From Calocera cornea HHB12733 (lineage: Eukaryota; Basidiomycota; Dacrymycetes; Dacrymycetales; Dacrymycetaceae), in NCBI GenBank assembly GCA_001632435.1, contig KV423924.1:280981-344980 (forward strand): DNA of 64,000 bases. The letters run 5' to 3'. The stretch's first letter is position 1. Every line of letters begins with the position of its first letter. The notes below the pieces were generated by a model. It did not search any database. It was not told the origin of the DNA and saw only the letters and a program-made list of their open reading frames with translations. The position numbers and the translations under genes were made by a program. Of this stretch, positions 1 to 64,000 are shown one piece after another.

Positions 1-240
1 GTCGCGAACGGCACCGCGTCATGGCCGGGACCGAGTGCCCTGGCCGTCGCTGCCGCACTGCACGACTCCACCGCCGCAAGGCAAAAAGTGCGCTAGGCCA
101 GCCAGCCAAATCTCATATCCCTTACTCCCGTCTCTTTCTTCTTCTTTCACCCGCCCTCACCGCTCAGTTTCCTCTCTCTATACCCCTTACAGTCTACAAC
201 TCCTTCCCACCCCCTGTCACTTCCACAGTGCTGTACTAGA

Positions 241-2742
241 ATGATTCGCGGGCTTGGCAGGATCAGGTACCTCTTCGCGTTTCGCGCATCTCTTGGCGCA
301 CCGCTGATCCGAATTGCAGAAATTTGCCCGCGCGGCGTCTGGCGCGGTATGTCTCCACCGAGTCGGCAACGTCGGCGACGAAGCACCTTGTGCCGGTTCA
401 GACGCACCTTCGGGGCGAGGCCCTCCTGAACAACCCTCGTCTGAACAAGGTTAGCAGGGTGTCTCACTCCTCTCTGCGTGTATGCTCACACATCTGCCCA
501 GGGCGCGGCATTCACCCGGGAGGAGCGTGCGATCTTCGGCCTCGAAGGCTTCCTCCCGTACGATGTAGCCACGATCGAGCAGCAGGCCAGCTCGCTTTTC
601 CCGACCGGGCCCCTTCCCCCTCGCGCTTACCCGCAGGCCAACAGGTCCGGCGAGTCCTCTCGCAGATCGACAAGCAGAACACACCCCTGCTCAAGCATGC
701 CTTCCTCGCCTCCCTCCGCGACCAGAACCAGGTGCGAGGCCGCTCGCCGAGCTGCGGCTAGATGCTAACTGTTGGCAGGTCCTCTTCTTCCGCGTCATGC
801 AGGAGCACCTGAAGGACTTCCTTGGCATTCTCTACACGCCAACCGCTGGAGAGGCAATCCAGATGTACTCTCGTCTTTTCCGCCGCGCTGCTGGCTGCTT
901 TATTGTGCGCATGCACTCCTTTCACTCTATCACCCTCTAGTGACTAGGCACACAGAGCTTCCCGAATGCGGACGGCATGCGTGCGCAGCTTGAAGCGCAC
1001 GTCGAGGCGTTGGACAACAAGCCCGACGTGAATGATGCTGCGCCTGGGCCTATCGACCTCGTCGTCGTCACCGATTCTGAATCTATTCTGGGTATTGGAG
1101 ACCAGGGTGTGGGTGGCATTACGTGCGTCATCCTCATCACGGTGCATAATATGTGCTAACAGTATTTGATTCAGCATTTCCACGAGCAAGGCGGCGTTGT
1201 ACACCCTGGGTGCGGGTTTAAATCCGAACCGGTATGTAATGGACGAGTCATGTTTTACTGCGGAGGTTGATAACGTTTATGTAGCATGCTTCCCGTCGTT
1301 CTCGATGTTGGCACCGATCGCTACGAGTGCGTCTTGTGCTGCTAATTATAGCACAGTTCGATGTTGCTAAATGCTTTTCGCTGGACAGGCTCTTCGCAGA
1401 TGACCTGTACATGGGGTGGAAGCACACACGTGTCAGGGGTGAACCCTACAACCGCTTTGTGGACAAGTTCATCAAGAACTGCTCCGAGCTCTTCCCCGGC
1501 GCGTTGATCCATTTTGAGGAGTATGTCGAGATCTGCTTGAGAGTTCTTCTACTTACCCAGAGTGTGCAGCTTCGGTCCCAACAACGCCTATCGTCTGCTC
1601 GACAAGTATCGCGAGAAGGTGCCTGTCTTCAATGACGATATTCAGGGTGAGCCTGATAGAGGTCGATATTTCCTGTTTCCCCGCTGATCGGCCCGCACAG
1701 GAACTGGTGCTGTCGCCTTGGCTGCCCTGATCTCGGCTGGTCAAATCACGAAGACCAAGCTGTCCGAGCAGCGTATTGTTCTCTATGGCTGCGGCAGTGC
1801 TGGTCTCGGGATTGTGAATCAGATCAGGGACGGCATGGTTTTGCTCGACGGCGTTTCCAAGGAGCATGCATCGCGCCAGTTCTGGTATGCCGCATTTCAG
1901 GTGATGTAACCGCGCCGTGGCTGATCCGGTCTCTAGGTGTGTCGACCGAAACGGGCTTCTCGTCCAATCTATGGGCCAGAACCTCCGTCCCGGCCAGATG
2001 GAGTACGCTCGCCCAGACCACGAGGTGTATGACTGGCCCCACGAAGTCGAGGAGCAGGAGGCGCTGCGCCTGATCGACGTGGTCAGGGCTGTCAAGCCCA
2101 CCGTCCTTATCGGCACCTCTACCCATGCGCGTGGCTTCAACGAGCAGATCGTCCGTGAGATGGCCAAGTATGTCGACAGGCCGGTGATCTTCCCCCTGAG
2201 CAACCCGACGAGCTTGTGCGAGCTCGACCCTCGTAAGTGTATGCGCATATATAGGATCAACCCCAAGCTGACCTGTGGCAATAGTCGACGGCATGCACTG
2301 GACCGACTTCCGTGCGCTGATCGCCACCGGCTCTCCGTTCCCGCCCGTTCCCATGCCCGACGGCCGCATGCTCAAGACGGCCGAGGCGAACAATGCGCTT
2401 TGCTTCCCCGCCCTCGGTCTCGGCACGGTCATCTCTCGCTCGCGCACCATGTCCCCCGGGATGATCATGGCGGGCGTGCATGCGCTGGCGCAGCTCTCGC
2501 CCGTGCACGACAGCCCCGACACGCCCGGCTCGCTGCTTCCCGACCTGACGGACGTGCGCCGTGTGAGCGTCAAGGTGGCCGCTGCCGTGCTGCAGAAGGC
2601 GATCGAGGAGGGCCACGCGCGCAAGGAGTTTGACTTCAAGAGCGAGGCAGACGTCGAGGAGTACATCAAGACGCGCATGTGGGATCCCGTGTATCGGCCG
2701 ATCGAGCCCGCGGACGAGGAGGTGCAGCGCGTCGGCTGGTGA
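241..2742 (+). CDS. NAD(P)-dependent malic enzyme, probably mitochondrial
   Basis: Malic enzyme: oxidative decarboxylation of malate to pyruvate, likely in mitochondria. The ATG at 241 gives a 26-nt first exon that joins across intron 267-319 to an Arg-rich, acid-poor leader ([10 protein letters not shown] then [10 protein letters not shown]), a plausible transit peptide. Family blocks follow: [13 protein letters not shown], a [18 protein letters not shown] segment, [28 protein letters not shown], and the malic-enzyme signature FNDDIQGTGAV near 1630-1715. About a dozen introns of 45-75 nt; those placed include 267-319, 450-501, 586-644, 732-778 and 905-955. The third can only be closed as a GC-AG intron. 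The protein ends at TGA 2740-2742 after a C-terminal tail ending VQRVGW. Cofactor preference (NAD or NADP) cannot be told by eye. Confidence 0.95.
586..644 (+). other. Non-canonical GC-AG intron in malic enzyme
   Basis: The upstream frame ends TIEQQ and the downstream frame starts [12 protein letters not shown]. Removing 59 nt from CAG|GCCAGC to AACAG|GTCC restores one continuous malic-enzyme frame, while no GT donor in the interval does so without deleting conserved TIEQQ. The alternative is a sequencing error or a frameshift. Confidence 0.6.
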
Positions 2743-3512
2743 TCCGCTCTCGCCCGCGCCCGGCATGCTTCGCCTACGAAGTGGGTCAGGAGCTTAGAAG
2801 GAGACAGACACGGCAGGAGAAGAAAAGGAGCGGAGAAACCCTGAGCCCGCGAGGGCGAGAGTGATGGTGGTCGTGGTGGTCATGGTGCAGGGCGATTTCT
2901 TGGACCAGGGTCAGGCACATATCGCACTACGGCGGGGGACATATTGTATTTCTGTACACCACGAGTCATTCCTTTTTGCTAATTTCTTTTTCGCTGTTGG
3001 ATAATAAGACTTGTTTTGCGAGTTCTTTATTTCATTGGAGGGTCTGTGACGGAAGCGGGGAGTGAAGGTGCGGGCCTGTAGGCTGAGGTGCTGGATCGCC
3101 GGCCCGGGTAACGTTACAGTGCCGCAGACGTCACTTTTCTTCGCAACCTTCGCTCAGAAGAGCCAAGCCAACGCCAAAGCCTCCGATCACTCCCAAGCGC
3201 ACATCCACTGATCATGCGCGAGCAGCCCGTGATGCCAGCCAGGCAAGAGCACCTGGGCACCTGGGCAGCGAGGTCCCAGTGATACAGTAGCGAGACGGTG
3301 TCTATTGGCACGACCAACGCGCAGTCGATGGACGGATGGACGGATAGGATGAGGATAATGCATTTCGAGTACAACTTGTGGCAACAATTGAGACCATTCG
3401 GGAACGATTCCGCGACCACCACCACGGCTCCGCTCTACTCTACAACGCTGCTGCACTCTTCCACAACAGCAAGACGGATGAGCGACGGTGACTAGTCGCG
3501 CGCACAGGATGG
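2743..3512. other. Intergenic, convergent 3' flanks
   Basis: Lies between the 3' ends of the malic enzyme (+) and the Pro/Ser-rich gene (-). AT-rich patches near 2960-3030 could be 3' UTR. No supported gene was seen. Confidence 0.5.
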
Positions 3513-3722
3513 CTACACCTCCCCACCCCGGCTCCCAGTCCGCTCATGGCTCACCCGCATCCCGGGGCTAAGGCGCACACTGCTCTCCGGCGCGCGCTGG
3601 TACGTCAGCTCCCTCCCGCCTCCTGCACCCAGGCCCATCCCCAGGCCCCCCTGCTCCTGGGGTAGGATGTCGACCGCTCGGCGCTTCGCCGCTCGGGAGG
3701 GGTAGTCGTCCCGCGAGTGACT

Positions 3723-3754
<32 letters not shown>

Positions 3755-4436
3755 AGAGCAGGCCGCGCAGGGAGATGGAGATGGGGCTTGCGCGCGAGGG
3801 GGGCGTGCGCTGCTCGTGCTCCCGCGCGTAGGCGTACGAAGCAGCAGGGGGCGGGGAGCGCGCCCTCTTGCCGAGGGTTGATGCGCTCGGCGGGCTGCGC
3901 GAGCCGAGCCCTGGGGGAGAGGAGGTCGTGGGCGAGGGGTACGTGTCGTGGGCGTTGCTGTGTGCTGCGGGCCCGGGCGCGTAGCTGGGGCCGTACGGCC
4001 GGTCCAGGGGCTTGTATTCCTCGCGCAGGTGGGAGTGGGAGTGGGAGTGGGATGGGAGGGCGGGGAAGGAGGAGGGCTCGGGGGGCGGGGAGAGCGGGAG
4101 GTTGTATTGCAGGTGCAGGAGGGAGCGGTGGAGTGCTAGCTGGTGGGCGATGCGCTGGGTCAAGCCACATGAGCACGCACGACAAGGCGGGGGAAGAAGG
4201 GGCATGGGACGCACGTTGTCCTCGGCGGTCTTTGCGGCGAGGAGGGAGAGGAGGAGCTCGCGGTCCTCCCTCCCGTTCTTGCTGTAGGCGGTGAGGATCT
4301 CGCGGACTGTGGGCGGTGTGGGCTGGGCGAGGACGGAGAGTGCCCAGTCGAAGGAGGTCGGCTCGGGCGGGCAGGAGGCGCAGCGCGGGGACGGGTGGCC
4401 GCGGGCGTGGGTCGCCGTGGTGGTTGCGGTGGCCAT
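3513..4436 (-). CDS. Conserved Pro/Ser-rich hypothetical protein
   Basis: One intron (4155-4214, GTGCGT...CCCAG) joins a first exon containing an ordered helical block (TVREILTAYSKNGRED, then LLLSLLAAKTAEDN) to RIAHQLALHRSLLHLQYN. This short helical block is the only part that looks structured. The remainder is low-complexity, with a (SH)4 run encoded by a GGGAGT microsatellite near 4027-4050 and a (DP)5 run encoded by five GGGGTC units near 3724-3754. It ends with a Tyr/Arg-rich tail. No catalytic motif is visible and I do not recognise the family; a nuclear or regulatory adaptor would be a guess. Start at 4436 chosen because the ATG precedes the whole helical block. Confidence 0.7.
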
Positions 4437-6669
4437 GGGCGGGGGCGGTCAACAGTGAGCGGGGGAGCAGAAGCCGGGGGGTCACCGGGGTTTATCAACC
4501 TCTGGGTGATCCATACATAGCTGCAGGCGGGAAATGCTTGGCTCACCACCACCTTGTCGCTTCTCCTCTTGGCCAAAAATAACAAAAGGGCTTGGCATCC
4601 CCCCCGACCCGCATTCACTCCCAACTGCGCGCGTTTCACGTGCGCCCTCTCCCGGCTGCCGGGCCTCGCGGGATGCCTGCCTGCGTGGCTTATTTTAGCC
4701 AGAGATCACCCGCGTTGACCATGCATGGAATCGCCCCAGCGAATGGTAGCATCAGTCCCGCACATTGGGCAAGCAACGACTACAGTACTGAGCGCCGGAC
4801 CCCGGCCCACTTCTCTTGGCTGCGTCAAGCCCGCCGGCCATTAGCCTCCGGCGCCCCGCCCGCCCAGCCCATTGCGTAACTTGCAGGCCGCCCGAAATAG
4901 CCACACGGGCCCACACGAGCAGCACGGCGATCCAGAGTTATTCCGCTTGGTTCAATCTCGGTCATTGCACACCCACTCCTCTCTGATACCTATTTCTGGC
5001 GCACGCGATTGGAGGCGCAGAGACGCTGGCCGCAGCGCCAAGCCCAGCTCGGGTACTCATTACTACCTCCGACTCGAGAGGGGGGGAGGGGGGGGACGTG
5101 TCGGCCTCCGGGCACCCACTAAACCTGCTGATTACGATCCCGACCGGGCACCGCCCCTCCCTCCTCCCGCATCCGCATCAATCCCCCCCGCCCCGGCCCC
5201 CTTCCCAACTCGCCCCGAGCCGGTGTCCAACTGTACATAGGGTTACAGACCCGACCGTCCAGTGCAACCAAAACAAAAAAACCGCATTTCGCATTTCGCA
5301 TTTCGCGGTCGCCCGAGCCGAGCCGAGCCAAGCCCCCACGCAGCTCGTGATCGGTCCGCGGCGGCTTGGCGCGGCACGCCGCACGCCCAGCGGGGAGGGG
5401 CTTAATATAGCCCTGGCGCCAAGAGACCTCGGCCCCCCCGTTCCCATCGATCTGCTCTGCTCTGCTCTGCTCTGCCCAGCAGCCAGCGCAGCTCGTCCTC
5501 CCCTCCCGACGATAAGCGGTGCTGGCGCCGTCGGGGAAGAACACGCAGAACAGCGCGGAAAGAATATACTTGAACTTGAACTTGATGGTGCACAAGTGAG
5601 AAAAAAAGGGGCGCCACGGCCGGCTCTCGACGGGCTATTTCAGTCCTTGGCAGGGCACCTCTTCCCTTCGTGCCAAGAGCCGCCTGACAAACTCGCTCGC
5701 TCATCCAGCACTAACTACCAATACGCTCCTTGTCGCTCGCCACACTTTCCCGGCACTCACAAACTCACCAAACCACCAAGCCGATACCTAAGTGGGAGGA
5801 ATGCGCCGTACTTGCCCTTGCCCCTGCCCGACGCAGCAGGACGACTTTCTGAGGCGGTCAGGCGCCCCTCGCGACGGCGACGGACCCGCGCGCTATTTTG
5901 GGCGCGGCTGCCAAGCAGATGGTACGTATTCGATTGCCGGGTGGCACCACCGCACCGCTCGGACCCTGAGCGCCGGGCTCGGCTTGCGTCCCCCCCCGCC
6001 GTGGGTGGTGTATTCTTGGCTCCTGTCTTGTCTTGTCTTGGTCTATCATTTATCATCACAGTGCTGTATCAGTAGTATCCTCTCTTGCTGGCGCGGCAAG
6101 CGGCAATGCGACACTGGTACTGTTGGGGCCTGCCTGCATCATCGTCCGCCATCACAGTTGGATACACCGACATACAGTACACCACCCTTCTATTGACGTT
6201 CATGCAACCGCACGGCCAGCCACAGTCGCGCGCCAAGCCCATCCGCATCCAAAAATAGCCGCAGTGCGTCTTACGTGTTTCGTCTGCCGAGCAATCCATG
6301 CAGGTCTATGTACTAGTACTGTATAAGGTATCGCTCTTATCACCCCGTTCTCGAAAAGACGCGAGAAACCCGGAGAACGGCGCTCGAAATATTAATAGAC
6401 CGCCGCTTGGGCGTTCGGAGGCTTGGCTGCCGAGCTCCGTGGGCTTGGCGGGTGGGCGGAGTGTGGATTGCGCGCGAGGGCCAAGAATAGCGCTTTGCTT
6501 GCATGGCTGTATCAGGAACGTACAGTGCCAAGAATAGTACAACTACTACTCTGAAGTGGGTGGGATCGCTGTGCTCGATATTGCGTGCTGGTCGTCCTAA
6601 TGATCCAAGATGCTGGCATTGAATGCATGCGGTCGGTTTTGGAGGGCGGGGGCCGCGTGTTGGGCCGGT
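4437..6669. other. Long intergenic region with microsatellites
   Basis: About 2.2 kb with no supported gene; the 325-codon frame at 5098-6075 is low-complexity and has no motif. Contains a (TCTGC)5 tract near 5450-5476. It holds the promoter of the divergently oriented neighbour at 4436 and the 3' flank of the MFS gene ending at 6670. Confidence 0.5.
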
Positions 6670-8579
6670 CTATACCCACCGCGTGCCCTTCTTCGTTCCT
6701 TGGAGCACCCAGGAGACGCCCAGCGTCGCGCATCCGGCAAGCATCGTCACCTACTCACAGAGCAAAGATCATGCATGAGCATCACGCGTAAACAATGATG
6801 CAGGAGGCCCCACGCACCGCGCTGAACAGGACGGCCTTCCACCAGAAATACTCGGGCCCGTTGCCCAACAGCGCACCATCGATTGGCGTGCCAATGAGGG
6901 CGGAAAAGCCGAGGAAGGCGAACGCGAGGCCCATGCGCAGCCTGACAATGATGTTAGCTGCGACACGGAGGGGCTGGCGGCCGGCGACTGACCCGATCTC
7001 TGACACGTGGTCCGACATGGAGGCGAAGACCGGGCCCAGTAGGGAAACGTCTACCTCGAAATGTCAGACACCGCCGACGTCCGGGATTGGCATGCTTACA
7101 AGCACCCGAGAAGAATCCGTACCTGGAAATACATCAGTTTGTGAGCAAGCATCAAGAGTCGAGCGGGCGCACAGGATGCAGACGATGATGAGCCCGGCAA
7201 TGTTAGTGATGCCAAGGAGGGCAAAGACGAGCGCGCCTGCGATGGTCGACGCTGGGATGAGGACGGTGATCGGCCCGAACTTGTCGGCGATCAGGTTCGG
7301 GAGTGTCCTGTGGCTGGTGTCAGCTCGTGCTGCGCAGCAGCGTGCAGAAGCCAAACCTTCCGAGGATGGAGGCAGCGTTGATTATGGCCAGCTGATATTA
7401 CTTGTCAGGCTTAACATCCTTCCCGCAAATGTGCGACGTACAGTATAGAACGCAATGCTTCCTGAGATGCCGACGGTCTCTGCGTACAGCTGAATGTAGA
7501 AGACTAGAAGAAGATTAGGCACGGTGCATATATGATAGGGTCGCAACGAACAGACGAAGTCTAGCAACATGCGTCAGCATCAATCTCCCACTGCAGAAGC
7601 GCTCGCAAACTCACAAAGACCAAGGCCAATGAGCCACGCGCCCGCCACAGCAACGATGTAAGGCGGATCGCGGAGCAGCTTGAGCGAGCTAGGCACCTTG
7701 AGCGCCTGTTGCTTCTTGGGGTAGTTGGACCGCATCAGCAGGTTCGCGAGCAGCAGAGCGCCGAGCATGAAGAAGCCCATCGCGCGCACACCCCACTCGA
7801 ACCCGCGCTCTTCGAAGACGTTGTTCAAGAGGACTGGAGAGATATGTCAGTGAGAGGGTTTCTCAAGGAAAAAGGACAGAGGGTGCACTTGGGAAGACGA
7901 TCCCTCCGACCGAGGAGCCGGAGACGGCGATGCCCATTGCGGTGCTGCGACGCTTTTTGAAGTGCTGCCCGAGCACGGCGAGCGAGGGGAGGTAGATGAT
8001 CCCGAGCCCGAGCCCTTGGCCGATGGCTTGCGCCAGAAAGACCTGCTTTTCGTAAACCGCTGTACATGGAGCCGTGGACCATCGCCTACCTGATAGTACC
8101 CGTCGACTTGCACCGCGCTCAGCGCGAAGATGCTTCCAATAAGTATGACGCTGCCGGTGATCATCATGGGCCTGAAGTAGCCGGCGTCGAAGAGGCGTCC
8201 GGCGACCAGTCCGCAGAGGAAGAGCAGGCATGTTTGGAACGAGCCGATCCAGGAGATCGTACTTGGGGAATAGGACGGGAGGAGGGTCTGGATGTAGTAT
8301 GCTTGGTACACGCCGTATGCATTGACGTATCCGAACGTGCACACGCTGATGAACCAGCTGCCGCCCACTGGTTACTGGTTAGCCCACACTCGACCGAAAG
8401 CAAGGAAAAGCCGGCGCACCTGTTGCCCATGCTTGCCATCCACCATCCGGTATTATATGAGGATCTCCAAGTGCGACCTTCTCGTCTTGTGTCGCGCCAA
8501 CGCTGTTAGTTTGTGTGTTGGCTTCTAGATCTTGTCGTGACACGATTGGCATCACCTCGGCGGCGGCTTCTTCAGCCAT
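6670..8579 (-). CDS. MFS monocarboxylate-type transporter (SLC16-like), copy 1
   Basis: Probable 12-TM plasma-membrane porter of the monocarboxylate transporter family. The N-terminal tail (MAEEAAAEVMPIV...) leads to the family's Asp-Gly-Gly-Trp signature (VIPDGGWQAW) before TM1, then WFISVCTFGYVNAYGVYQAYY, the GRLFDAGYF loop, VFLAQAIGQGLGLG, the GSSVGGIVFP helix and the late GTPIDGALLGNGPEY block. About nine introns of roughly 50-60 nt. The last exon, found after an intron with GTGCGT donor and GAGTAG acceptor, encodes VTMLAGCATLGVSWVL and a basic tail KKGTRWV ending at TAG 6670-6672. Closest in layout to copies 2 and 3 downstream. Substrate unknown. Confidence 0.9.
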
Positions 8580-9581
8580 CTGGAAGGGTACGTATTTTCT
8601 GGATGGCGGTGTGCAGGAACAGAGGCAACATCGCGCTCCCTTAAATGGTTTCAACTGGTAAGTAGCCGCTCGTCTCTCGAGTTATTCACGTCACGGGAGG
8701 TGGCCGCTCGAGTTGGGCGATAAAGGAGCCGAGCCCCACTGCAGGACGGACCTTGGCCGCACCCGATTGACTCAAAGCATGTCATGCACTACGCAATGCA
8801 TGTCTCGTGTGCGCTCATATATCCCATCGTGAGCTGTGCGTCCAGGCTCAGTTGGTAAACCGTAACCCCGCAAATTGAACGCCGGTGGTCGAGAGAATCC
8901 GCTGCCAGCCAACTTCAAGAGGGACCAGCGCTTGATGCAACAGGCCAAGCCAGGACCGCCGAATGCTGACAACGATTGCTGTGCAACAATCGCCCGCCGA
9001 GGACCAATAACGGGTAACAGTGTCTGGAACATGGCATCATTGGGCAAGACTATTGATGAACGCAGTGGGGGATGCACAGGAAGGGTCTGTCTTATAAGGG
9101 TCTCGCTCCCCCGGTCGGAGAGGCGCGGTATGAGTGACGTCAATGGTCAACTCCCTTAGAGGGCGTGGCCCATAGCCGCCGATTTCTTCTTGGGCCTGGT
9201 CAGCAATTCGACGCGCATAGACCTGGCGGTGGTGACATAGTGGGTGGGGGAAATGCTTCTGTGGAGAGCGCTGTTGGGACGACGAATGATGACTCCTGGT
9301 GAGTCACGTAGCTATTACAATGAGCCGCCCCATCATGCGGCAGATCACTTGCTCTCTCTGGGGCGACGTTTTAGAAATGGGGCGAGGACACAAGAATGTG
9401 GTGGGTACTTAGGTTGAATGCTGGATGAGTTGCGGTGGCAGGGCCTTCTAGACTAATGACCCGTAATTGAGGGCCCGCAGTAGGATACAAGTCCGCCATC
9501 GTCTATTTGTTACGCCATCTGCAGTATAATGGACGCGGTCTGGCCAAGTCAAGGGCCGAACAGCAAAGGTCTGGATCTTCT
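8580..9581. other. Intergenic between MFS copies 1 and 2
   Basis: About 1 kb. It should hold the promoter of copy 1 and the 3' UTR of copy 2. No gene supported. Confidence 0.5.
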
Positions 9582-11498
9582 CTATACCCAGCGCTTGCCC
9601 TTCTTCTTCCCCAGCAATACCCAGGCAACGCACAATGTCGCGCAGCCTGCGAGCATCGTTACCTGTTACGGAAAGTTGGATGAGCATTCATGATGCAAAA
9701 GCGGGGCTGAGCGACGCACCCCACTAAATAGAACCGCTTTCCACCAGTCGTAGTCCGGCCCGCTTCCTAACAGTGCTCCGTCGATGGGCGTACCAATGAG
9801 TGCCGAGAATCCGAGGAAGGCGAATGCGAGCCCCATACGCAGCCTATCCGGAGAAGAGCGGTTAGCCCTGCAGCTACAGTAGATGTAATGTATTTCACTG
9901 ACCCAATCTCTGAGACTTGCTCGGACATCGAGGCGAACATGGGTCCCATGAGGGAGACATCTGAGCAACCAGGTCAGACAAGTCGGCGTTTTGAATCAGC
10001 GTACTTACATGCTCCTGAAGAAAAGCCATACCTGCCACGAGTTTGTGTAAGCTCAAACACACCACCAATACGCGACGACTTACAAGAGACAGACGACGAC
10101 CAGCCCTCCGACATTCTTGATACCTAGCAGCGCGAACACCAGAGCACCCGCGATGGTTGACGACGGGATGAGGACAGTGATCGGCCCGAGCTTGTCAGCG
10201 ATCAGGTTTGGAAGCGTCCTGTACCTATCGTCAGGTTCAATCAACGAAACGGGTGGCACGGGACAAACCTTCCGATGATAGAAGCCCCGTTGATCATAGC
10301 AAGCTGAGACATTCAACGTTTAGGTTCGCAGGAGTGGGTATGGACGTACGGTGTAGAACGCGATAGTTCCAGAGATACCAACGGTCTCCGCATAGACTTG
10401 GATGTAGAAGACTACGTTCTGATGAGTCAAGGTGCATATGCAACCAGGCTTGGTACAAACATATGAAGTCTGTGTGCGAGTTAGGTTCATTCCATTACCA
10501 AGTGACGGAGGGAAAGACTACATACAAAGACCGAGACCGAGGAGCCACGCGCCGGCGACCGCGACGACGTACGGAGGATCGCGCAGAATCTTAAGCCAGC
10601 TAGGTGGCTTCATCGCCTGGTGATTCGGGTGGTAGTGTGCCCTCATTAGCAGGTTGGCGAGCAACAAAGCGCCGAGCATCCAAAATCCCATGGCACGAAC
10701 GCCCCACTCGAAGCCGCGCTTTTGAAAGACATTGTTGATGAGGACTGCGATTTGGTGAGCCACCGATCAGAGTTCTGGATGGAGGTACCCACTGGGGAAG
10801 ACGATGCCTCCGAGGGAAGAGCCGGAGACGGAAAGGCCCATTGCAGTGGCTCGTCGCTTATGGAAATGATGTCCAAGCACGGCTAGAGATGGAAGGTAGA
10901 CAATGCCGAGCCCGAGTCCTTGGCCAACCGCCTGAGCGAGGAACACCTAGGAAGGAGGTATGAGTAACGATATCAATACCATGCACACCTCCGTACTTGA
11001 TAGTATCCATCCACCTTCACGGCGCTGAGCGCAAAGATGCACCCTACGAGAATGACACTGCCGATGATCATCATGTGGTGAAAGTAGCCAGCATCGAATA
11101 GGCGCCCAGCGAACAGCCCGCACAGGAAGAGGAAGCATGTTTGCAGGGACCCGATCCAGGAGATCGCACTCGGCGAGTAAGACGGTAGCAGCGTCTGAAT
11201 GTAATATGCTTGATACACCCCATATGCATTGATATATCCGAATGTGCACATGCTGACGAGCCAGCTACCGCCTACTGGGGGCTCGTCAGCTGACGTGGAA
11301 GCAGGAATACACAAGAACAGTGTACGCACCTGTCGCCCATGCCTGCAATCCACCATCCGGAATGACATGAACCTTAACCGGTATCGGCTCCTCATTCTGG
11401 CTGCTAGGTGCGCCCTCGACGATGGTAGGCGCGTTGCTTGCCTCGAAATCCTCTCGCACCTCTATGGGGATGACCTCGCCCACAAGTTCTTCCGCCAT
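9582..11498 (-). CDS. MFS monocarboxylate-type transporter (SLC16-like), copy 2
   Basis: Tandem paralogue of copy 1 with the same exon plan. Start MAEELVGEVIPIEV, signature PDGGLQAW, then GGSWLVSMCTFGYINAYGV, VFLAQAVGQGLGLG, VLINNVFQKRGFEWGVRAMG, an LPNLIADKLGPITVLIPSS block and GTPIDGALLGSGPDY. The final short exon encodes VTMLAGCATLCVAWVL and the tail KKKGKRWV, stop 9582-9584. The first signature Trp of copy 1 is Leu here. Intact as far as can be read; substrate unknown. Confidence 0.9.
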
Positions 11499-11552
11499 CT
11501 TGAAATGGGTGGTTCACTTTCAGTCGCGAAGTCCAAGGTCCTGCAAGCAAGT

Positions 11553-11563
11553 CTTATATAAAG
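11553..11563 (-). promoter_or_regulatory. TATA box of MFS copy 2
   Basis: CTTTATATAAG on the minus strand, about 55 bp upstream of the ATG at 11498. Confidence 0.5.
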
Positions 11564-12358
11564 AGTGGGGAGTCGAGGGGGAACCAGGCTCCTCAGACGT
11601 TGACCTCAAACCTCAGAGTTGGTGGCCAAGGCGGATGACCGCTTGGCGGCGCGAACTCCGGACCTGCCCCGCCGCTCTGCCGGACCCGCCTTGTCTTCCA
11701 AGCGCGCGTTACAAATCCACCCCAGCTGTCTTCTGACCGCCCGAGACCGGCAGCTCAAGGTCCATTGGAAAGCCGCAAGGTCGCTTGCAAAAGTGAGCGC
11801 GGAGCGGCCCAGCATACGCCGCATATCGCCTAAGGGTCCAAAGGCTCCAGGAACATGACCTTATGAGCATCAGGTCAAGGTAAGCTACTCAAATATCGTG
11901 TGTTACGAGCGTGGCCCGGTATCGATTGGGGTCGCGCGTCGTGCGTGTGAAGTACATCGTGGGAACAAGAACCGGTCACCAACATTGCCGAATTACATCA
12001 CTCAACCAAAGATTCCAACATCGTACAAACATCGTGCAGTGAGCGAAATACACGTAACACCGTCCTGTTCGAGCTCTATCTTGGGATTAGATGGGTATAC
12101 CTAGTCATATTATGGAGATATAATCCGGCCTGGAATACGTCGGATGTACATAGACAAGGTAGGGGATCCGAGTGCTCAGCTTACAAGACCACTATCTAGT
12201 CTGCGTTTTCTTCCGGTGCGCGGTGTAGGGGTACACATTTCATCCATCGGTCATGCTCGATTAAGCGGGCATGGACGAGCGGGTATGGGGGCTGTCGTAA
12301 TGGGTTGAGTCCTCGAAATGTAGCAGCACCTGCGACGCGTGTGGCTTCATCACTTTCT
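11564..12358. other. Intergenic between MFS copies 2 and 3
   Basis: About 0.8 kb between the TATA box of copy 2 and the 3' end of copy 3. No gene or structured element recognised. Confidence 0.45.
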
Positions 12359-14347
12359 CTAAACCCATCTTTTTCCTTTCTTCTCCCTCAACAAACCCCA
12401 GGAGACTACGAGAATCGCAGCGCCTGCAATCATGGTTATCTTCCAAGTCCCAGGTCAAATATATGTGAGCTGGGTACAGATACGAATACTGACTTATATA
12501 ACTCACGGCACTGAAAAGAACTGCCTTCCACCAATTATAGTCCGGGCCATTCCCAAGCAGTGCACCATCAATAGGTGTGCTGAAAAGAGCCCCGACGCCC
12601 ATGAAAGCACATGCCAACCCTAAACGTAACCTAATAGATGTCCGTCAGCATTTGTGAGGGGGACGGGGAATGCGTCGCCGACCCGATCTCGGAAACGTCA
12701 TCGGCCATTGAGGCAAACGTGGGTCCTAATAAGGAGACATCTGCAAAACCCGTGAGCCAATTCATTCGACCGCTGGATGAATTGATTACAGGCCCCGGAG
12801 AAAAAGCCATATCTAACATGACAGTCAGGCGTGACAAACCTTCTCCGCGGGGAGTTGGTGCGTACAGCATACAGACCACTGCGAGACTCGCAACATCTCG
12901 TATGCCAAGGAGTGCAAAGACAATAGTGCCTGCAAGAGCTGATGCCGGGATGAGGACTGTGATCGGGCCGACCTTGTCGGCGAGGTAGTTAGGGACAGTC
13001 CTGCACAGCCGGCTTCAGTATGCCTGACATTGACGATGACGGCGCACATACCTTCCGAACACTGACGCACCATTGAGCATCGCAAGCTTTGCATACCTAT
13101 CAGCAAGTGACAATTGCAGCAACATCGCTAGGCCCACGTACTGTATAAAAGGCGACCGTCTCCGAAATCCCTTGAGTCTCAGCGTAAAGCTGGACGTAGA
13201 AGACTGGGCGATCCTGAGTATGGATGTGGTTTCGCTAGCCGAGCGGTACGTACAGACCAGATCTGACCAACTTGCACTCAGAATTGTGATGAGCAGATGT
13301 CCCATAACATACAAAGTCCAAGGCCAATGATGCACACCGATGTCACCCCAAAGAGATACGGTGGGTCGCGTAGAAGCTTGATGGGACTAGGCGGTTTCAT
13401 CATTCGTTGATGAGGATGATAGTTGGTCGAGCAGAGAAGGTTTGCCAAGAGCAAGGCGCCAAGCATAAAGAAGCCCAGAGCACGTACTCCCCATCCAAAG
13501 CCGCGTTCCTGGAACACGTTGTTGAGGAGGACTAGTAGGGCTTCAGCGAAAACAAGGGGTACGTTCTCGCACGAGACTTACTTGGGAAAACGATCCCTCT
13601 AACAACCACAATAAGCTTGAGGCTCACACGCGAAGGGATCAACCTACCCCACGGAAGACCCAGTAGCTGCGATACCCATCGCGATGCTCCTCCTCTTCAA
13701 GAAGTGGTGCCCTACGACAGCTACAGACGGCAGATAGAGTAGGCCGAGACCGACGCCTTGTCCCACAGCCTGAGCCAAGAAGACCTGCATACACCCTCGT
13801 GAGTATCTTAAGGTGTTGGGCACAGTCCACGTTAGTTCACACCTGCCAGTATGCGTCTGGCTCGGCCGCACTCAAGCCAAAGATGCAGCCCACAAGGAGA
13901 ATACTTCCCCCGACCATCATATGCTGGAAGTAGCCAGCATCGAACCAACGCCCAGCAACCAGACCGGCCAAGAAGAGCAGGCATGTCTGCAGAGAGCCAA
14001 TCCAGGAGATGGCGCTTGCCGAGTACGACGGCAAGAGGGTCTCGATGTAGTAGGCCTGGTACACCCCGTACGTGTTGACATAGCCGAAAGTGCACATGCT
14101 GATGATCCAGCAGCCACCAACTGTGGGAACAGTGCGTTAGCCTGAAAAGGAAATTCTCGGGCATCACTGTTGCACCTGTCGCCCATGCGCGGAGGCCGCC
14201 GTCCGGAATAACGTGCGCATCGCGTGCCGGCTCTGTGGTGACAGCCGCCTCGTCGCCTTTGTGATCCGTGACGTTAGTAAGGGAAGAAGCGGCGGTCGTT
14301 TTGAAGTCGCGCGGAGAGCCAAGTTCGACATCCAGCATTTTCTCCAT
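12359..14347 (-). CDS. MFS monocarboxylate-type transporter (SLC16-like), copy 3
   Basis: Third member of the head-to-tail array. Start is uncertain: MEKMLDVELGSPRD at 14347 matches the short N-tails of its neighbours, but an in-frame ATG at 14413 would add 22 residues. Signature PDGGLRAW, then GCWIISMCTFGYVNTYGV, VFLAQAVGQGVGLG, VLLNNVFQERGFGWGVRALG, LAMLNGASVFGR, DKVGPITVLIPASALAG, DVSLLGPTFASMADD and GTPIDGALLGNGPDY variants. An extra intron splits the GSSVG|GIVFP helix near 13600-13650 compared with copies 1 and 2. The last exon encodes ITMIAGAAILVVSWGLL and the tail EKKGKRWV, TAG 12359-12361. Confidence 0.88.
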
Positions 14348-15228
14348 CCCGATAGCCAGCGGGGCGCGAGAGTCAGAGAGCGGAAAACGCAGACCAGCGA
14401 CGGTCGAGGGCAACCATTGATATATCGTGACATAAGATTCCAGAACCGTGCCGGGACGTGCATGCTGCGCGATAATACTTGGTGCGGCCGTCCATCTCGG
14501 TGCGGCCGGCTAATCTTTGCTCGCCCATCAACGTTCCCCACCGCCCACTTCCCACCGCGCGGGCGCCAACCTCCCTCTTTGCACCAAGGACTCGCCCGAT
14601 ACCTACATACCAGCCATCCTATTTTCCCAGCGTGCGAGAGGTGCGATAAGAGCCAGTGCTTTGGGACAGCGCGGACGCTCCGGGCCTGACGACGCGCAAG
14701 TTGTTAGAATCTCGGAATGTTGGAATGTTGGAAGGCCCGAAGACGAGCGGTCGCAGGGTCGTAGCCGCCGGGCGCTTAGCAGGACCCTGTGCGGCTCGGG
14801 CCGCATGAAGCTCTAGCCGAGGGCTGCAGATGTCTGTCTGTATGTCTGTATGTATGTACGCGCCTTAAGTTTCGCAGGAGTGTCCGGGCGGACGACGGTG
14901 GGCACTGGGTGCACGCGGTGCGCCGGTGGCCCGGGGGTGGACGGGACGCGCCGTGCCATAACCGTTCGAAAACGGGCTGGGACGAGAGGACCGCGGTGCA
15001 GAGGGTAGAGTGCGATTGCATGATAGATGATTGGGGAATAATGCGTGCTAGGGATACAACACTGATACAGACCGACGGGTATGAGGCATGGGCATGCGTG
15101 CGTGGGTAACCAAGACGTGCCGGATGATATTGCAGAAGGGAACCGACCTCGAACCTCGAACCTCGAGCCTCGCCACCACTCCCCCCGCCCGCCCTCATCT
15201 GGCCTCGGAGCGCGCCGCGGCTGACGGC
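14348..15228. other. Intergenic with TGTC/TGTA-rich simple repeat
   Basis: Promoter side of MFS copy 3 and 3' flank of the IQ-type gene. A short GTCTGTCTGTATGTCTGTAT run lies near 14828-14860. No gene supported. Confidence 0.45.
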
Positions 15229-17254
15229 TCACACCCACCCGCCCTGCTCCGGCAGGTCCTCCTCCGGCTCCGGCACCTCCACCACACTTTCCAGGCTCTT
15301 CTTCGCCTTATCGCTCGGCGCGCGCCCGTACAGCGCCTCCCTGCGCCGTGCCATGCGCTCCTCATCATAGTCCTCCGCGCTCGCGCCGTACGGGCTGTGC
15401 CCGCCCGCCCCCGCCCCTGCCCCTGCCCCGCCGGGGCCCCAGGAGGACGGCGGGGGGAAGATGGGCGTCATCTGCATTGCGTGCTGGAGGGAGCGGATTC
15501 CCGAGCGGGGCATGTGCGCGAGGGAGGAGCGCAGGTGCTTCAGTTTCGTCGCCTGCTGCGCGCCCCAGAGCGAGGCGACGGCCTTGCTGATGCTGACCTT
15601 GGACAGGTCCGCCCCGCGCTTCTCCATGACGGTCACGAAGGACTTGAAGTGCTGTAGTACCGCGTAGCTGGTCAGCGCCTGGTCGAGGACTGCAGCAGCA
15701 GCACGCGAGACGCGAACATACCTCGATCGACGTCCGGTAGTGCCCACTGAGCGGGTTCAGGCTCTGAATCAGGCCATCCTTGACGGTGATCGTCCCCGCG
15801 CTGCTGATGACGCCCCCAGCAAGGAAGCTCGAGTGCTGGAAGCTCCCCGTGCACTTGATCCCGACGTACAGGTCATAGTGCTGGGAGGCGACGTATATCC
15901 ACGTGTCGCGGCGGGGCCGGCGGCGGCGGCGGTCGCGGTCGCGGTCGCGGTGCAGGCGGCGGGCGAGGGTCTTGCGCAGGAGGTGCTCGGTCAGCGACTG
16001 CCGGAACGAATGCTCGGCTTTGCTGCTGCTGCTGCTGCTGTTCCCCGGGTCGTCCTCCGGCCCAGGAGGGCCGTTCGGCTCGGAGGCCGGCGTGGGCGGC
16101 GTGCTGGACGAAGGCTCGCTCTCCGTGCCCGCCTCGGCGGGGGAGTCGCTCTCGACGACGGTGGGCTCGACTCCGCGGCCCTCGCCCGCGTCCTCCCACC
16201 GCCCGGGGGTCGTGTCGACGAGCTCGGAATTGTGCGCCCAGCGGAGCCGGCCCTGCCCGTCCACCTCGGCCAGGTAGTGCACGCGCTGCTCGGGCGTCAG
16301 GTAGCGCACCGTCGCGCGCTCGAGGTGCTGGCGCGGGCACTCGGGGAGCGAGAGCTGGGCGCCGGCACCCCGGTCGAGCCACTTGAAGAAGTTGTCCTCG
16401 GTCGGCGAGTCGATCCACCGCCGGTGGTAGTACTTGAGGTTGCTGCCGTACCTGCGCGCCCTTAGCATTCCCGTGCAACGCTGCAGCATCCCACTGCTGC
16501 CCACTACGCGCCCGCTTCATCCCGGGGGAGGGGCCGGAGCGGGAGCGCATGGGAGAAGGGAAAAGACTGACCGATGCTTCGGGTCGATCATCTCAAGGTA
16601 ATGCAGTTCCTCGAGATGCTTAGTCCACGCATGCTCCTCCTTCCCCTCGCTCCCCTCCTGCGCGTCCGGGCCGTCCAGCCCCTCCCCGCTCCCTTCATCC
16701 CCATCCCCATCCCCATCCCCATCCCCATCCGCCTCCGCCTCCGCGTCCTCCCCACTCGAGTCGCTGTCCGAATCACTCGTGCTGTCGAACCCCCCGCGGG
16801 CGGGGCCGGTAGCCTCGGCGAGGTGGTGTGCGTAGAGCGTGCCGCGTGCCCAGCGGGCCCGCGCGTCGTTCCGCCCTTCCAAGGCGTTGTTGTACCCCGC
16901 CTATCCGCTCGGCAAGTCAGCAGGTGCATCGTCCGGGGTAGACATACAGGGAGTGGGCCGCACCTCCTCCTTCATGCGCTTGAGGGCCTCGTTCCAGCGC
17001 TCGTTCGCGTCAAGCTTGAGCTCCTTCTTGACATTATGGTTCTTCATCCCTCCGGCCCCGCCTCCCCCACTCGTACTCGCACCCGCACTCGCACCTGCGC
17101 TCCACTCCGCAGCCGGCGAGCTCCTCCCTGAGGCCAGCGGGCTAGCGGGGGAGAGGGGACTGAGGCTTGCGGGGGAGAAGGGGCTGGCGGAGCCCGAGGG
17201 GGAGCGCGGGGAGAGGTGGGAGAGGTCGAGTGTGGCGGCGGGGTGGTGCCACAT
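15229..17254 (-). CDS. Fungal IQ calmodulin-binding-motif-type protein
   Basis: Resembles the fungal family annotated as IQ calmodulin-binding domain proteins, which resemble plant IQM. Recognised blocks in order: ANERWNEALKRMKEE, NDARARWARGTLYAHH, LHYLEMIDPKHRYGSNLKYY, DSPTEDNFFKWLDRG, a YLTPEQRVHYLAEVDGQGRL block, then DTWIYVASQHYDLYVGIK, GSFQHSSFLAGG, the KDGLIQSLNPLSGHYRTS block and HFKSFVTVMEKRGADLSKVSIS. Introns include one near 16886-16961 (donor GTGCGG, acceptor GATAG), one at the RYGSN junction and one near 15660-15725. The middle holds Asp/Gly (GD)5 and poly-Ser runs from CATCCC and CTG microsatellites. Start at 17254 is a choice; an in-frame ATG at 17350 also exists. Biochemical role not known to me. 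Confidence 0.82.
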
Positions 17255-18466
17255 GGGGGAGGCGGGGCGTGTGGGGTGGACGGTGCAGGGGACAGGGGAC
17301 AGGGGACGAGGGGACAGTAGTAGTATATGTGCAGCGACGTAGCGGAACAAGGGTGATTAGGCGGGCTCAGTCGACCGTCACGACCCACCACCGGCGAAGC
17401 GCTGCGGGTGATGCGACCGCTGCCGAAGGAAGGTCCGGGCGCGAGTGCGAGCGCGGTTATCGCGATACGGCGTTTGCGCCGCGAAAGGCGAAACGGTGCG
17501 GTGCGGTGCGGCCGGCAGCGGCCGCGGCAGCGCTGCAGATTCTCACGTCTTCCGCCGGTGGCCTGGCTGCCCGTGCCCGTCCAGCACTGTACGTAAACAC
17601 AGCGAATATGCACGAGGCAGGCGGGGTGCAAGAAGATCAACGAAGGGGCGGGGAGGCGGGCGATCCCACCCATCGCCCCGTCTGCTGTCTCGCCTCCAAC
17701 CCGCCGCTTTTGGCGCGCAATCGGCAGTGGGCTGCAGCCGGGCGTGACGTAGGCAGCTCAGGCTCCCTAACGGCGGCGCGCCACACGCCCTCAAGGGATC
17801 GGGAAGCACCCTGGAATCCCTAAGTTACACCGCCGCCCTCTTTAGGGGACCTGCCGTGCTTGGGTATTCAGTGCACGGCACACGGCACACGGCGCATGCC
17901 GCTCCCGCCGGCCTTGAAATTCTCACGCATGCTGCCGACTGCCGGGCACGCTACCGGCTGCCGGCTTACCATTAATGCACCCACGCATGCACCCGGCCCG
18001 GCCGGCACGGGACATGCTTGCCCTGCCCATTCTACTTCGAGTCAGAGCCATGAGGAAAGGTTGCGTACACAATCTCCATTAGACACCGACCATCTGATCG
18101 TCCCGACCATGCGCCGCAAACCAGCTGAGCAGCCCAGCAGCTAACGGACGAAAAAACAGATTTCGGACGCAGGAGGAAGAAGATGGATGAGAGATGATGG
18201 GGGAGATTGAGGCACGCGGAAAGCGAGAGCGCGTGCAAGATACGGGAACAACTTCATCTGGGGGAGAAGGGCAAGGTGAGTGGTATGGGACGGGACGGGG
18301 TGATATACGGCGGCGTGACTATCGTACTGTACGTAGGTAGCGTGGGTGGGGTCCGTAACAAGCGTGAGAAAAACGAGGATTTGGTTGTGCTTATATACTA
18401 TGGCGATATGGCAAAGAGAGAGAAACGATGACATGGATGGCGGTGGTTGGAGGGCAGCGCACGGCT
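17255..18466. other. Intergenic between IQ-type gene and MAPKKK
   Basis: About 1.2 kb: 5' flank of the IQ-type gene and 3' UTR of the kinase. No supported gene. Confidence 0.45.
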
Positions 18467-21400
18467 CTAGTCGACAGCAGAGATGGTCGAGAACGGCGTG
18501 GGGAACTTCCAATCCTTCGGAAGGACGAGGTAGGGCTCCTCCCTGAGCTGCGCGGCGGTGGGGCGGTCCTCGGGCTTGATAGCGCAGCACAACAGCCGGA
18601 AGCTCTCCGCCTCGGGCGGCAGGTGCGCGTTGTCCGGCACCGGCGGCGCCTGCTTGTTCGTCATGACCTTGAACATGACCTGCATCAGCTCGTCCTGGCT
18701 CCAGGGCCGCTCCCCGGCCCACATCTCGAGGAACACGCAGCCGAGCGACCAGATGTCCACTTTGGCCCCGTACCCGTTCGCCTGCGCCACGAACATCTCC
18801 GGCGCCATCCACGGGATCGAGCCTGTCATGAGCGTCGCGCCTGCCTGGTCCGCATACGCGTCCTGCGCACGCTTCGACGTTCCAAAGTCGGAGATCTTGC
18901 AGTTGCCCTCGTGGTCGATCAGGATGTTGTCCGCCTTCAGGTCGCGATGCGTGATCCCCATCGCGTGCAGGTACGCGAGCCCGTCCAGAATCTGCGCAGT
19001 AATGTTCTTGATCACATCTTCCCGGAACCTGCCGTAGCGACGCAGGGTGTGGCCAACACTGCCTCCGGGTACATACTCCAAGAAACTTGGGGAGATGATC
19101 AGTATATGCGCCTTTATTGCCAACATTTGAAACGTACATATTGAAGAAATCCTCCGTCTCCTCGCACCCTAGGTACTGCACGATGTTTGGGTGATCCAGA
19201 TCCTTGAGCGTGTTACTCTCCGACTTGATAGCGTCCACAACAAGCCGCTGCCTCCCGTCGGCGCGATCCGAGACCGTCCTCGGAAGCTCGACTTGCTTGA
19301 TGGCGAGCATCTCGCCGGTGAGCAGGTTCATGCCCATGTACACCCGTCCGTACGTGCCCTTTCCGATCAGCTGGCCCTTGGTGTACCGCACAGTTGGCCG
19401 CTGGCCCACGCCGGCCGGCGACTCCGGCTCCGAAGGCGTCTGCAGCAACTGACCAGGCGCGACTTCCTCGACCTTGCTGCCCCAGATTTTCGTCGTCCTC
19501 TTCCTCTTCATGAGCGTCTTCTGGTCCTCACCAGGCTCACCATGCTGCAGCTGCTTCCTTGCGGCATTGGCGACATAGCGAATAGACTTCTTGTGCTTGA
19601 ACTTGTCCTTCACGTTGGCTCCAGCAGCCGGTGCCTGGCCAAGTGGTGGCACGTCGTCAACCGGCGACTTGCCGCCAGCAGAGGCAGTCTCCAAGACTGG
19701 CTTGTCGAGATCGTGACCCGGGAAGAACTGGTCGAGGTTATCGTACACATCCTCCGGTTGAGGACGCAATTCCCAGTCTCCGTACCCTTTGTCGCTGGAC
19801 GGTTGGCCAGCGCTGTTGAGCGGGGACGCGCCGCGGGACGAGGACGGCCTCCCGTTGATCTGCTCCGTTTGAATGGGCGGCACCATCGGTCGGCGGATCG
19901 GCGTGCTCGGAGGAAGCGGCTGCGGCGGGGTGATCCAAAGCGTGCCGCCATCGTCGTATCCGTCGTCCTCGTCGATATCAAGCAACGGGAGGTCGATGAC
20001 CGGCGGCCCGTTGGGGGAGGTGGTTGCGGGCCGTAACTGGATCGTGGGCTGCTGCGGCGACGGTGTAGGTGACGATGGGTGCGAAGAAGCGCCGATCGTC
20101 GAAGAGTCCGAGCCCAGCTTGGACGGCGGCATGAGCGTCCTGGAAGCATCATCATCACCGCGCGACGATCCCTGCCTCTCGTTGTCCCAGAACCGTGTCC
20201 AGGAGATGTCTTCTTGGCCAGAGGTGCTCGGAGGCAAGGGTGCGCGCGGCACAGAGCGCTTCGTCCTGACTGGCCTGGACCGGCCCGGTCGCTCTGGGCC
20301 ACTCTCCTCGTCCGTACCGCTCGCAGTAGCGGCTGGGTCTTCGCCAGGGGTTGGGGGACCGGTCTGAGAACTGCCTTGACTCGGCGACGTTGGGCTGGCA
20401 CTGTCGTCGGTAGACCCGCCGTGCACGTCGGAGTCACGCCTTCCATGCGGCGCCGTCGGAGTGCGGGCCATCGTCCGGCCACCGCGGACATGCGGGTGCC
20501 GAAGCAGAGTGCGCTGGTTGGTCGTATCGCTCGGCGTATGCAGCTCATGGAACGGCGGTGGCGGCCGGTTCCGAAGGGTAGATGGTGGGGTAGGAATGGA
20601 CGACGTCGGCGTCAGACTGTTATCACTGTAGACCGTGCTCGCGGAAGTCGGCGTGGAGGCATCAGGCGCCGCGGAGATGCCATTGCGCCGCCTCTCCGGT
20701 GAGATGGGAGAAGAAGCACCGTACGGTTGGGCAGCGTATGCCGAGGCAGTCGGCTGCCGTCGGGTATTGAGCGCAGGCGCGGACGGCGCCGGTCTGCCTG
20801 CTGCGCCCAAAGTCCGACTAGCGTACGGCGATGCCTGGCCCGGCGCAGGGCTAGCAGCACCGTACCGGCTGCTTGTCGCTGTCGCACTCTGCGTCCGCAC
20901 TGAGCCGGGAGTCGGCGAAGGACCAATAGGGAGAAGGGAGGTGTTTGACGTGCCGGACCGGAGGTGATTGGCCGATTTGGAGTGACTCAAGGAGCGGGCA
21001 AACGAGCCGCCGCTCCCGGTTGGCGAAGCGATTCTGGGGGCGGCGGTACCTGGCGGCAAGTAGCGTACGGAAGCTGAAGCTAAACAATGAGCTGTATGCA
21101 TGAGATGCGTCAAGGGGATAAACTCACTGTCGACCCGCTGTCCGTTGCCGTACGTGCCCAGCGGTGTCCCCTGTCGCTGCCTCTCCCTCTCAGCCCGGTC
21201 CCGCTCTTCCTTCTCCCTCTCCCTTTCCTGCCTGTCCGCTCGTTCCCGCTCCGCCCGCTCTCTCTCCCTCTCCAACGCCCGCTCCCGCTCGATAGCCTCC
21301 CGATCCTGCTCCTCGCTCAGCCGTCCATAGTTCGCCCCGCCGCTCGGCCCAGCATACACCCCGGGCGCGGGGCTGGGACTGCGCACCATGGCCTCGGCCG

Positions 21401-23108
21401 CCCGACCGTCGATGCTGACCTTTCGCCGCTCCGTCTTCACTGGTATGGGGGGTGCGGGGCGGTAGTGTTGCGGGAAGTTGTATCCCTCGATACCGGCGGG
21501 CGCAGCATACATGTTCTCGTCGTATGGTGGTACTGCCGGAGCGTGGGTGATGTTGGGCGGCGCGGATGCAGGGACAGGAGGTTGTCGACGGGCCGTCTCG
21601 CTTACGCTGCGGCCATGGGCTGCCGACCCGGAAGATGGCCCCGGTGGAGGAGCCGGGCTGGGCGCATACGCCAGGTTGGGCTGATACTGTATAGGAGGCG
21701 GTCTTGACGTCTCCCGCGGCGCCCGTTGTAGAGGAGCGGACATGGGTGGTTGTGGCGTTGGAGCGCGTTTGTCGTCAATTGGCGGGCCGAAGGAATGACT
21801 CGGCCGGGCAGCCTCGACGTACGGCGGGGGGGAGGTGTAGTACATGTTCGGCGGTGCGGGGAGGGAGTTGACGTGTACCGGATACGGGTGTGGAGGGAGG
21901 GGAGGGGGGGATGTATGCGTGGGGGATGCCCGAGGTTGCGGTTGGAGGTGTTGTGGATGTTGTTGTGGATGTTGCTGGAGGAAGCCGTTCTGCGCGGGCA
22001 TGGGCGATCCACCAGAGACGGCGGATGTGGGGCTGACGAGCTGCTCCGGGCTGTTGGCGGCGACGTGGCTCGGGCTCGTCCCCGGCTGCTGCATCTGGAT
22101 GGGCGCTGGGCCCGGGCGGGAGGGGCCCGCGGCGGGTAACGGCGGCGCACCGGGATTGTGCTCGACATAGTATTTTAGCGTCGTCTTGTTGTTGCTGGCG
22201 GCGCCGTGGACTTGCTCCAACAGCTTCGACTCGGAAACCGCGCCGCGATCCTTGGCCATTTCCGGTGTGGCGCCGAATTCGGTCTTGAACAGCGAAAAGT
22301 CGCGGTGATACTCTGTCGGATACCCGAGCTTGAGAGAGCGCATATAAGTCCCATGGATGAGCACAAGGAGGGTTAGCACACGTACCGAGCTCAGTATCTT
22401 CTCCCTTATCCGTGGCCCACCGTTGACGCCGGTGACGTCGACCGACGTGTAGTTGTCCCCGTCCTGGGTGATGTTGACGAGGACGGTGTTTGTCGGACGC
22501 TCGTACAAGAACGGGGTGAACGTGGACGACGCGGGTGTGCTCACACTCGTGATCGGCGACGGCTCCATCGCACTCGTGTTCGATCCGGAGCGGGAATGAC
22601 CGGGCCCATAGCGGGCGTTGCCAGCGATGTTGACGATGGAGTGGAACGGGTCCTCGTGCTCGTCCTTGGGGGACTGCCGCGGGATGTCCTTCTCGGGCGG
22701 ATAGCGATACTGGTTCGGTGTTACTGGACTTGGTGTTGGCGGCGTCTGGGCATTGCCAGACGTCGAGGCGGTCGGTGTGGAGCCGGCGAACGAGCCCGAC
22801 GAGGCGATTGATGACGGTGTCGAGGGCCCCGGGGCGCATCCGACCTGAAGCGGGGTCCTTGGTGCGGGCTGCGGGGACCGGCCGAGCTGGGGCTGGCTCG
22901 TGCTGGCCTTCTCCTTCGACGGCTGCCGCTCGATCTCGCGCTGGAGGTGCTTCATGCGCGCGTATTCCCGGCGGGAATAGGGCCGCTGCTGGGCCGAGCT
23001 CGAGGCGGCGAGGGCTGTGGCAGGGTTTTGTTCATAGTCGGCTGCGGACTCGTCCTGGTCTGGGTTGAAGGTGACGAGCCTGCCCTTCGACCCCACGGAG
23101 GAATACAT
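18467..23108 (-). CDS. bck1: Bck1-type MAP kinase kinase kinase
   Basis: MAPKKK of the cell-wall-integrity cascade, expected to act between Pkc1 and the Mkk MAPKKs. About 1492 residues after removing three introns (57, 54 and 52 nt). The N-terminal part is long and disordered, with one conserved block near residues 200-290 (TVLVNITQDGDNYTSVDVTG, then REKILSSLGYPTEYHRDFSL) and an Arg/Glu-rich coiled segment. The kinase domain is C-terminal: glycine loop IGKGTYGRVYMG, VAIK-type Lys (MLAIKQVEL), HRDLKADN catalytic loop, SDFGTSKR, TGSIPWMAPEMF, and it ends PTPFSTISAVD. FLEYVPGGSVG is the usual MEKK/Bck1 hinge. Long Pro/Ser N-terminus and this kinase subtype separate it from Ste11. Two introns use AAG acceptors. 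Confidence 0.92.
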
Positions 23109-26100
23109 TGTGGATCCCCCGTCGTCGTCGTCTGTGTGAGAGGGGAGAGGGGAGGGGGGAGGGAGGGAGGGAGAGGGGGGAGGAAGGGGGTGACGGCGAG
23201 GAGAGGAGGGAGGGGAGGAATGACTACGGCGCCTGGAGAAGGTCGCGAGTCGAAAGCGTGCGGCCGAGGGTGAGATAGCAACCGCGCTGTCAGGCCCGTC
23301 CCGCTAAGCAGCCCTCGCGCTTCTCTGAATCCGATGATTTCTACCCCCCTTTAACCGCAGCAATCTGTGCAAAAGCCGTCTCCCCCGAGGCGCTGGGCGG
23401 TGAATGGGGAAGGGGGGGGAGGAGGAGGGGGGGATGGGGGGAAGAATGGGGTCGTGTGGGATGGGAATGTGGGATGGGATGGGATGGCGAGTCGAGGGGA
23501 TGAGCGAGCCTGGGTGCGGGTGCAAGGGGAGGGCGGGAGCATAGACCACGGCACACCACCAATGCGTGCATGCTCCCCCCGAGCCCCTCCGCGCAACCCG
23601 TCCTTCGTCACAGACCAGACGGCAATTCCGGCCCTCCCCAAACCTCCGGTCCCCTCACAACAGCCCATCAATCATTGTCGCAATAAAAGATATCGCACAA
23701 AGCCCCGGCCGGTAATATCGCAGCAGCTGACCCGCACCCGCACCCGCACCCGCCTCACGTCAATTTCTATCTATTCCCGTAAGAGGGGAGCGCGTCGTTG
23801 GATGACCGCCACGGGTGAGATCCACGTCTGTGCACCCCACCCCATCCACTGAGCCCCCCTGCGCGTCTCTCCCGCAAACCCGAGCGTGGAAGCCCTGCTG
23901 CCACCCTCTCCTTCCCCCGCCTTCCTCCCTCCTCTCGCGGGAAGCGAATAGCGCTCCCCTCGAGATCTTTCACCTCCCACCCGCGGCACCATCAATCAAG
24001 CGCTCGTGCGCCCATCCACCGCTTCCCTCCCTCCCAAGCTCTCTGCCGCCGGCACCGGCCCATCAAATCAGCAACCCTTGCCAGCAACACCTCCCACCTC
24101 CCACATTCCACATTCCAGCCGCAGCACTGCAATCCAGTACAGCATACTCTCGGAATTAGACCACATTTGGAATACGAACAGGTTTGCACGTCGCAAAGCA
24201 GCTGCCCCACCAAAATGTCCATCCTGCAGGCACAGTATCCCAATACCATCGAAGCATTTCTCTCGGCTGGCTGTGCCGCCCTGAGTCGTCGCGTTATCGA
24301 CCGAGCATAACGGCGCGGAGCCCGGCGTGCCCAGCGGGGATGATCTGACCTGACCTGACCTGGCCTGACCTCAACCTGCCGGCGATCTTACGAGCCGTCA
24401 TCGTCCCAGGCCCGCCACGGCTACCGTAACCCCCTCCCTCCCATTGACTCCTAAACCCAACGCAACGCAGTACTGGTTCTCCGCGGTCCCTAGTGTCAGC
24501 CCGGTAACTCCGGCCATCTATGTATGTACTGTAATAACCGTGCATGGCCCGTTCCTGACCTCAGCGAGTGTGTCATGTCCCCCCTGAGCCGAGCGCCTAC
24601 AATACAATACAATACAATGCAATACACCACCACACAATACAGTACAATACACTACAGACAGTGTGTAGCTAACTATAGTTAGGTAGTCGGCAGCCTAGAG
24701 CCGACGCGGTGGTGTCGTGTAACAGCCCGTCGTGATGCGTGCACGATCCAGGATCTTGTCATCAGCCGTCCGCCCGCTGATCAGCCCGACATGACCGTCC
24801 CATCCGGGATGTATTGCGGTATCGTCCCGAGCACACGCAACGCTGGAGCCTGCGGACGGCCGTGACACGCGGAGCTGGTCGACTGGATGCCTGCACGCTC
24901 CCTTCTCCTCGACCAGTCACTTCGGAGACCTGACACTCCTGACACGCTCCGACGCTCTGATCGCCCCTCCCCCCCGACATCCCGCCGCGGTCAGACAGAC
25001 ATCAAACGCACCTCACCGCATCGTCCCAGCCCCAGCCCCAGCCGCGCTCCGCATCCCTATGACGGGCGTTGCCACCAGCTGCAGCCTGACAACTGTGGAT
25101 GCGTGGATGATCTGCCCGCGGGCCTGGAACGGGAACCTATCCTGATCCCGCTGATTGCTGCATGCTGCCTACAGATTGCTGATGGCCGATCTGCGTTCCC
25201 CTCCCAGGTTCTGGCGGACAGAGAAGGGACCTAGGAAGGGGGGTGTTGCACAGGTTGTGGCTCGCTTGGCTCGCTTGGGAGAAACATGATCTCAGGTTGG
25301 CTGAGGCGCAGGGCTTAGGGCTCCTCTTGGCCGCGTGCAGACTCGCACGGATGTTATCGCGAGCTGCGAGTCCTGCTTCCATCCGTCTTCCAGGGGATTC
25401 CTTGACAGCGGCGCAGTGCGACGACGTGCGACTGTGCGCGCACGGAAGAAGTGCAGCACCGCGGGGTGGGAGCAGCGCGGGCAGCTCAGACCCAGTAGAG
25501 GAAGAGGCCCCTCCGTATAAGGCATCGATCTTCGCGATACAGCTCGAAGACGGTGGAGCGTCCGGCCGGCCTCCTCCACCGATGGTGGGTGGTGCCTTTG
25601 CGGCGGCCTGCGTCGGGCGCCTGGGCTGCCGCGGTCCAGCGATACGAGGGAAACCCCGACGACCTCTCGCGAAGAAGCACGGCGTTTGTCCATCAATGGC
25701 AACTTGGCAGCTTGAGTTCACGTAAGTTGTTGGTCCGCCGCGTGCTTCCCACATAATACGCCCAGGATGCACTGGATCGTGTTCTGTTTGTGCACCCACA
25801 ACTCGCCAGCAGAGCCTGCCCGACCGTTCAGCGTCATCGGCTCGTGAATAGCCTCGGCATCGCCTGCGGGAGAGGTCATGCTGGCAGCACCAAGGAGATC
25901 GCAACTGTTGAACCGCTCACAACCTCAAGACTTTATCCTTGCATAGCGACACCGCTCATTGTATCGCTTTCAAGTCTCATGGTCGGATCATGGTCGCTGG
26001 AATCGCCTTTGCCTGGAAAGCAGCTGTCCGCCCCTCTCGTGGGATAGATTATCCATTACAACAGGTTGCTCATTACAGTCTATCCGTTACCACATTCAAT

Positions 26101-26146
26101 CTATATCAGACATCTATCTGTGGCTGACACGTTAAAATGACGTCAA
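23109..26146. other. 3-kb intergenic region with simple repeats
   Basis: The first 400 bp are purine-rich on the + strand (pyrimidine-rich on the kinase's sense strand, as in many fungal 5' leaders). Further on: a run of CACCCG units near 23733-23757, a TGACC repeat near 24340-24372 and an imperfect AATAC repeat at about 24600-24655. The overlapping long frames at 25137-25904 and 25243-25725 have no motif and I do not call them genes. Confidence 0.5.
24600..24655. repeat. Imperfect (AATAC)n microsatellite
   Basis: Runs of AATAC units with point changes (CAATGC, CAGTAC), intergenic. Confidence 0.8.
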
Positions 26147-29100
26147 TCATGCATCCTTTGCGCGCTCGATCTCCTCCCTTGTGATGTTGCTCCGCTCGCA
26201 CATTCCCGAGAAAATACCGCCCTCCTGCATGAACAATTCGAGAGGGGTACCGTGCTCCGCCACACAGCCGTTGTCCATCACCAGGATGGTGTCATACGAG
26301 AGGATGGTCCGCAGACGATGCGCAATAGTGATGAGCGTCCTGTCCTTGAAGTCCTCCCGGATGACCTTTTGAATCTTTTCGTCCGTCTCAAGATCCACAG
26401 AAGCAGTGGCCTCGTCCAGGACAATAATCTTGGCATCTCTGACAAGCGCCCGGGCCAAGCTAACGAGACTCCGCTCGCCAACGCTGAGGTTAGAACCCTC
26501 AGAGTCAACTAAGCTATCCAAATGGAAACGGGACCGCGCCGCAGCAGCGGTTTCAAGCGGATCTTCCTCCTTGGATTCCAGCAGAGTCGTGGTGTCCTCG
26601 TGGATGGGCTCATGCAGTGACGCTGCAGTAATGGATGATGCGGAAGATACCGGAAGAGCTGGGCTTTCGACCAGGTATGACCGACGAAGAGCATCCCACA
26701 GCCGGGCATCGTCGTACAGTCCGAAAGGGTCCAAATTGCTTCGAATGGTCCCGGAAAAGAGCAGCGGATCTTGCGGAATGATGGACAATCGAGATCGCAC
26801 ATCTTGCAGGCCCATGTCGGCAATGTCCAGCCCATCAATGGTGATCTTCCCACCGGAGAGTTCCACGAGCCGGAAGAGTGCAATGAGGAGTGAAGATTTG
26901 CCTGCTCCGGTTCTGTTGGCCCGATTAGAATACCGTACGTGGCGAAAGAAAGAGAAAGTTTTACTGACCTTCCGACCACACCGACCTTCTCGCCTGCACG
27001 GACATTCCACTCAACGCCCTTCAGGACTTCATCCAAGCCAGGACGGTACCGTAGACGGACGTTCTCCATCTTGACAGCTCCCTCGCGCGGCCAGTCCGCG
27101 GGAGGAGCTTTCTCAGGGATATGGTAGTCCGCCTCTTGAGCAATGTAGCCCTCGTGGGTGTAGTGAACAACACGCTCGACAGCGTTCATGTTGTTCTCCA
27201 CTTCGGCACTCTGCCGGGTCATCATGCTGAATGCCTGGGTGAGAGACGTCATGTCTGCTCGTTTTGTCAGCACTGTCCGAGCAGCATTTAAGACCGAACG
27301 TACAAGACAGCACGAGACCAGCTTGGGCCGGGGTGAGACCGTTCACTTGGACGACTGCCATGATACCGACCGCGAGAATCATGAGAGCGCCAAGGAAATC
27401 TAGTCGGATGGCAAGCCACCGTTGGTTCACCACCGTCGGGAGCAGTGCACGATTCTCGAGATCGGTGTAATACTCGTTATCATGCAAGAACTTGGGAGTT
27501 TCCTGGTACGCGCGAATAGTGACGAGACCGCTCAAGCTCTCCGCAAAGTGCGCGTAGAGCAGAGAACGGAGACTAGCGTCTAAAGAAGAAGTTAGGAACA
27601 CTTCTGTGAGCCAAATCAGCAACACTGACCGAGACGCTTCAGTTCACGAGACGATGTAGTATAGTAAGAGAAGTAGTAGAAGTATCCAAGAAGAATAACG
27701 GCAACTGCGACGATGAAATAATGCGTGACGACGGTGACGATGATAATTGTGCCGAGAACATTGGACATGGTCATGGCGAACATGCGGAGGGATTCTGCGA
27801 GCAACATTAGAGCTGGACACGCATAAGCAGAGAGCACACGTACCTGTGAGGAGGTTGTCGATGGTATCAATATCCTTGCCCAGAACACCGAGGATACGGC
27901 CAAGAGGAGTGGTATCGAAGAAGGACATGGGCGCGTGGAATACCTTGGTGACGGCCTCCTTGTGGAGGCGCACAGAGGCGAGATAGGAGAGCCAGGTCAT
28001 GCCAGCGCCCATGGCGAGCGTGAGCAGCGCCTGAGAGATACCGAGCGTGGCATACAGGCCCATGTAGAAGCTGTTGTCCTTCTGGAACTCGTTCTCCTGC
28101 CACCAGACCAGCCAGTAGGTGGCCATGACGGAGCAGGCCTGCATGGCACTGCCCAGGAAGAGGACCATGAGGGAGTTGACCCAGCCGCCTCCGGCCTTGA
28201 GGTACGTGCCGTACACCTGGGTGCCGACGGAGCCCGTCTTTCGCTTCTCGGCCTGAATGAGCCTGCCCTCGAGCCTGCCCGTGCCGGCCGCCTTTCCAAA
28301 GGCGAGCCTGTCCATCTTCTCCTTGACGGCCTCGGTTGTCAGCTCCTGCTGCTGCTTGGCGGTTGGCGCTCCTTCTTCGGCCTCCCGCTCCTCTTCCTCC
28401 GCTTCGCGTCTGCGCTGCTCCTCCGCCTCACCTGCAAACTGCTTGGCGAGGCGCGAGAACGTGCCATTCTGGGCGACGAGTTGTTCATATGTGCCTTGCT
28501 CGGCGATCACACCGTCCTGGAAGGTGTAGATGTAGTCCACCTGCGGAAGGAAGTGCAACGCGTGGGTGACGAGGATGACGGTCTTTCCGCGGGCCTTGAG
28601 CGCGCCCTGGATGGCGTTGGCGAACAGCGCCCTCCCGACATGCGCATCGACAGCCGAGAGGGGGTCGTCGAGCGCAACAATGTCGGCATCGTAGTACAGC
28701 GCACGGGCGATGTTGACGCGCTGCTTCTGCCCTCCGGAGAGGTTGATGCCCTTCTCGCCGATCTCTGTGAGATCGCCGTCGGGCAGCTGCTCCAGATCCG
28801 CGAGCAGACTCGCGTCGTGGATGGCCTTCCAGTACCGGTCCTCGTCCCACTCCTGGCCAAAGAGCACGTTCTCCCTCAACGTCGCGTTCTGGATCCACGC
28901 CGTCTGGGCGCAGTAGCCGACGGCGCCGCCAAAGGTGACCGTCCCCTTGGCGCGGCGCATCTCGCCGAGCAGGCCCTGGAGGAGGGAGGACTTGCCCGCC
29001 CCGACAGGGCCGACGATGGCGACGAGCTGCCCGCGCGGGATGTGCATTGTGATGTCGCGGAGCGCGAATGGCTCGTCCGGCGGGCGCTCCTTCTCGGCGG

Positions 29101-30872
29101 AATGGTCCTTGGCAGCCTCCTTCTCCTTCTCCTTGAGCTCGCGCTCGCGCTCGGCCGCGCGCGCCTTCTTGCCCTTCTTGCCCTCCTTCTGGGCCTGCTG
29201 CTCGCCCGAGATGACCGTCTCCCAGCGGAACTCGGCATGGTCGACCGACACGGCGTACTTGCAGTCCGGGTCGATGGTGAGCACGCCGTCCATGACCTCT
29301 GCGTTGAAGACGCCGCGGAGGCGCTCGAGCGCGTTGGACGCGTCTGTGATGGCGGACAGGGCGCGCGGGAGGAACATGAGCGGCTGGCGGAGCAGCTGGA
29401 AGAGCGACATGGACGTGAAGATGATCGCCGGGTCAAGGTCGTGTCCCGTGAGCGAGTAGGTGACGAAGGCGAGCACGGCGGCGAGGACGGGGACGGAGAA
29501 CGCCATGGCCTGGTTCGCCGAGCGGATGATGGAGATCTTCCAGATGCCCTTGAGCTCCTGGTGCCGGATGGAGGTGATGCGCTCGAGGAAGGGGATCTCG
29601 TAGCAGAAGACCTTTATGACGCGCATGCCGCCGAGCAGCTCCTGCAGGAGCTTGGCGCGCTTGTCCACCCAGATCATGCTCTTCCTGCGCACGCCGAGCT
29701 GGTAGGACATGGCCCGCTCCTGGACGGGCATGAGGATGAGGAATATGCAGAAGCCTGCGAGGGCGGACGGGCCGAGCTGCACGCAGAGGATGATGAGGCA
29801 GATGGAGACCTGGATGGGGGCTGTCCAGCCGGCGTGGAACCACTGGGCGCAGTAGTCGATGCGGGAGATGTCTGTCGAGAGGAAGTTGACGAGCGCGCCG
29901 TTCGGGTAGACGGTGCGGGCGCGCGGGGAGAGCTTCAGCGAGCGCTTGTACAGCGCCGTGGTCAGCCCCGCGCGCGCCATCACGCCCGTGTGCATGGAGC
30001 GGAAGAAGAACTGGTGCTGGAAGAGCGAGGCCGTTACGGTGAGGAGGAAGAGGCCGATCGCCATGGGCACGCCGCGCCCGATGCTCGGGTCCGGGCTCTC
30101 TATCATGCGCACGATGCTCTTACTCAGCAGGGGTGCCATCAGCTGCGCCGTGTCGCCGACGACCTTGAACAGGCCGCCGGCCCAGAAGCCGACGCCGAAG
30201 ACGTCGTTCATCGCCCACGCGAGGGAGGCGATCTTGCGCCCGGTGTGCTTGTCCTCGCTGCGCCAGCGCATGACCCTGCTCCTGAGCTTTGTCAGTCCGG
30301 TGATCTTGATCTCGCCCGAGTCGATCTTGGCGTTGTACTCCTCGGCCTCCTTGACGCGCCGCTCCCAGGCCGCGGTCAGCTTGGTGCTGAGCAGCTCGGA
30401 CTTGCGCGAGTCGTCCATCGCCCACAGGTCCGTTGCCTGCAGCGGCCGCTGGTACCCGAGCGTCATGAGCGGGGAGATCCACGCATATGTGAGCACGCTC
30501 AGGAAGTTGGCCGTCGCGAGCGGGATGACAGTCGCGTCCTGCAGCGTGGGGGGCGGGGGCGGCGGGGGGTCCTTGGGCATCCATACCTGCCACCTGGGCA
30601 GCGTCAGTACTCTGGACACTGGACGCGCATATATCGAGGGGGACGCACCACTTCTTCCTCCACCGGGCCGTCTCGAGGATCTGCTCCAGGTCCTTCTCCC
30701 TGATGTTCCCGCCTACGCGGCGCGCAACGGGCCCATTGCCCTTCTCGAGCTCCACAGGGCTCTTCTCCGACCCGCCCTCACTCTTCCCGTCCGTGCTGAC
30801 GACGCGGAGGGCTGTGGACCCCTCGCCCACGCCACCGCTGCGGGGGGACTTCTCGTCGAGCGCGCTAGCCAT
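26147..30872 (-). CDS. ABCC (Yor1/MRP-like) multidrug ABC transporter
   Basis: Full-length ABC exporter of about 1480 residues, arranged TMD1-NBD1-TMD2-NBD2 without an MRP-type TMD0. NBD1: Walker A GPVGAGKSSLLQGLLGE, ABC signature LSGGQKQRVNIARAL, Walker B DIVALDDPLSAVD. NBD2: Walker A TGAGKSSLLIALFRL, signature LSVGERSLVSLARAL, Walker B KIIVLDEATASVD. NBD1 Walker B ends in Asp instead of the catalytic Glu, as usual for the degenerate site of ABCC proteins. A Lys/Glu-rich linker (about 40 residues) precedes NBD1. Introns: 30594-30648, then four in the last third (near 27840, 27630, 27290 and 26940), all GT-AG and frame-consistent. Closest in type to yeast Yor1 (oligomycin/organic-anion export); substrate not inferable. 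Confidence 0.93.
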
Positions 30873-32981
30873 TCAGATCCAGATCCCCAGTGCGACGTAA
30901 TCAAGTAGGGGGTAGAGTGCGCTGCACCGGCAGACGCGTGTGCTGAGGGGGGAGGGGCGGGGGAGCGTGCGGCGACAGCGCGCGGACGTCCCTGTGCACT
31001 CGGTGGGGGGTGGAGTGGGGAGTGGGGGGGATGCAGCGAATAGCAGCAAGCGTCGTCTGGGTGTGACCAAGTGGGTGCATAATTATACCATGGGGCGACG
31101 GGGGCGGTATGTGCGTCCGTGGGTGGGCCGGCCCAGAGTCGAGTGGGTGAGCGGGTGGGGGCCGGCCGTGCGTTCTGCGCGGTGTATGGGGCCGTGTGCC
31201 GTGTGCCGTGTGCCGTCTGCTGTCTGCTGCCCGCTGCTCCCTGCCCGGCCGGGGCGAGCGTGTGGTCAGAGGAGTGTGGACGTTTCGCGGGCGCGCAAAT
31301 GGGGCCAGGCATCGGCCGACCCGGCACCGGCACCTCGGCACGCCACCCTATCACGGTCATGCGCCCTTCGGCTTGCCCTCTGTGCTAATTTCGTCACACC
31401 CCCTTCTCCACCAGCAAGCGGGCGTTCGTGTCCGGACTGAAACCGCCAATCTTGGGCGCGCGCTGGCTGCGCAATGCACCATCTATCTTATGCTCCTGCA
31501 CCTCCGCTAAGGTTAACAGCACAGTTCGGACTTCGGCCGGTCCCGCATAATCCCATCTCCACACCATCATCCTCATCATCATCATTGGCATAACTTACCC
31601 AACAACAACCGCTCTTCCCGGCTTCCCGACCTCAAATACGAGCCTCAGTGACTCGCCAGCGCACCGGGTTGATGAGCCCCACGTGGAATGACGCGACCCC
31701 CCCATGCGCGTTGCACCTTCGGGAGGAGGGTCCCGCCCAAATCCCTGGTCCTGGGCCAGCCCATCGTGCCTCATGATCTTCCCTGCTTCTCTCGCTAACC
31801 CAACAAGAACAGCGGACCTGTTTGGTTTTCAATATTATACAGCTAGGATGTTTAACAGACCACAGCAGCGGCGGTTTGGCGCCCGTGCGCACTTATCGTC
31901 CCCTCCCCCGACCGGCACCAGCCTCACTTCGCCTCTGGGCAGGGCAGCAGCTCCCCCCGCCGCGCGGGGCCTGCCGAGAGCAGATAGCGCCCGTGGCCCC
32001 GTGCCGACGAGCGATAACCTTGTCTCTCCCGCCTCCCTCTCTCTCTCTCTGTTTCCGTCTGGCCCGGCTAGCCGCGGCGCCCCCAAAACCCGGAGTATGG
32101 GTATGAGTATCATACTGCAGGTCCGGTTTCGGTTTGGGCTTGGGCCAACCTGAACCCTGAGGAGAGGACGCTACACGACAAGCACGGCAAGCTAATCACC
32201 CCCGGGCGGCAGGCGGCAGGCTATCTGTCCTCTGCCCCTGACCCGGCCGGCCAAACCCCAACCCTCAAACGTCGGAAATTTGGACGCGGGGCTCCCTTGG
32301 AATTAAGGCTGGGGTCTCATCCCATATACTGTATTGTATTTGCGGGTTGGGCTATAAGGGGAGGCTATTGTAATACACTATTTAGAAATGAAAATAACAA
32401 ATGCTGCTATGTCCTGGACTGGACTGGACTGGAATGGACTGGAATGGAGGGCGGCGTCGCCACCACCTGCCGCGTGATAAGACTCTCCCTCCCGCGGTAC
32501 CGTCCCGCGCGTAACTCCGCGCATCGAGGCTAGGCCAGCGACTTCACCCCAGTCAATGAAGAGAAGCCCCCATGCTTTCTTACCTGACCTGCACGCGTCG
32601 GCCCGAGCCACGCAGTACGCGCCTCCGCCAGGGGTCACACGCGCTTTGCTGTCTGCGCGTCACGGGACGTGATAGGGTTCGGACAGCAGTGGAGGTTTGG
32701 ACGTCGTGTGACTCCTGGTGCCGGGTAAAGCTTATAGTACGCTCTACATGTAGCAGACGGGCTGCTGTCATTTCAGCAGCATTTATTGTCGGTGAGGTGG
32801 ATATGCAAGGCTGGATACGGAAGCCGAAAAGAAGCACTGTAGCTCGGTCAGCCCGCATCGGGCCCGTATGTATGAGGTAATGCAGGAATGCTCATTTAAG
32901 GTCGTGTTTATCGTAAGTCCTCGGAGCCGTACAGTTGCAGAATGCGATAATAACATGCGAGATGAATGCCCGAGTGCTGGA
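30873..32981. other. 2.1-kb intergenic region
   Basis: Promoter of the ABC transporter and 3' flank of MFS copy 4. Contains a GTGCC-rich stretch near 31190-31235, a CT run near 32033-32051 and an imperfect (GGACT)n repeat near 32414-32447. No supported gene. Confidence 0.5.
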
Positions 32982-34779
32982 TCATAGCCACCGGCCGCGC
33001 TTCTTCGCCAGCAGCCACGCCCCGAGGGTCATCACCACGCTCCCCGCGAGCATCATCACCTATGAAGCCGATCGAGGAGAGGTGTAAGAAGCCGTTGCGG
33101 AGCTAGAGAGGTTCAATGGACTCACAGCGGCGAACACGATCGCCTTCCCCCAGTTGTAGTCCGGCGGGCTGCCGAGCAGCGCACCGACGATGGGGGTACC
33201 GACCAAGACGGCGAAGCTGACGCAGGCGAGGGCGAGGCCCATCCGGATGCCCATTTCGGAGAGGTTGTCTGCCATGGCGGCGAAAAAGGGGCCGGTCATG
33301 CTCACGTCTGTGGTGTGTTCAGTACATCGAACATTGCCGAGAAAGAAGGCGCTTACAGGCTCCTGTTGCGAACCCGTAGCTTCCCAAGAATGTGAGCGCG
33401 AGCGGCTGAGATGGGTACGGCCAGCTCACAGAAGGCAGAATATGACGGTCCCGCCGACGTTCACCAGTCCAAACATGACAAATACAAGGCCGGCGGAGAT
33501 GTAGGTCATGACCAAGAGAACCGGTGAGATGCCGATCTTGTCTGCAACGATATTTGGCAACGTTCGCCCGAAGACCGACGCGCCATTGAGAATGGCAAGC
33601 TAGGGCATGCTTAGCGCAGTGTTGACTAAATCGTGAACCATGCCTACCGTATAGAAGGAGAAGTTCTGGGACATCCCCCCACGGGTGGCGGTATACAGCT
33701 GAATGTAGAAGTCTGCAGATGTCCCAGCGCAATCAGCGGTGGACGCGACGTGGAAGCACTTCAGACTGACAGACGAAGACTGGACAAAAACATATCAGCA
33801 TGCGCATAGTATATCCCCTTATTTGGGAACTTACAGAGACCGAACCCGATCAACAGTGCCCCAAAGGTGGAGACAACGTACGGCGGGTCGCTGAAGAGCT
33901 TGCCCAGGCTAGGAGTGGGCGGCTTGGTGTGCCGTGGCGGATAGTAAGGGATGATCAGGAGGTTTGCGAGGACACAAGCACCCAGGATGTAGAATCCGGC
34001 TGCGCGCACGCCCCACACGTAGCCAACTTTGCTGAAGATGTTGTTGATCATGACTATATGCGCATGAGCGAGTGGTTTGACGGCAAAAGGTTGACCTACT
34101 GGGGAAGATGATACCCCCGATGGACGAGCCGGTGAAGGCAATGCCAATTGCCACTGCCCGCTTTTTCTGGAAATACTGCATGATCACCGCTATACCCGGA
34201 AGGTACATCAGTCCCATGGCAATTCCTTGGCCGAGACCTTGACTCAGGAATATCTAGGTACGTCTTAGCTGAGCTCAGCGAATGTACGTCGCTGTATACC
34301 ACATACTTGGTAGTATGCGTCTTGTTGAGCCTGCGCCTGTGCGAATACGCAGCCGACATAAAGGATGCTCCCTCCAATCAACATGTGTCGGCAGTACCCA
34401 AGATCAAATAGCGGTCCAGAAATCATGCCTGTCGAATACAGGAAGAAGGCTTGTAGAGAGCCTATCCATGAGATCGCAGATGTGGAATATGACGGCAACA
34501 GATACTGCACATAATACCTGGTTTTCATCAGCTATATGCGTAGACATTTCAGGAGGGAACTCACGCTTGGTACACACCGAATGCATTGGCATACCCAAAA
34601 CATATGGAGGAGATCCACCATGCTCCAGCTACCGTCATCCACGCCCGCATCCCTCCATCAGGGTGTATGTGCTCGTGTACAGCACCATCCGCGGTGGGGG
34701 ATGCTCTTTCCTCGTCTGCGGACAGCGGCTTCCTCACAGTCTCCATGGACAGCGCTTCTGCGCTGTTTTTGTCGGTCAT
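32982..34779 (-). CDS. MFS monocarboxylate-type transporter (SLC16-like), copy 4
   Basis: SLC16-like 12-TM porter, diverged from the 6.7-14.3 kb array and closer to copy 5. Start MTDKNSAEALSMETV; signature HPDGGMRAWMTV; then AWWISSICFGYANAFGVYQA, YVQYLLPSYSTSAISWIG, a QAQAQQDAYYQ loop shared only with copy 5, IFLSQGLGQGIAMG, GSSIGGIIFP, VMINNIFSKVGYVWGVRAAG, DVSMTGPFFAAMADN and GTPIVGALLGSPPDY. The last exon encodes VMMLAGSVVMTLGAWLL and ends KKRGRWL at TGA 32982-32984. About ten introns, several holding the ATATGCGCAT motif. Confidence 0.9.
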
Positions 34780-34856
34780 TTTTGGCGCCGAGGACAGTGA
34801 GGCGACGTGGGGGTATGTTGTGAAGGGTTCGCCGTCGTGCCATCCGACCCTGAGCG

Positions 34857-34864
34857 TTTATAAA
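34857..34864 (-). promoter_or_regulatory. TATA box of MFS copy 4
   Basis: TTTATAAA, about 78 bp upstream of the ATG at 34779. Confidence 0.5.
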
Positions 34865-35667
34865 GCGCACGTCCAGTCTTCTGTCGAAGCCTGTGCAGAT
34901 ATCAACAAGCGGTAATCCGAGGGATGATTGCACGTGTAGATTCTCATTTGAGTGCTGTGATAGATAGCTGCGGTGTCGTCACGCTGGCATTCCGTTGAGG
35001 AGAAGGTAAAGGACAAGCCAGCGGTGCGAGTCCGCACGCTCCGTGACGGCAGGGCAGTGCATTGTGATCCCCCGAGTGTCCGCCGAGGGGGCGTTGCATG
35101 CTTTGATACGCTCTTCTTCTGATGGGATGACTACCTTCGCCATGGCGCGAGGTTTCAGAGTGAGGCAAACACAGTTCGACTGCGCGGCTTCTTTCCCGGA
35201 GCCCGCCGGCGAGGTCGGGACTTTCTGTAGTGACCGCCGAGATAGGCCGCGAACAGCCTCCGACGCAGCGAGCATATAGCGAAGTCTCCCAAAGCTAAAT
35301 TCAAAGACCAGACTGAGCAATTCTGACAGGCCCAGCCAGCGGCAACAGCTTGAGGTAAAGGGGGATTGCCTCAATAGAAGGCGAGGATAGCGCCCGGTCC
35401 TCGGTTCACCATCAGGGTCTGGCCGCCCTTAGCCGGTACCGGCTACTTCCTGGTCTGCCCCGTCTGTGCCTAAATCTCTGACGAGAAGCCCATTATTCGC
35501 TCGACTTCCTGTCACATTATGGCTGGCTAAGCTATAACCATGCGCTGCTCCCCGATCTGGAGCGCAAATTGCCTGATCAGTAAAGTACAAAAATGGATTA
35601 CTCTAGATATAAAAGGCGTGATGTCTTTCAGCTAAAAGAGCGTCTACTCGTCCGGTATCCCGCATCG
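34865..35667. other. Intergenic between MFS copies 4 and 5
   Basis: About 0.8 kb. No supported gene; upstream region of copy 4 and 3' UTR of copy 5. Confidence 0.45.
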
Positions 35668-37551
35668 CTACACCGGACGCTTTCCCCTCTTCTTGCGGAG
35701 CAGAAACGCAGCATACGTAAGCAGGAGACAGCCCGCAAGCATGACAACCTGGAAAGAAAACATCAGCCGATGGCTCAGTATCGTGGTGCAATGACATACC
35801 GCACTGAATACCTCAGCCTTCCACCACGTATATACCGGTCCATTTCCTATCAGCGCCCCGTCGATCGGGGTACCAACGAGAGCGGCAATTCCCACTATAG
35901 CAAAGGCTACTCCCATTCGGATCCCCATCTCCGCGAAGTGGTCCGACAGATGGGCCATGAGCGGCGCAAGCAGGCTGACATCTGAAACACAACGAGCTTC
36001 GGTGAAACTGTACGCTATCAAGACGACTCACAAGCGCCCGAGAAGAACCCGTACCTGCAAGACGTGTATGTCAGCGTCTATCGCAGGAATTCACCGCTGT
36101 ACCTACAGCAAGCAAAATATCACAACTGCACCGACACTCTTTACTCCAAACATGGCGAAGATAATGGCGCCGGCCACGAAGCTCGAGGTGATTATGACGG
36201 GGAAAATCCCGATCCTGTCGGCGACGATGTTCGGAAGCGTTCTGCCAAACACTGAGGCCGCATTGACAATCGCAAGCTTGATAGTGCCTGAGCATGTGCA
36301 ACTTTAATAAAACCGGCTCACTTACAGTATAGAATGATAGCGTTTCACCGATACCCTGCGTCTGAGCGAACAGCTGAATATAGAAAACTGTTGATATATG
36401 TTCAGTCGTCGTGACTAACATTCAGTTCAGTGATACTGACAGACAAAGACTAGATTCGTCATCATCAGCACCGGTTGATCAAAACCCCAGACACGAACCA
36501 CTCACATAATCCAAGGATGATGAAAAATAGGCCAGCTATGCTGACGGCGTATGGAGGGTCTCGGAGGAGCTTCGCAATGCTCGGCGGCGTCGGCCTGGAA
36601 TGGCGAGGCGGGTAGTGCGGGCGCATCAGCAGGTTGCCAAGGATGCAAGCGCCGAGGACGAAGAATCCTGCTGCACGGACGCCCCAGACATACCCCCGCT
36701 CGTTGAAGATGTTGTTGATCATGACTGTACAGTTCGTCAGCCGGGTCGAGGCATGGAAGGCGGGGCACGCACTGGGGAAGACGATGCCGCCGGTGGAGGA
36801 GCCGGAGACAGCGAGACCCATCGCAAGGGCTCGCCGTTTCTGGAAGTAGTGACCAATGACGGCGGTGGCAGGCAAGAAGAGCGTTCCCATCGCGAGTCCT
36901 TGACCAACTGCCTGACTCAGGAATATCTAGGGTGTAACCCAGGATAAGACACAAAATACCGCAATTACCACTTAGATGGCCAACCTGATAGTACGCATCT
37001 TGCTGCGCCTGCGCCTGAGCAAAGAGGCATCCAACGTAGAGAATGCTACCACCGATCATCATGTGCCGGAAATATCCTCGATCAAAGAGCGGACCGGTGA
37101 TGATACCCACTGCGAAGAGGAAGAACGTTTGTAGAGAGCCGATCCATGAGATGGTTGACGCCGAATATGATGGCAGTAATGTCTCGACGTAGTATCTAGA
37201 ATGATACAGAATAAATCAGACAGTCATCAATGAATATGAATTATCTCACGTTTGATACACTCCATACGCGTTGACATATCTGAATATCAGGCGCTGATCA
37301 GCAGGTGGGAGTCGCTGATAGCAGCGAACTCACCCAAAACAGATGGCAGATATGAACCAGCTACCCGCTACTGTCATCCAGGCCTCCAAACCGCCATCTG
37401 GGATGACGTGCGCTGGTGGTTCTGGAGCCGCAGGCTCCGGGCCTTTCTCTTGATCAACGTCTCCTGAACCCTCCGCCCGCGGAACGTCAACAATGGTGCT
37501 CGTCTCAGACACACCAAAGGCGGCGGCTTCTGCGGCGACTTGCTCGGCCAT
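35668..37551 (-). CDS. MFS monocarboxylate-type transporter (SLC16-like), copy 5
   Basis: Paralogue of copy 4, same orientation. Start MAEQVAAEAAAFGV resembles copies 1 and 2; signature VIPDGGLEAWMTV; then GSWFISAICFG, YYVETLLPSYSASTISWIG, QAQAQQDAYYQ, IFLSQAVGQGLAMG, GSSTGGIVFP, VMINNIFNERGYVWGVRAAG, LPNIVADRIGIFPVI, DVSLLAPLMAHLSDH and GTPIDGALIGNGPVY. The final exon encodes VVMLAGCLLLTYAAFLL and ends RKKRGKRPV at TAG 35668-35670. Introns are short; the N-terminal half is split by an additional small exon (YVNAYGVYQT) near 37245-37280. Confidence 0.9.
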
Positions 37552-37626
37552 TGGAAATGGGACGGGAAAGTGTAGCAGACAAGAGGATTAGTAAAGGGCG
37601 AGGAGCCTTTCCGATTGCGCCAGAGC

Positions 37627-37633
37627 TTTTATA
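37627..37633 (-). promoter_or_regulatory. TATA box of MFS copy 5
   Basis: TATAAAAG on the minus strand, about 76 bp upstream of the ATG. Confidence 0.5.
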
Positions 37634-38168
37634 CCCGTGAGAACGTGGGGCCGGACTCGCGAGTTGCCATAATCGGAGCACTCATATCGGGCAACGGCAT
37701 TGGGCGAGGGCCTCGCTGCTTGTGGCGGTACCCGCTCCAATGATAATGCGGCTGGGAGATCTTCCATGGTGCTCTTTATCCGAAGACCTGTAAATTTCGG
37801 CCATCAGTGATGTGCCGCCGAACCGCGGTTGGGAAGAAACGCGCGGCAGGTACACGACCGCCCTTCTGAAATTTGTAATCGCGCGCCTAGCAGGGTCTTC
37901 CGACTGCCGCGCCGCGGACTCTAGGATTTTCTCCTCGTGCATTCTCCGACAACCGCGCGGACTGCCGTATTCGGCCAACAATCCCTGCCGACGATCCAGC
38001 CGAATAGTCATTGAACCGGACCAAGCCTTTGAGCAATTGGACCTTGTGTATGCTTTTCTCAAGCATGCGCAGAACTGCATCCATCAGGATTTGGCATTGA
38101 AGTGCCCATTGTCACACGCGCTCCTACATGCTGTTTGCACAACGATCTTGATCGAAGTTAAACACCAG
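37634..38168. other. Intergenic, upstream of MFS copy 5
   Basis: No gene recognised. The right part may include the lost first exon of the pseudogene that follows. Confidence 0.4.
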
Positions 38169-38804
38169 CGCCTTCAGGTGTCTATCCAGGCCGAGCTCGA
38201 GAACGTAATTGACCTCGTGCCGTCAGAAGCAGAAGGGCCATTTAACTATCACTTCCAGGTGGGTGCAAGGCATCCTCCGGAACCGATCGCGTGAATGACG
38301 CCCTATCAGGTAAAATGTGGGAGCCGCAGCGAGATCCACCCCAATTTCGTCACCATGAACATGCGTGTTATCCTCGGTGTGGTTGTCCCGGACCGCTCCT
38401 GACTCAAGCTGAAACGCAGAAAGAGCACGAGCTCTCTGGCTGACGGGGAAGCGCACGCTTCGTCTGGTCCTGTAAGTTCTGCAAGCGTGAGTCCTCGGCA
38501 GAGTTCGACCCGGGCGCGAAGCCTCCCACACACGGCGGACGATGCGCCGCACTTCGCACCACTCCTCATGCTCGGCTGCCAGGGCCTCGAGTTCACTGGG
38601 TTCGACCCGCAGGGGATGTAGGAGTGCAAGGGTGCGCAGAGTGGGACAGAGCTCGGGGAGATTGAGCTGGGAGAGGGCGAGTGGACGGACTATGACGAGA
38701 AGGTGAGTCCTTGGCGTGTTGACTGGCGCTGGCGCTGATGAGGATCCCAGGCAAAGCGGTCCGTACGCATCATGGAGATCGAGAGCAAGTGGGATGCGCG
38801 ATAG
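38169..38804 (+). pseudogene. Decayed UPF0587 (CXXC zinc-binding, DUF866) gene
   Basis: Exon-sized pieces match the eukaryotic UPF0587/C1orf123 family in order: VSIQAELENVIDLVP (ends at donor 38259), VKCGSRSEIHPNFVTMN from 38310, KEHELSG then RGSARFVWSCKFCKRE, then PHFAPLLMLGCQGLEFTGF, ECKGAQSGTELGEIEL, WTDYDEK, and AKRSVRIMEIESKWDAR with TAG 38802-38804, probably the natural end. Damage: TGA at 38441-38443 after ELSG; TAG at 38619-38621 where a Trp is expected; a frameshift near 38525; a likely G-to-A change at the donor near 38361; and the second Cys of the first CXXC is Arg (CGSR). The second CXXC (CKFC) is intact. No clear start codon. The gene is non-functional as read. Confidence 0.8.
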
Positions 38805-38889
38805 GACGGCGCGCTGTACATCAAGGCTGGTATGTCGGCGATCGTAGAGAGGTTGACGGATATAGATCAACGTAAAGAGTCCCGATGCA

Positions 38890-39024
38890 CAATGATAACG
38901 TTGAATGGTGAAGTGCGACAGCTCTGGTACAACGTCGTGTGAAGCGAGCACCATGGCGAACGCGCCGAACGCTACACCAATGCGAGACAAGAGAGCACCG
39001 AGAACCGGGAACGCTATCATTGAA
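38890..39024 (-). pseudogene. Possible MFS transporter remnant at gap edge
   Basis: A minus-strand stretch contains RIGVAFGAFAMV, which recalls the R-M/I-G-V-A-F helix late in SLC16-like MFS proteins. It is cut by the N run and followed by non-coding sequence. Could be chance; low confidence. Confidence 0.2.
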
Positions 39025-39124
39025 NNNNNNNNNNNNNNNNNNNNNNNNNNNNNNNNNNNNNNNNNNNNNNNNNNNNNNNNNNNNNNNNNNNNNNNNNNNN
39101 NNNNNNNNNNNNNNNNNNNNNNNN
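39025..39124. other. Assembly gap (100 N)
   Basis: One hundred consecutive N. The true size and content are unknown, so flanking order may be wrong. Confidence 0.99.
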
Positions 39125-39840
39125 GGCGATGAGGGAATGCGGATAGAGCGTTGGCATCGTTGTCGGAGTGCGTCAGGTGAGGCGGTCTACAGAGTATGAA
39201 TGAGATGATGACCACCGTCCCGAACCAGCGGTCCAATCGGGAAGCCTGCCAGAAGAGCACGTAAAAGCAGCGGGAACCGTTATCAGGCAGAAGAGAAAAG
39301 AAACCAGGATCTTCGGATCCCTGTTTCTTCACTCTCCCATGGGCCTTGGGCAGCTTGGTTACCCATGGGTGATGTGCAAAGGTGGGCACCCTTTATGCGC
39401 TGCAAGCCGGGAACCTGTCAGAACCGTCACCGAGTGCTGACTGAGCTGCTGACTGACCCAGAGCTGATATCGGTCATCTGAGTGAATAGGCTTGCAAAAA
39501 CAGCCATGTGCACCTGCTTCTCTCCAAGCTCTCGGTTTCCTTTCACCTTTGTTGGACACAAAACCAGTGCGCCACCGGCCCTTGTTGGCCTTCCCTCTCG
39601 GATGAAAACCCTGACCCATACAATTTTTGGTAACCTGACTTGACCATCCATATGGACGCTGTTGCTTCTTCCGGAAAGCCAAGGCCGGCTGACACAAGTG
39701 GGATGACACAAGGGAGACTGGGAGGAGCGGTCCCCACAGGTATAAAACCCAGCCTGTTTGCACTGAATTTACCTCAAACAACCGTCTTCCCCTATCTCTC
39801 CCCCCCTCCGAACCCTCCCTCCCCCCGTCCCTCCCCCCCT
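39125..39840. other. Unassigned sequence with TATA-like box
   Basis: No supported gene. A TATAAAA box at about 39741-39747 is followed by a pyrimidine-rich tract. Together with the repeats after it, this could be the regulatory part of a retroelement, but no terminal repeat or reverse transcriptase was seen. Confidence 0.3.
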
Positions 39841-40310
39841 TCCACCTTTTGCCTGCCGCGTGGCGCGGAGGTCATTGCTTCGACGCCGCCCTTGCTTGCC
39901 GGTCAGCGTAGACGTCTCTTTGCACTTCAACCCTGACCCGACCCCGGCATCCCTACCCCGCCCCCCAGCTTTTGCCCGCCGTTTGGCGCGGAGGTCTCAC
40001 TGTACTTCAACCCCGATTACCTCCCCCGTGCCACCTTTTGTCCGCCGGTTGGCGCAGAGGTCCTTTGGATCGACGCCCCCTTGCTTACCCGTTGGCGTAG
40101 ACGCCCCTCTGTGCTTCAACCCCGACCCTTCCTCCCCCCCGGCCCACCTTTTGCCGGCCAGTTGGCGCCGAGGTGTCTCCCTGACTTCCCCAGGTTGCCC
40201 GTTGGCATTGGAGGTCTTCTCGGCGACATCCCCCTCTTTGCCCGTTGGCATGGTGGTCTTCTCGGCCACATCCCCCTCTCTGCCCGTTGGCACCGTGGTC
40301 TGGCTCGACC
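39841..40310. repeat. Nested, diverged tandem repeats (TTGGC-GAGGTC units)
   Basis: Four longer units begin near 39842, 39968, 40031 and 40143 with CCACCTTTTGCC-like (or AGCTTTTGCC) then GTTGGCGC and GAGGTC. These pass into short units starting TGCCCGTTGGCA at 40196, 40239 and 40281 (period 42-43 bp). Spacing of long units is irregular (63-126 bp). Confidence 0.7.
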
Positions 40311-41878
40311 GTCCTGCCCCCTGCGCGGCCCGTGGGGGCGCCCACTCTATGGATACAGTCGTTAAGTACGTCCTTCTCTCCTCCCCCTCCTTACAATTGC
40401 TGATTTTCGTACAGACTAAAGGGCCGCCAGCCCCCCAGAGTGTCCCTCCCGAGCCGCCCGGGGAGGCGACGGTGGGAGTGGGGCTCGAGCCCCCGCCCCA
40501 CAGCTCGCAATCGGGCGGCACCTCCAAGTGCCACTCCTGCGCCGCCCGGGGAGTGGTAGCCGGAGCGGGAACTCATCCCCCCGCCCGGCAAGCTTCACAA
40601 CGGGCGGAGCACTTTCTCCCTGACCCCGTGCAATTGCACGGGGGTGAAACCCAAGTCCCTTCGGGGCATTTCCCCTGCTCCCCAGTCAGGGCTGGGCGAG
40701 CAGGGGCTTTTCAGATACGTCCCTTTTTCCTTCGTTCTACTTGACATCCTTACTGAAACCTCGTAGCGTCGAACTTGTCTCGCGCGAGCCTGTTGCGGCG
40801 GTGATGACCCCCACCTCTTTCAGTTACCGCTGCGCGCAAACACGCCCCGTCGTCTCCACTCTCCAGGTGAGTGCTCGCTTGTGAATTACCTATTCGTCTA
40901 GGCAGCTAGTTGCATAGTTGTCGTGAGCGTAATGAAGCCGTTCAGAACATGATATGTGCAGGCGATCGTCCCGACTGTCGCCCAAGTCGTCAACTGCACC
41001 GACAGCACCGGTGGGGCCGAGCCCGACATCCGCTGGCTGCTGGACGACGCGTTGGTGGCTGCCCCCCGCTCGCTGTCGACGTGTTGGTCCCGCGATGAAA
41101 GGTGCGTCTCGGGGCGATCAACTACGAACGACTGTTTTGCGAACGGCACCATTCCTGACCTCGGGCGGCCCTCTACATAATGCGCCCTGAGTGCCCAGCG
41201 CGCATATCATGATACAGTACTTATAGAACGTCTAGGCACTACTGCTGCGTCGAGGCGTTTCAGGTCGCTAGTCAGCAATATGGTATGTTGTACTATACCT
41301 CCACATGCCCCGCACTGGAGAACAAAAGGACAATACATGAGATGTGCGCAGCCAGGCCCCGATGCAATTTAGCTTGATCCCGCCCACCGAGCCATAGCCG
41401 GTGACGGGTGACGCGCCTGTCACGGTAATCGCCTCGCGCCCCCGAGCCCCGCGACGGTCGTCGTCCCCGGCGATGCCCCTGTCCTCATACATTGGATTGC
41501 AATCTGGCGCCAAACATGTCTCGCCGACGCGCTCACCTCACTGTATGCATGTCCCCTCCCCTCCGCCTAGCAACAGGCTGAGCCGTGGGCCGTTCCGGGC
41601 GCGGGCGACCCTCTTCCGCCCAGTTCTGGGGCTGGACGGGAGCGCGCTCAAGGAGGCGCAGGGGCTACCGTACGCGACCGTCCCGACGCCAAGGCACTGG
41701 GGCCTGAGGCTCGAGGCTTCAATTCCTGATCACGCTCCGATCCTCGGGGCGCGCTCGCCTCTCATCGAGCCAGCGGACACCGTCCCTCCTTCATCCCTCC
41801 TCTTCCTACCTGCTGCCCGGTCATCCCCTCGCCCCGGCCTGCGCGATACTCGGCAGTGAGGCACAGTTGCGGAGGCGT
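40311..41878. other. Unresolved region, possible unrecognised exons
   Basis: Exon-like + strand fragments occur at about 40765-40863 and 40960-41180 (containing AQVVNCTD and PDIRWLLDDALV), and a Pro-rich frame at 41401-41859. Splice-like sites are present but no family was recognised and no continuous gene model holds. They may be remnants of a decayed gene. Confidence 0.3.
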
Positions 41879-42741
41879 ATGGCCCCCACCCCGCCATATC
41901 CATTCGCACCACGCCTCGGCTGCCCGTTGTGCACCATCGTCGCCTGCGCCCGGCACTCGGACTCCTCTCCAGGTCCTTCACCCTCCCATCCAGCCTCGAA
42001 CGAACCCAGTAGATCGAGCTCAGCCGGCGCAGGAGAACTGCTGTGGACTACACCCGGTGGTGGGGAGGTCGTGTACCACGACGATGAAGTGACGGCCTAT
42101 ATAGAGCGGAAGGAGCCCGTGAGCAGCCGGGGTCATCTCGTGATCGTCTTCAAGTGCGCCTTTTCCCACTCCCCCGTATCCAACGCCACAAACTAACCAC
42201 CCTAGCAGTGCACACATCCCCTCCCTCTACTCCCTCACACCCTCCATCATCCCCCTCCTCCAGCGACTTCTCTCCCTTGCCCCAGCCCTCCTCGAAGAAC
42301 ACTTTCCCCGCTCGCACCCCTCCTCTCCAGAGCCAGAAGTACAAGTAGGGTTCATCACCCCTCCCCTGTGGGACCCTAAGCTGCCAGTGCGCGACCACCT
42401 GCACGCGCACGCCTACCTCGGTTCGGCCGACCGGGTGGGATGGCTGGGGATGCGAGCACTCGCGCACAGCGCAGTGGGCTGGTATTCTGTCGATGATCTG
42501 ATAGCGGAGATCCGGTGCGTTCCCCCTTTTCCGTCTTTACAGCGGCAAGGCGCTGACGAGCCGTAGGGAGGCGACGAGCAATAACCGGATCCGGAGCGGA
42601 GGTGGCAAGAGGGTCATCGGGGAGGTGCCAGGGGCGGGAGTGAGGAGGGGCCTGCCGGATGGGCGAGAACTTGTGGATCACCCCAGTGGTGGGCTGCTGC
42701 AGAAGGATGGGGAAAGTAGGAGTTCGGGGCAGGAAGGGTGA
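41879..42741 (+). CDS. HIT-domain (histidine-triad) protein
   Basis: About 251 residues from three exons (introns 42154-42208 and 42515-42566). N-terminal CPLCTIV is the usual Cys-x2-Cys opening of HIT/HINT-like proteins, followed by VVYHDDEVTAYIERKEP and GHLVIVFNAHIPSLYSL. The triad-like HLHAHAYLG lies after WDPKLPVRD: H-x-H-x-H, lacking the classical trailing H-x-x. Then GWYSVDDLIAEIR and a Gly/Arg-rich tail ending SSGQEG. Expected activity is nucleotidyl/phosphoramidase hydrolysis on a nucleotide substrate. Start is the ATG just before PTPPYPF; the frame is open a little further upstream with no better ATG. The order of conserved blocks supports the HIT call; subgroup (Hnt3/aprataxin-like or Hint-3-like) is uncertain. 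Confidence 0.75.
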
Positions 42742-43344
42742 GCTTTCGCCTAGGCAGCTGGGCTTTGGGATAAGCAAGGACTTGGTCGAGGTCATGATTC
42801 ACGACATTTACAACTTTAGTGATTTCCGGGCATGAGAGCATACGGTACCCTCCAATGCACCGATTATCACCCTTTGCAACACGACCGAAATCACCGAAAA
42901 GTGCCACAACAACGCTCCTGCTGAGGGCGTCGCTAGGCAGAAGTGGTGACGTACCGCCGCTTAGTCATCCCCCGCAAAACCCCGGTTTCACACCAAGGAG
43001 TCTCCTTGCAGCTTCGCTGAGTCCCAGCAAGCGCCCACAACCCCACGAGCGCCTCTTGCCTAATCCGGCGCAGGGCGCGTCCTAAACTAAACGTGCGCCG
43101 GCGCGCTGCTTAAACCGCGTTTTGCCCTTTTCTGCTCTGTCTCTGATTGCCAAGCTTGCCTGGGAGCCAGGGCGTCAGGACTGGAAGATGCTCGGCATCA
43201 GTTGGATGGCCCCATGCGGCGATCAGCACCTCTCCCGGGCGATCCTTAAGATCTACAGGTTTGCGGGCAGGGCTCGCCCCGTGTTCCTCCTCTCTCTTCT
43301 ATACCAGCCCACCATACCCCCAAGTGACAAGTGACAGCCCCAGC
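42742..43344. other. Intergenic, upstream of first Ppo gene
   Basis: About 0.6 kb, no supported gene. Presumed promoter and leader of the dioxygenase starting at 43345. Confidence 0.45.
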
Positions 43345-46300
43345 ATGTCCGCGCTCCTCACCGCGGTCACCCGCGCGTCCAACCAGCTCGCCGCCTCCCT
43401 CTCCCCAGTGGACACCGACGGCGGCACGCTGACCGCCCCTCCCGGCCTGCTCTCAAAGAGCATCACCGACCTGGACGGTGCGCTCAAGACGGGCAGTGCG
43501 CTGAGTCCCTCGGACGTCCATGGCGCGATTGACGCGGTCAAGAACCTCAATGGGAACGGCATTGACGATAGGCTGTTTATGGTATTCACTGCTTTCGTCG
43601 CGTTGGTCGGGGAGAAGCTGAATATATGCGCCCCTTATGGTAGCTGGAGAAGGTGCTGACACTGATGGCGCGCATGCCGGCCGACAGCGAGGTGAACCAG
43701 AAGATGCAGGCGTTCTTCATTGCCGGGCGTGAGTCCTCCTCTCCGAAACCCGGACACAGCTGAGCCAGGCATGGCCGCATATACTGTACGCAGTGTACAA
43801 AGACCTGCCGCACCCGCCTTCCGCGTACCTGGCACCCTTCCCCACCTCGCCGCCGGACGAGCAGCCCAAGCGCTCCTACAACTACCGCAGCACGAACGGG
43901 GACCACTACAACCCGGCCTTCCCGAACCTGGGCCGTGCGGGTACGCCCTACTCCCGCTCGGTCCCCTCAGCGTCTACGTTCCCTCCCTCGGCGCTCCCCG
44001 ACCCCGGGCTCGTGTTCGACCTCCTGCTCTCGCGCCCCGCGGGAACGTTCAACGCGCACCCCGGCGGGCTCAGCAGCTTGTTCTTCGCCATGGCCAATCT
44101 GATCATCCACACTGTGTTTGACACCAATAGGGAGAACTGGGGCATCAACGATACGAGCAGCTATGTTGATCTTACGCCCTTGTATGGGAACACCGTGAGC
44201 AAGACGAATGCGCCTCCTGAGGCACTCCGTCGTTTGGACGGCACGGGCAGGCTGCATGAGGACGTATTCGGTGATGGAAGGCTGCTGTTCATGCCCCCTG
44301 CTACTGCGGTCTTGCTTGTTCTCCTCTGCCGCAACCACAACGTGAGTTGATGATAACGGCGCTTCCTCTATCTGACATACTGATATGATATATGATAATC
44401 AGTTCATCGCTGAGAAGATCCTGAACATCAACGAGCGCGGCGCTTATCAGAACCCACCTTCGTCTGATGAGGCGGTCCGCCGCGCGCAAGACGACGAGAT
44501 CTACGAGCGCGCCAGGCTCGTCAACTGCGGCTTCTTTGCTAAGATCGTGCTGTATGATTATGTCGGAGGCATCTTGGGCTTGACCAGAGACGGCAGCTCT
44601 TTCCGCTTGAACCTTCCTGAGGTAGGCGACTAGGTATCGGCTTGAAATCGTGGCTCACCTTCCACAGGCTATCCGCGATGACAACCACGAGATCGCCCCC
44701 GTGGCGCAGGGCAACCAGATCTCGTGCGAGTTCAACATCCTCTACCGCTGGCACGCGTGTACTTCCGCACCCGACGTCGAATGGATCGACACCGCCTACG
44801 ACGGCATGGTCCCTGGCAAGCATTTGAAAGACCTGACCGTCGAGGAGTTTACGCAGGCTGCGGCCAAGTTTCTGCGCCCGAATGATCCTGACCCGAAGAA
44901 GTGGGAGTTTGGCGGGCTCAAGCGCGACCCCATCACGCTGCGGTTTGATGATGCCCAGCTGGCTACGATCATTAAGAACGCGACGGAGTCGCCGGCGCAT
45001 GCATTTGGGGCGAGGCAGACGCCCGATGCGCTTAGAGTCGTTGAGATTATGGCGATTCAACAGGGGCGGACGTGGGGCTGTTGCACACTGAACGAGTTCA
45101 GACATTTCTTCGGTTTGAAGGGTAGGTCGCTGGCTACCTTTCTTGCTCTGGGATCGAGCTCATGCATACAACAGCGTATACTAGCTTCAAGGAGTGGAAT
45201 CCTAACCCTGAGATCTACAACACGGCTCAGGCCCTGTATGGCGATATCAACAACCTTGAGCTTCACGTCGGCTTGCAGGCGGAGGAGTCGAAGGGAGCGA
45301 TGCCCGGTGCCGGTCTCTGCCCTAGTAGGCTCACTTCCCATGATTGAGGCGCATATAGCTGATGTATCTGCAGGCTACACCATGTCCAGGGCTCTTCTCG
45401 CCGATGCCTTCACGCTTGTTCGTTCTGACCCTTACCTGTCCTCCGAATTCAGTCGTAAGCATCATGCACATGCATAGGTAAGGTTTTGTTGACGCCTTCT
45501 TTAGCATACAACTGCACCTCCTGGGGCTTCCAGGATGCTCAGATCGATTCAAATGACGGCTCGTACGGCGGGGGTTTGACCAAGCTTCTACTGCGCAACC
45601 TTCCTGGCCAATACCAGTCTGGCGACGCCTACGTTCACTTCCCCTTCCTTGTGCCGGCCGACGTCAAGAAGTCGATGCACAAGCGCCGCGATCCGGCCAT
45701 ATCCAAGTACAACTGGAGCAAGCCGCTCACGCCTATCGACCCCGGGTCGGGAGTGATGACTCTCAACCTGGTCCCAGCTGACAAGCAGGCGGCGCGGATG
45801 ACGAATATTGTGGGCAAGTACAAGATCAACCGTAAACTGGTAAACGACACACTCGTCGCCCATCTATCGGAGGCTAGTGTGAAGGAAGCATTCGCGGCTA
45901 TCACAAAGACTCTACTTGAGAAGAACTCTGTTGTGAGGCCCGGATTCCACTCAAAGCAGGTGGATGTCGTCCAGTCCGTCATCAACATGGTGCCCGTGTA
46001 CTTCGTGGCCAACCACATTGTAAGTATGGCATCATGATCGTTTACGCTTGAGCTGACTGCAGTACCAGCTGGGCCTTCCTCTGAAGACTGATACCAACCC
46101 CAACGGTGTGTACCGGCCGGAGAAGCTCTACGAGGCATGGGCCAACGTTGGCAAGTGTGTCGCACAGCCGGCTGCCATTGACTGCGGTTACTGATCTTAA
46201 CGCCAGTTACGTTCTTTACGATCATGATGCCCCACATGAGTGGTTCCTGCGTGAGAATGCTACAGGCGCTGCCGACATCGTCAAGACCGAGGTCAGGATG

Positions 46301-47030
46301 AACCTCGAGAGGCTGTCATACGGCATCGTGAGCATCCTCCCGTACTTCATTGTGCAGTCCAATGACAAGGAGCCTAGTTCTCGCTCACCGGCCTGTTTGA
46401 CACCATCGGTGATATCTTCTCGTCTAAGACAAATCACAGCGACGCTTTCCTCACCCAACTCCTGACTGCCGGCAAGCAGGAAAATATGACCATCCCCGAC
46501 ATCACTGCTTCCCTGTTTGCTGTTGTGATCCCCTCCGTGCCTCAATACTCGGCCGTTGTCACCCAGCTCGTCGACTTCTATCTGAGAAAGGAGAAGGAGG
46601 ACAAGAAGATCGACCTTATGCAGATGTCTGCTGCCGGGCCCGCCATGGACTCCCAGATCGCTTTCTACGTCAAGAGTGCTATCCGTGAGTAGCTGTTTCG
46701 CACGACGCATACACACTATCTCATTGGCTCCTTGCAGACTCAATCCCTACGTTAACCCCAGCGGTTGCTAATGCCATTAACGGCAAGGCCGCTGCGGGCT
46801 CCGTCAAGCGCGTCGAGGGACTGATGCTCGAGAAGATCTTCGACAAGACCTCGCCCATCGTCCTTCGGCAGATCTTCACTCTGAGGAACCTGCGCAGGGC
46901 GCCTGGCACGTCCGGGGTACTGCCCATGTTCACCCAGACTATCAGGGACCAGCCACAGACCTGGTTCATTGACAACCTGAGCAACCTGAGCCCGTGGCCG
47001 ACTGGCCTCATGATTCAGTATGATGCGTAA
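43345..47030 (+). CDS. Ppo-type fatty-acid dioxygenase / diol-synthase-like, copy 1
   Basis: Fungal psi-factor-producing oxygenase family: an N-terminal heme peroxidase/dioxygenase domain oxidises unsaturated fatty acids to hydroperoxides and a C-terminal P450-like domain usually isomerises them. Seen here: KDLPHPPSAYLAPF, NGDHYNPAFPNLGRAG, the IINDTSSYVDLTPLYG-like block, the distal region VLLCRNHNFIAEKIL, and YRWH at about 44745, which carries the catalytic Tyr and proximal His of this superfamily. About ten introns of 45-62 nt (first 43582-43643). The P450-like part keeps LRNLRRAPG and a WPTGLMIQYDA end, but only about 40 residues link the two where the heme-Cys loop normally sits, and the aligned position reads SVKRVEG, with no Cys. 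Probably a dioxygenase with an impaired second step. Confidence 0.9.
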
Positions 47031-47323
47031 ATCGTCGATCCGCAATGAAGACAAAAAAGGCAGGACAGAGACTGTAATTGTTACACACGCCATGAGAATG
47101 ATGATACTGGTTGTGCACATGCCTCAAAATGCACTCACCAGCGCTTTCCGCATCATCCCTCCTTGCTCGCAACTCACCCGAGGCGGCAGCAAGGTCTCGC
47201 CATTCGCATGTGACGTAACCAGGCTTAGTAAGCCGATCGTTCGTTACCCAGGAGGACCCTTGCCTCCTCCCCTCCAGCTCTTTCTCGCTAAGCCGTCTAC
47301 CAGTCCCTTCCCTTTCACTTCCA

Positions 47324-48508
47324 ATGTCCCGACCTTCCACGCCCCCATTGCGAGTACCCAGCAATGCCCCAATAGGAGCACCTGTCACCCCACCACCTCG
47401 CCCGGGCGTGACAGAGCGCAACGTCGGCCTCACGCCCGAGCAAGTGCGGCAGGTGGAGATCAATCGGCTCAAAGGTGTGCCCCTTCTCAGTCACTTGCAA
47501 TCGTGCATGCTGACAAGTGGACAGCGAAGGCACGATTGAAAGAGACTGAGCGCAGGCAACAGGAGGCGGGGCCCTCGGTCCAGAGCAACGCGAATGGCAA
47601 GCGGCCCCTGACGGTCACTCCGTGGAACTCGACCTCCCCGACGGTCCCATCGAAGTTCCAGCCGGCTCCCGGCGCTCAGAAGCCCGATGCGCCTCTGCCT
47701 CGTGACTCGTGGCTCGGCACGTACTACGAGTATGACCTGTCAAAGATGGTCAATACCAAGGGTGGGTTCTTGACGGAGCAGGAGAAGGGGGACGCCGAGC
47801 GGCAGCAGGAGATGAGGCGGAAGGAGCTGGAGAGGGAGAGGGAGAGGATGAAACAGAACTTTGATCCTCGTATGTGCACCCCTTCACACTAGAGCGATGA
47901 CAAGGGTCTGACTATGTGTGGCAGCGGTGTTCATGGATGCCAGCATGAACCCGCGGTGCGAGCAGTGCGGGACGATCGACATTGATCACCAGTTCAACAA
48001 GGTCTACGGCGTGTGCGTATGCGCGCAGTGCAAGGACAAGTTCCCCGAGCAGTACAGTCTTCTCACCAAGACCGAGTGTAAAACCGTACGTTTTTGTCTT
48101 GTTACGCTTAATGCGGGCGGGTGACTTATCGTGGTGCAGGATTATCTCCTAACGGACTCGGAGCTGCGGGACGAGCAGGCGATGCCCCATCTGCTCAAGG
48201 CGAACCCGCACAGTGCGACGTACAACAATATGATGCTCTTCCTGCGCAAGCAGGTCGAGACGTTCGCGTGGCAGAAGTGGGGCGGACCGGACGGGCTGGA
48301 CGCGGAGTGGGAGCGCAGGGAGCTGGGGAAGAAGTCGAAGCGGGGGAAGAAGTTTGAGGAGAAGCTGAGGGAGCTGAGGAAGAGGACAAGAGGGAACGTA
48401 TGGCAGAAGCGGAAGGATGAGGAGCATAAGCATGTGTTTGGACCGGTTGTGGAGGGGGAGCAGAGGTGTGAGCAGTGTGGGTTCAAGATTGAAGTTGAGG
48501 TATTTTGA
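47324..48508 (+). CDS. rad14: DNA repair protein Rad14/XPA
   Basis: Damage-recognition scaffold of nucleotide excision repair. Four exons (introns 47475-47524, about 47871-47923, about 48086-48138). The N-terminus is short and basic, with PRPGVTERN and [15 protein letters not shown]. The hallmark follows: zinc finger [13 protein letters not shown]...CAQCKDKF (C-x2-C-x17-C-x2-C) and then [22 protein letters not shown], the XPA core. The C-terminal [18 protein letters not shown] and WERRELGK match the DNA-binding half, followed by a Lys/Arg-rich tail and a second Cys pair [13 protein letters not shown] at the extreme C-terminus. It sits between the two dioxygenases with both 3' ends facing it. 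Confidence 0.93.
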
Positions 48509-48687
48509 GTCATCCTGTCTGGATCAGTTCAGACAGCACATCCCTCTTTACCTGTGTTGTATTTCCCCAAGTGTAAGCAGAAAGAGTGCACACCATATCA
48601 TTGTGTATCATAATTATCATTTGCACGAGCACTGGAATAACTGCATCATTTGCGGATTCCATTTTGTCATCATTGCGGATCGACGAT

Positions 48688-51600
48688 CTACGCATCATAT
48701 TGAAGCATAAGCCCAGTTGGCCACGGGCTCAGGTTGCTCTTGTTGTCGATGAACCATGTTTGGGGCTGGTCCCTGATCGTCTGGGTGAACATGGGCAGTA
48801 CCCCGGACGTGCCAGGTGCCCTGCGCAGGTTCCTCAGGTTGAAGATCTGCCGAAGGATGACGGGCGAGGTCTTGTCGAAGATCGTCTCGGTCATCAACCC
48901 CTCGACGCAGCTGACGGAGCTCGCGGCGGCAGCCTTGCCGTTGACGGCGCTAACATCAGCCGGAGTAAGGGCAGGAATCGACTCTGCAAGCAAGGTCTTA
49001 AACATTCTGTCCACATCGTATGGGGAAAGTACTCACGGACTGCATTCTTCGCGTACGCTGCGATCTGGGGGTTCATTGCCGGGCCAGCAGCAGACATCTG
49101 GGTAAGGTCGGCCTTCTTGTTCACTTGCTCCTTGCTCAGGTAGAAGTCGACGAGCTGGGTGACGACAGCCGAGTATTTGGGGACCGAGGGGATCACAACG
49201 GCAAACAAGGAAGCGGCGATGTCAGGGATCGACATGTTCTCCTTCTTGCCTGCAGCCAAGATCTGGGTAAGGAAGGCGTCGCTGTGATTATTCTTTGACG
49301 AGAATATGTCGCCGATCGTGTCAAAGAGCCCTGTGATCGAGAACTAGGTTCACTGTCAGCGGGCTGCAGAGCGAGGTGGGGCATGACACTGACGATACCG
49401 TACGACAGCCTCTCGAGGTTCATCCTGACCTCGGTCTTGACGATGTCCGCAGCACCGGTAGCATTCTCACGCATGAACCACTCATCAGGTGCGTATTGGT
49501 CGTACAGAACATAGCTTAAAAAAGGTCAGCTAGTGCAACCATCGGCGCTTGGATAAGCAACGCACTTTCCAACATTTGCCCACGCCTCGTAGAGCTGCTC
49601 AGGACGGTAGATGCCGTGCGGGTTGTCCACGGTCTTCAGAGGAAGGCCGAGCTGGTGCGGTGTTAGCTCAGGCACACACGATTACTAGGAAGAACATACA
49701 ATGTAGTTAGCCACGAAGTACACAGGCACCATGTTGATGACCGTCTGGACGATGTCGATCTGCTTGGAATGGAAGCCCGGCCGCACGACAGAGTGCTTCT
49801 CAATAAGCGCCTTGGTGATAGCCGTGAACGCCTCCTCGATCTTGGGCTGCGAGAGGTGGGCGACGAGTGCGTCGTTCACCAGCTTCCGGTTGATGTTGAA
49901 TTTTCCCACGATCTTCGTCATCCGCGCCGCCTGCTTGTCCACCGCGATCAGGTTGAGCGTCTTGACGCCTGACGAGGGGTTGACGGGCGCGAGCGGCCTG
50001 CTCCAGACGTACTTGGCGATGGCCGGGTCTCGCCGCTTCTGCATCGCCGTCTTCACGTCGTTCGGAACGAGGAAGGGGAAGTGGACGTAGGCGTCGCCGG
50101 ACTGGTACTGGCCGGGCAGGTTGCGCAGGAGGAGCTTGGTCAGGGGCCCGCCGTAGGAGCCGTCCTCGGGGTTGATCTGGACATCCCCGAAGCCCCAGGC
50201 GGTGCAGTTGTATGCTGGCGGGGTGTGAGCACGCGCCTATGTACGCCATGTGCGAGAGACTTACGAGTGAACTCCGTCGACAGGTAAGGGTCAGAGCGGC
50301 AGAGAACAACAGCATCAGCGAGGATAGCCCGGGACATGGTGTAGCCTGCGGAAACATCAGCTATATGCTCGAGTTCATAAGGGAGGGAGCTGGACGTACT
50401 GGGGCAAAGACCAGCACCGGGCATCGCGCCCTTCGCCTCCTCCGCCTGCATGCCGACGTGCAGCTCGAGGTTGTCAATGGAGCCATACAGCGCCTGGGCG
50501 GCGTTGTAGATCTCCGGGTTCGGGTTCCACTCTTTGAAGCTCGAGTACGCTGGTGTTTTCCCATCAGCTCTCTCTCTGTGCATTGAGAAGTGGAAAGAGC
50601 CCACCCTTCAGGCCGAAGAACTGCCTGAACTCGTTGAGCGTGCAGCAGCCCCACGCGCGCCCCTGCTGGATCGTCATGATCTCCACCACCCTGAGTGCCT
50701 CCGGGATCTGCCTCGCGCCAAACGCATGCGCCGGCGCCTCGGTCGCGTTCTTAATGATCGTAGCCAGCTGGGCATCATCGAACCTCAGGGTGACAGGGTC
50801 GCGCTTGAGTCCGCCAAACTCCCACTTCTTCGGGTCCGGGTCGTTGGGCCGCATGAACTTGCCCGCGGCCTGCGTGAACTCCTCCACGGTCACCTCGTTG
50901 AACGGCTTGCCCGGGATCATCCCGCTGAAGGCGTCGTCGATCCATTTCTCGTCCGGCGCAGAGGTGGAGGCGTGCCACCGGTAGAGGAGGTTGAACTCGC
51001 AGGAGATCTGGTTGCCCTGCCCGACGGGCGCGATCTCGTGGTTGCCGTCGCGGATAGCCTGTACACCTGTGAGCCACTTGTCTTCCGCCATTCGTGAGAC
51101 CCACCTGATCGAGGTTCAACCTGAAGGGACTGCCGTCCCTGGTCAACCCCAGAATGCCTCCCACGTAGTCATAAAGCACGATTCTGGCAAAGAAGCCGCA
51201 GTTGACGAGCCTCGTGCGCTCAAAGATCTCGTCGTCCTGCGCGCGGCGCGCTGCATCGTCAGACGGAGGCGGGTTCTGGAACGTACCGCGCTCGTTGATG
51301 TGCAGGATCTTCTCGGCGATGAACTGATGGTGATCGGATCAGGATGTCTGATAGCGGACATGGATTTATCAGAGACGAGACTCACGTTGTGGTTGCGACA
51401 GAGAAGGACGAGGAGGACCGCGGTGGCAGGGGGCATAAACAGCAGCCTAGCGTCACCGAACACGTCCTCGTGCAGCCTGCCCGTGCCGTCGAACCGCCGG
51501 AGCGCCTCAGGCGGGGCCTTCATCTTGCTCACGCCGTTCCCGTACAGCGGGCTGAGGTCGATATAGCTGCTCGTGTCGTTGATGTTCCAGTCCTTCCGAT

Positions 51601-52386
51601 TGGTGTCGAAGATGGAGTGGATGACCAGGTTGGCCATGGCGAAGAACATGCTGCTGAGCCCGCCGGGGTGCGCGTTGAACTTCCCCGCGGGACGCGAGAG
51701 CAGGAGGTCGAACACGAGCCCCGGGTCGGGGAGCGCTGAGGGGGGGACGACGGACGCGGAGGGGACGGTGCGCGAGTAGGGCATGCCTGCGCGGCCCAGG
51801 TTCGGGAAGGCGGGGTTGTAGTGGTCCCCATTGGTCGTGCGGTAGTTGTACGACCGCTTGGGGTGCTCGTCCGGCGGCAGAGGGGGGAAGGGGGCGAGGT
51901 ACGCCGAGGGCGGGTGCGGCAGGTCCTTGTACACTATATGCACGCGCCGTATTTGGGTCAGCGATTCCCGCCCGCCGAGGACCGCGGACTAGGGGGCTTA
52001 CGCGTGTCGATGAAGAACGCCTGCATCTTCTGGTTCATCGGGCTGTCCGCCGGCATGCGCGCCATGAGCGTGAGCAGCTTCTCGAGCTGTGGGACGGGCG
52101 CATATAGTCAGCGTTTCGCCCGGCTGGATGCGGTGCGGTGCGGACGCACCATGAACAGCCTGTCGTCGATGCCCTTGCCGTTGAGGTTCTGGATGGCGTC
52201 GAGGACGGCGGGGAGGTCGGAGGGGCCCAGCGCGGTGCCCGTCTTGAGGAGGCCCTCCATCTCGGTGATGCTCCTTGCGAGGAGGCCGGGCGGGGCCTTG
52301 AGCGACCCGCCGTCTGTGTCGGCCGGGGAGAGCGCGGCGGAGATGAGGTTGGACGCGCGGGAGAGGGCGTCGACGAGGGCTGCCAT
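48688..52386 (-). CDS. Ppo-type fatty-acid dioxygenase / diol-synthase-like, copy 2
   Basis: Inverted paralogue of the + strand copy across rad14, with the same exon plan. MAALVDALSRASNLISA start; KDLPHPPSAYLAPF; NGDHYNPAFPNLGRAG; VLLCRNHNFIAEKIL; YRWH at about 50960-50985; SSFKEWNPNPEIYN. It keeps NLRRAPGTSGVLPMFTQT and ends PTGLMLQYDA. In the contracted heme-loop region it reads SSVSCVEGL, so a Cys is present exactly where copy 1 has Arg. Both copies end with the same TCGTCGATCCGCAATGA stretch just beyond the stop codon. Likely a recent duplicate; expected product is a fatty-acid hydroperoxide. Confidence 0.9.
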
Positions 52387-53442
52387 GGTGTGATGGGATG
52401 CGGGGAGGGGGGATCAAGCACTTGGAGGGATACGGGGGACGACGATGGTATAGCGGGCAGAGGGGGGGATGCACGAGAGCGGTCGCGCCCGCAAGCTATA
52501 AAAGATCTCGAATTGGCCGCGGCTGAGGTGAGGGTGGTCAGGGCGGCCGCTGTGCGTCACTGCTCGCTGGGCAGTAGGGAGGTTCAGCACTAGTGGCGCG
52601 CCGATTCGCACTGCATCGGGCGATTTCGCTCTAACCTACGGGGGTTTACTTCTGGTTTGACAAGATGCGCGATCAGCGACCGAACAGCAGTGCCCGTGAT
52701 TGAACAGTGCGCCCTGCCCGGCGTGGCACATCATGGAGTCCATCAAAAGAGGCACTGGGCAGCAGCACCGCGCCCGGACCCTTACACCGTGCCGGGCCGT
52801 CGCAGGAAATCGGGACGGCGCAGTCAAGCTCCCGATAGTACACTGGCCGCGCTAGAAGGTACCCTGACGGCGGGGGAATGTGGGCTGAAACACAACGGGC
52901 AGGTTATTCGTGTCAGCCACAGAGGGTGCCGATGTAGATGGAGTTGGACCGGGTTTTCATGCGCGCGTTGTTAGTGCTTCTATTCGCTGCTCGCGCTACC
53001 GCGTCGGAAGACGCTTCAGGCGTCCAACCCACGGCAGCGGATGGATGGTCTGCGGGCGAGCAGCGGGGCGAGATGCCGCGCGGAGGCTACCGGCGCATTT
53101 GGCAGTGCATTCCCGCTGGGTAAGCCCTGTTGACAGCTGCCAATGGGCGTTTCCTGCTTTGACGAAGTCACGATCGTCACTGCCAATCAGAGAAGGGGAT
53201 CCCCGATTGTGTGGGGCGAGTAGGTAATCCATTATCGGGTCGGCCGGTGTTTGCACCCCCTGCTCTGCCTGCGCTGCTACATGGGCCGTCGCTAGCAACC
53301 CTGCCCCGGAGTTTTGGATATCAACTCCTCCGGCCGCTCAACCTTCCTCCCTCTTCACACCTGTACCTGCCCCAGACGCCCGCAACTCATCTCCCCTCTG
53401 CTCCACACCACCACCACACCACCACCACCACCAACTGCCAGC
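52387..53442. other. Intergenic, divergent promoters of Ppo copy 2 and peroxidase 1
   Basis: About 1 kb. CTATAAAAG at 52496-52504 is TATA-like on the + strand. No gene supported. Confidence 0.4.
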
Positions 53443-54528
53443 ATGGTCAACGTCGTGCTCAACGCAATCTCGCGCATCGTGCTCGGTATCGTAGACTCGG
53501 TCGTCCACGGCCTCACCGTCGGCTACATCCTCCTCTGGGATAACGGCCTCATCCTCCTCAACGCGCTCTCCTGGTCGAAGCGCAAGGGCTCCCTTATCCC
53601 CCCCGGCAAGCCGGGGCATGGCGGCAAGTGGCCTGAGTGGCACCCGCCCGTCGAGGGCGACAGCCGCTCGGCCTGCCCGGCCCTGAACGCGATGGCGAAC
53701 CACGGTGCGTGTCCCTTGCACAAGCACCCCTGCACATGCACACTACTAACGCATGCACCAGGCATCCTCCCGCGGGACGGGCGCAACATCCCGTTCACCG
53801 AGCTGAACGCGGCGATCCGCTCGACGTACAACTTCTCGCCGACCTTCTGCTGGTACGTGCCCCTGTACATGGCCGGCGTGCTCGGCCGCTCGTACAGCAA
53901 GGGCACGCTCGACCTCGAGGACATCAGCGTCCACAACGGCATCGAGCACGATGCCTCGCTCTTCCGGCACGACACGTACCTCTCGCCTAACGGAGACCAG
54001 GGCAAGCCCTGCCCGGACCTCGTCGACGGCTTCTTCAAGGTCGTCAAGGGCGACAAGGTGACCGTCGACGACCTCGCACGGTACTCGGAGATCCGCCGCG
54101 CGAGCAGCAGGCGCGACAACGGCCAGTTCACACTCAGCACTTTCCACAAGCTGTTCGCCTCCTCCAAGTACGCACTTTATTTCCCCTTCCCCTTCCCCTG
54201 CCCTGCGGATCTGACGCGCCCTCGCAGCTGCGCCACCCTCATCCGCATAATGGGCGGCGACATCCCCGCGATCAAAGCCTGGCTGTACGAAGAGCGCCTG
54301 GTCGACGGCTTCGAGTCGGCCACGCGCAAGCCCTGGGGCCTGACCATGGGCACCTTCCAGACCACCGTGCTGCGGATCGAGGCTGGGATCAGGGCCAAGG
54401 CGAGCGAGGACTCGAGCCTCGGGGATCTGGGCTTGGGGTACGGCGAGGCCGAGGTGAGCGAGACGAGTGCGCTGCTGGGAGGGGGGGCGCCCAGGAAGAG
54501 CGTGGCCCCCGTTAATGGGGAGCATTGA
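53443..54528 (+). CDS. Heme-thiolate peroxidase / peroxygenase (Peroxidase_2), copy 1
   Basis: Chloroperoxidase/UPO-superfamily protein. The heme-Cys segment is SACPALNAMANHGILPRDG; the acid-base pair region is SVHNGIEHDASLFRHD (Glu-His-Asp), the form typical of chloroperoxidase-like members. Other blocks: STYNFSPTFCWYVP, GQFTLSTFHKLF, CATLIRIMGGDI. Two introns: at 53705-53761 (H-G junction), and near 54171-54229 before NCATLIR. The N-terminus is about 40 residues of hydrophobic sequence (ISRIVLGIVDSVVHGLTVGY) rather than a typical signal peptide; a membrane anchor is possible. Start at 53443 is the first ATG in frame after a (CCA)n stretch. Substrate might be fatty-acid hydroperoxides of the adjacent Ppo; this is inference. 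Confidence 0.88.
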   Translation: MVNVVLNAISRIVLGIVDSVVHGLTVGYILLWDNGLILLNALSWSKRKGSLIPPGKPGHGGKWPEWHPPVEGDSRSACPALNAMANHGACPLHKHPCTCTLLTHAPGILPRDGRNIPFTELNAAIRSTYNFSPTFCWYVPLYMAGVLGRSYSKGTLDLEDISVHNGIEHDASLFRHDTYLSPNGDQGKPCPDLVDGFFKVVKGDKVTVDDLARYSEIRRASSRRDNGQFTLSTFHKLFASSKYALYFPFPFPCPADLTRPRSCATLIRIMGGDIPAIKAWLYEERLVDGFESATRKPWGLTMGTFQTTVLRIEAGIRAKASEDSSLGDLGLGYGEAEVSETSALLGGGAPRKSVAPVNGEH

Positions 54529-55182
54529 GCTTGAGCTGAGAAGGATGCGCGGAGGGCGCGCTTTGATGGTCAATCTTTTTTAAGTACCCGGAGGGGTGTA
54601 ACGAGGCTATACCCGAAAAATGTGCCGGAGTTGTGTCGATGTGATCGCAGAGCGAATGCATCACCTTTGCGGGTATAGTAGCAAGGAAGCGTCCAGGGTT
54701 CAGAGACCGCTTTGATAATGACGACCACCTCATTTTGCTCGATTTGCTCAGGACAGCTTGGCTGAGTGCTGCAACACTACCTCATTTGTTAGACAACTGG
54801 TGACAATGGGATGTCATGGCGGTGCGTAGCTTGCATGTCCACGGTGTGGTAAGTTGGGACAAGATTATGGATGCTGGAGGGCAATTCAGGCTTCGTCTGC
54901 CCTGTCTCCGTCATGTTATCGACAAGAAATCCTCAGTTGACTGGGTAGAAACACCGCTTCTGGGTGAGAAGAGTGCGCGCTGCTCACTTCGGATTGGCTG
55001 TCTCTGCTCCACCTCTATGTACGTGACTTGGCCGATCACGACTCCTGCAGAAGCACGACCCGGTGCTCTGGTATCATCACTGCACTCCGATCGCCCTCCA
55101 GTAAGCCCACGTCCCAACCTCCTATCCAGATGGCCCACACCCGCATCTCTCTCCTTCAAACCACTACCATCACCCGTTCCAA
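54529..55182. other. Intergenic between the two peroxidases
   Basis: About 650 bp with no supported gene. Confidence 0.45.
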
Positions 55183-56265
55183 ATGCACCCCGCAGTAGAC
55201 AACAGCCTCTCGCGCCTCGTCGCCGGCGTCACCGACCTGGTCACGCACGTGCTCACGCTCCTGTACCTCTTCACCTGGGACCTCTGCCTCGTCCCGCTCA
55301 CCGTCCTCGTCGGCCCCAAGCCCAAGGGAAGCCTCATCCCCCCCGGCAAGATGGGGCACGGCGGGAAGTGGCCCGAGTGGCACGCGACTGCCCCCGGCGA
55401 CAGCCGCTCTGCCTGCCCGGCGCTGAACGCGATGGCGAATCATGGTGAGGAGCTACTCATACAGGCATATATGCGCATCACACTTACTCGAACACGCATA
55501 CAGGCATCCTCCCGCGCGACGGGCGCAACATCCGCTTCACGGACCTGAGCATAAAGATAAAGGAGACGTACAACTTCGCGCCCACCTTCTGCTGGTATGT
55601 TCCCATGTACATCGCGCGCGTCCTCGGCCGCTCGTACTACGAGGACACGGTCGACCTTGAAGACATCAGCGTGCACAACGGCATCGAGCATGACGCGTCC
55701 CTCTTCCGGCACGACACGTACCTCTCGCACACCGGCGATCAGAGCAAGCCCTCTAAGGACCTCATCGACGGCTTCTTCAGGAGTGTCAAGGGCGACAAGG
55801 TGACTGTCGACGACCTGGCGCAATACTCCGAGATCCGCCGCGCGAGCAGCAGACGCGATAACGGCCAGTTCACTCTCAGTCTGTTCCACACGCTATTTGC
55901 CTCTGCCAAGTGTGTTTCGCTTTCGCGAAGGCGCATATATACTGCTAACAAACTGTTCTAGCTGCGCCACCCTCATCCGTGTTATGGGCGGCGACGTCGA
56001 GACGCTCAGAGCGTGGTTGTACGAAGAGCGCCTGGTCGATGGGTTCGAGTCTGCCAACCGCGATCCCTGGGGCCTGACCTTTGGTGCGTTCCAGTCGACC
56101 GTGCTCGCCATTGAGGGCAGAATCCGCGCGGAAAAGAGAGATGGCACCGCGACGACGCTTCTGCGCCGCATTCACGCCAACGGCAACGAGAAGCAGGGGT
56201 TGCGTGACGGCAAGATGAGGAAGAAAGGTGCATCCCACGGGCTAATGGAAAGCGCTGAGATATGA
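55183..56265 (+). CDS. Heme-thiolate peroxidase / peroxygenase (Peroxidase_2), copy 2
   Basis: Tandem paralogue with identical key motifs: SACPALNAMANHG (heme Cys), GIEHDASLFRHD, CWYVPMYIARVLGRSYY, SGEIRRASSRRDNGQFTL-like block and CATLIRVMGGDV. Same two intron positions, at about 55445-55503 and 55911-55961; both contain the GCGCATATA/ATATGCGCAT motif. The N-terminus is hydrophobic again (LVTHVLTLLYLFTWDLCLV), and the C-terminus is longer and basic (EKQGLRDGKMRKKGA). Intact by eye. Confidence 0.88.
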
Positions 56266-57037
56266 GGCCAACGAAGGAAAGCGCGGATCCCGAGAACCGA
56301 ACGCGGCGAGCGCTGAGCACACCGCTGGGAAGGCGGCTTCTACAAGTACAGTTTCTGTAACACGCAGATGCGCAGGGGGAGTTTATGATCATGCACGCAA
56401 GCATGTGTTCCGAGTTGCAAGTGATGATGTAGCTTGATGCACCCCCGAGATCCACCAGGTCGGTCAATATTGCGGGGCAGGACATCGGACCATTGATGTC
56501 CACCCTACGTGCACCAAGCACCAGTCCGCCCAGAAATTCGTGCCCCCTTTGTGAGCCAGCAGAACCGCAAGTCGCCCTTGATCTTCAACAAGATACAATT
56601 CAATACAATGCATTGTTGACACCCAGCACTAGATGGCGGCAGGCTGTGAACGTCCAAACCTCCACCAACGCGTTGACAGATGCCGTACGCTGTCACAGCG
56701 AGTGACTCTCGCGACAGGCGCCCCAGCGTATCCAGTGCTCCACAAAACTGAGAAACTGAAATAGGACGACGCTCGAGCGCCTGTCCAGCCTGGGGGTGGG
56801 GGTGGACAGCGCGCGCCGAGCGGCCCGAGGCCGGCTGAGCGGGGTGTCCACCGGGAGCGGGGGCTTGCCCGCGCCCCGAGCGCTGGACTGGCCTGGTGCG
56901 CAATCCGGTATGCGATATGCAGTATGCGGTATGCATCGTCCAGGCTGTGCGCGAGAACGACTACTTGCGTACTTTCCGCCACTCATACCTGTCAACAGTG
57001 GAATGTGCTTCCGTGCTTTTGCCTCCGGGGCCCGGCT
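56266..57037. other. Left flank of the palindrome-rich element
   Basis: No gene supported. Degenerate CCAGGCTG/CAGCCTGG words occur near 56785 and 56938, so the element boundary may lie here. No clear terminal inverted repeat or target-site duplication could be matched to the right side by eye. Confidence 0.4.
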
Positions 57038-57145
57038 AGGCTGCGCCTCCCGTTCGGCTCTGCTGGCACCCTTGCTCCTCGCTGTCTCATCCTCTCCCCC
57101 GATACACTGCCGACTGACAGCCCGATTCTTCAGCTTGACTTACGC

Positions 57146-59868
57146 ATGCCCCCTGCTCTGGATGGAGGAGTCCTGGAGGCTCTCCTGGCCGCTGACCTTG
57201 CGCCCGGAGAGCCCAACACTCGTGTCCAGCTGATCAACCTCTATGAAGAAGCCGACGACGAAGGTGAGCCGCTGGATCCACCATTCTGGCAGTGAGTACA
57301 TCCATCCTGCCCTTGGACGCGCAGCCTGACCATTCTTTCACAGTCTCACCCTCAGCGATGGTCTCCTTCAGGTCGCCAATGTTGTTGCCGGACCCGAGCT
57401 CATCCCCAGGCTGCGCGAAGGTGCGCTCAGGCTGTACGACGTAGTGGACATCGTAGCGGCCGAGCGTTGGGTGACAAACTTTGGTGATGGGTGCGTCTCT
57501 CTAGGCTGCGCAGCCTGAGTCCTACTGACATTAGCCCAGGTTATCAATCATCATCTACGAGGTCGACCGCATCCAGGGCTTCAACGGCTTCATTGGCCGC
57601 CCCGACCCTCCTGCCCACTGGGAGCGTATCAACTGTCCGTACGATGGGTATCTCCGCTCTCTGAACTGGATCCCCGCGCCCAATGAAGCAGTCGACTCGC
57701 AGCCATCCTCTCAAGGCTCTGCTCCACCCGCTGTGGACCATGCTCTTGCTCCGGGCCTGCAGGCTGCGCAGCCTGGCGGAGCAGGCCCCCAGCAACTGCT
57801 TCGTCCTCCCCAGCCTGAGCAGGCTGCGCAGCCTGGTGGGGCTCCCGGACACGCTCGGCCCCATGGGGCAGTCACCATCATTGGGGTAGGGGATGTCCCA
57901 GACCACCTCATCGCCCAGTCCCAGCCAGTCGTTCCCCGCCCACCTGAGCCCCGTGCATATGTGGTCGATCAAGACTTCCCGATGAACGAACCGCTGGATG
58001 CCGACGCTGTGCAGCACTACGCAGAGAATCCTGGACTGCTCCCTGGGGCGGCGGCGCAGCCTGACCCTCTCCCTTGGCAGATGCCTGGGTGGGGTCCGCC
58101 CCCAAAGATCACGCCCATCCAAGAAGTTGTGGCGTACAATCGCAAGTGAGTCGCCCACCTCCCAGGATGCGCATACGCTGACCGTCTGCAGTGTCTATGT
58201 CATCGGGCGAGTGTCCCGCATCACTCCACGCAACAAAACGGTCGACCTGGTGTTGCACGATGCCCATTCCGAGATCGACCTTGTTATCAAGCAGTGCAAG
58301 GACCCGAAGATGTCAGCCTTTGAGCGTGCCGAGGGGATCCAGGTGGGCAAGGTGAGTGCGCAGCCTGGGTGAGCCTTGTATTGCACTGACCAGGCTGCGC
58401 TTCCAGGTATACTGCGTGACCAATCTCAACGTGGTTGCATCGGTGCAGTACTGGTGTCGCTCGTACCATCCCGCACAGCTGGTCTTTGTTGCCCCAGAGG
58501 CAGAGTTCCTGGAGGTGAGTGCTCAGGCTGCGCAGATGCCTGGAGCGCAGCCTGACCTGATGTTGGTACAGGTTCCAGATGATGGCACGATCCCGCGTAT
58601 GCACTTCAACCTGCGGAAGATTGCCCAGCTGCCCAGCATTCCCGATCGAAAACCTGTTGGTGCGTCTCGGCAGGCTGCGCAGCCTGGGTGTGGGTGCTGA
58701 CATCTCATCCAGATATTGCATGCATCATTGTCAACACAAGCAACGTCATGTTTGGTCGTACGCCGGCGGAGGCAAGCTTTGTGAGTGCTCTTCCCCTCCC
58801 CCCAGGCTGCGCAGCCTGACCATTGGCAGGACCATGCTCAACCGGCTGCCACCACCCGCATGGACATGTGGGTTGCCGACGAGGCGGGGCACATGGGGCA
58901 CTTTGTTGCCTTTGACCAGTTCTGGCGCCGCTTGGAGGGCTCGGAGGGAAGAGTCGCCCTTCTCAAGAACGTCCTCGTGGACAAGTCTCGCGGACTGTCG
59001 ATCCGGACCGATGCGGCTCACACGCAGATCCTGTGGGATGACGATGTGCCCAATCATGCTGAGTTGCTGGCTTGGTCCGTCACTCTGTCCAAGCTCGTCA
59101 GGCTGCGCACTGACGGGGATTTCAGGTGGGACTTTGCCAAGGATGACCCCATGCAATGGCATGTCTTAAGCGCAGCCTGCAGCGCCAATGGAGCACGCTC
59201 GCTGAAAGTGCGCAGCCTGCTAACGGCGCCACCGCTCAAGACCATTGCTGAAGTGTACCGCGAGAAGCTGGACGAGGATCTCCGCACTGGTACCTTTCGT
59301 ATCGAAGGTACAATCGAGTTTGATGAAGCCAAATCGGTGACATACCAAGGCTGCGCAACGCCGAACTGCAATCGCAAGGTGGATCTGGGCGATGTTGCCG
59401 CCGATCACTTCTATCACTGCCCGCTCTGTGGACAAGCTTTCTTTTTCCCAGTTCCCAAGTAAGTGCCACGGGTCCTCAGGCTGCGCAGCCTGGGCATGCT
59501 GATCAGACATCCCTTTAGATACTGTTTGCAGTTCTCGTTGATCGACCGGAATGGACAGCGCGCCCAGGTCACGGCCTTCAACACTGCCGCAGAGTCCGTG
59601 CTGGGAATCAGCGCGGAGAACATGCACGAATTGTATCAGGATGAGGTATGTCGTTCGCCTAGGCTGCGCAGCCTGGAGGTTAACCTTGGACACAGGCAAG
59701 GTTCAAGCCGGTCCACGCCCTCAACCTTCGTAGTGCAATGACTGGCCGGTACATTGTCACAATCCAGGGTACGCGAAAGGCTGTTGGGTACTTCAGGCTG
59801 CGCCGTTCGTGGATTGCCACCGAATTCTTCAAGGTCGGGCGTGCTTATGATGATGCACCGGAGGTGTA
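57146..59868 (+). CDS. Divergent RPA1-like ssDNA-binding protein
   Basis: About 749 residues from ten exons; summed exon length is an exact multiple of three. OB-fold blocks: N-terminal LTLSDGLLQVANVVAG and LYDVVDIVAAERWV; central VYVIGRVSRITPRNKTVDLV, HSEIDLVIKQ and FERAEGIQVGKVYCVTNLNV, typical of RPA DNA-binding OB domains; C-terminal zinc ribbon CATPNCNRKV...HFYHCPLCGQ (C-x4-C, C-x2-C) with FSLIDRNGQRAQVTAFN. The three-OB plus ribbon order is that of the RPA large subunit, but the sequence is unlike a housekeeping RFA1 to my eye (for example IACIIVNTSNVMFG). The linker contains QAAQPG twice, encoded by complete palindromes. Introns 57292-57343, 57491-57540, 58146-58191, 58352-58406, 58515-58571, 58660-58712, 58781-58829, 59459-59519, 59646-59695. 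It could be transposon cargo. Confidence 0.82.
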
Positions 59869-59978
59869 AGTGGGCGTGAGGGCCGGTGACTGAGTGTCCA
59901 AGTGTCTGAGTTTTCAACGTTATGCGCAGCCTGGGTAGAGATCAAGCCATAGGTAGTGTGCAATATGATGTCATTCTT

Positions 59979-62329
59979 CTATGCAGGAACTACAGGCTGC
60001 GCTCGTGATGCCTGACCGGCATAAGGCTGCGCCTCCCGTTGCACGCGTCGCTTGCGGTGTGGCAAAGACTTGGCTGTCTCTACGGCGCTCGTGATGTTGG
60101 GCGGAAGCTTGAGGGCTGTGGGCAGTGAGGTAGGGTTAGGCGCAGCCTGGGCTAAGATTGTGTCCATTAAGGCAATGACTTGGCTGATTTCGCTCTTGAA
60201 TGCGTGGGGGGCGCAGCCTGGTAGCCAGTGGGACAGCTGCACGGCACGGTTGTACAATCGATCTGCGAGCGGGACCTCGACCACTTTCAATGCCCCATTT
60301 CGAGGGGCATCTACTTCTTGGACCTCTTCAACCTCACTTGGCTCACTGGGAGGGGGAAGCACCAGCAGATGCGCAGCCTGGCCTGGCGGGAAATGAATCT
60401 CAACCGCAGCCATATGCTTGCAGTACTGGATTCGGGGATAGGCTGCGCACTCGCAGACTCCACCCTCCATATCAACCTTGTATGATTGGCCGGCTTTGCT
60501 CTGAGACTGAACTTGATAGAGCTGATGGCCCTTGTTCTAATGTCGTTCGGGCGTCAGCGCAGCCTGGAGGAGCCAATAACCAGGCTGCGCACCAATACAT
60601 CTCCAAGAGCAATCTTGGCCCCATCGGACTCAGCCTTGATGCGAGCCTGCGCTGCAAGGTTCAGGCCCTCGAAGCCTCCCTGTTGCCGTCGATATTGGAG
60701 GGCATAATGGGCAGCAACATCTGTTGTCAATGTGTGGAGAAGGTCATCCATTCTTCGGTTTCGGGCCCCATGTAAGAAGGTGGATTTCAGGACATGGTGC
60801 CATCTATAAGCAGAATCAGCACGGGAAGCGCAGCCTGGAGGAGTTAGGCTGTGCACGCACGCTTCAATATGCATGTTGGTATGCACTTCCTCAAAAATGT
60901 GTCGATCTTGCCGAGAGACTGCAGACCACATAGGCTTGTCCAAAGTCCAGTTGAGAAGCAGATATTGCTGAAATTTGGGGGGCGACAGGGCATAAATTTG
61001 GCCCCAATGTTGGTCAAACTCGACTTCATCCTGGATTCGAATCCATTGCTTCAAGAGAGTCCAGAGCTCCGGGTGATCACTGATACGTAGGTGTTGTTGC
61101 CATGCATGGAGAACATGCCACCAGCAAAGAAGTACAGTTGACGAGGGATAGATGGCGCGAATGGCAGAGATCTGAGCCTGGTTCTTGTCTGTCATGACAT
61201 AGTGCGGAGTGACTGAGTTGGATGCCCGGAATAGTCGGAGCCAATATTGGAGTGTGAGAGCTTCACCATTGGATGAGAGCAGCCATGCCACTGGAATGCC
61301 TGGGTAACTATCAGGCTGCGCAGCCTGGAGGGCAAGAGGAAGAAGACATACCATGCCCCCAATGATCACGGCACAATAAAGTGAAAAGGGTGACCTTGTA
61401 GTATTGCGTGACATTGTGGGTGTCATCAATACACATGATGTGGTCACCTATTTCCGAAAATACTTGCTTCTGCCATGGTGTTTGAATGGCAATAAACATC
61501 ATGCTAGGATCAAGGTACGATGTGTCGGGCGCAGCCTGGTGGACCAGCTTGGAGCCAAGCAGTGAGTGGTGGTCGCGCAGCCTCTGAATCCATAATTGTG
61601 TGGACAAATCATCGCTGGGGGCCAACTGAACAGACTCAGCACGCACAGACCTCTGCCAGGCTGCGCATTAGCATGTGGAGGAAGACTTGGAATCAGGCTG
61701 CGCACCTGCAAGCGCTTGATGTCACGCATAGTCACGAAGTGATCTCTCTCAATCAGAGGTGCTTGAGTGGGATCATATGCTGATCCATGGATAGTCCTCA
61801 AGATTTCTCGGGGTTCGACCTTCAGGCGGAGCATTTCCTCAATATAGGCACGGGTCTGGGGCTGAACTCGAACAAATGGTGCATTGGGGTCACCAATGAG
61901 GTGTGAATGAATAGCATGGTAGCGTCCAAGCACCTTTGGAGTGTCCGGATATGTCTTGGTGATTAAAAGGCACTCGCAGCCTGTCTAATGAAGTCATCAG
62001 GAAGAGTAATGGTACAGAATTGGATCCAGGCTGCGCACCCTTTTGCTTGGTACTTTTCGCTTCCACTCGGGATGTTTCTTCTCATATGCTTTGATGCCTC
62101 CAGTTCCATCACGGGTACATACCCACAGTCTGCGCTCCCGAAAGGACAAGTGGCCGGTTTGGGTGTTAGGTTTCCCATGGACCAGGTTGCGCCTGCCAAG
62201 CTGAATGAGCTCAGTACGTTCTTCATTTGCACGCCATATGTCGAAGTCTTCTTCACAATCCCATATATGGGTATACAGACCACTCCGCAAGTCACTGAGA
62301 AAGCCACCACGTCGTGAAGAAGGATTCAT
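59979..62329 (-). CDS. MULE-family transposase with SWIM zinc finger
   Basis: About 692 residues from six exons; exon lengths sum to a multiple of three. Order: a FAR1-like zinc region (WVCTRDGTGGIKAYEKKH, TGCECLLITKTYPDT, HAIHSHLIGD); MULE catalytic domain with first Asp in MCIDDTHNVT, IPVAWLLSSNG, second Asp in VMTDKNQAQISAI, LCWWHVLHAWQQH, and the third acidic site at NMHIEAWHHVLK; then a SWIM finger, CECAAYPRIQYCKHMAA (C-x-C...C-x-H). The Glu codon abuts intron 60804-60860. Introns: 61985-62038, 61653-61705, 61300-61351, 60804-60860, 60537-60592. Three of them begin GTGCGCAGCCTG at the donor. Start at 62329 is the ATG before NPSSRRGG. No frame break seen, so it may be active. The tail is Pro/Glu-rich and contains motif-derived residues. 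Confidence 0.85.
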
Positions 62330-62358
62330 GGCCGTGCGCAGCCTGGGAGCGCAGCCTA

Positions 62359-63128
62359 GAAGAGAAAGCAGCACGCAGGGGACACCGGGCAGTGTGGAGA
62401 CAATCATAATAATTGATTTGTTGTTGATTGTGAGGTACCTCAAGGATACATCGTATACCAAGAGGACGGACTGGAATGCCGGATTTGATTCCGTGGCTAC
62501 ATGCCTCCGCTGGATCGATGGCGGAAAGTCAAGACCGAGAACGACTCGAGCTCGAGGAGACGCGAGTTGCCAGACGGGCCTGCCGCCGGCGTGCCTTCAG
62601 GTTAGCTCAACCCAGATTCTCTGGTGGCAGTGCTACTGAATGGGCCAGCGGGGTGGGCGGCGAGGGTCCAGGGGCGGCGGGAATGTTCCCGAGACCGCGG
62701 GAGGGTGGGTGTGCGTCATGCGTCATGCACCTTGCTGCGCTGGCTGGCTTGGGACAGGAATAGACTGGCGGGCGAGCTGCAGCCTCGGAGGGAGAGGGAG
62801 GTTGACGAGCATGAGCTGGTCGAGGAGCAGTACTGTACTGTACTGAGAGAAGGGCGGGTCGTCAAGCAATCGTTAGTAGCGCTGGCACAGGTGAGTCGCA
62901 TTAATATCCACCCGCAGCAGGCAGGCCGCTCAAAAATAGAATCCGCAGCATTGCCGACGGTGGGCATCGGCGGGCCATCCACGTTCGTGCGCATCACTCG
63001 CTCATACACCGCGGTCTCGCCCTCTCTCCTCACGACCAGCACCCCCTGCACGGCTTCGCGACCTCTTCCAGCGAGGGGAGAAGCAGAAGCAGCGCCGCAG
63101 CGGGCACCCTCAGCCCGCACAACCGATA
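62359..63128. other. Intergenic, upstream of GT32 gene
   Basis: About 0.8 kb; no gene supported. A GTACTGTACTGTACTG stretch near 62829 and a C-rich leader precede the ATG at 63129. Confidence 0.45.
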
Positions 63129-64000
63129 ATGTCCACCATGGACCTCGCGCCCCCGCGCTCGCCCACCACCCTGCCCTTCTCCAGCAAGATGTGGACAAAA
63201 CGACACTCGCGCGCTCTCCAGCTCGCACTCCTCCTCCTCCTCGCCGTCCTCCTCTTCCTCCGCCCATCCCTCCGCACATTCACCATAACCCTCCCGGCGT
63301 CCCCACAGCCCCTCCCGCGGATAGCGAGCGAGCTGAACATCCCCGACCCTGTGCAGCCCGCGGAGCTGCCCCCGCCATCACCCCCCCTCACATCGCTAGG
63401 AGAAGAGGCGGACGCCTCGTTCCACATCTCCGCGCCCGAGTCATACGCCGACCAGCTGGGCGAGTTTGTCCGCCGCGCCTTCCCCGCCCACCTGCACCCC
63501 GAGCTCATACAAGCCCTCGCCACCCCGCCCGCCAACCCCCCCACGCCGATCCCGAAGAAGATCTGGCAGACACACCGCTCGGAGGAGAGCTCCCCGCTCG
63601 ACACCACACGCACGTGGTGGGAGACGAACCGGGATGTGGATGGGTGGAACCGGACTTTCCTCTCTGACGAGGGTGCAGACCAGTGGGTGCGCGAGTGGCT
63701 CGGCGCGCCACAGGAGAGCGAGATCGCCTGGGTGTGGAACACCCTCCCGCGCGGAGTGCTGCGGAGCGACATGCTCCGCTACCTCGTGCTGCTGCTCGAG
63801 GGCGGCGTGTACAGCGACACGGACACGGTCTGCCTCAAGCCCATCTCGCGCTGGGGCCGGTTCGCCGAGGTGTGGACGGTCGACCCCCAGTCGGATGCGG
63901 CGCTCGGCGAGCAGACCGAGCTCGCTTGGGAGGGCGACCGCGCCGAGGAGGAGCGCGGCGACCCCCCGAGAGGCGTCATCATCGGCGTCGAAGCGGACGT
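63129..64000 (+). CDS. GT32 (Och1-like) glycosyltransferase, 3' truncated by window
   Basis: Type II membrane protein: N-cytosolic tail, then one hydrophobic segment LALLLLLAVLLFLRP (residues about 31-45). Luminal part: IPKKIWQTHRSEE, which is the family's opening, then LRSDMLRYLVLLLEGGVYSDTDT, holding the DxD metal-binding motif (SDTDT). The reaction is GDP-sugar-dependent transfer in the Golgi; alpha-1,6-mannosyl (Och1) is the best-known member, but related inositol-phosphorylceramide mannosyltransferases share these motifs. The reading frame runs open off the end of the window, so the C-terminal part is missing. Confidence 0.88.
   Translation, partial: MSTMDLAPPRSPTTLPFSSKMWTKRHSRALQLALLLLLAVLLFLRPSLRTFTITLPASPQPLPRIASELNIPDPVQPAELPPPSPPLTSLGEEADASFHISAPESYADQLGEFVRRAFPAHLHPELIQALATPPANPPTPIPKKIWQTHRSEESSPLDTTRTWWETNRDVDGWNRTFLSDEGADQWVREWLGAPQESEIAWVWNTLPRGVLRSDMLRYLVLLLEGGVYSDTDTVCLKPISRWGRFAEVWTVDPQSDAALGEQTELAWEGDRAEEERGDPPRGVIIGVEAD

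What the first reader, a model, noticed from the sequence alone, without database searches (positions are those of the whole stretch)
57038..62358. A 5.3-kb transposase/RPA locus packed with one 16-bp palindrome
Roughly 45 half or full copies of CAGGCTGCGC/GCGCAGCCTG lie between the outermost motif copies, on both sides of two genes of opposite orientation. Known MULEs carry subterminal repeats, not a motif through the whole coding body. Possibilities: a cis element bound by the transposase or RPA-like protein, a nested micro-element, or a remnant of repeated palindromic insertions. I did not find this described under any element name I know.
Basis: partly seen in the sequence, partly recalled or inferred. 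Interest (0 to 1): 0.92.

Follow-up and report, generated by a model that had tools for sequence, protein, structure and literature searches.

The report
Fungal transposons sharing one dispersed DNA code
Jumping genes of two different superfamilies in the jelly fungus Calocera cornea are studded from end to end with the same nine-letter DNA word, kept under selection even at silent positions and in introns, and members of both carry a gene for an RPA-like DNA-binding protein that is the best candidate to read it.

Summary
The locus is a complete MULE transposon (window 56963-62537, 9-bp target-site duplication) of Calocera cornea HHB12733. It carries an RPA1-like gene and a MULE transposase gene. 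It holds 49 exact half-sites AGGNTGCGC (46 with N=C), against 7 in the rest of the window.

The motif is not peculiar to MULEs. Its palindrome AGGNTGCGCANCCT has 110 sites in the 32-Mb genome (reversed control 4); of 101 listed, 95 lie in clusters. The clusters read are two MULE copies and two distinct PIF/Harbinger lineages. Four Harbingers read carry a homologous RPA-like gene (30-32% identity); others with the motif lack it.

The motif is under selection as DNA. In transposase third codon positions, 26 of 28 motif bases match between two MULE copies, against 347 of 665 others. Every credible RPA-gene intron examined holds a site. N is nearly always C in MULEs but varies in Harbingers.

Best explanation: a transposon-encoded RPA-like protein reads the motif along the whole element, as VANC does on Arabidopsis VANDAL elements, probably to resist silencing; some elements would use it in trans. 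Selection on the motif is shown; reader and purpose are inferred. Nine literature searches listed no description of it.

The parts
56963..62537 (.). Complete MULE transposon, 5575 bp
   Evidence: Full-length second copy on contig C27; shared termini and separate target-site duplications in both copies.
56954..56962 (.). Left target-site duplication AGAACGACT
   Evidence: Direct repeat with 62538-62546; the C27 copy has its own 9-bp repeat GTGCAGAGC.
62538..62546 (.). Right target-site duplication AGAACGACT
56963..56979 (+). Left terminus ACTTGCGTACTTTCCGC (imperfect terminal inverted repeat)
   Evidence: ACTTTCCGC shared with the reverse complement of the right end in both copies.
62521..62537 (-). 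Right terminus, reverse complement CGGTCTTGACTTTCCGC
57146..59869 (+). RPA1-like gene, 11 exons, 10 introns, 733 aa; each of the 10 introns contains the half-site
   Evidence: Spliced model guided by annotated protein CALCODRAFT_481541 of the C27 copy; Rep_fac-A_C E 3e-14; fold matches to RPA70.
59979..62329 (-). MULE transposase gene, 6 exons, 5 introns, 692 aa; each of the 5 introns contains the half-site
   Evidence: model, no annotated protein to compare; MULE PF10551 E 1.2e-13; sites per part.
57038..62357 (.). Field of 49 exact half-sites AGGNTGCGC (24 plus, 25 minus; 46 with N=C)
57503..57516 (.). Palindromic site AGGCTGCGCAGCCT in RPA intron 2
57761..57774 (.). Palindromic site in RPA coding sequence (encodes QAAQP)
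57821..57834 (.). Palindromic site in RPA coding sequence (encodes QAAQP)
58672..58685 (.). Palindromic site in RPA intron
58804..58817 (.). Palindromic site in RPA intron
59478..59491 (.). Palindromic site in RPA intron
59661..59674 (.). Palindromic site in RPA intron
61313..61326 (.). Palindromic site in transposase intron
62028..62041 (.). Palindromic site (N=C on one side, N=G on the other) across a transposase intron 5' splice site

Best explanation
The 9-bp word AGGNTGCGC is a protein recognition half-site, used singly or as a palindrome. It is spread through the whole body of several DNA transposons of Calocera cornea so that a transposon-encoded DNA-binding protein can sit on the element about every 160 bp. 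The most likely reader is the RPA1-like protein encoded by the MULE and by members of one PIF/Harbinger lineage. The most likely purpose is VANC-like: to mark the element as self and keep it open or unsilenced, giving up little coding capacity because most sites are in introns, spacers or tolerant coding stretches. Elements with the motif but no RPA-like gene would be served in trans. Shown: the motif, its exactness, its selective maintenance as DNA, its spread over three transposon lineages, the RPA homology, and the difference at position N between MULE and Harbinger. Inferred: that the RPA-like protein binds the motif, that binding is in chromatin, and that the effect is anti-silencing.
For: Density 8.3-10.0 half-sites/kb in two MULEs, four RPA-carrying Harbingers and one RPA-less Harbinger, and 6.0/kb in a 3-kb stretch holding a second Harbinger lineage, against 0.12/kb in 56.9 kb of host DNA; in six elements the exact word occurs 319 times while no single-mismatch variant exceeds 12. 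Between MULE copies C11 and C27, transposase third codon positions are identical at 26 of 28 motif bases against 347 of 665 others (P 8e-6), transposase introns 72 of 79 against 111 of 173 (P 3e-6), RPA introns 130 of 133 against 350 of 388 (P 0.004). Intronic half-sites kept 24 of 26, against 120 of 447 control 9-mers. In five Harbinger pairs 67-72% alike, 36-49 sites fall at the same aligned columns, while N matches in 16 of 36 up to 35 of 49; in the MULE pair N matches in 42 of 44. With a Harbinger RPA query, the strong genome-wide hits lie on contigs with motif clusters; the exceptions are a 60-aa fragment on C70 and weak hits on C48, C140, C258 and C118, whose DNA I did not read. Four motif-free transposase relatives have 0 sites in their 3.1-4.5 kb loci: C235, C44, C202, C49. 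Eight of the MULE RPA gene's 10 introns share position and phase with Harbinger RPA introns, and each holds the motif. The C. viscosa protein P0006 has three peptides Q[GAVD]A[QH]P, as the motif would encode, against 0.006 expected; one lies in an insert ending at the column of a C. cornea intron.
Against: No binding, methylation or expression data were available. Motif-bearing Harbingers without an RPA hit exist (C14, C18, C78, C38, C268), so no single gene is common to all the motif elements read, and the RPA reading needs action in trans. Of the motif-free relatives, C235 and C44 are decayed, C202 is a short fragment with a stop and C49 is a distant 31% match, so lack of motif may follow death or distance, not absence of RPA; one half-site does lie about 2.5 kb beyond the C235 relative. 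CpG observed/expected in motif elements (0.68-0.89) is below host (0.98), and the decayed MULE is not CpG-poor (0.88), so CpG content gives no clear support for protection from methylation. RPA third positions alone do not differ significantly (27 of 28 against 605 of 706, P 0.16). Aligners can pull repeated words together, so same-column counts may be somewhat high; sites within 15 columns were 46-56 against 10-14 after shifting. Ordinary RPA binds single strands with little sequence preference (recalled).
Confidence: 0.5

Rival explanations
1. A host DNA-binding protein reads the motif, for example a transcription, chromatin or origin factor that different transposons have converged on; the RPA-like gene is a separate accessory for strand handling.
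For: Three transposon lineages share the word, including Harbingers with no RPA hit; MULE and Harbinger transposases belong to different families.
Against: The palindrome is near background outside clusters: of 101 sites listed out of 110, 6 are single, against 4 for the control, so no host gene set obviously uses it. N is nearly always C only in the MULE, which a single host reader would not explain.
Confidence: 0.2
2. The RPA-like protein binds the word on single strands (excised or replicating transposon DNA, or R-loops at transcribed genes) and acts in transposition or genome stability, not in silencing.
For: The protein has RPA70 features: RPA70N-like and DBD-C folds and zinc-ribbon cysteines 599, 604, 621 and 624 invariant in 6 of 6 sequences. 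A 9-nt half-site is about the size of a two-OB-fold footprint (recalled).
Against: Sites lie on both strands with no bias (24 plus, 25 minus; isolated sites sense 8 and antisense 6 in the RPA gene, sense 9 and antisense 7 in the transposase gene); across eight element sequences 66 adjacent pairs form the exact offset-5 palindrome and 14 an offset-7 one, which suits a duplex-bound dimer.
Confidence: 0.17
3. The motif is an RNA or splicing signal: introns need it.
For: Every credible intron of six RPA genes and of the window's transposase gene holds a site; the word can supply a branch point (CTGAC) or a 5' splice site (GTGCGC) (seen by eye).
Against: 19 of 49 sites are in coding sequence and 4 between or outside genes; no orientation bias to transcription; other host DNA has almost none (0.12/kb); no Rfam match.
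Confidence: 0.06
4. The transposases, or the Myb/SANT-like protein of Harbingers, bind it as internal transposition sites.
For: Such proteins bind subterminal repeats in many DNA transposons (recalled); C38 and C268 encode Myb/SANT-like proteins (E 6.9e-17, 2.6e-16).
Against: The MULE shows no Myb domain and its transposase is of another family, yet it has the word; sites fill the body, not only the ends.
Confidence: 0.04
5. Repeated insertion of a palindromic micro-element, or a mutational bias that writes the word.
For: High copy number and palindromic form.
Against: 44 of 49 sites at identical columns in a copy whose transposase third positions outside motifs are only 52% alike; no clean 10-16 bp presence/absence; no tandem array; single-mismatch variants are rare.
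Confidence: 0.03

Closest known systems
VANDAL21 / VANC21 sequence-specific anti-silencing in Arabidopsis (PMC5735166; sections 7 and 8 and abstract read)
   Same: A MULE transposon with an extra gene; a short motif (YAGTATTAY) at high density in introns and other non-coding parts of its own element and sporadic elsewhere; related elements have other motifs.
   Different: In what I read VANC is not called an RPA protein; its motifs are arrayed in one orientation, targets often form tandem repeats, and the two coding-region probes lacked the motif. Here the word is palindromic, on both strands, also in coding sequence, not in tandem, and shared by MULE and PIF/Harbinger elements. Binding and hypomethylation are shown for VANC21 and untested here.
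TET/JBP dioxygenase genes carried by diverse fungal DNA transposons (PMC12730594; 12 passages seen)
   Same: One accessory gene, thought to act on silencing, passed among different fungal transposon superfamilies including Harbinger.
   Different: That gene is an enzyme; the passages seen report no dispersed motif and name no RPA-like gene, and 'Calocera' has no occurrence in the text.
Replication protein A large subunit (RPA1/RPA70), including RPA-like genes of Helitrons (recalled; PMC4289320 seen only as a listing)
   Same: Same protein family: DBD-C zinc ribbon by sequence, RPA70N and DBD-C by predicted fold.
   Different: Here linked to DDE elements and to a sequence word; ordinary RPA is not sequence-specific (recalled).

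Membership tests
Mutator-like element (MULE) | MULE-type DDE transposase | tested here: met
   PF10551 E 1.2e-13, above cut-off.
Mutator-like element (MULE) | 8-11 bp target-site duplication (recalled) | tested here: met
   9 bp in both copies: AGAACGACT and GTGCAGAGC.
Mutator-like element (MULE) | Terminal inverted repeats (often long, absent in some groups; PMC6446971 passages) | tested here: inconclusive
   Short imperfect repeat; 9 bp ACTTTCCGC exact in the window copy, 16 bp exact in C27.
VANDAL/VANC anti-silencing system | Short motif dense in the element and rare elsewhere | tested here: met
VANDAL/VANC anti-silencing system | Reader protein homologous to VANC | not tested
   No VANC sequence was fetched; the protein here is an RPA70 relative.
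VANDAL/VANC anti-silencing system | Element-encoded protein binds the motif and removes methylation | not testable with these tools
   Needs EMSA, ChIP and bisulfite data.
VANDAL/VANC anti-silencing system | Motifs in same-orientation, often tandem arrays | tested here: not met
   24 plus and 25 minus; no tandem repeat in the block.
RPA large subunit | DBD-C with zinc ribbon | tested here: met
   PF08646; four invariant cysteines in 6 of 6; 4gnx_C E 3.4e-20.
RPA large subunit | RPA70N and DBD-A/B domains | tested here: inconclusive
   RPA70N-like fold TMt up to 0.81 and overall hit to the RPA heterotrimer 4gop E 1.3e-19, but the model is weak, mean pLDDT 51.6.
PIF/Harbinger (other motif elements) | DDE_Tnp_4 transposase | tested here: met
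   E 2.9e-11 in C62, 1.2e-13 in C14, 8.7e-16 in C38, 9.8e-12 in C268; C2, C53, C83 and C18 by homology.
PIF/Harbinger (other motif elements) | 3-bp target-site duplication | tested here: met
   AGT, AGT, ACT, ACT, ATT, ATT in the six elements and TAA in C38, each after moving the printed ends inward by one base; ends of C268 not found.

The most novel reading that the evidence does not exclude
A transposon-borne RPA paralog has become a sequence-specific address reader. The gene and its 9-bp code form a module that has moved between transposon superfamilies, rewriting introns and silent codon positions of the new carrier until the whole element is addressed, with a change of specificity (N free to N=C) in the MULE branch and RPA-less elements free-riding on it.
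Probability: 0.4. Interest if true: 0.93.

Novelty: new variant of a known kind. Interest (0 to 1): 0.85.

Why it matters
A transposon that keeps an exact 9-bp word about 50 times over, at silent positions that are otherwise only half alike and in every intron, is strong evidence for a whole-body DNA code. Finding the same code on transposons of different superfamilies together with an RPA-like gene would be a second case of VANC-type self-recognition, in another kingdom and with another protein. It would also turn a generic single-strand binder into a candidate sequence reader. The system gives a direct, testable handle on how transposons escape silencing and on how RPA proteins could gain specificity.

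Tried and rejected
Tandem array: TRF finds none in the block. Known structured RNA: no Rfam match at gathering scores. Micro-insertion. MULE-specific motif: rejected, because Harbinger elements carry it. Transposase as reader: unlikely, for the same reason. Regular spacing: mean cluster spacing 155-175 bp in seven element sequences and 204 in C268; more regular than chance at P 0.004-0.06 in five of six elements tested and P 0.19 in the sixth, so only suggestive. Protein searches found relatives only in Calocera; the first two scored only the 7,996 and 7,993 candidates sharing most words, so wider absence is not shown. The viral-contig scan found nothing. No DNA of Calocera viscosa was available to me. 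Rough intron models guided by a distant protein gave some intron calls without a site; with each gene's own annotated protein, 46 of 48 model introns have a site, and I read the other two as model artefacts (a stretch coding the zinc ribbon that annotated P0005 lacks, and a stretch after the stop codon). A first transposase model used a wrong splice acceptor and was replaced by the in-frame one. Literature: nine searches; the listings shown, often a part of the matches, hold no description that I recognise of this motif or of an RPA-like gene in MULE or Harbinger elements. One search, for the motif letters, listed 15 of 147 papers, none on transposons by title. No paper of the listing holds 'Calocera cornea'.
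Full report
What is there. The window is the end of contig C11 (280981-344980) of a 32.1-Mb genome. The top protein match, on a contig of the same length as C27 (246,673 bases), is annotated Calocera cornea HHB12733, a dacrymycete fungus. A second full copy lies on C27. Both copies have the same termini and their own 9-bp target-site duplications. The plus-strand gene (57146-59869) encodes a 733-aa RPA1-like protein, and the minus-strand gene (62329-59979) a 692-aa MULE transposase.

Statistics of the motif. CAGGCTGCGC: 40 in the window, 38 in the block, 0.39 expected. AGGNTGCGC: 49 in the element, 7 in the rest of the window. In six elements (33.3 kb) the exact word occurs 319 times, 9.58/kb, against 0.12/kb in 56.9 kb of host DNA, and no single-mismatch variant exceeds 12 occurrences. 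Eight positions are therefore held nearly exactly. Position N is C in 46 of 49 sites here and in 44 of 46 in C27, but mixed in the other elements.

Genome-wide. The palindrome AGGNTGCGCANCCT has 110 sites against 4 for the reversed pattern. Searches list 101 of them (my count): 95 in clusters on C2, C11, C14, C18, C27, C38, C53, C62, C76, C78, C83, C155, C179, C198, C219 and C268, and 6 single sites (two on C11, and C13, C66, C175, C283). I read the DNA of C2, C14, C18, C27, C38, C53, C62, C83 and C268, and transposase loci of C78 and C155. C2, C53, C62 and C83 are PIF/Harbinger elements of about 6.2 kb with inverted repeats and 3-bp duplications, and carry an RPA-like gene 30-32% identical to the MULE's. 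C14 and C18 hold a 2.9-kb element with the related Harbinger transposase and no RPA hit; C78 has the same transposase. C38 and C268 hold a different Harbinger lineage: DDE_Tnp_4 and Myb/SANT-like domains, not found by the first lineage's transposase, and no RPA hit. C76, C179, C198 and C219 were not read; C155, C179 and C219 have RPA-like hits.

Introns. With each gene's own annotated protein as guide, 46 of 48 modelled introns in five RPA-like genes contain an exact half-site, and I read the two exceptions as model artefacts. The window's ten RPA introns and five transposase introns each contain one. In the window element 26 of 49 half-sites lie in introns, which make up 794 of 5575 bp. Eight of the ten MULE RPA introns match Harbinger RPA introns in position (within 2 alignment columns) and phase, so these introns appear older than the split.

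Selection. The two MULE copies are mosaic: the RPA half is alike (third positions 605 of 706 outside motifs) and the transposase half far less so (347 of 665). Yet in the transposase 26 of 28 third positions inside motifs are identical (P 8e-6), and 72 of 79 intronic motif bases against 111 of 173 others (P 3e-6). In the RPA gene the intron contrast is significant (P 0.004) and the third-position contrast is not (27 of 28, P 0.16). In five Harbinger pairs, which share members and so are not independent, 36-49 sites keep their exact column at 67-72% overall identity, while N matches in 42-71%. I read this as purifying selection on a DNA word with one free letter in Harbingers and almost none in MULEs; gene conversion of short tracts cannot be excluded but would have to follow the motif.

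The candidate reader. The RPA-like protein has an RPA C-terminal domain with four invariant zinc-ribbon cysteines, a sequence match to RPA of known structure (4gnx, E 3.4e-20) and fold matches to RPA70N and DBD-C. The model is weak overall (mean pLDDT 51.6), so DBD-A/B rest on a low-confidence fold. It is the only gene found here that both the MULE and a Harbinger lineage share, and the two motif habits go with its two clades. Against this, RPA-less elements have the motif too, which requires help in trans or another reader.

Function. High density over the whole body, exactness and placement in introns recall VANC21 sites on VANDAL21 (PMC5735166, sections 7 and 8). That system differs in protein, motif arrangement and carrier range. 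Anti-silencing is the likeliest purpose but rests on analogy. CpG content is ambiguous: the decayed motif-free Harbinger C44 is strongly depleted (0.32) and the RPA-carrying Harbingers are not (0.86-0.89), but MULEs are at 0.71-0.73, the RPA-less C14 at 0.68 and the decayed MULE at 0.88.

Other species. Calocera viscosa has an RPA-like protein (P0006, 42% identity) with three motif-type peptides against 0.006 expected. One lies in a 20-residue insert that ends at the very column where the C. cornea genes have an intron, which looks like an intron annotated as coding. This is protein-level evidence only, and the QGAHP peptide, also present in four C. cornea relatives (QDAHP in a fifth), may be conserved as protein.

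Literature. Nine full-text searches listed no description that I recognise of the motif or of RPA-like genes in MULE or Harbinger elements. Papers seen: PMC5735166 (outline, two sections), PMC10398659 (outline and abstract), PMC12730594 and PMC6446971 (12 passages each); the rest as listings.

Noticed in passing
window 56963-62537 against C27 copy (L011): The element is mosaic: RPA half 85-97% alike in 500-bp bins from 57.0 to 60.0 kb, transposase half 65-84%, suggesting exchange or gene conversion of the RPA gene between MULE lineages.
   Followed up: partly
L031 (C44) and L013 (C235): A decayed Harbinger relative with CpG observed/expected 0.32 and no motif, and a decayed MULE relative with CpG 0.88; CpG decay acts on some dead transposons in this genome.
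   Followed up: partly
L014 (C257) 4394-4440: A 47-bp stretch 89% identical to the MULE left terminus with no motif field; possibly a remnant or a non-autonomous relative.
   Followed up: no
window 62443-62700: This flank repeats at 100% at the very ends of contigs C174 and C194 (95 and 216 bp), probably assembly edges.
   Followed up: no
six Harbinger A elements (L017-L022): Target-site duplications read as ANT (AGT, ACT, ATT), unlike the TAA of the C38 Harbinger; derived from the flanks printed.
   Followed up: no
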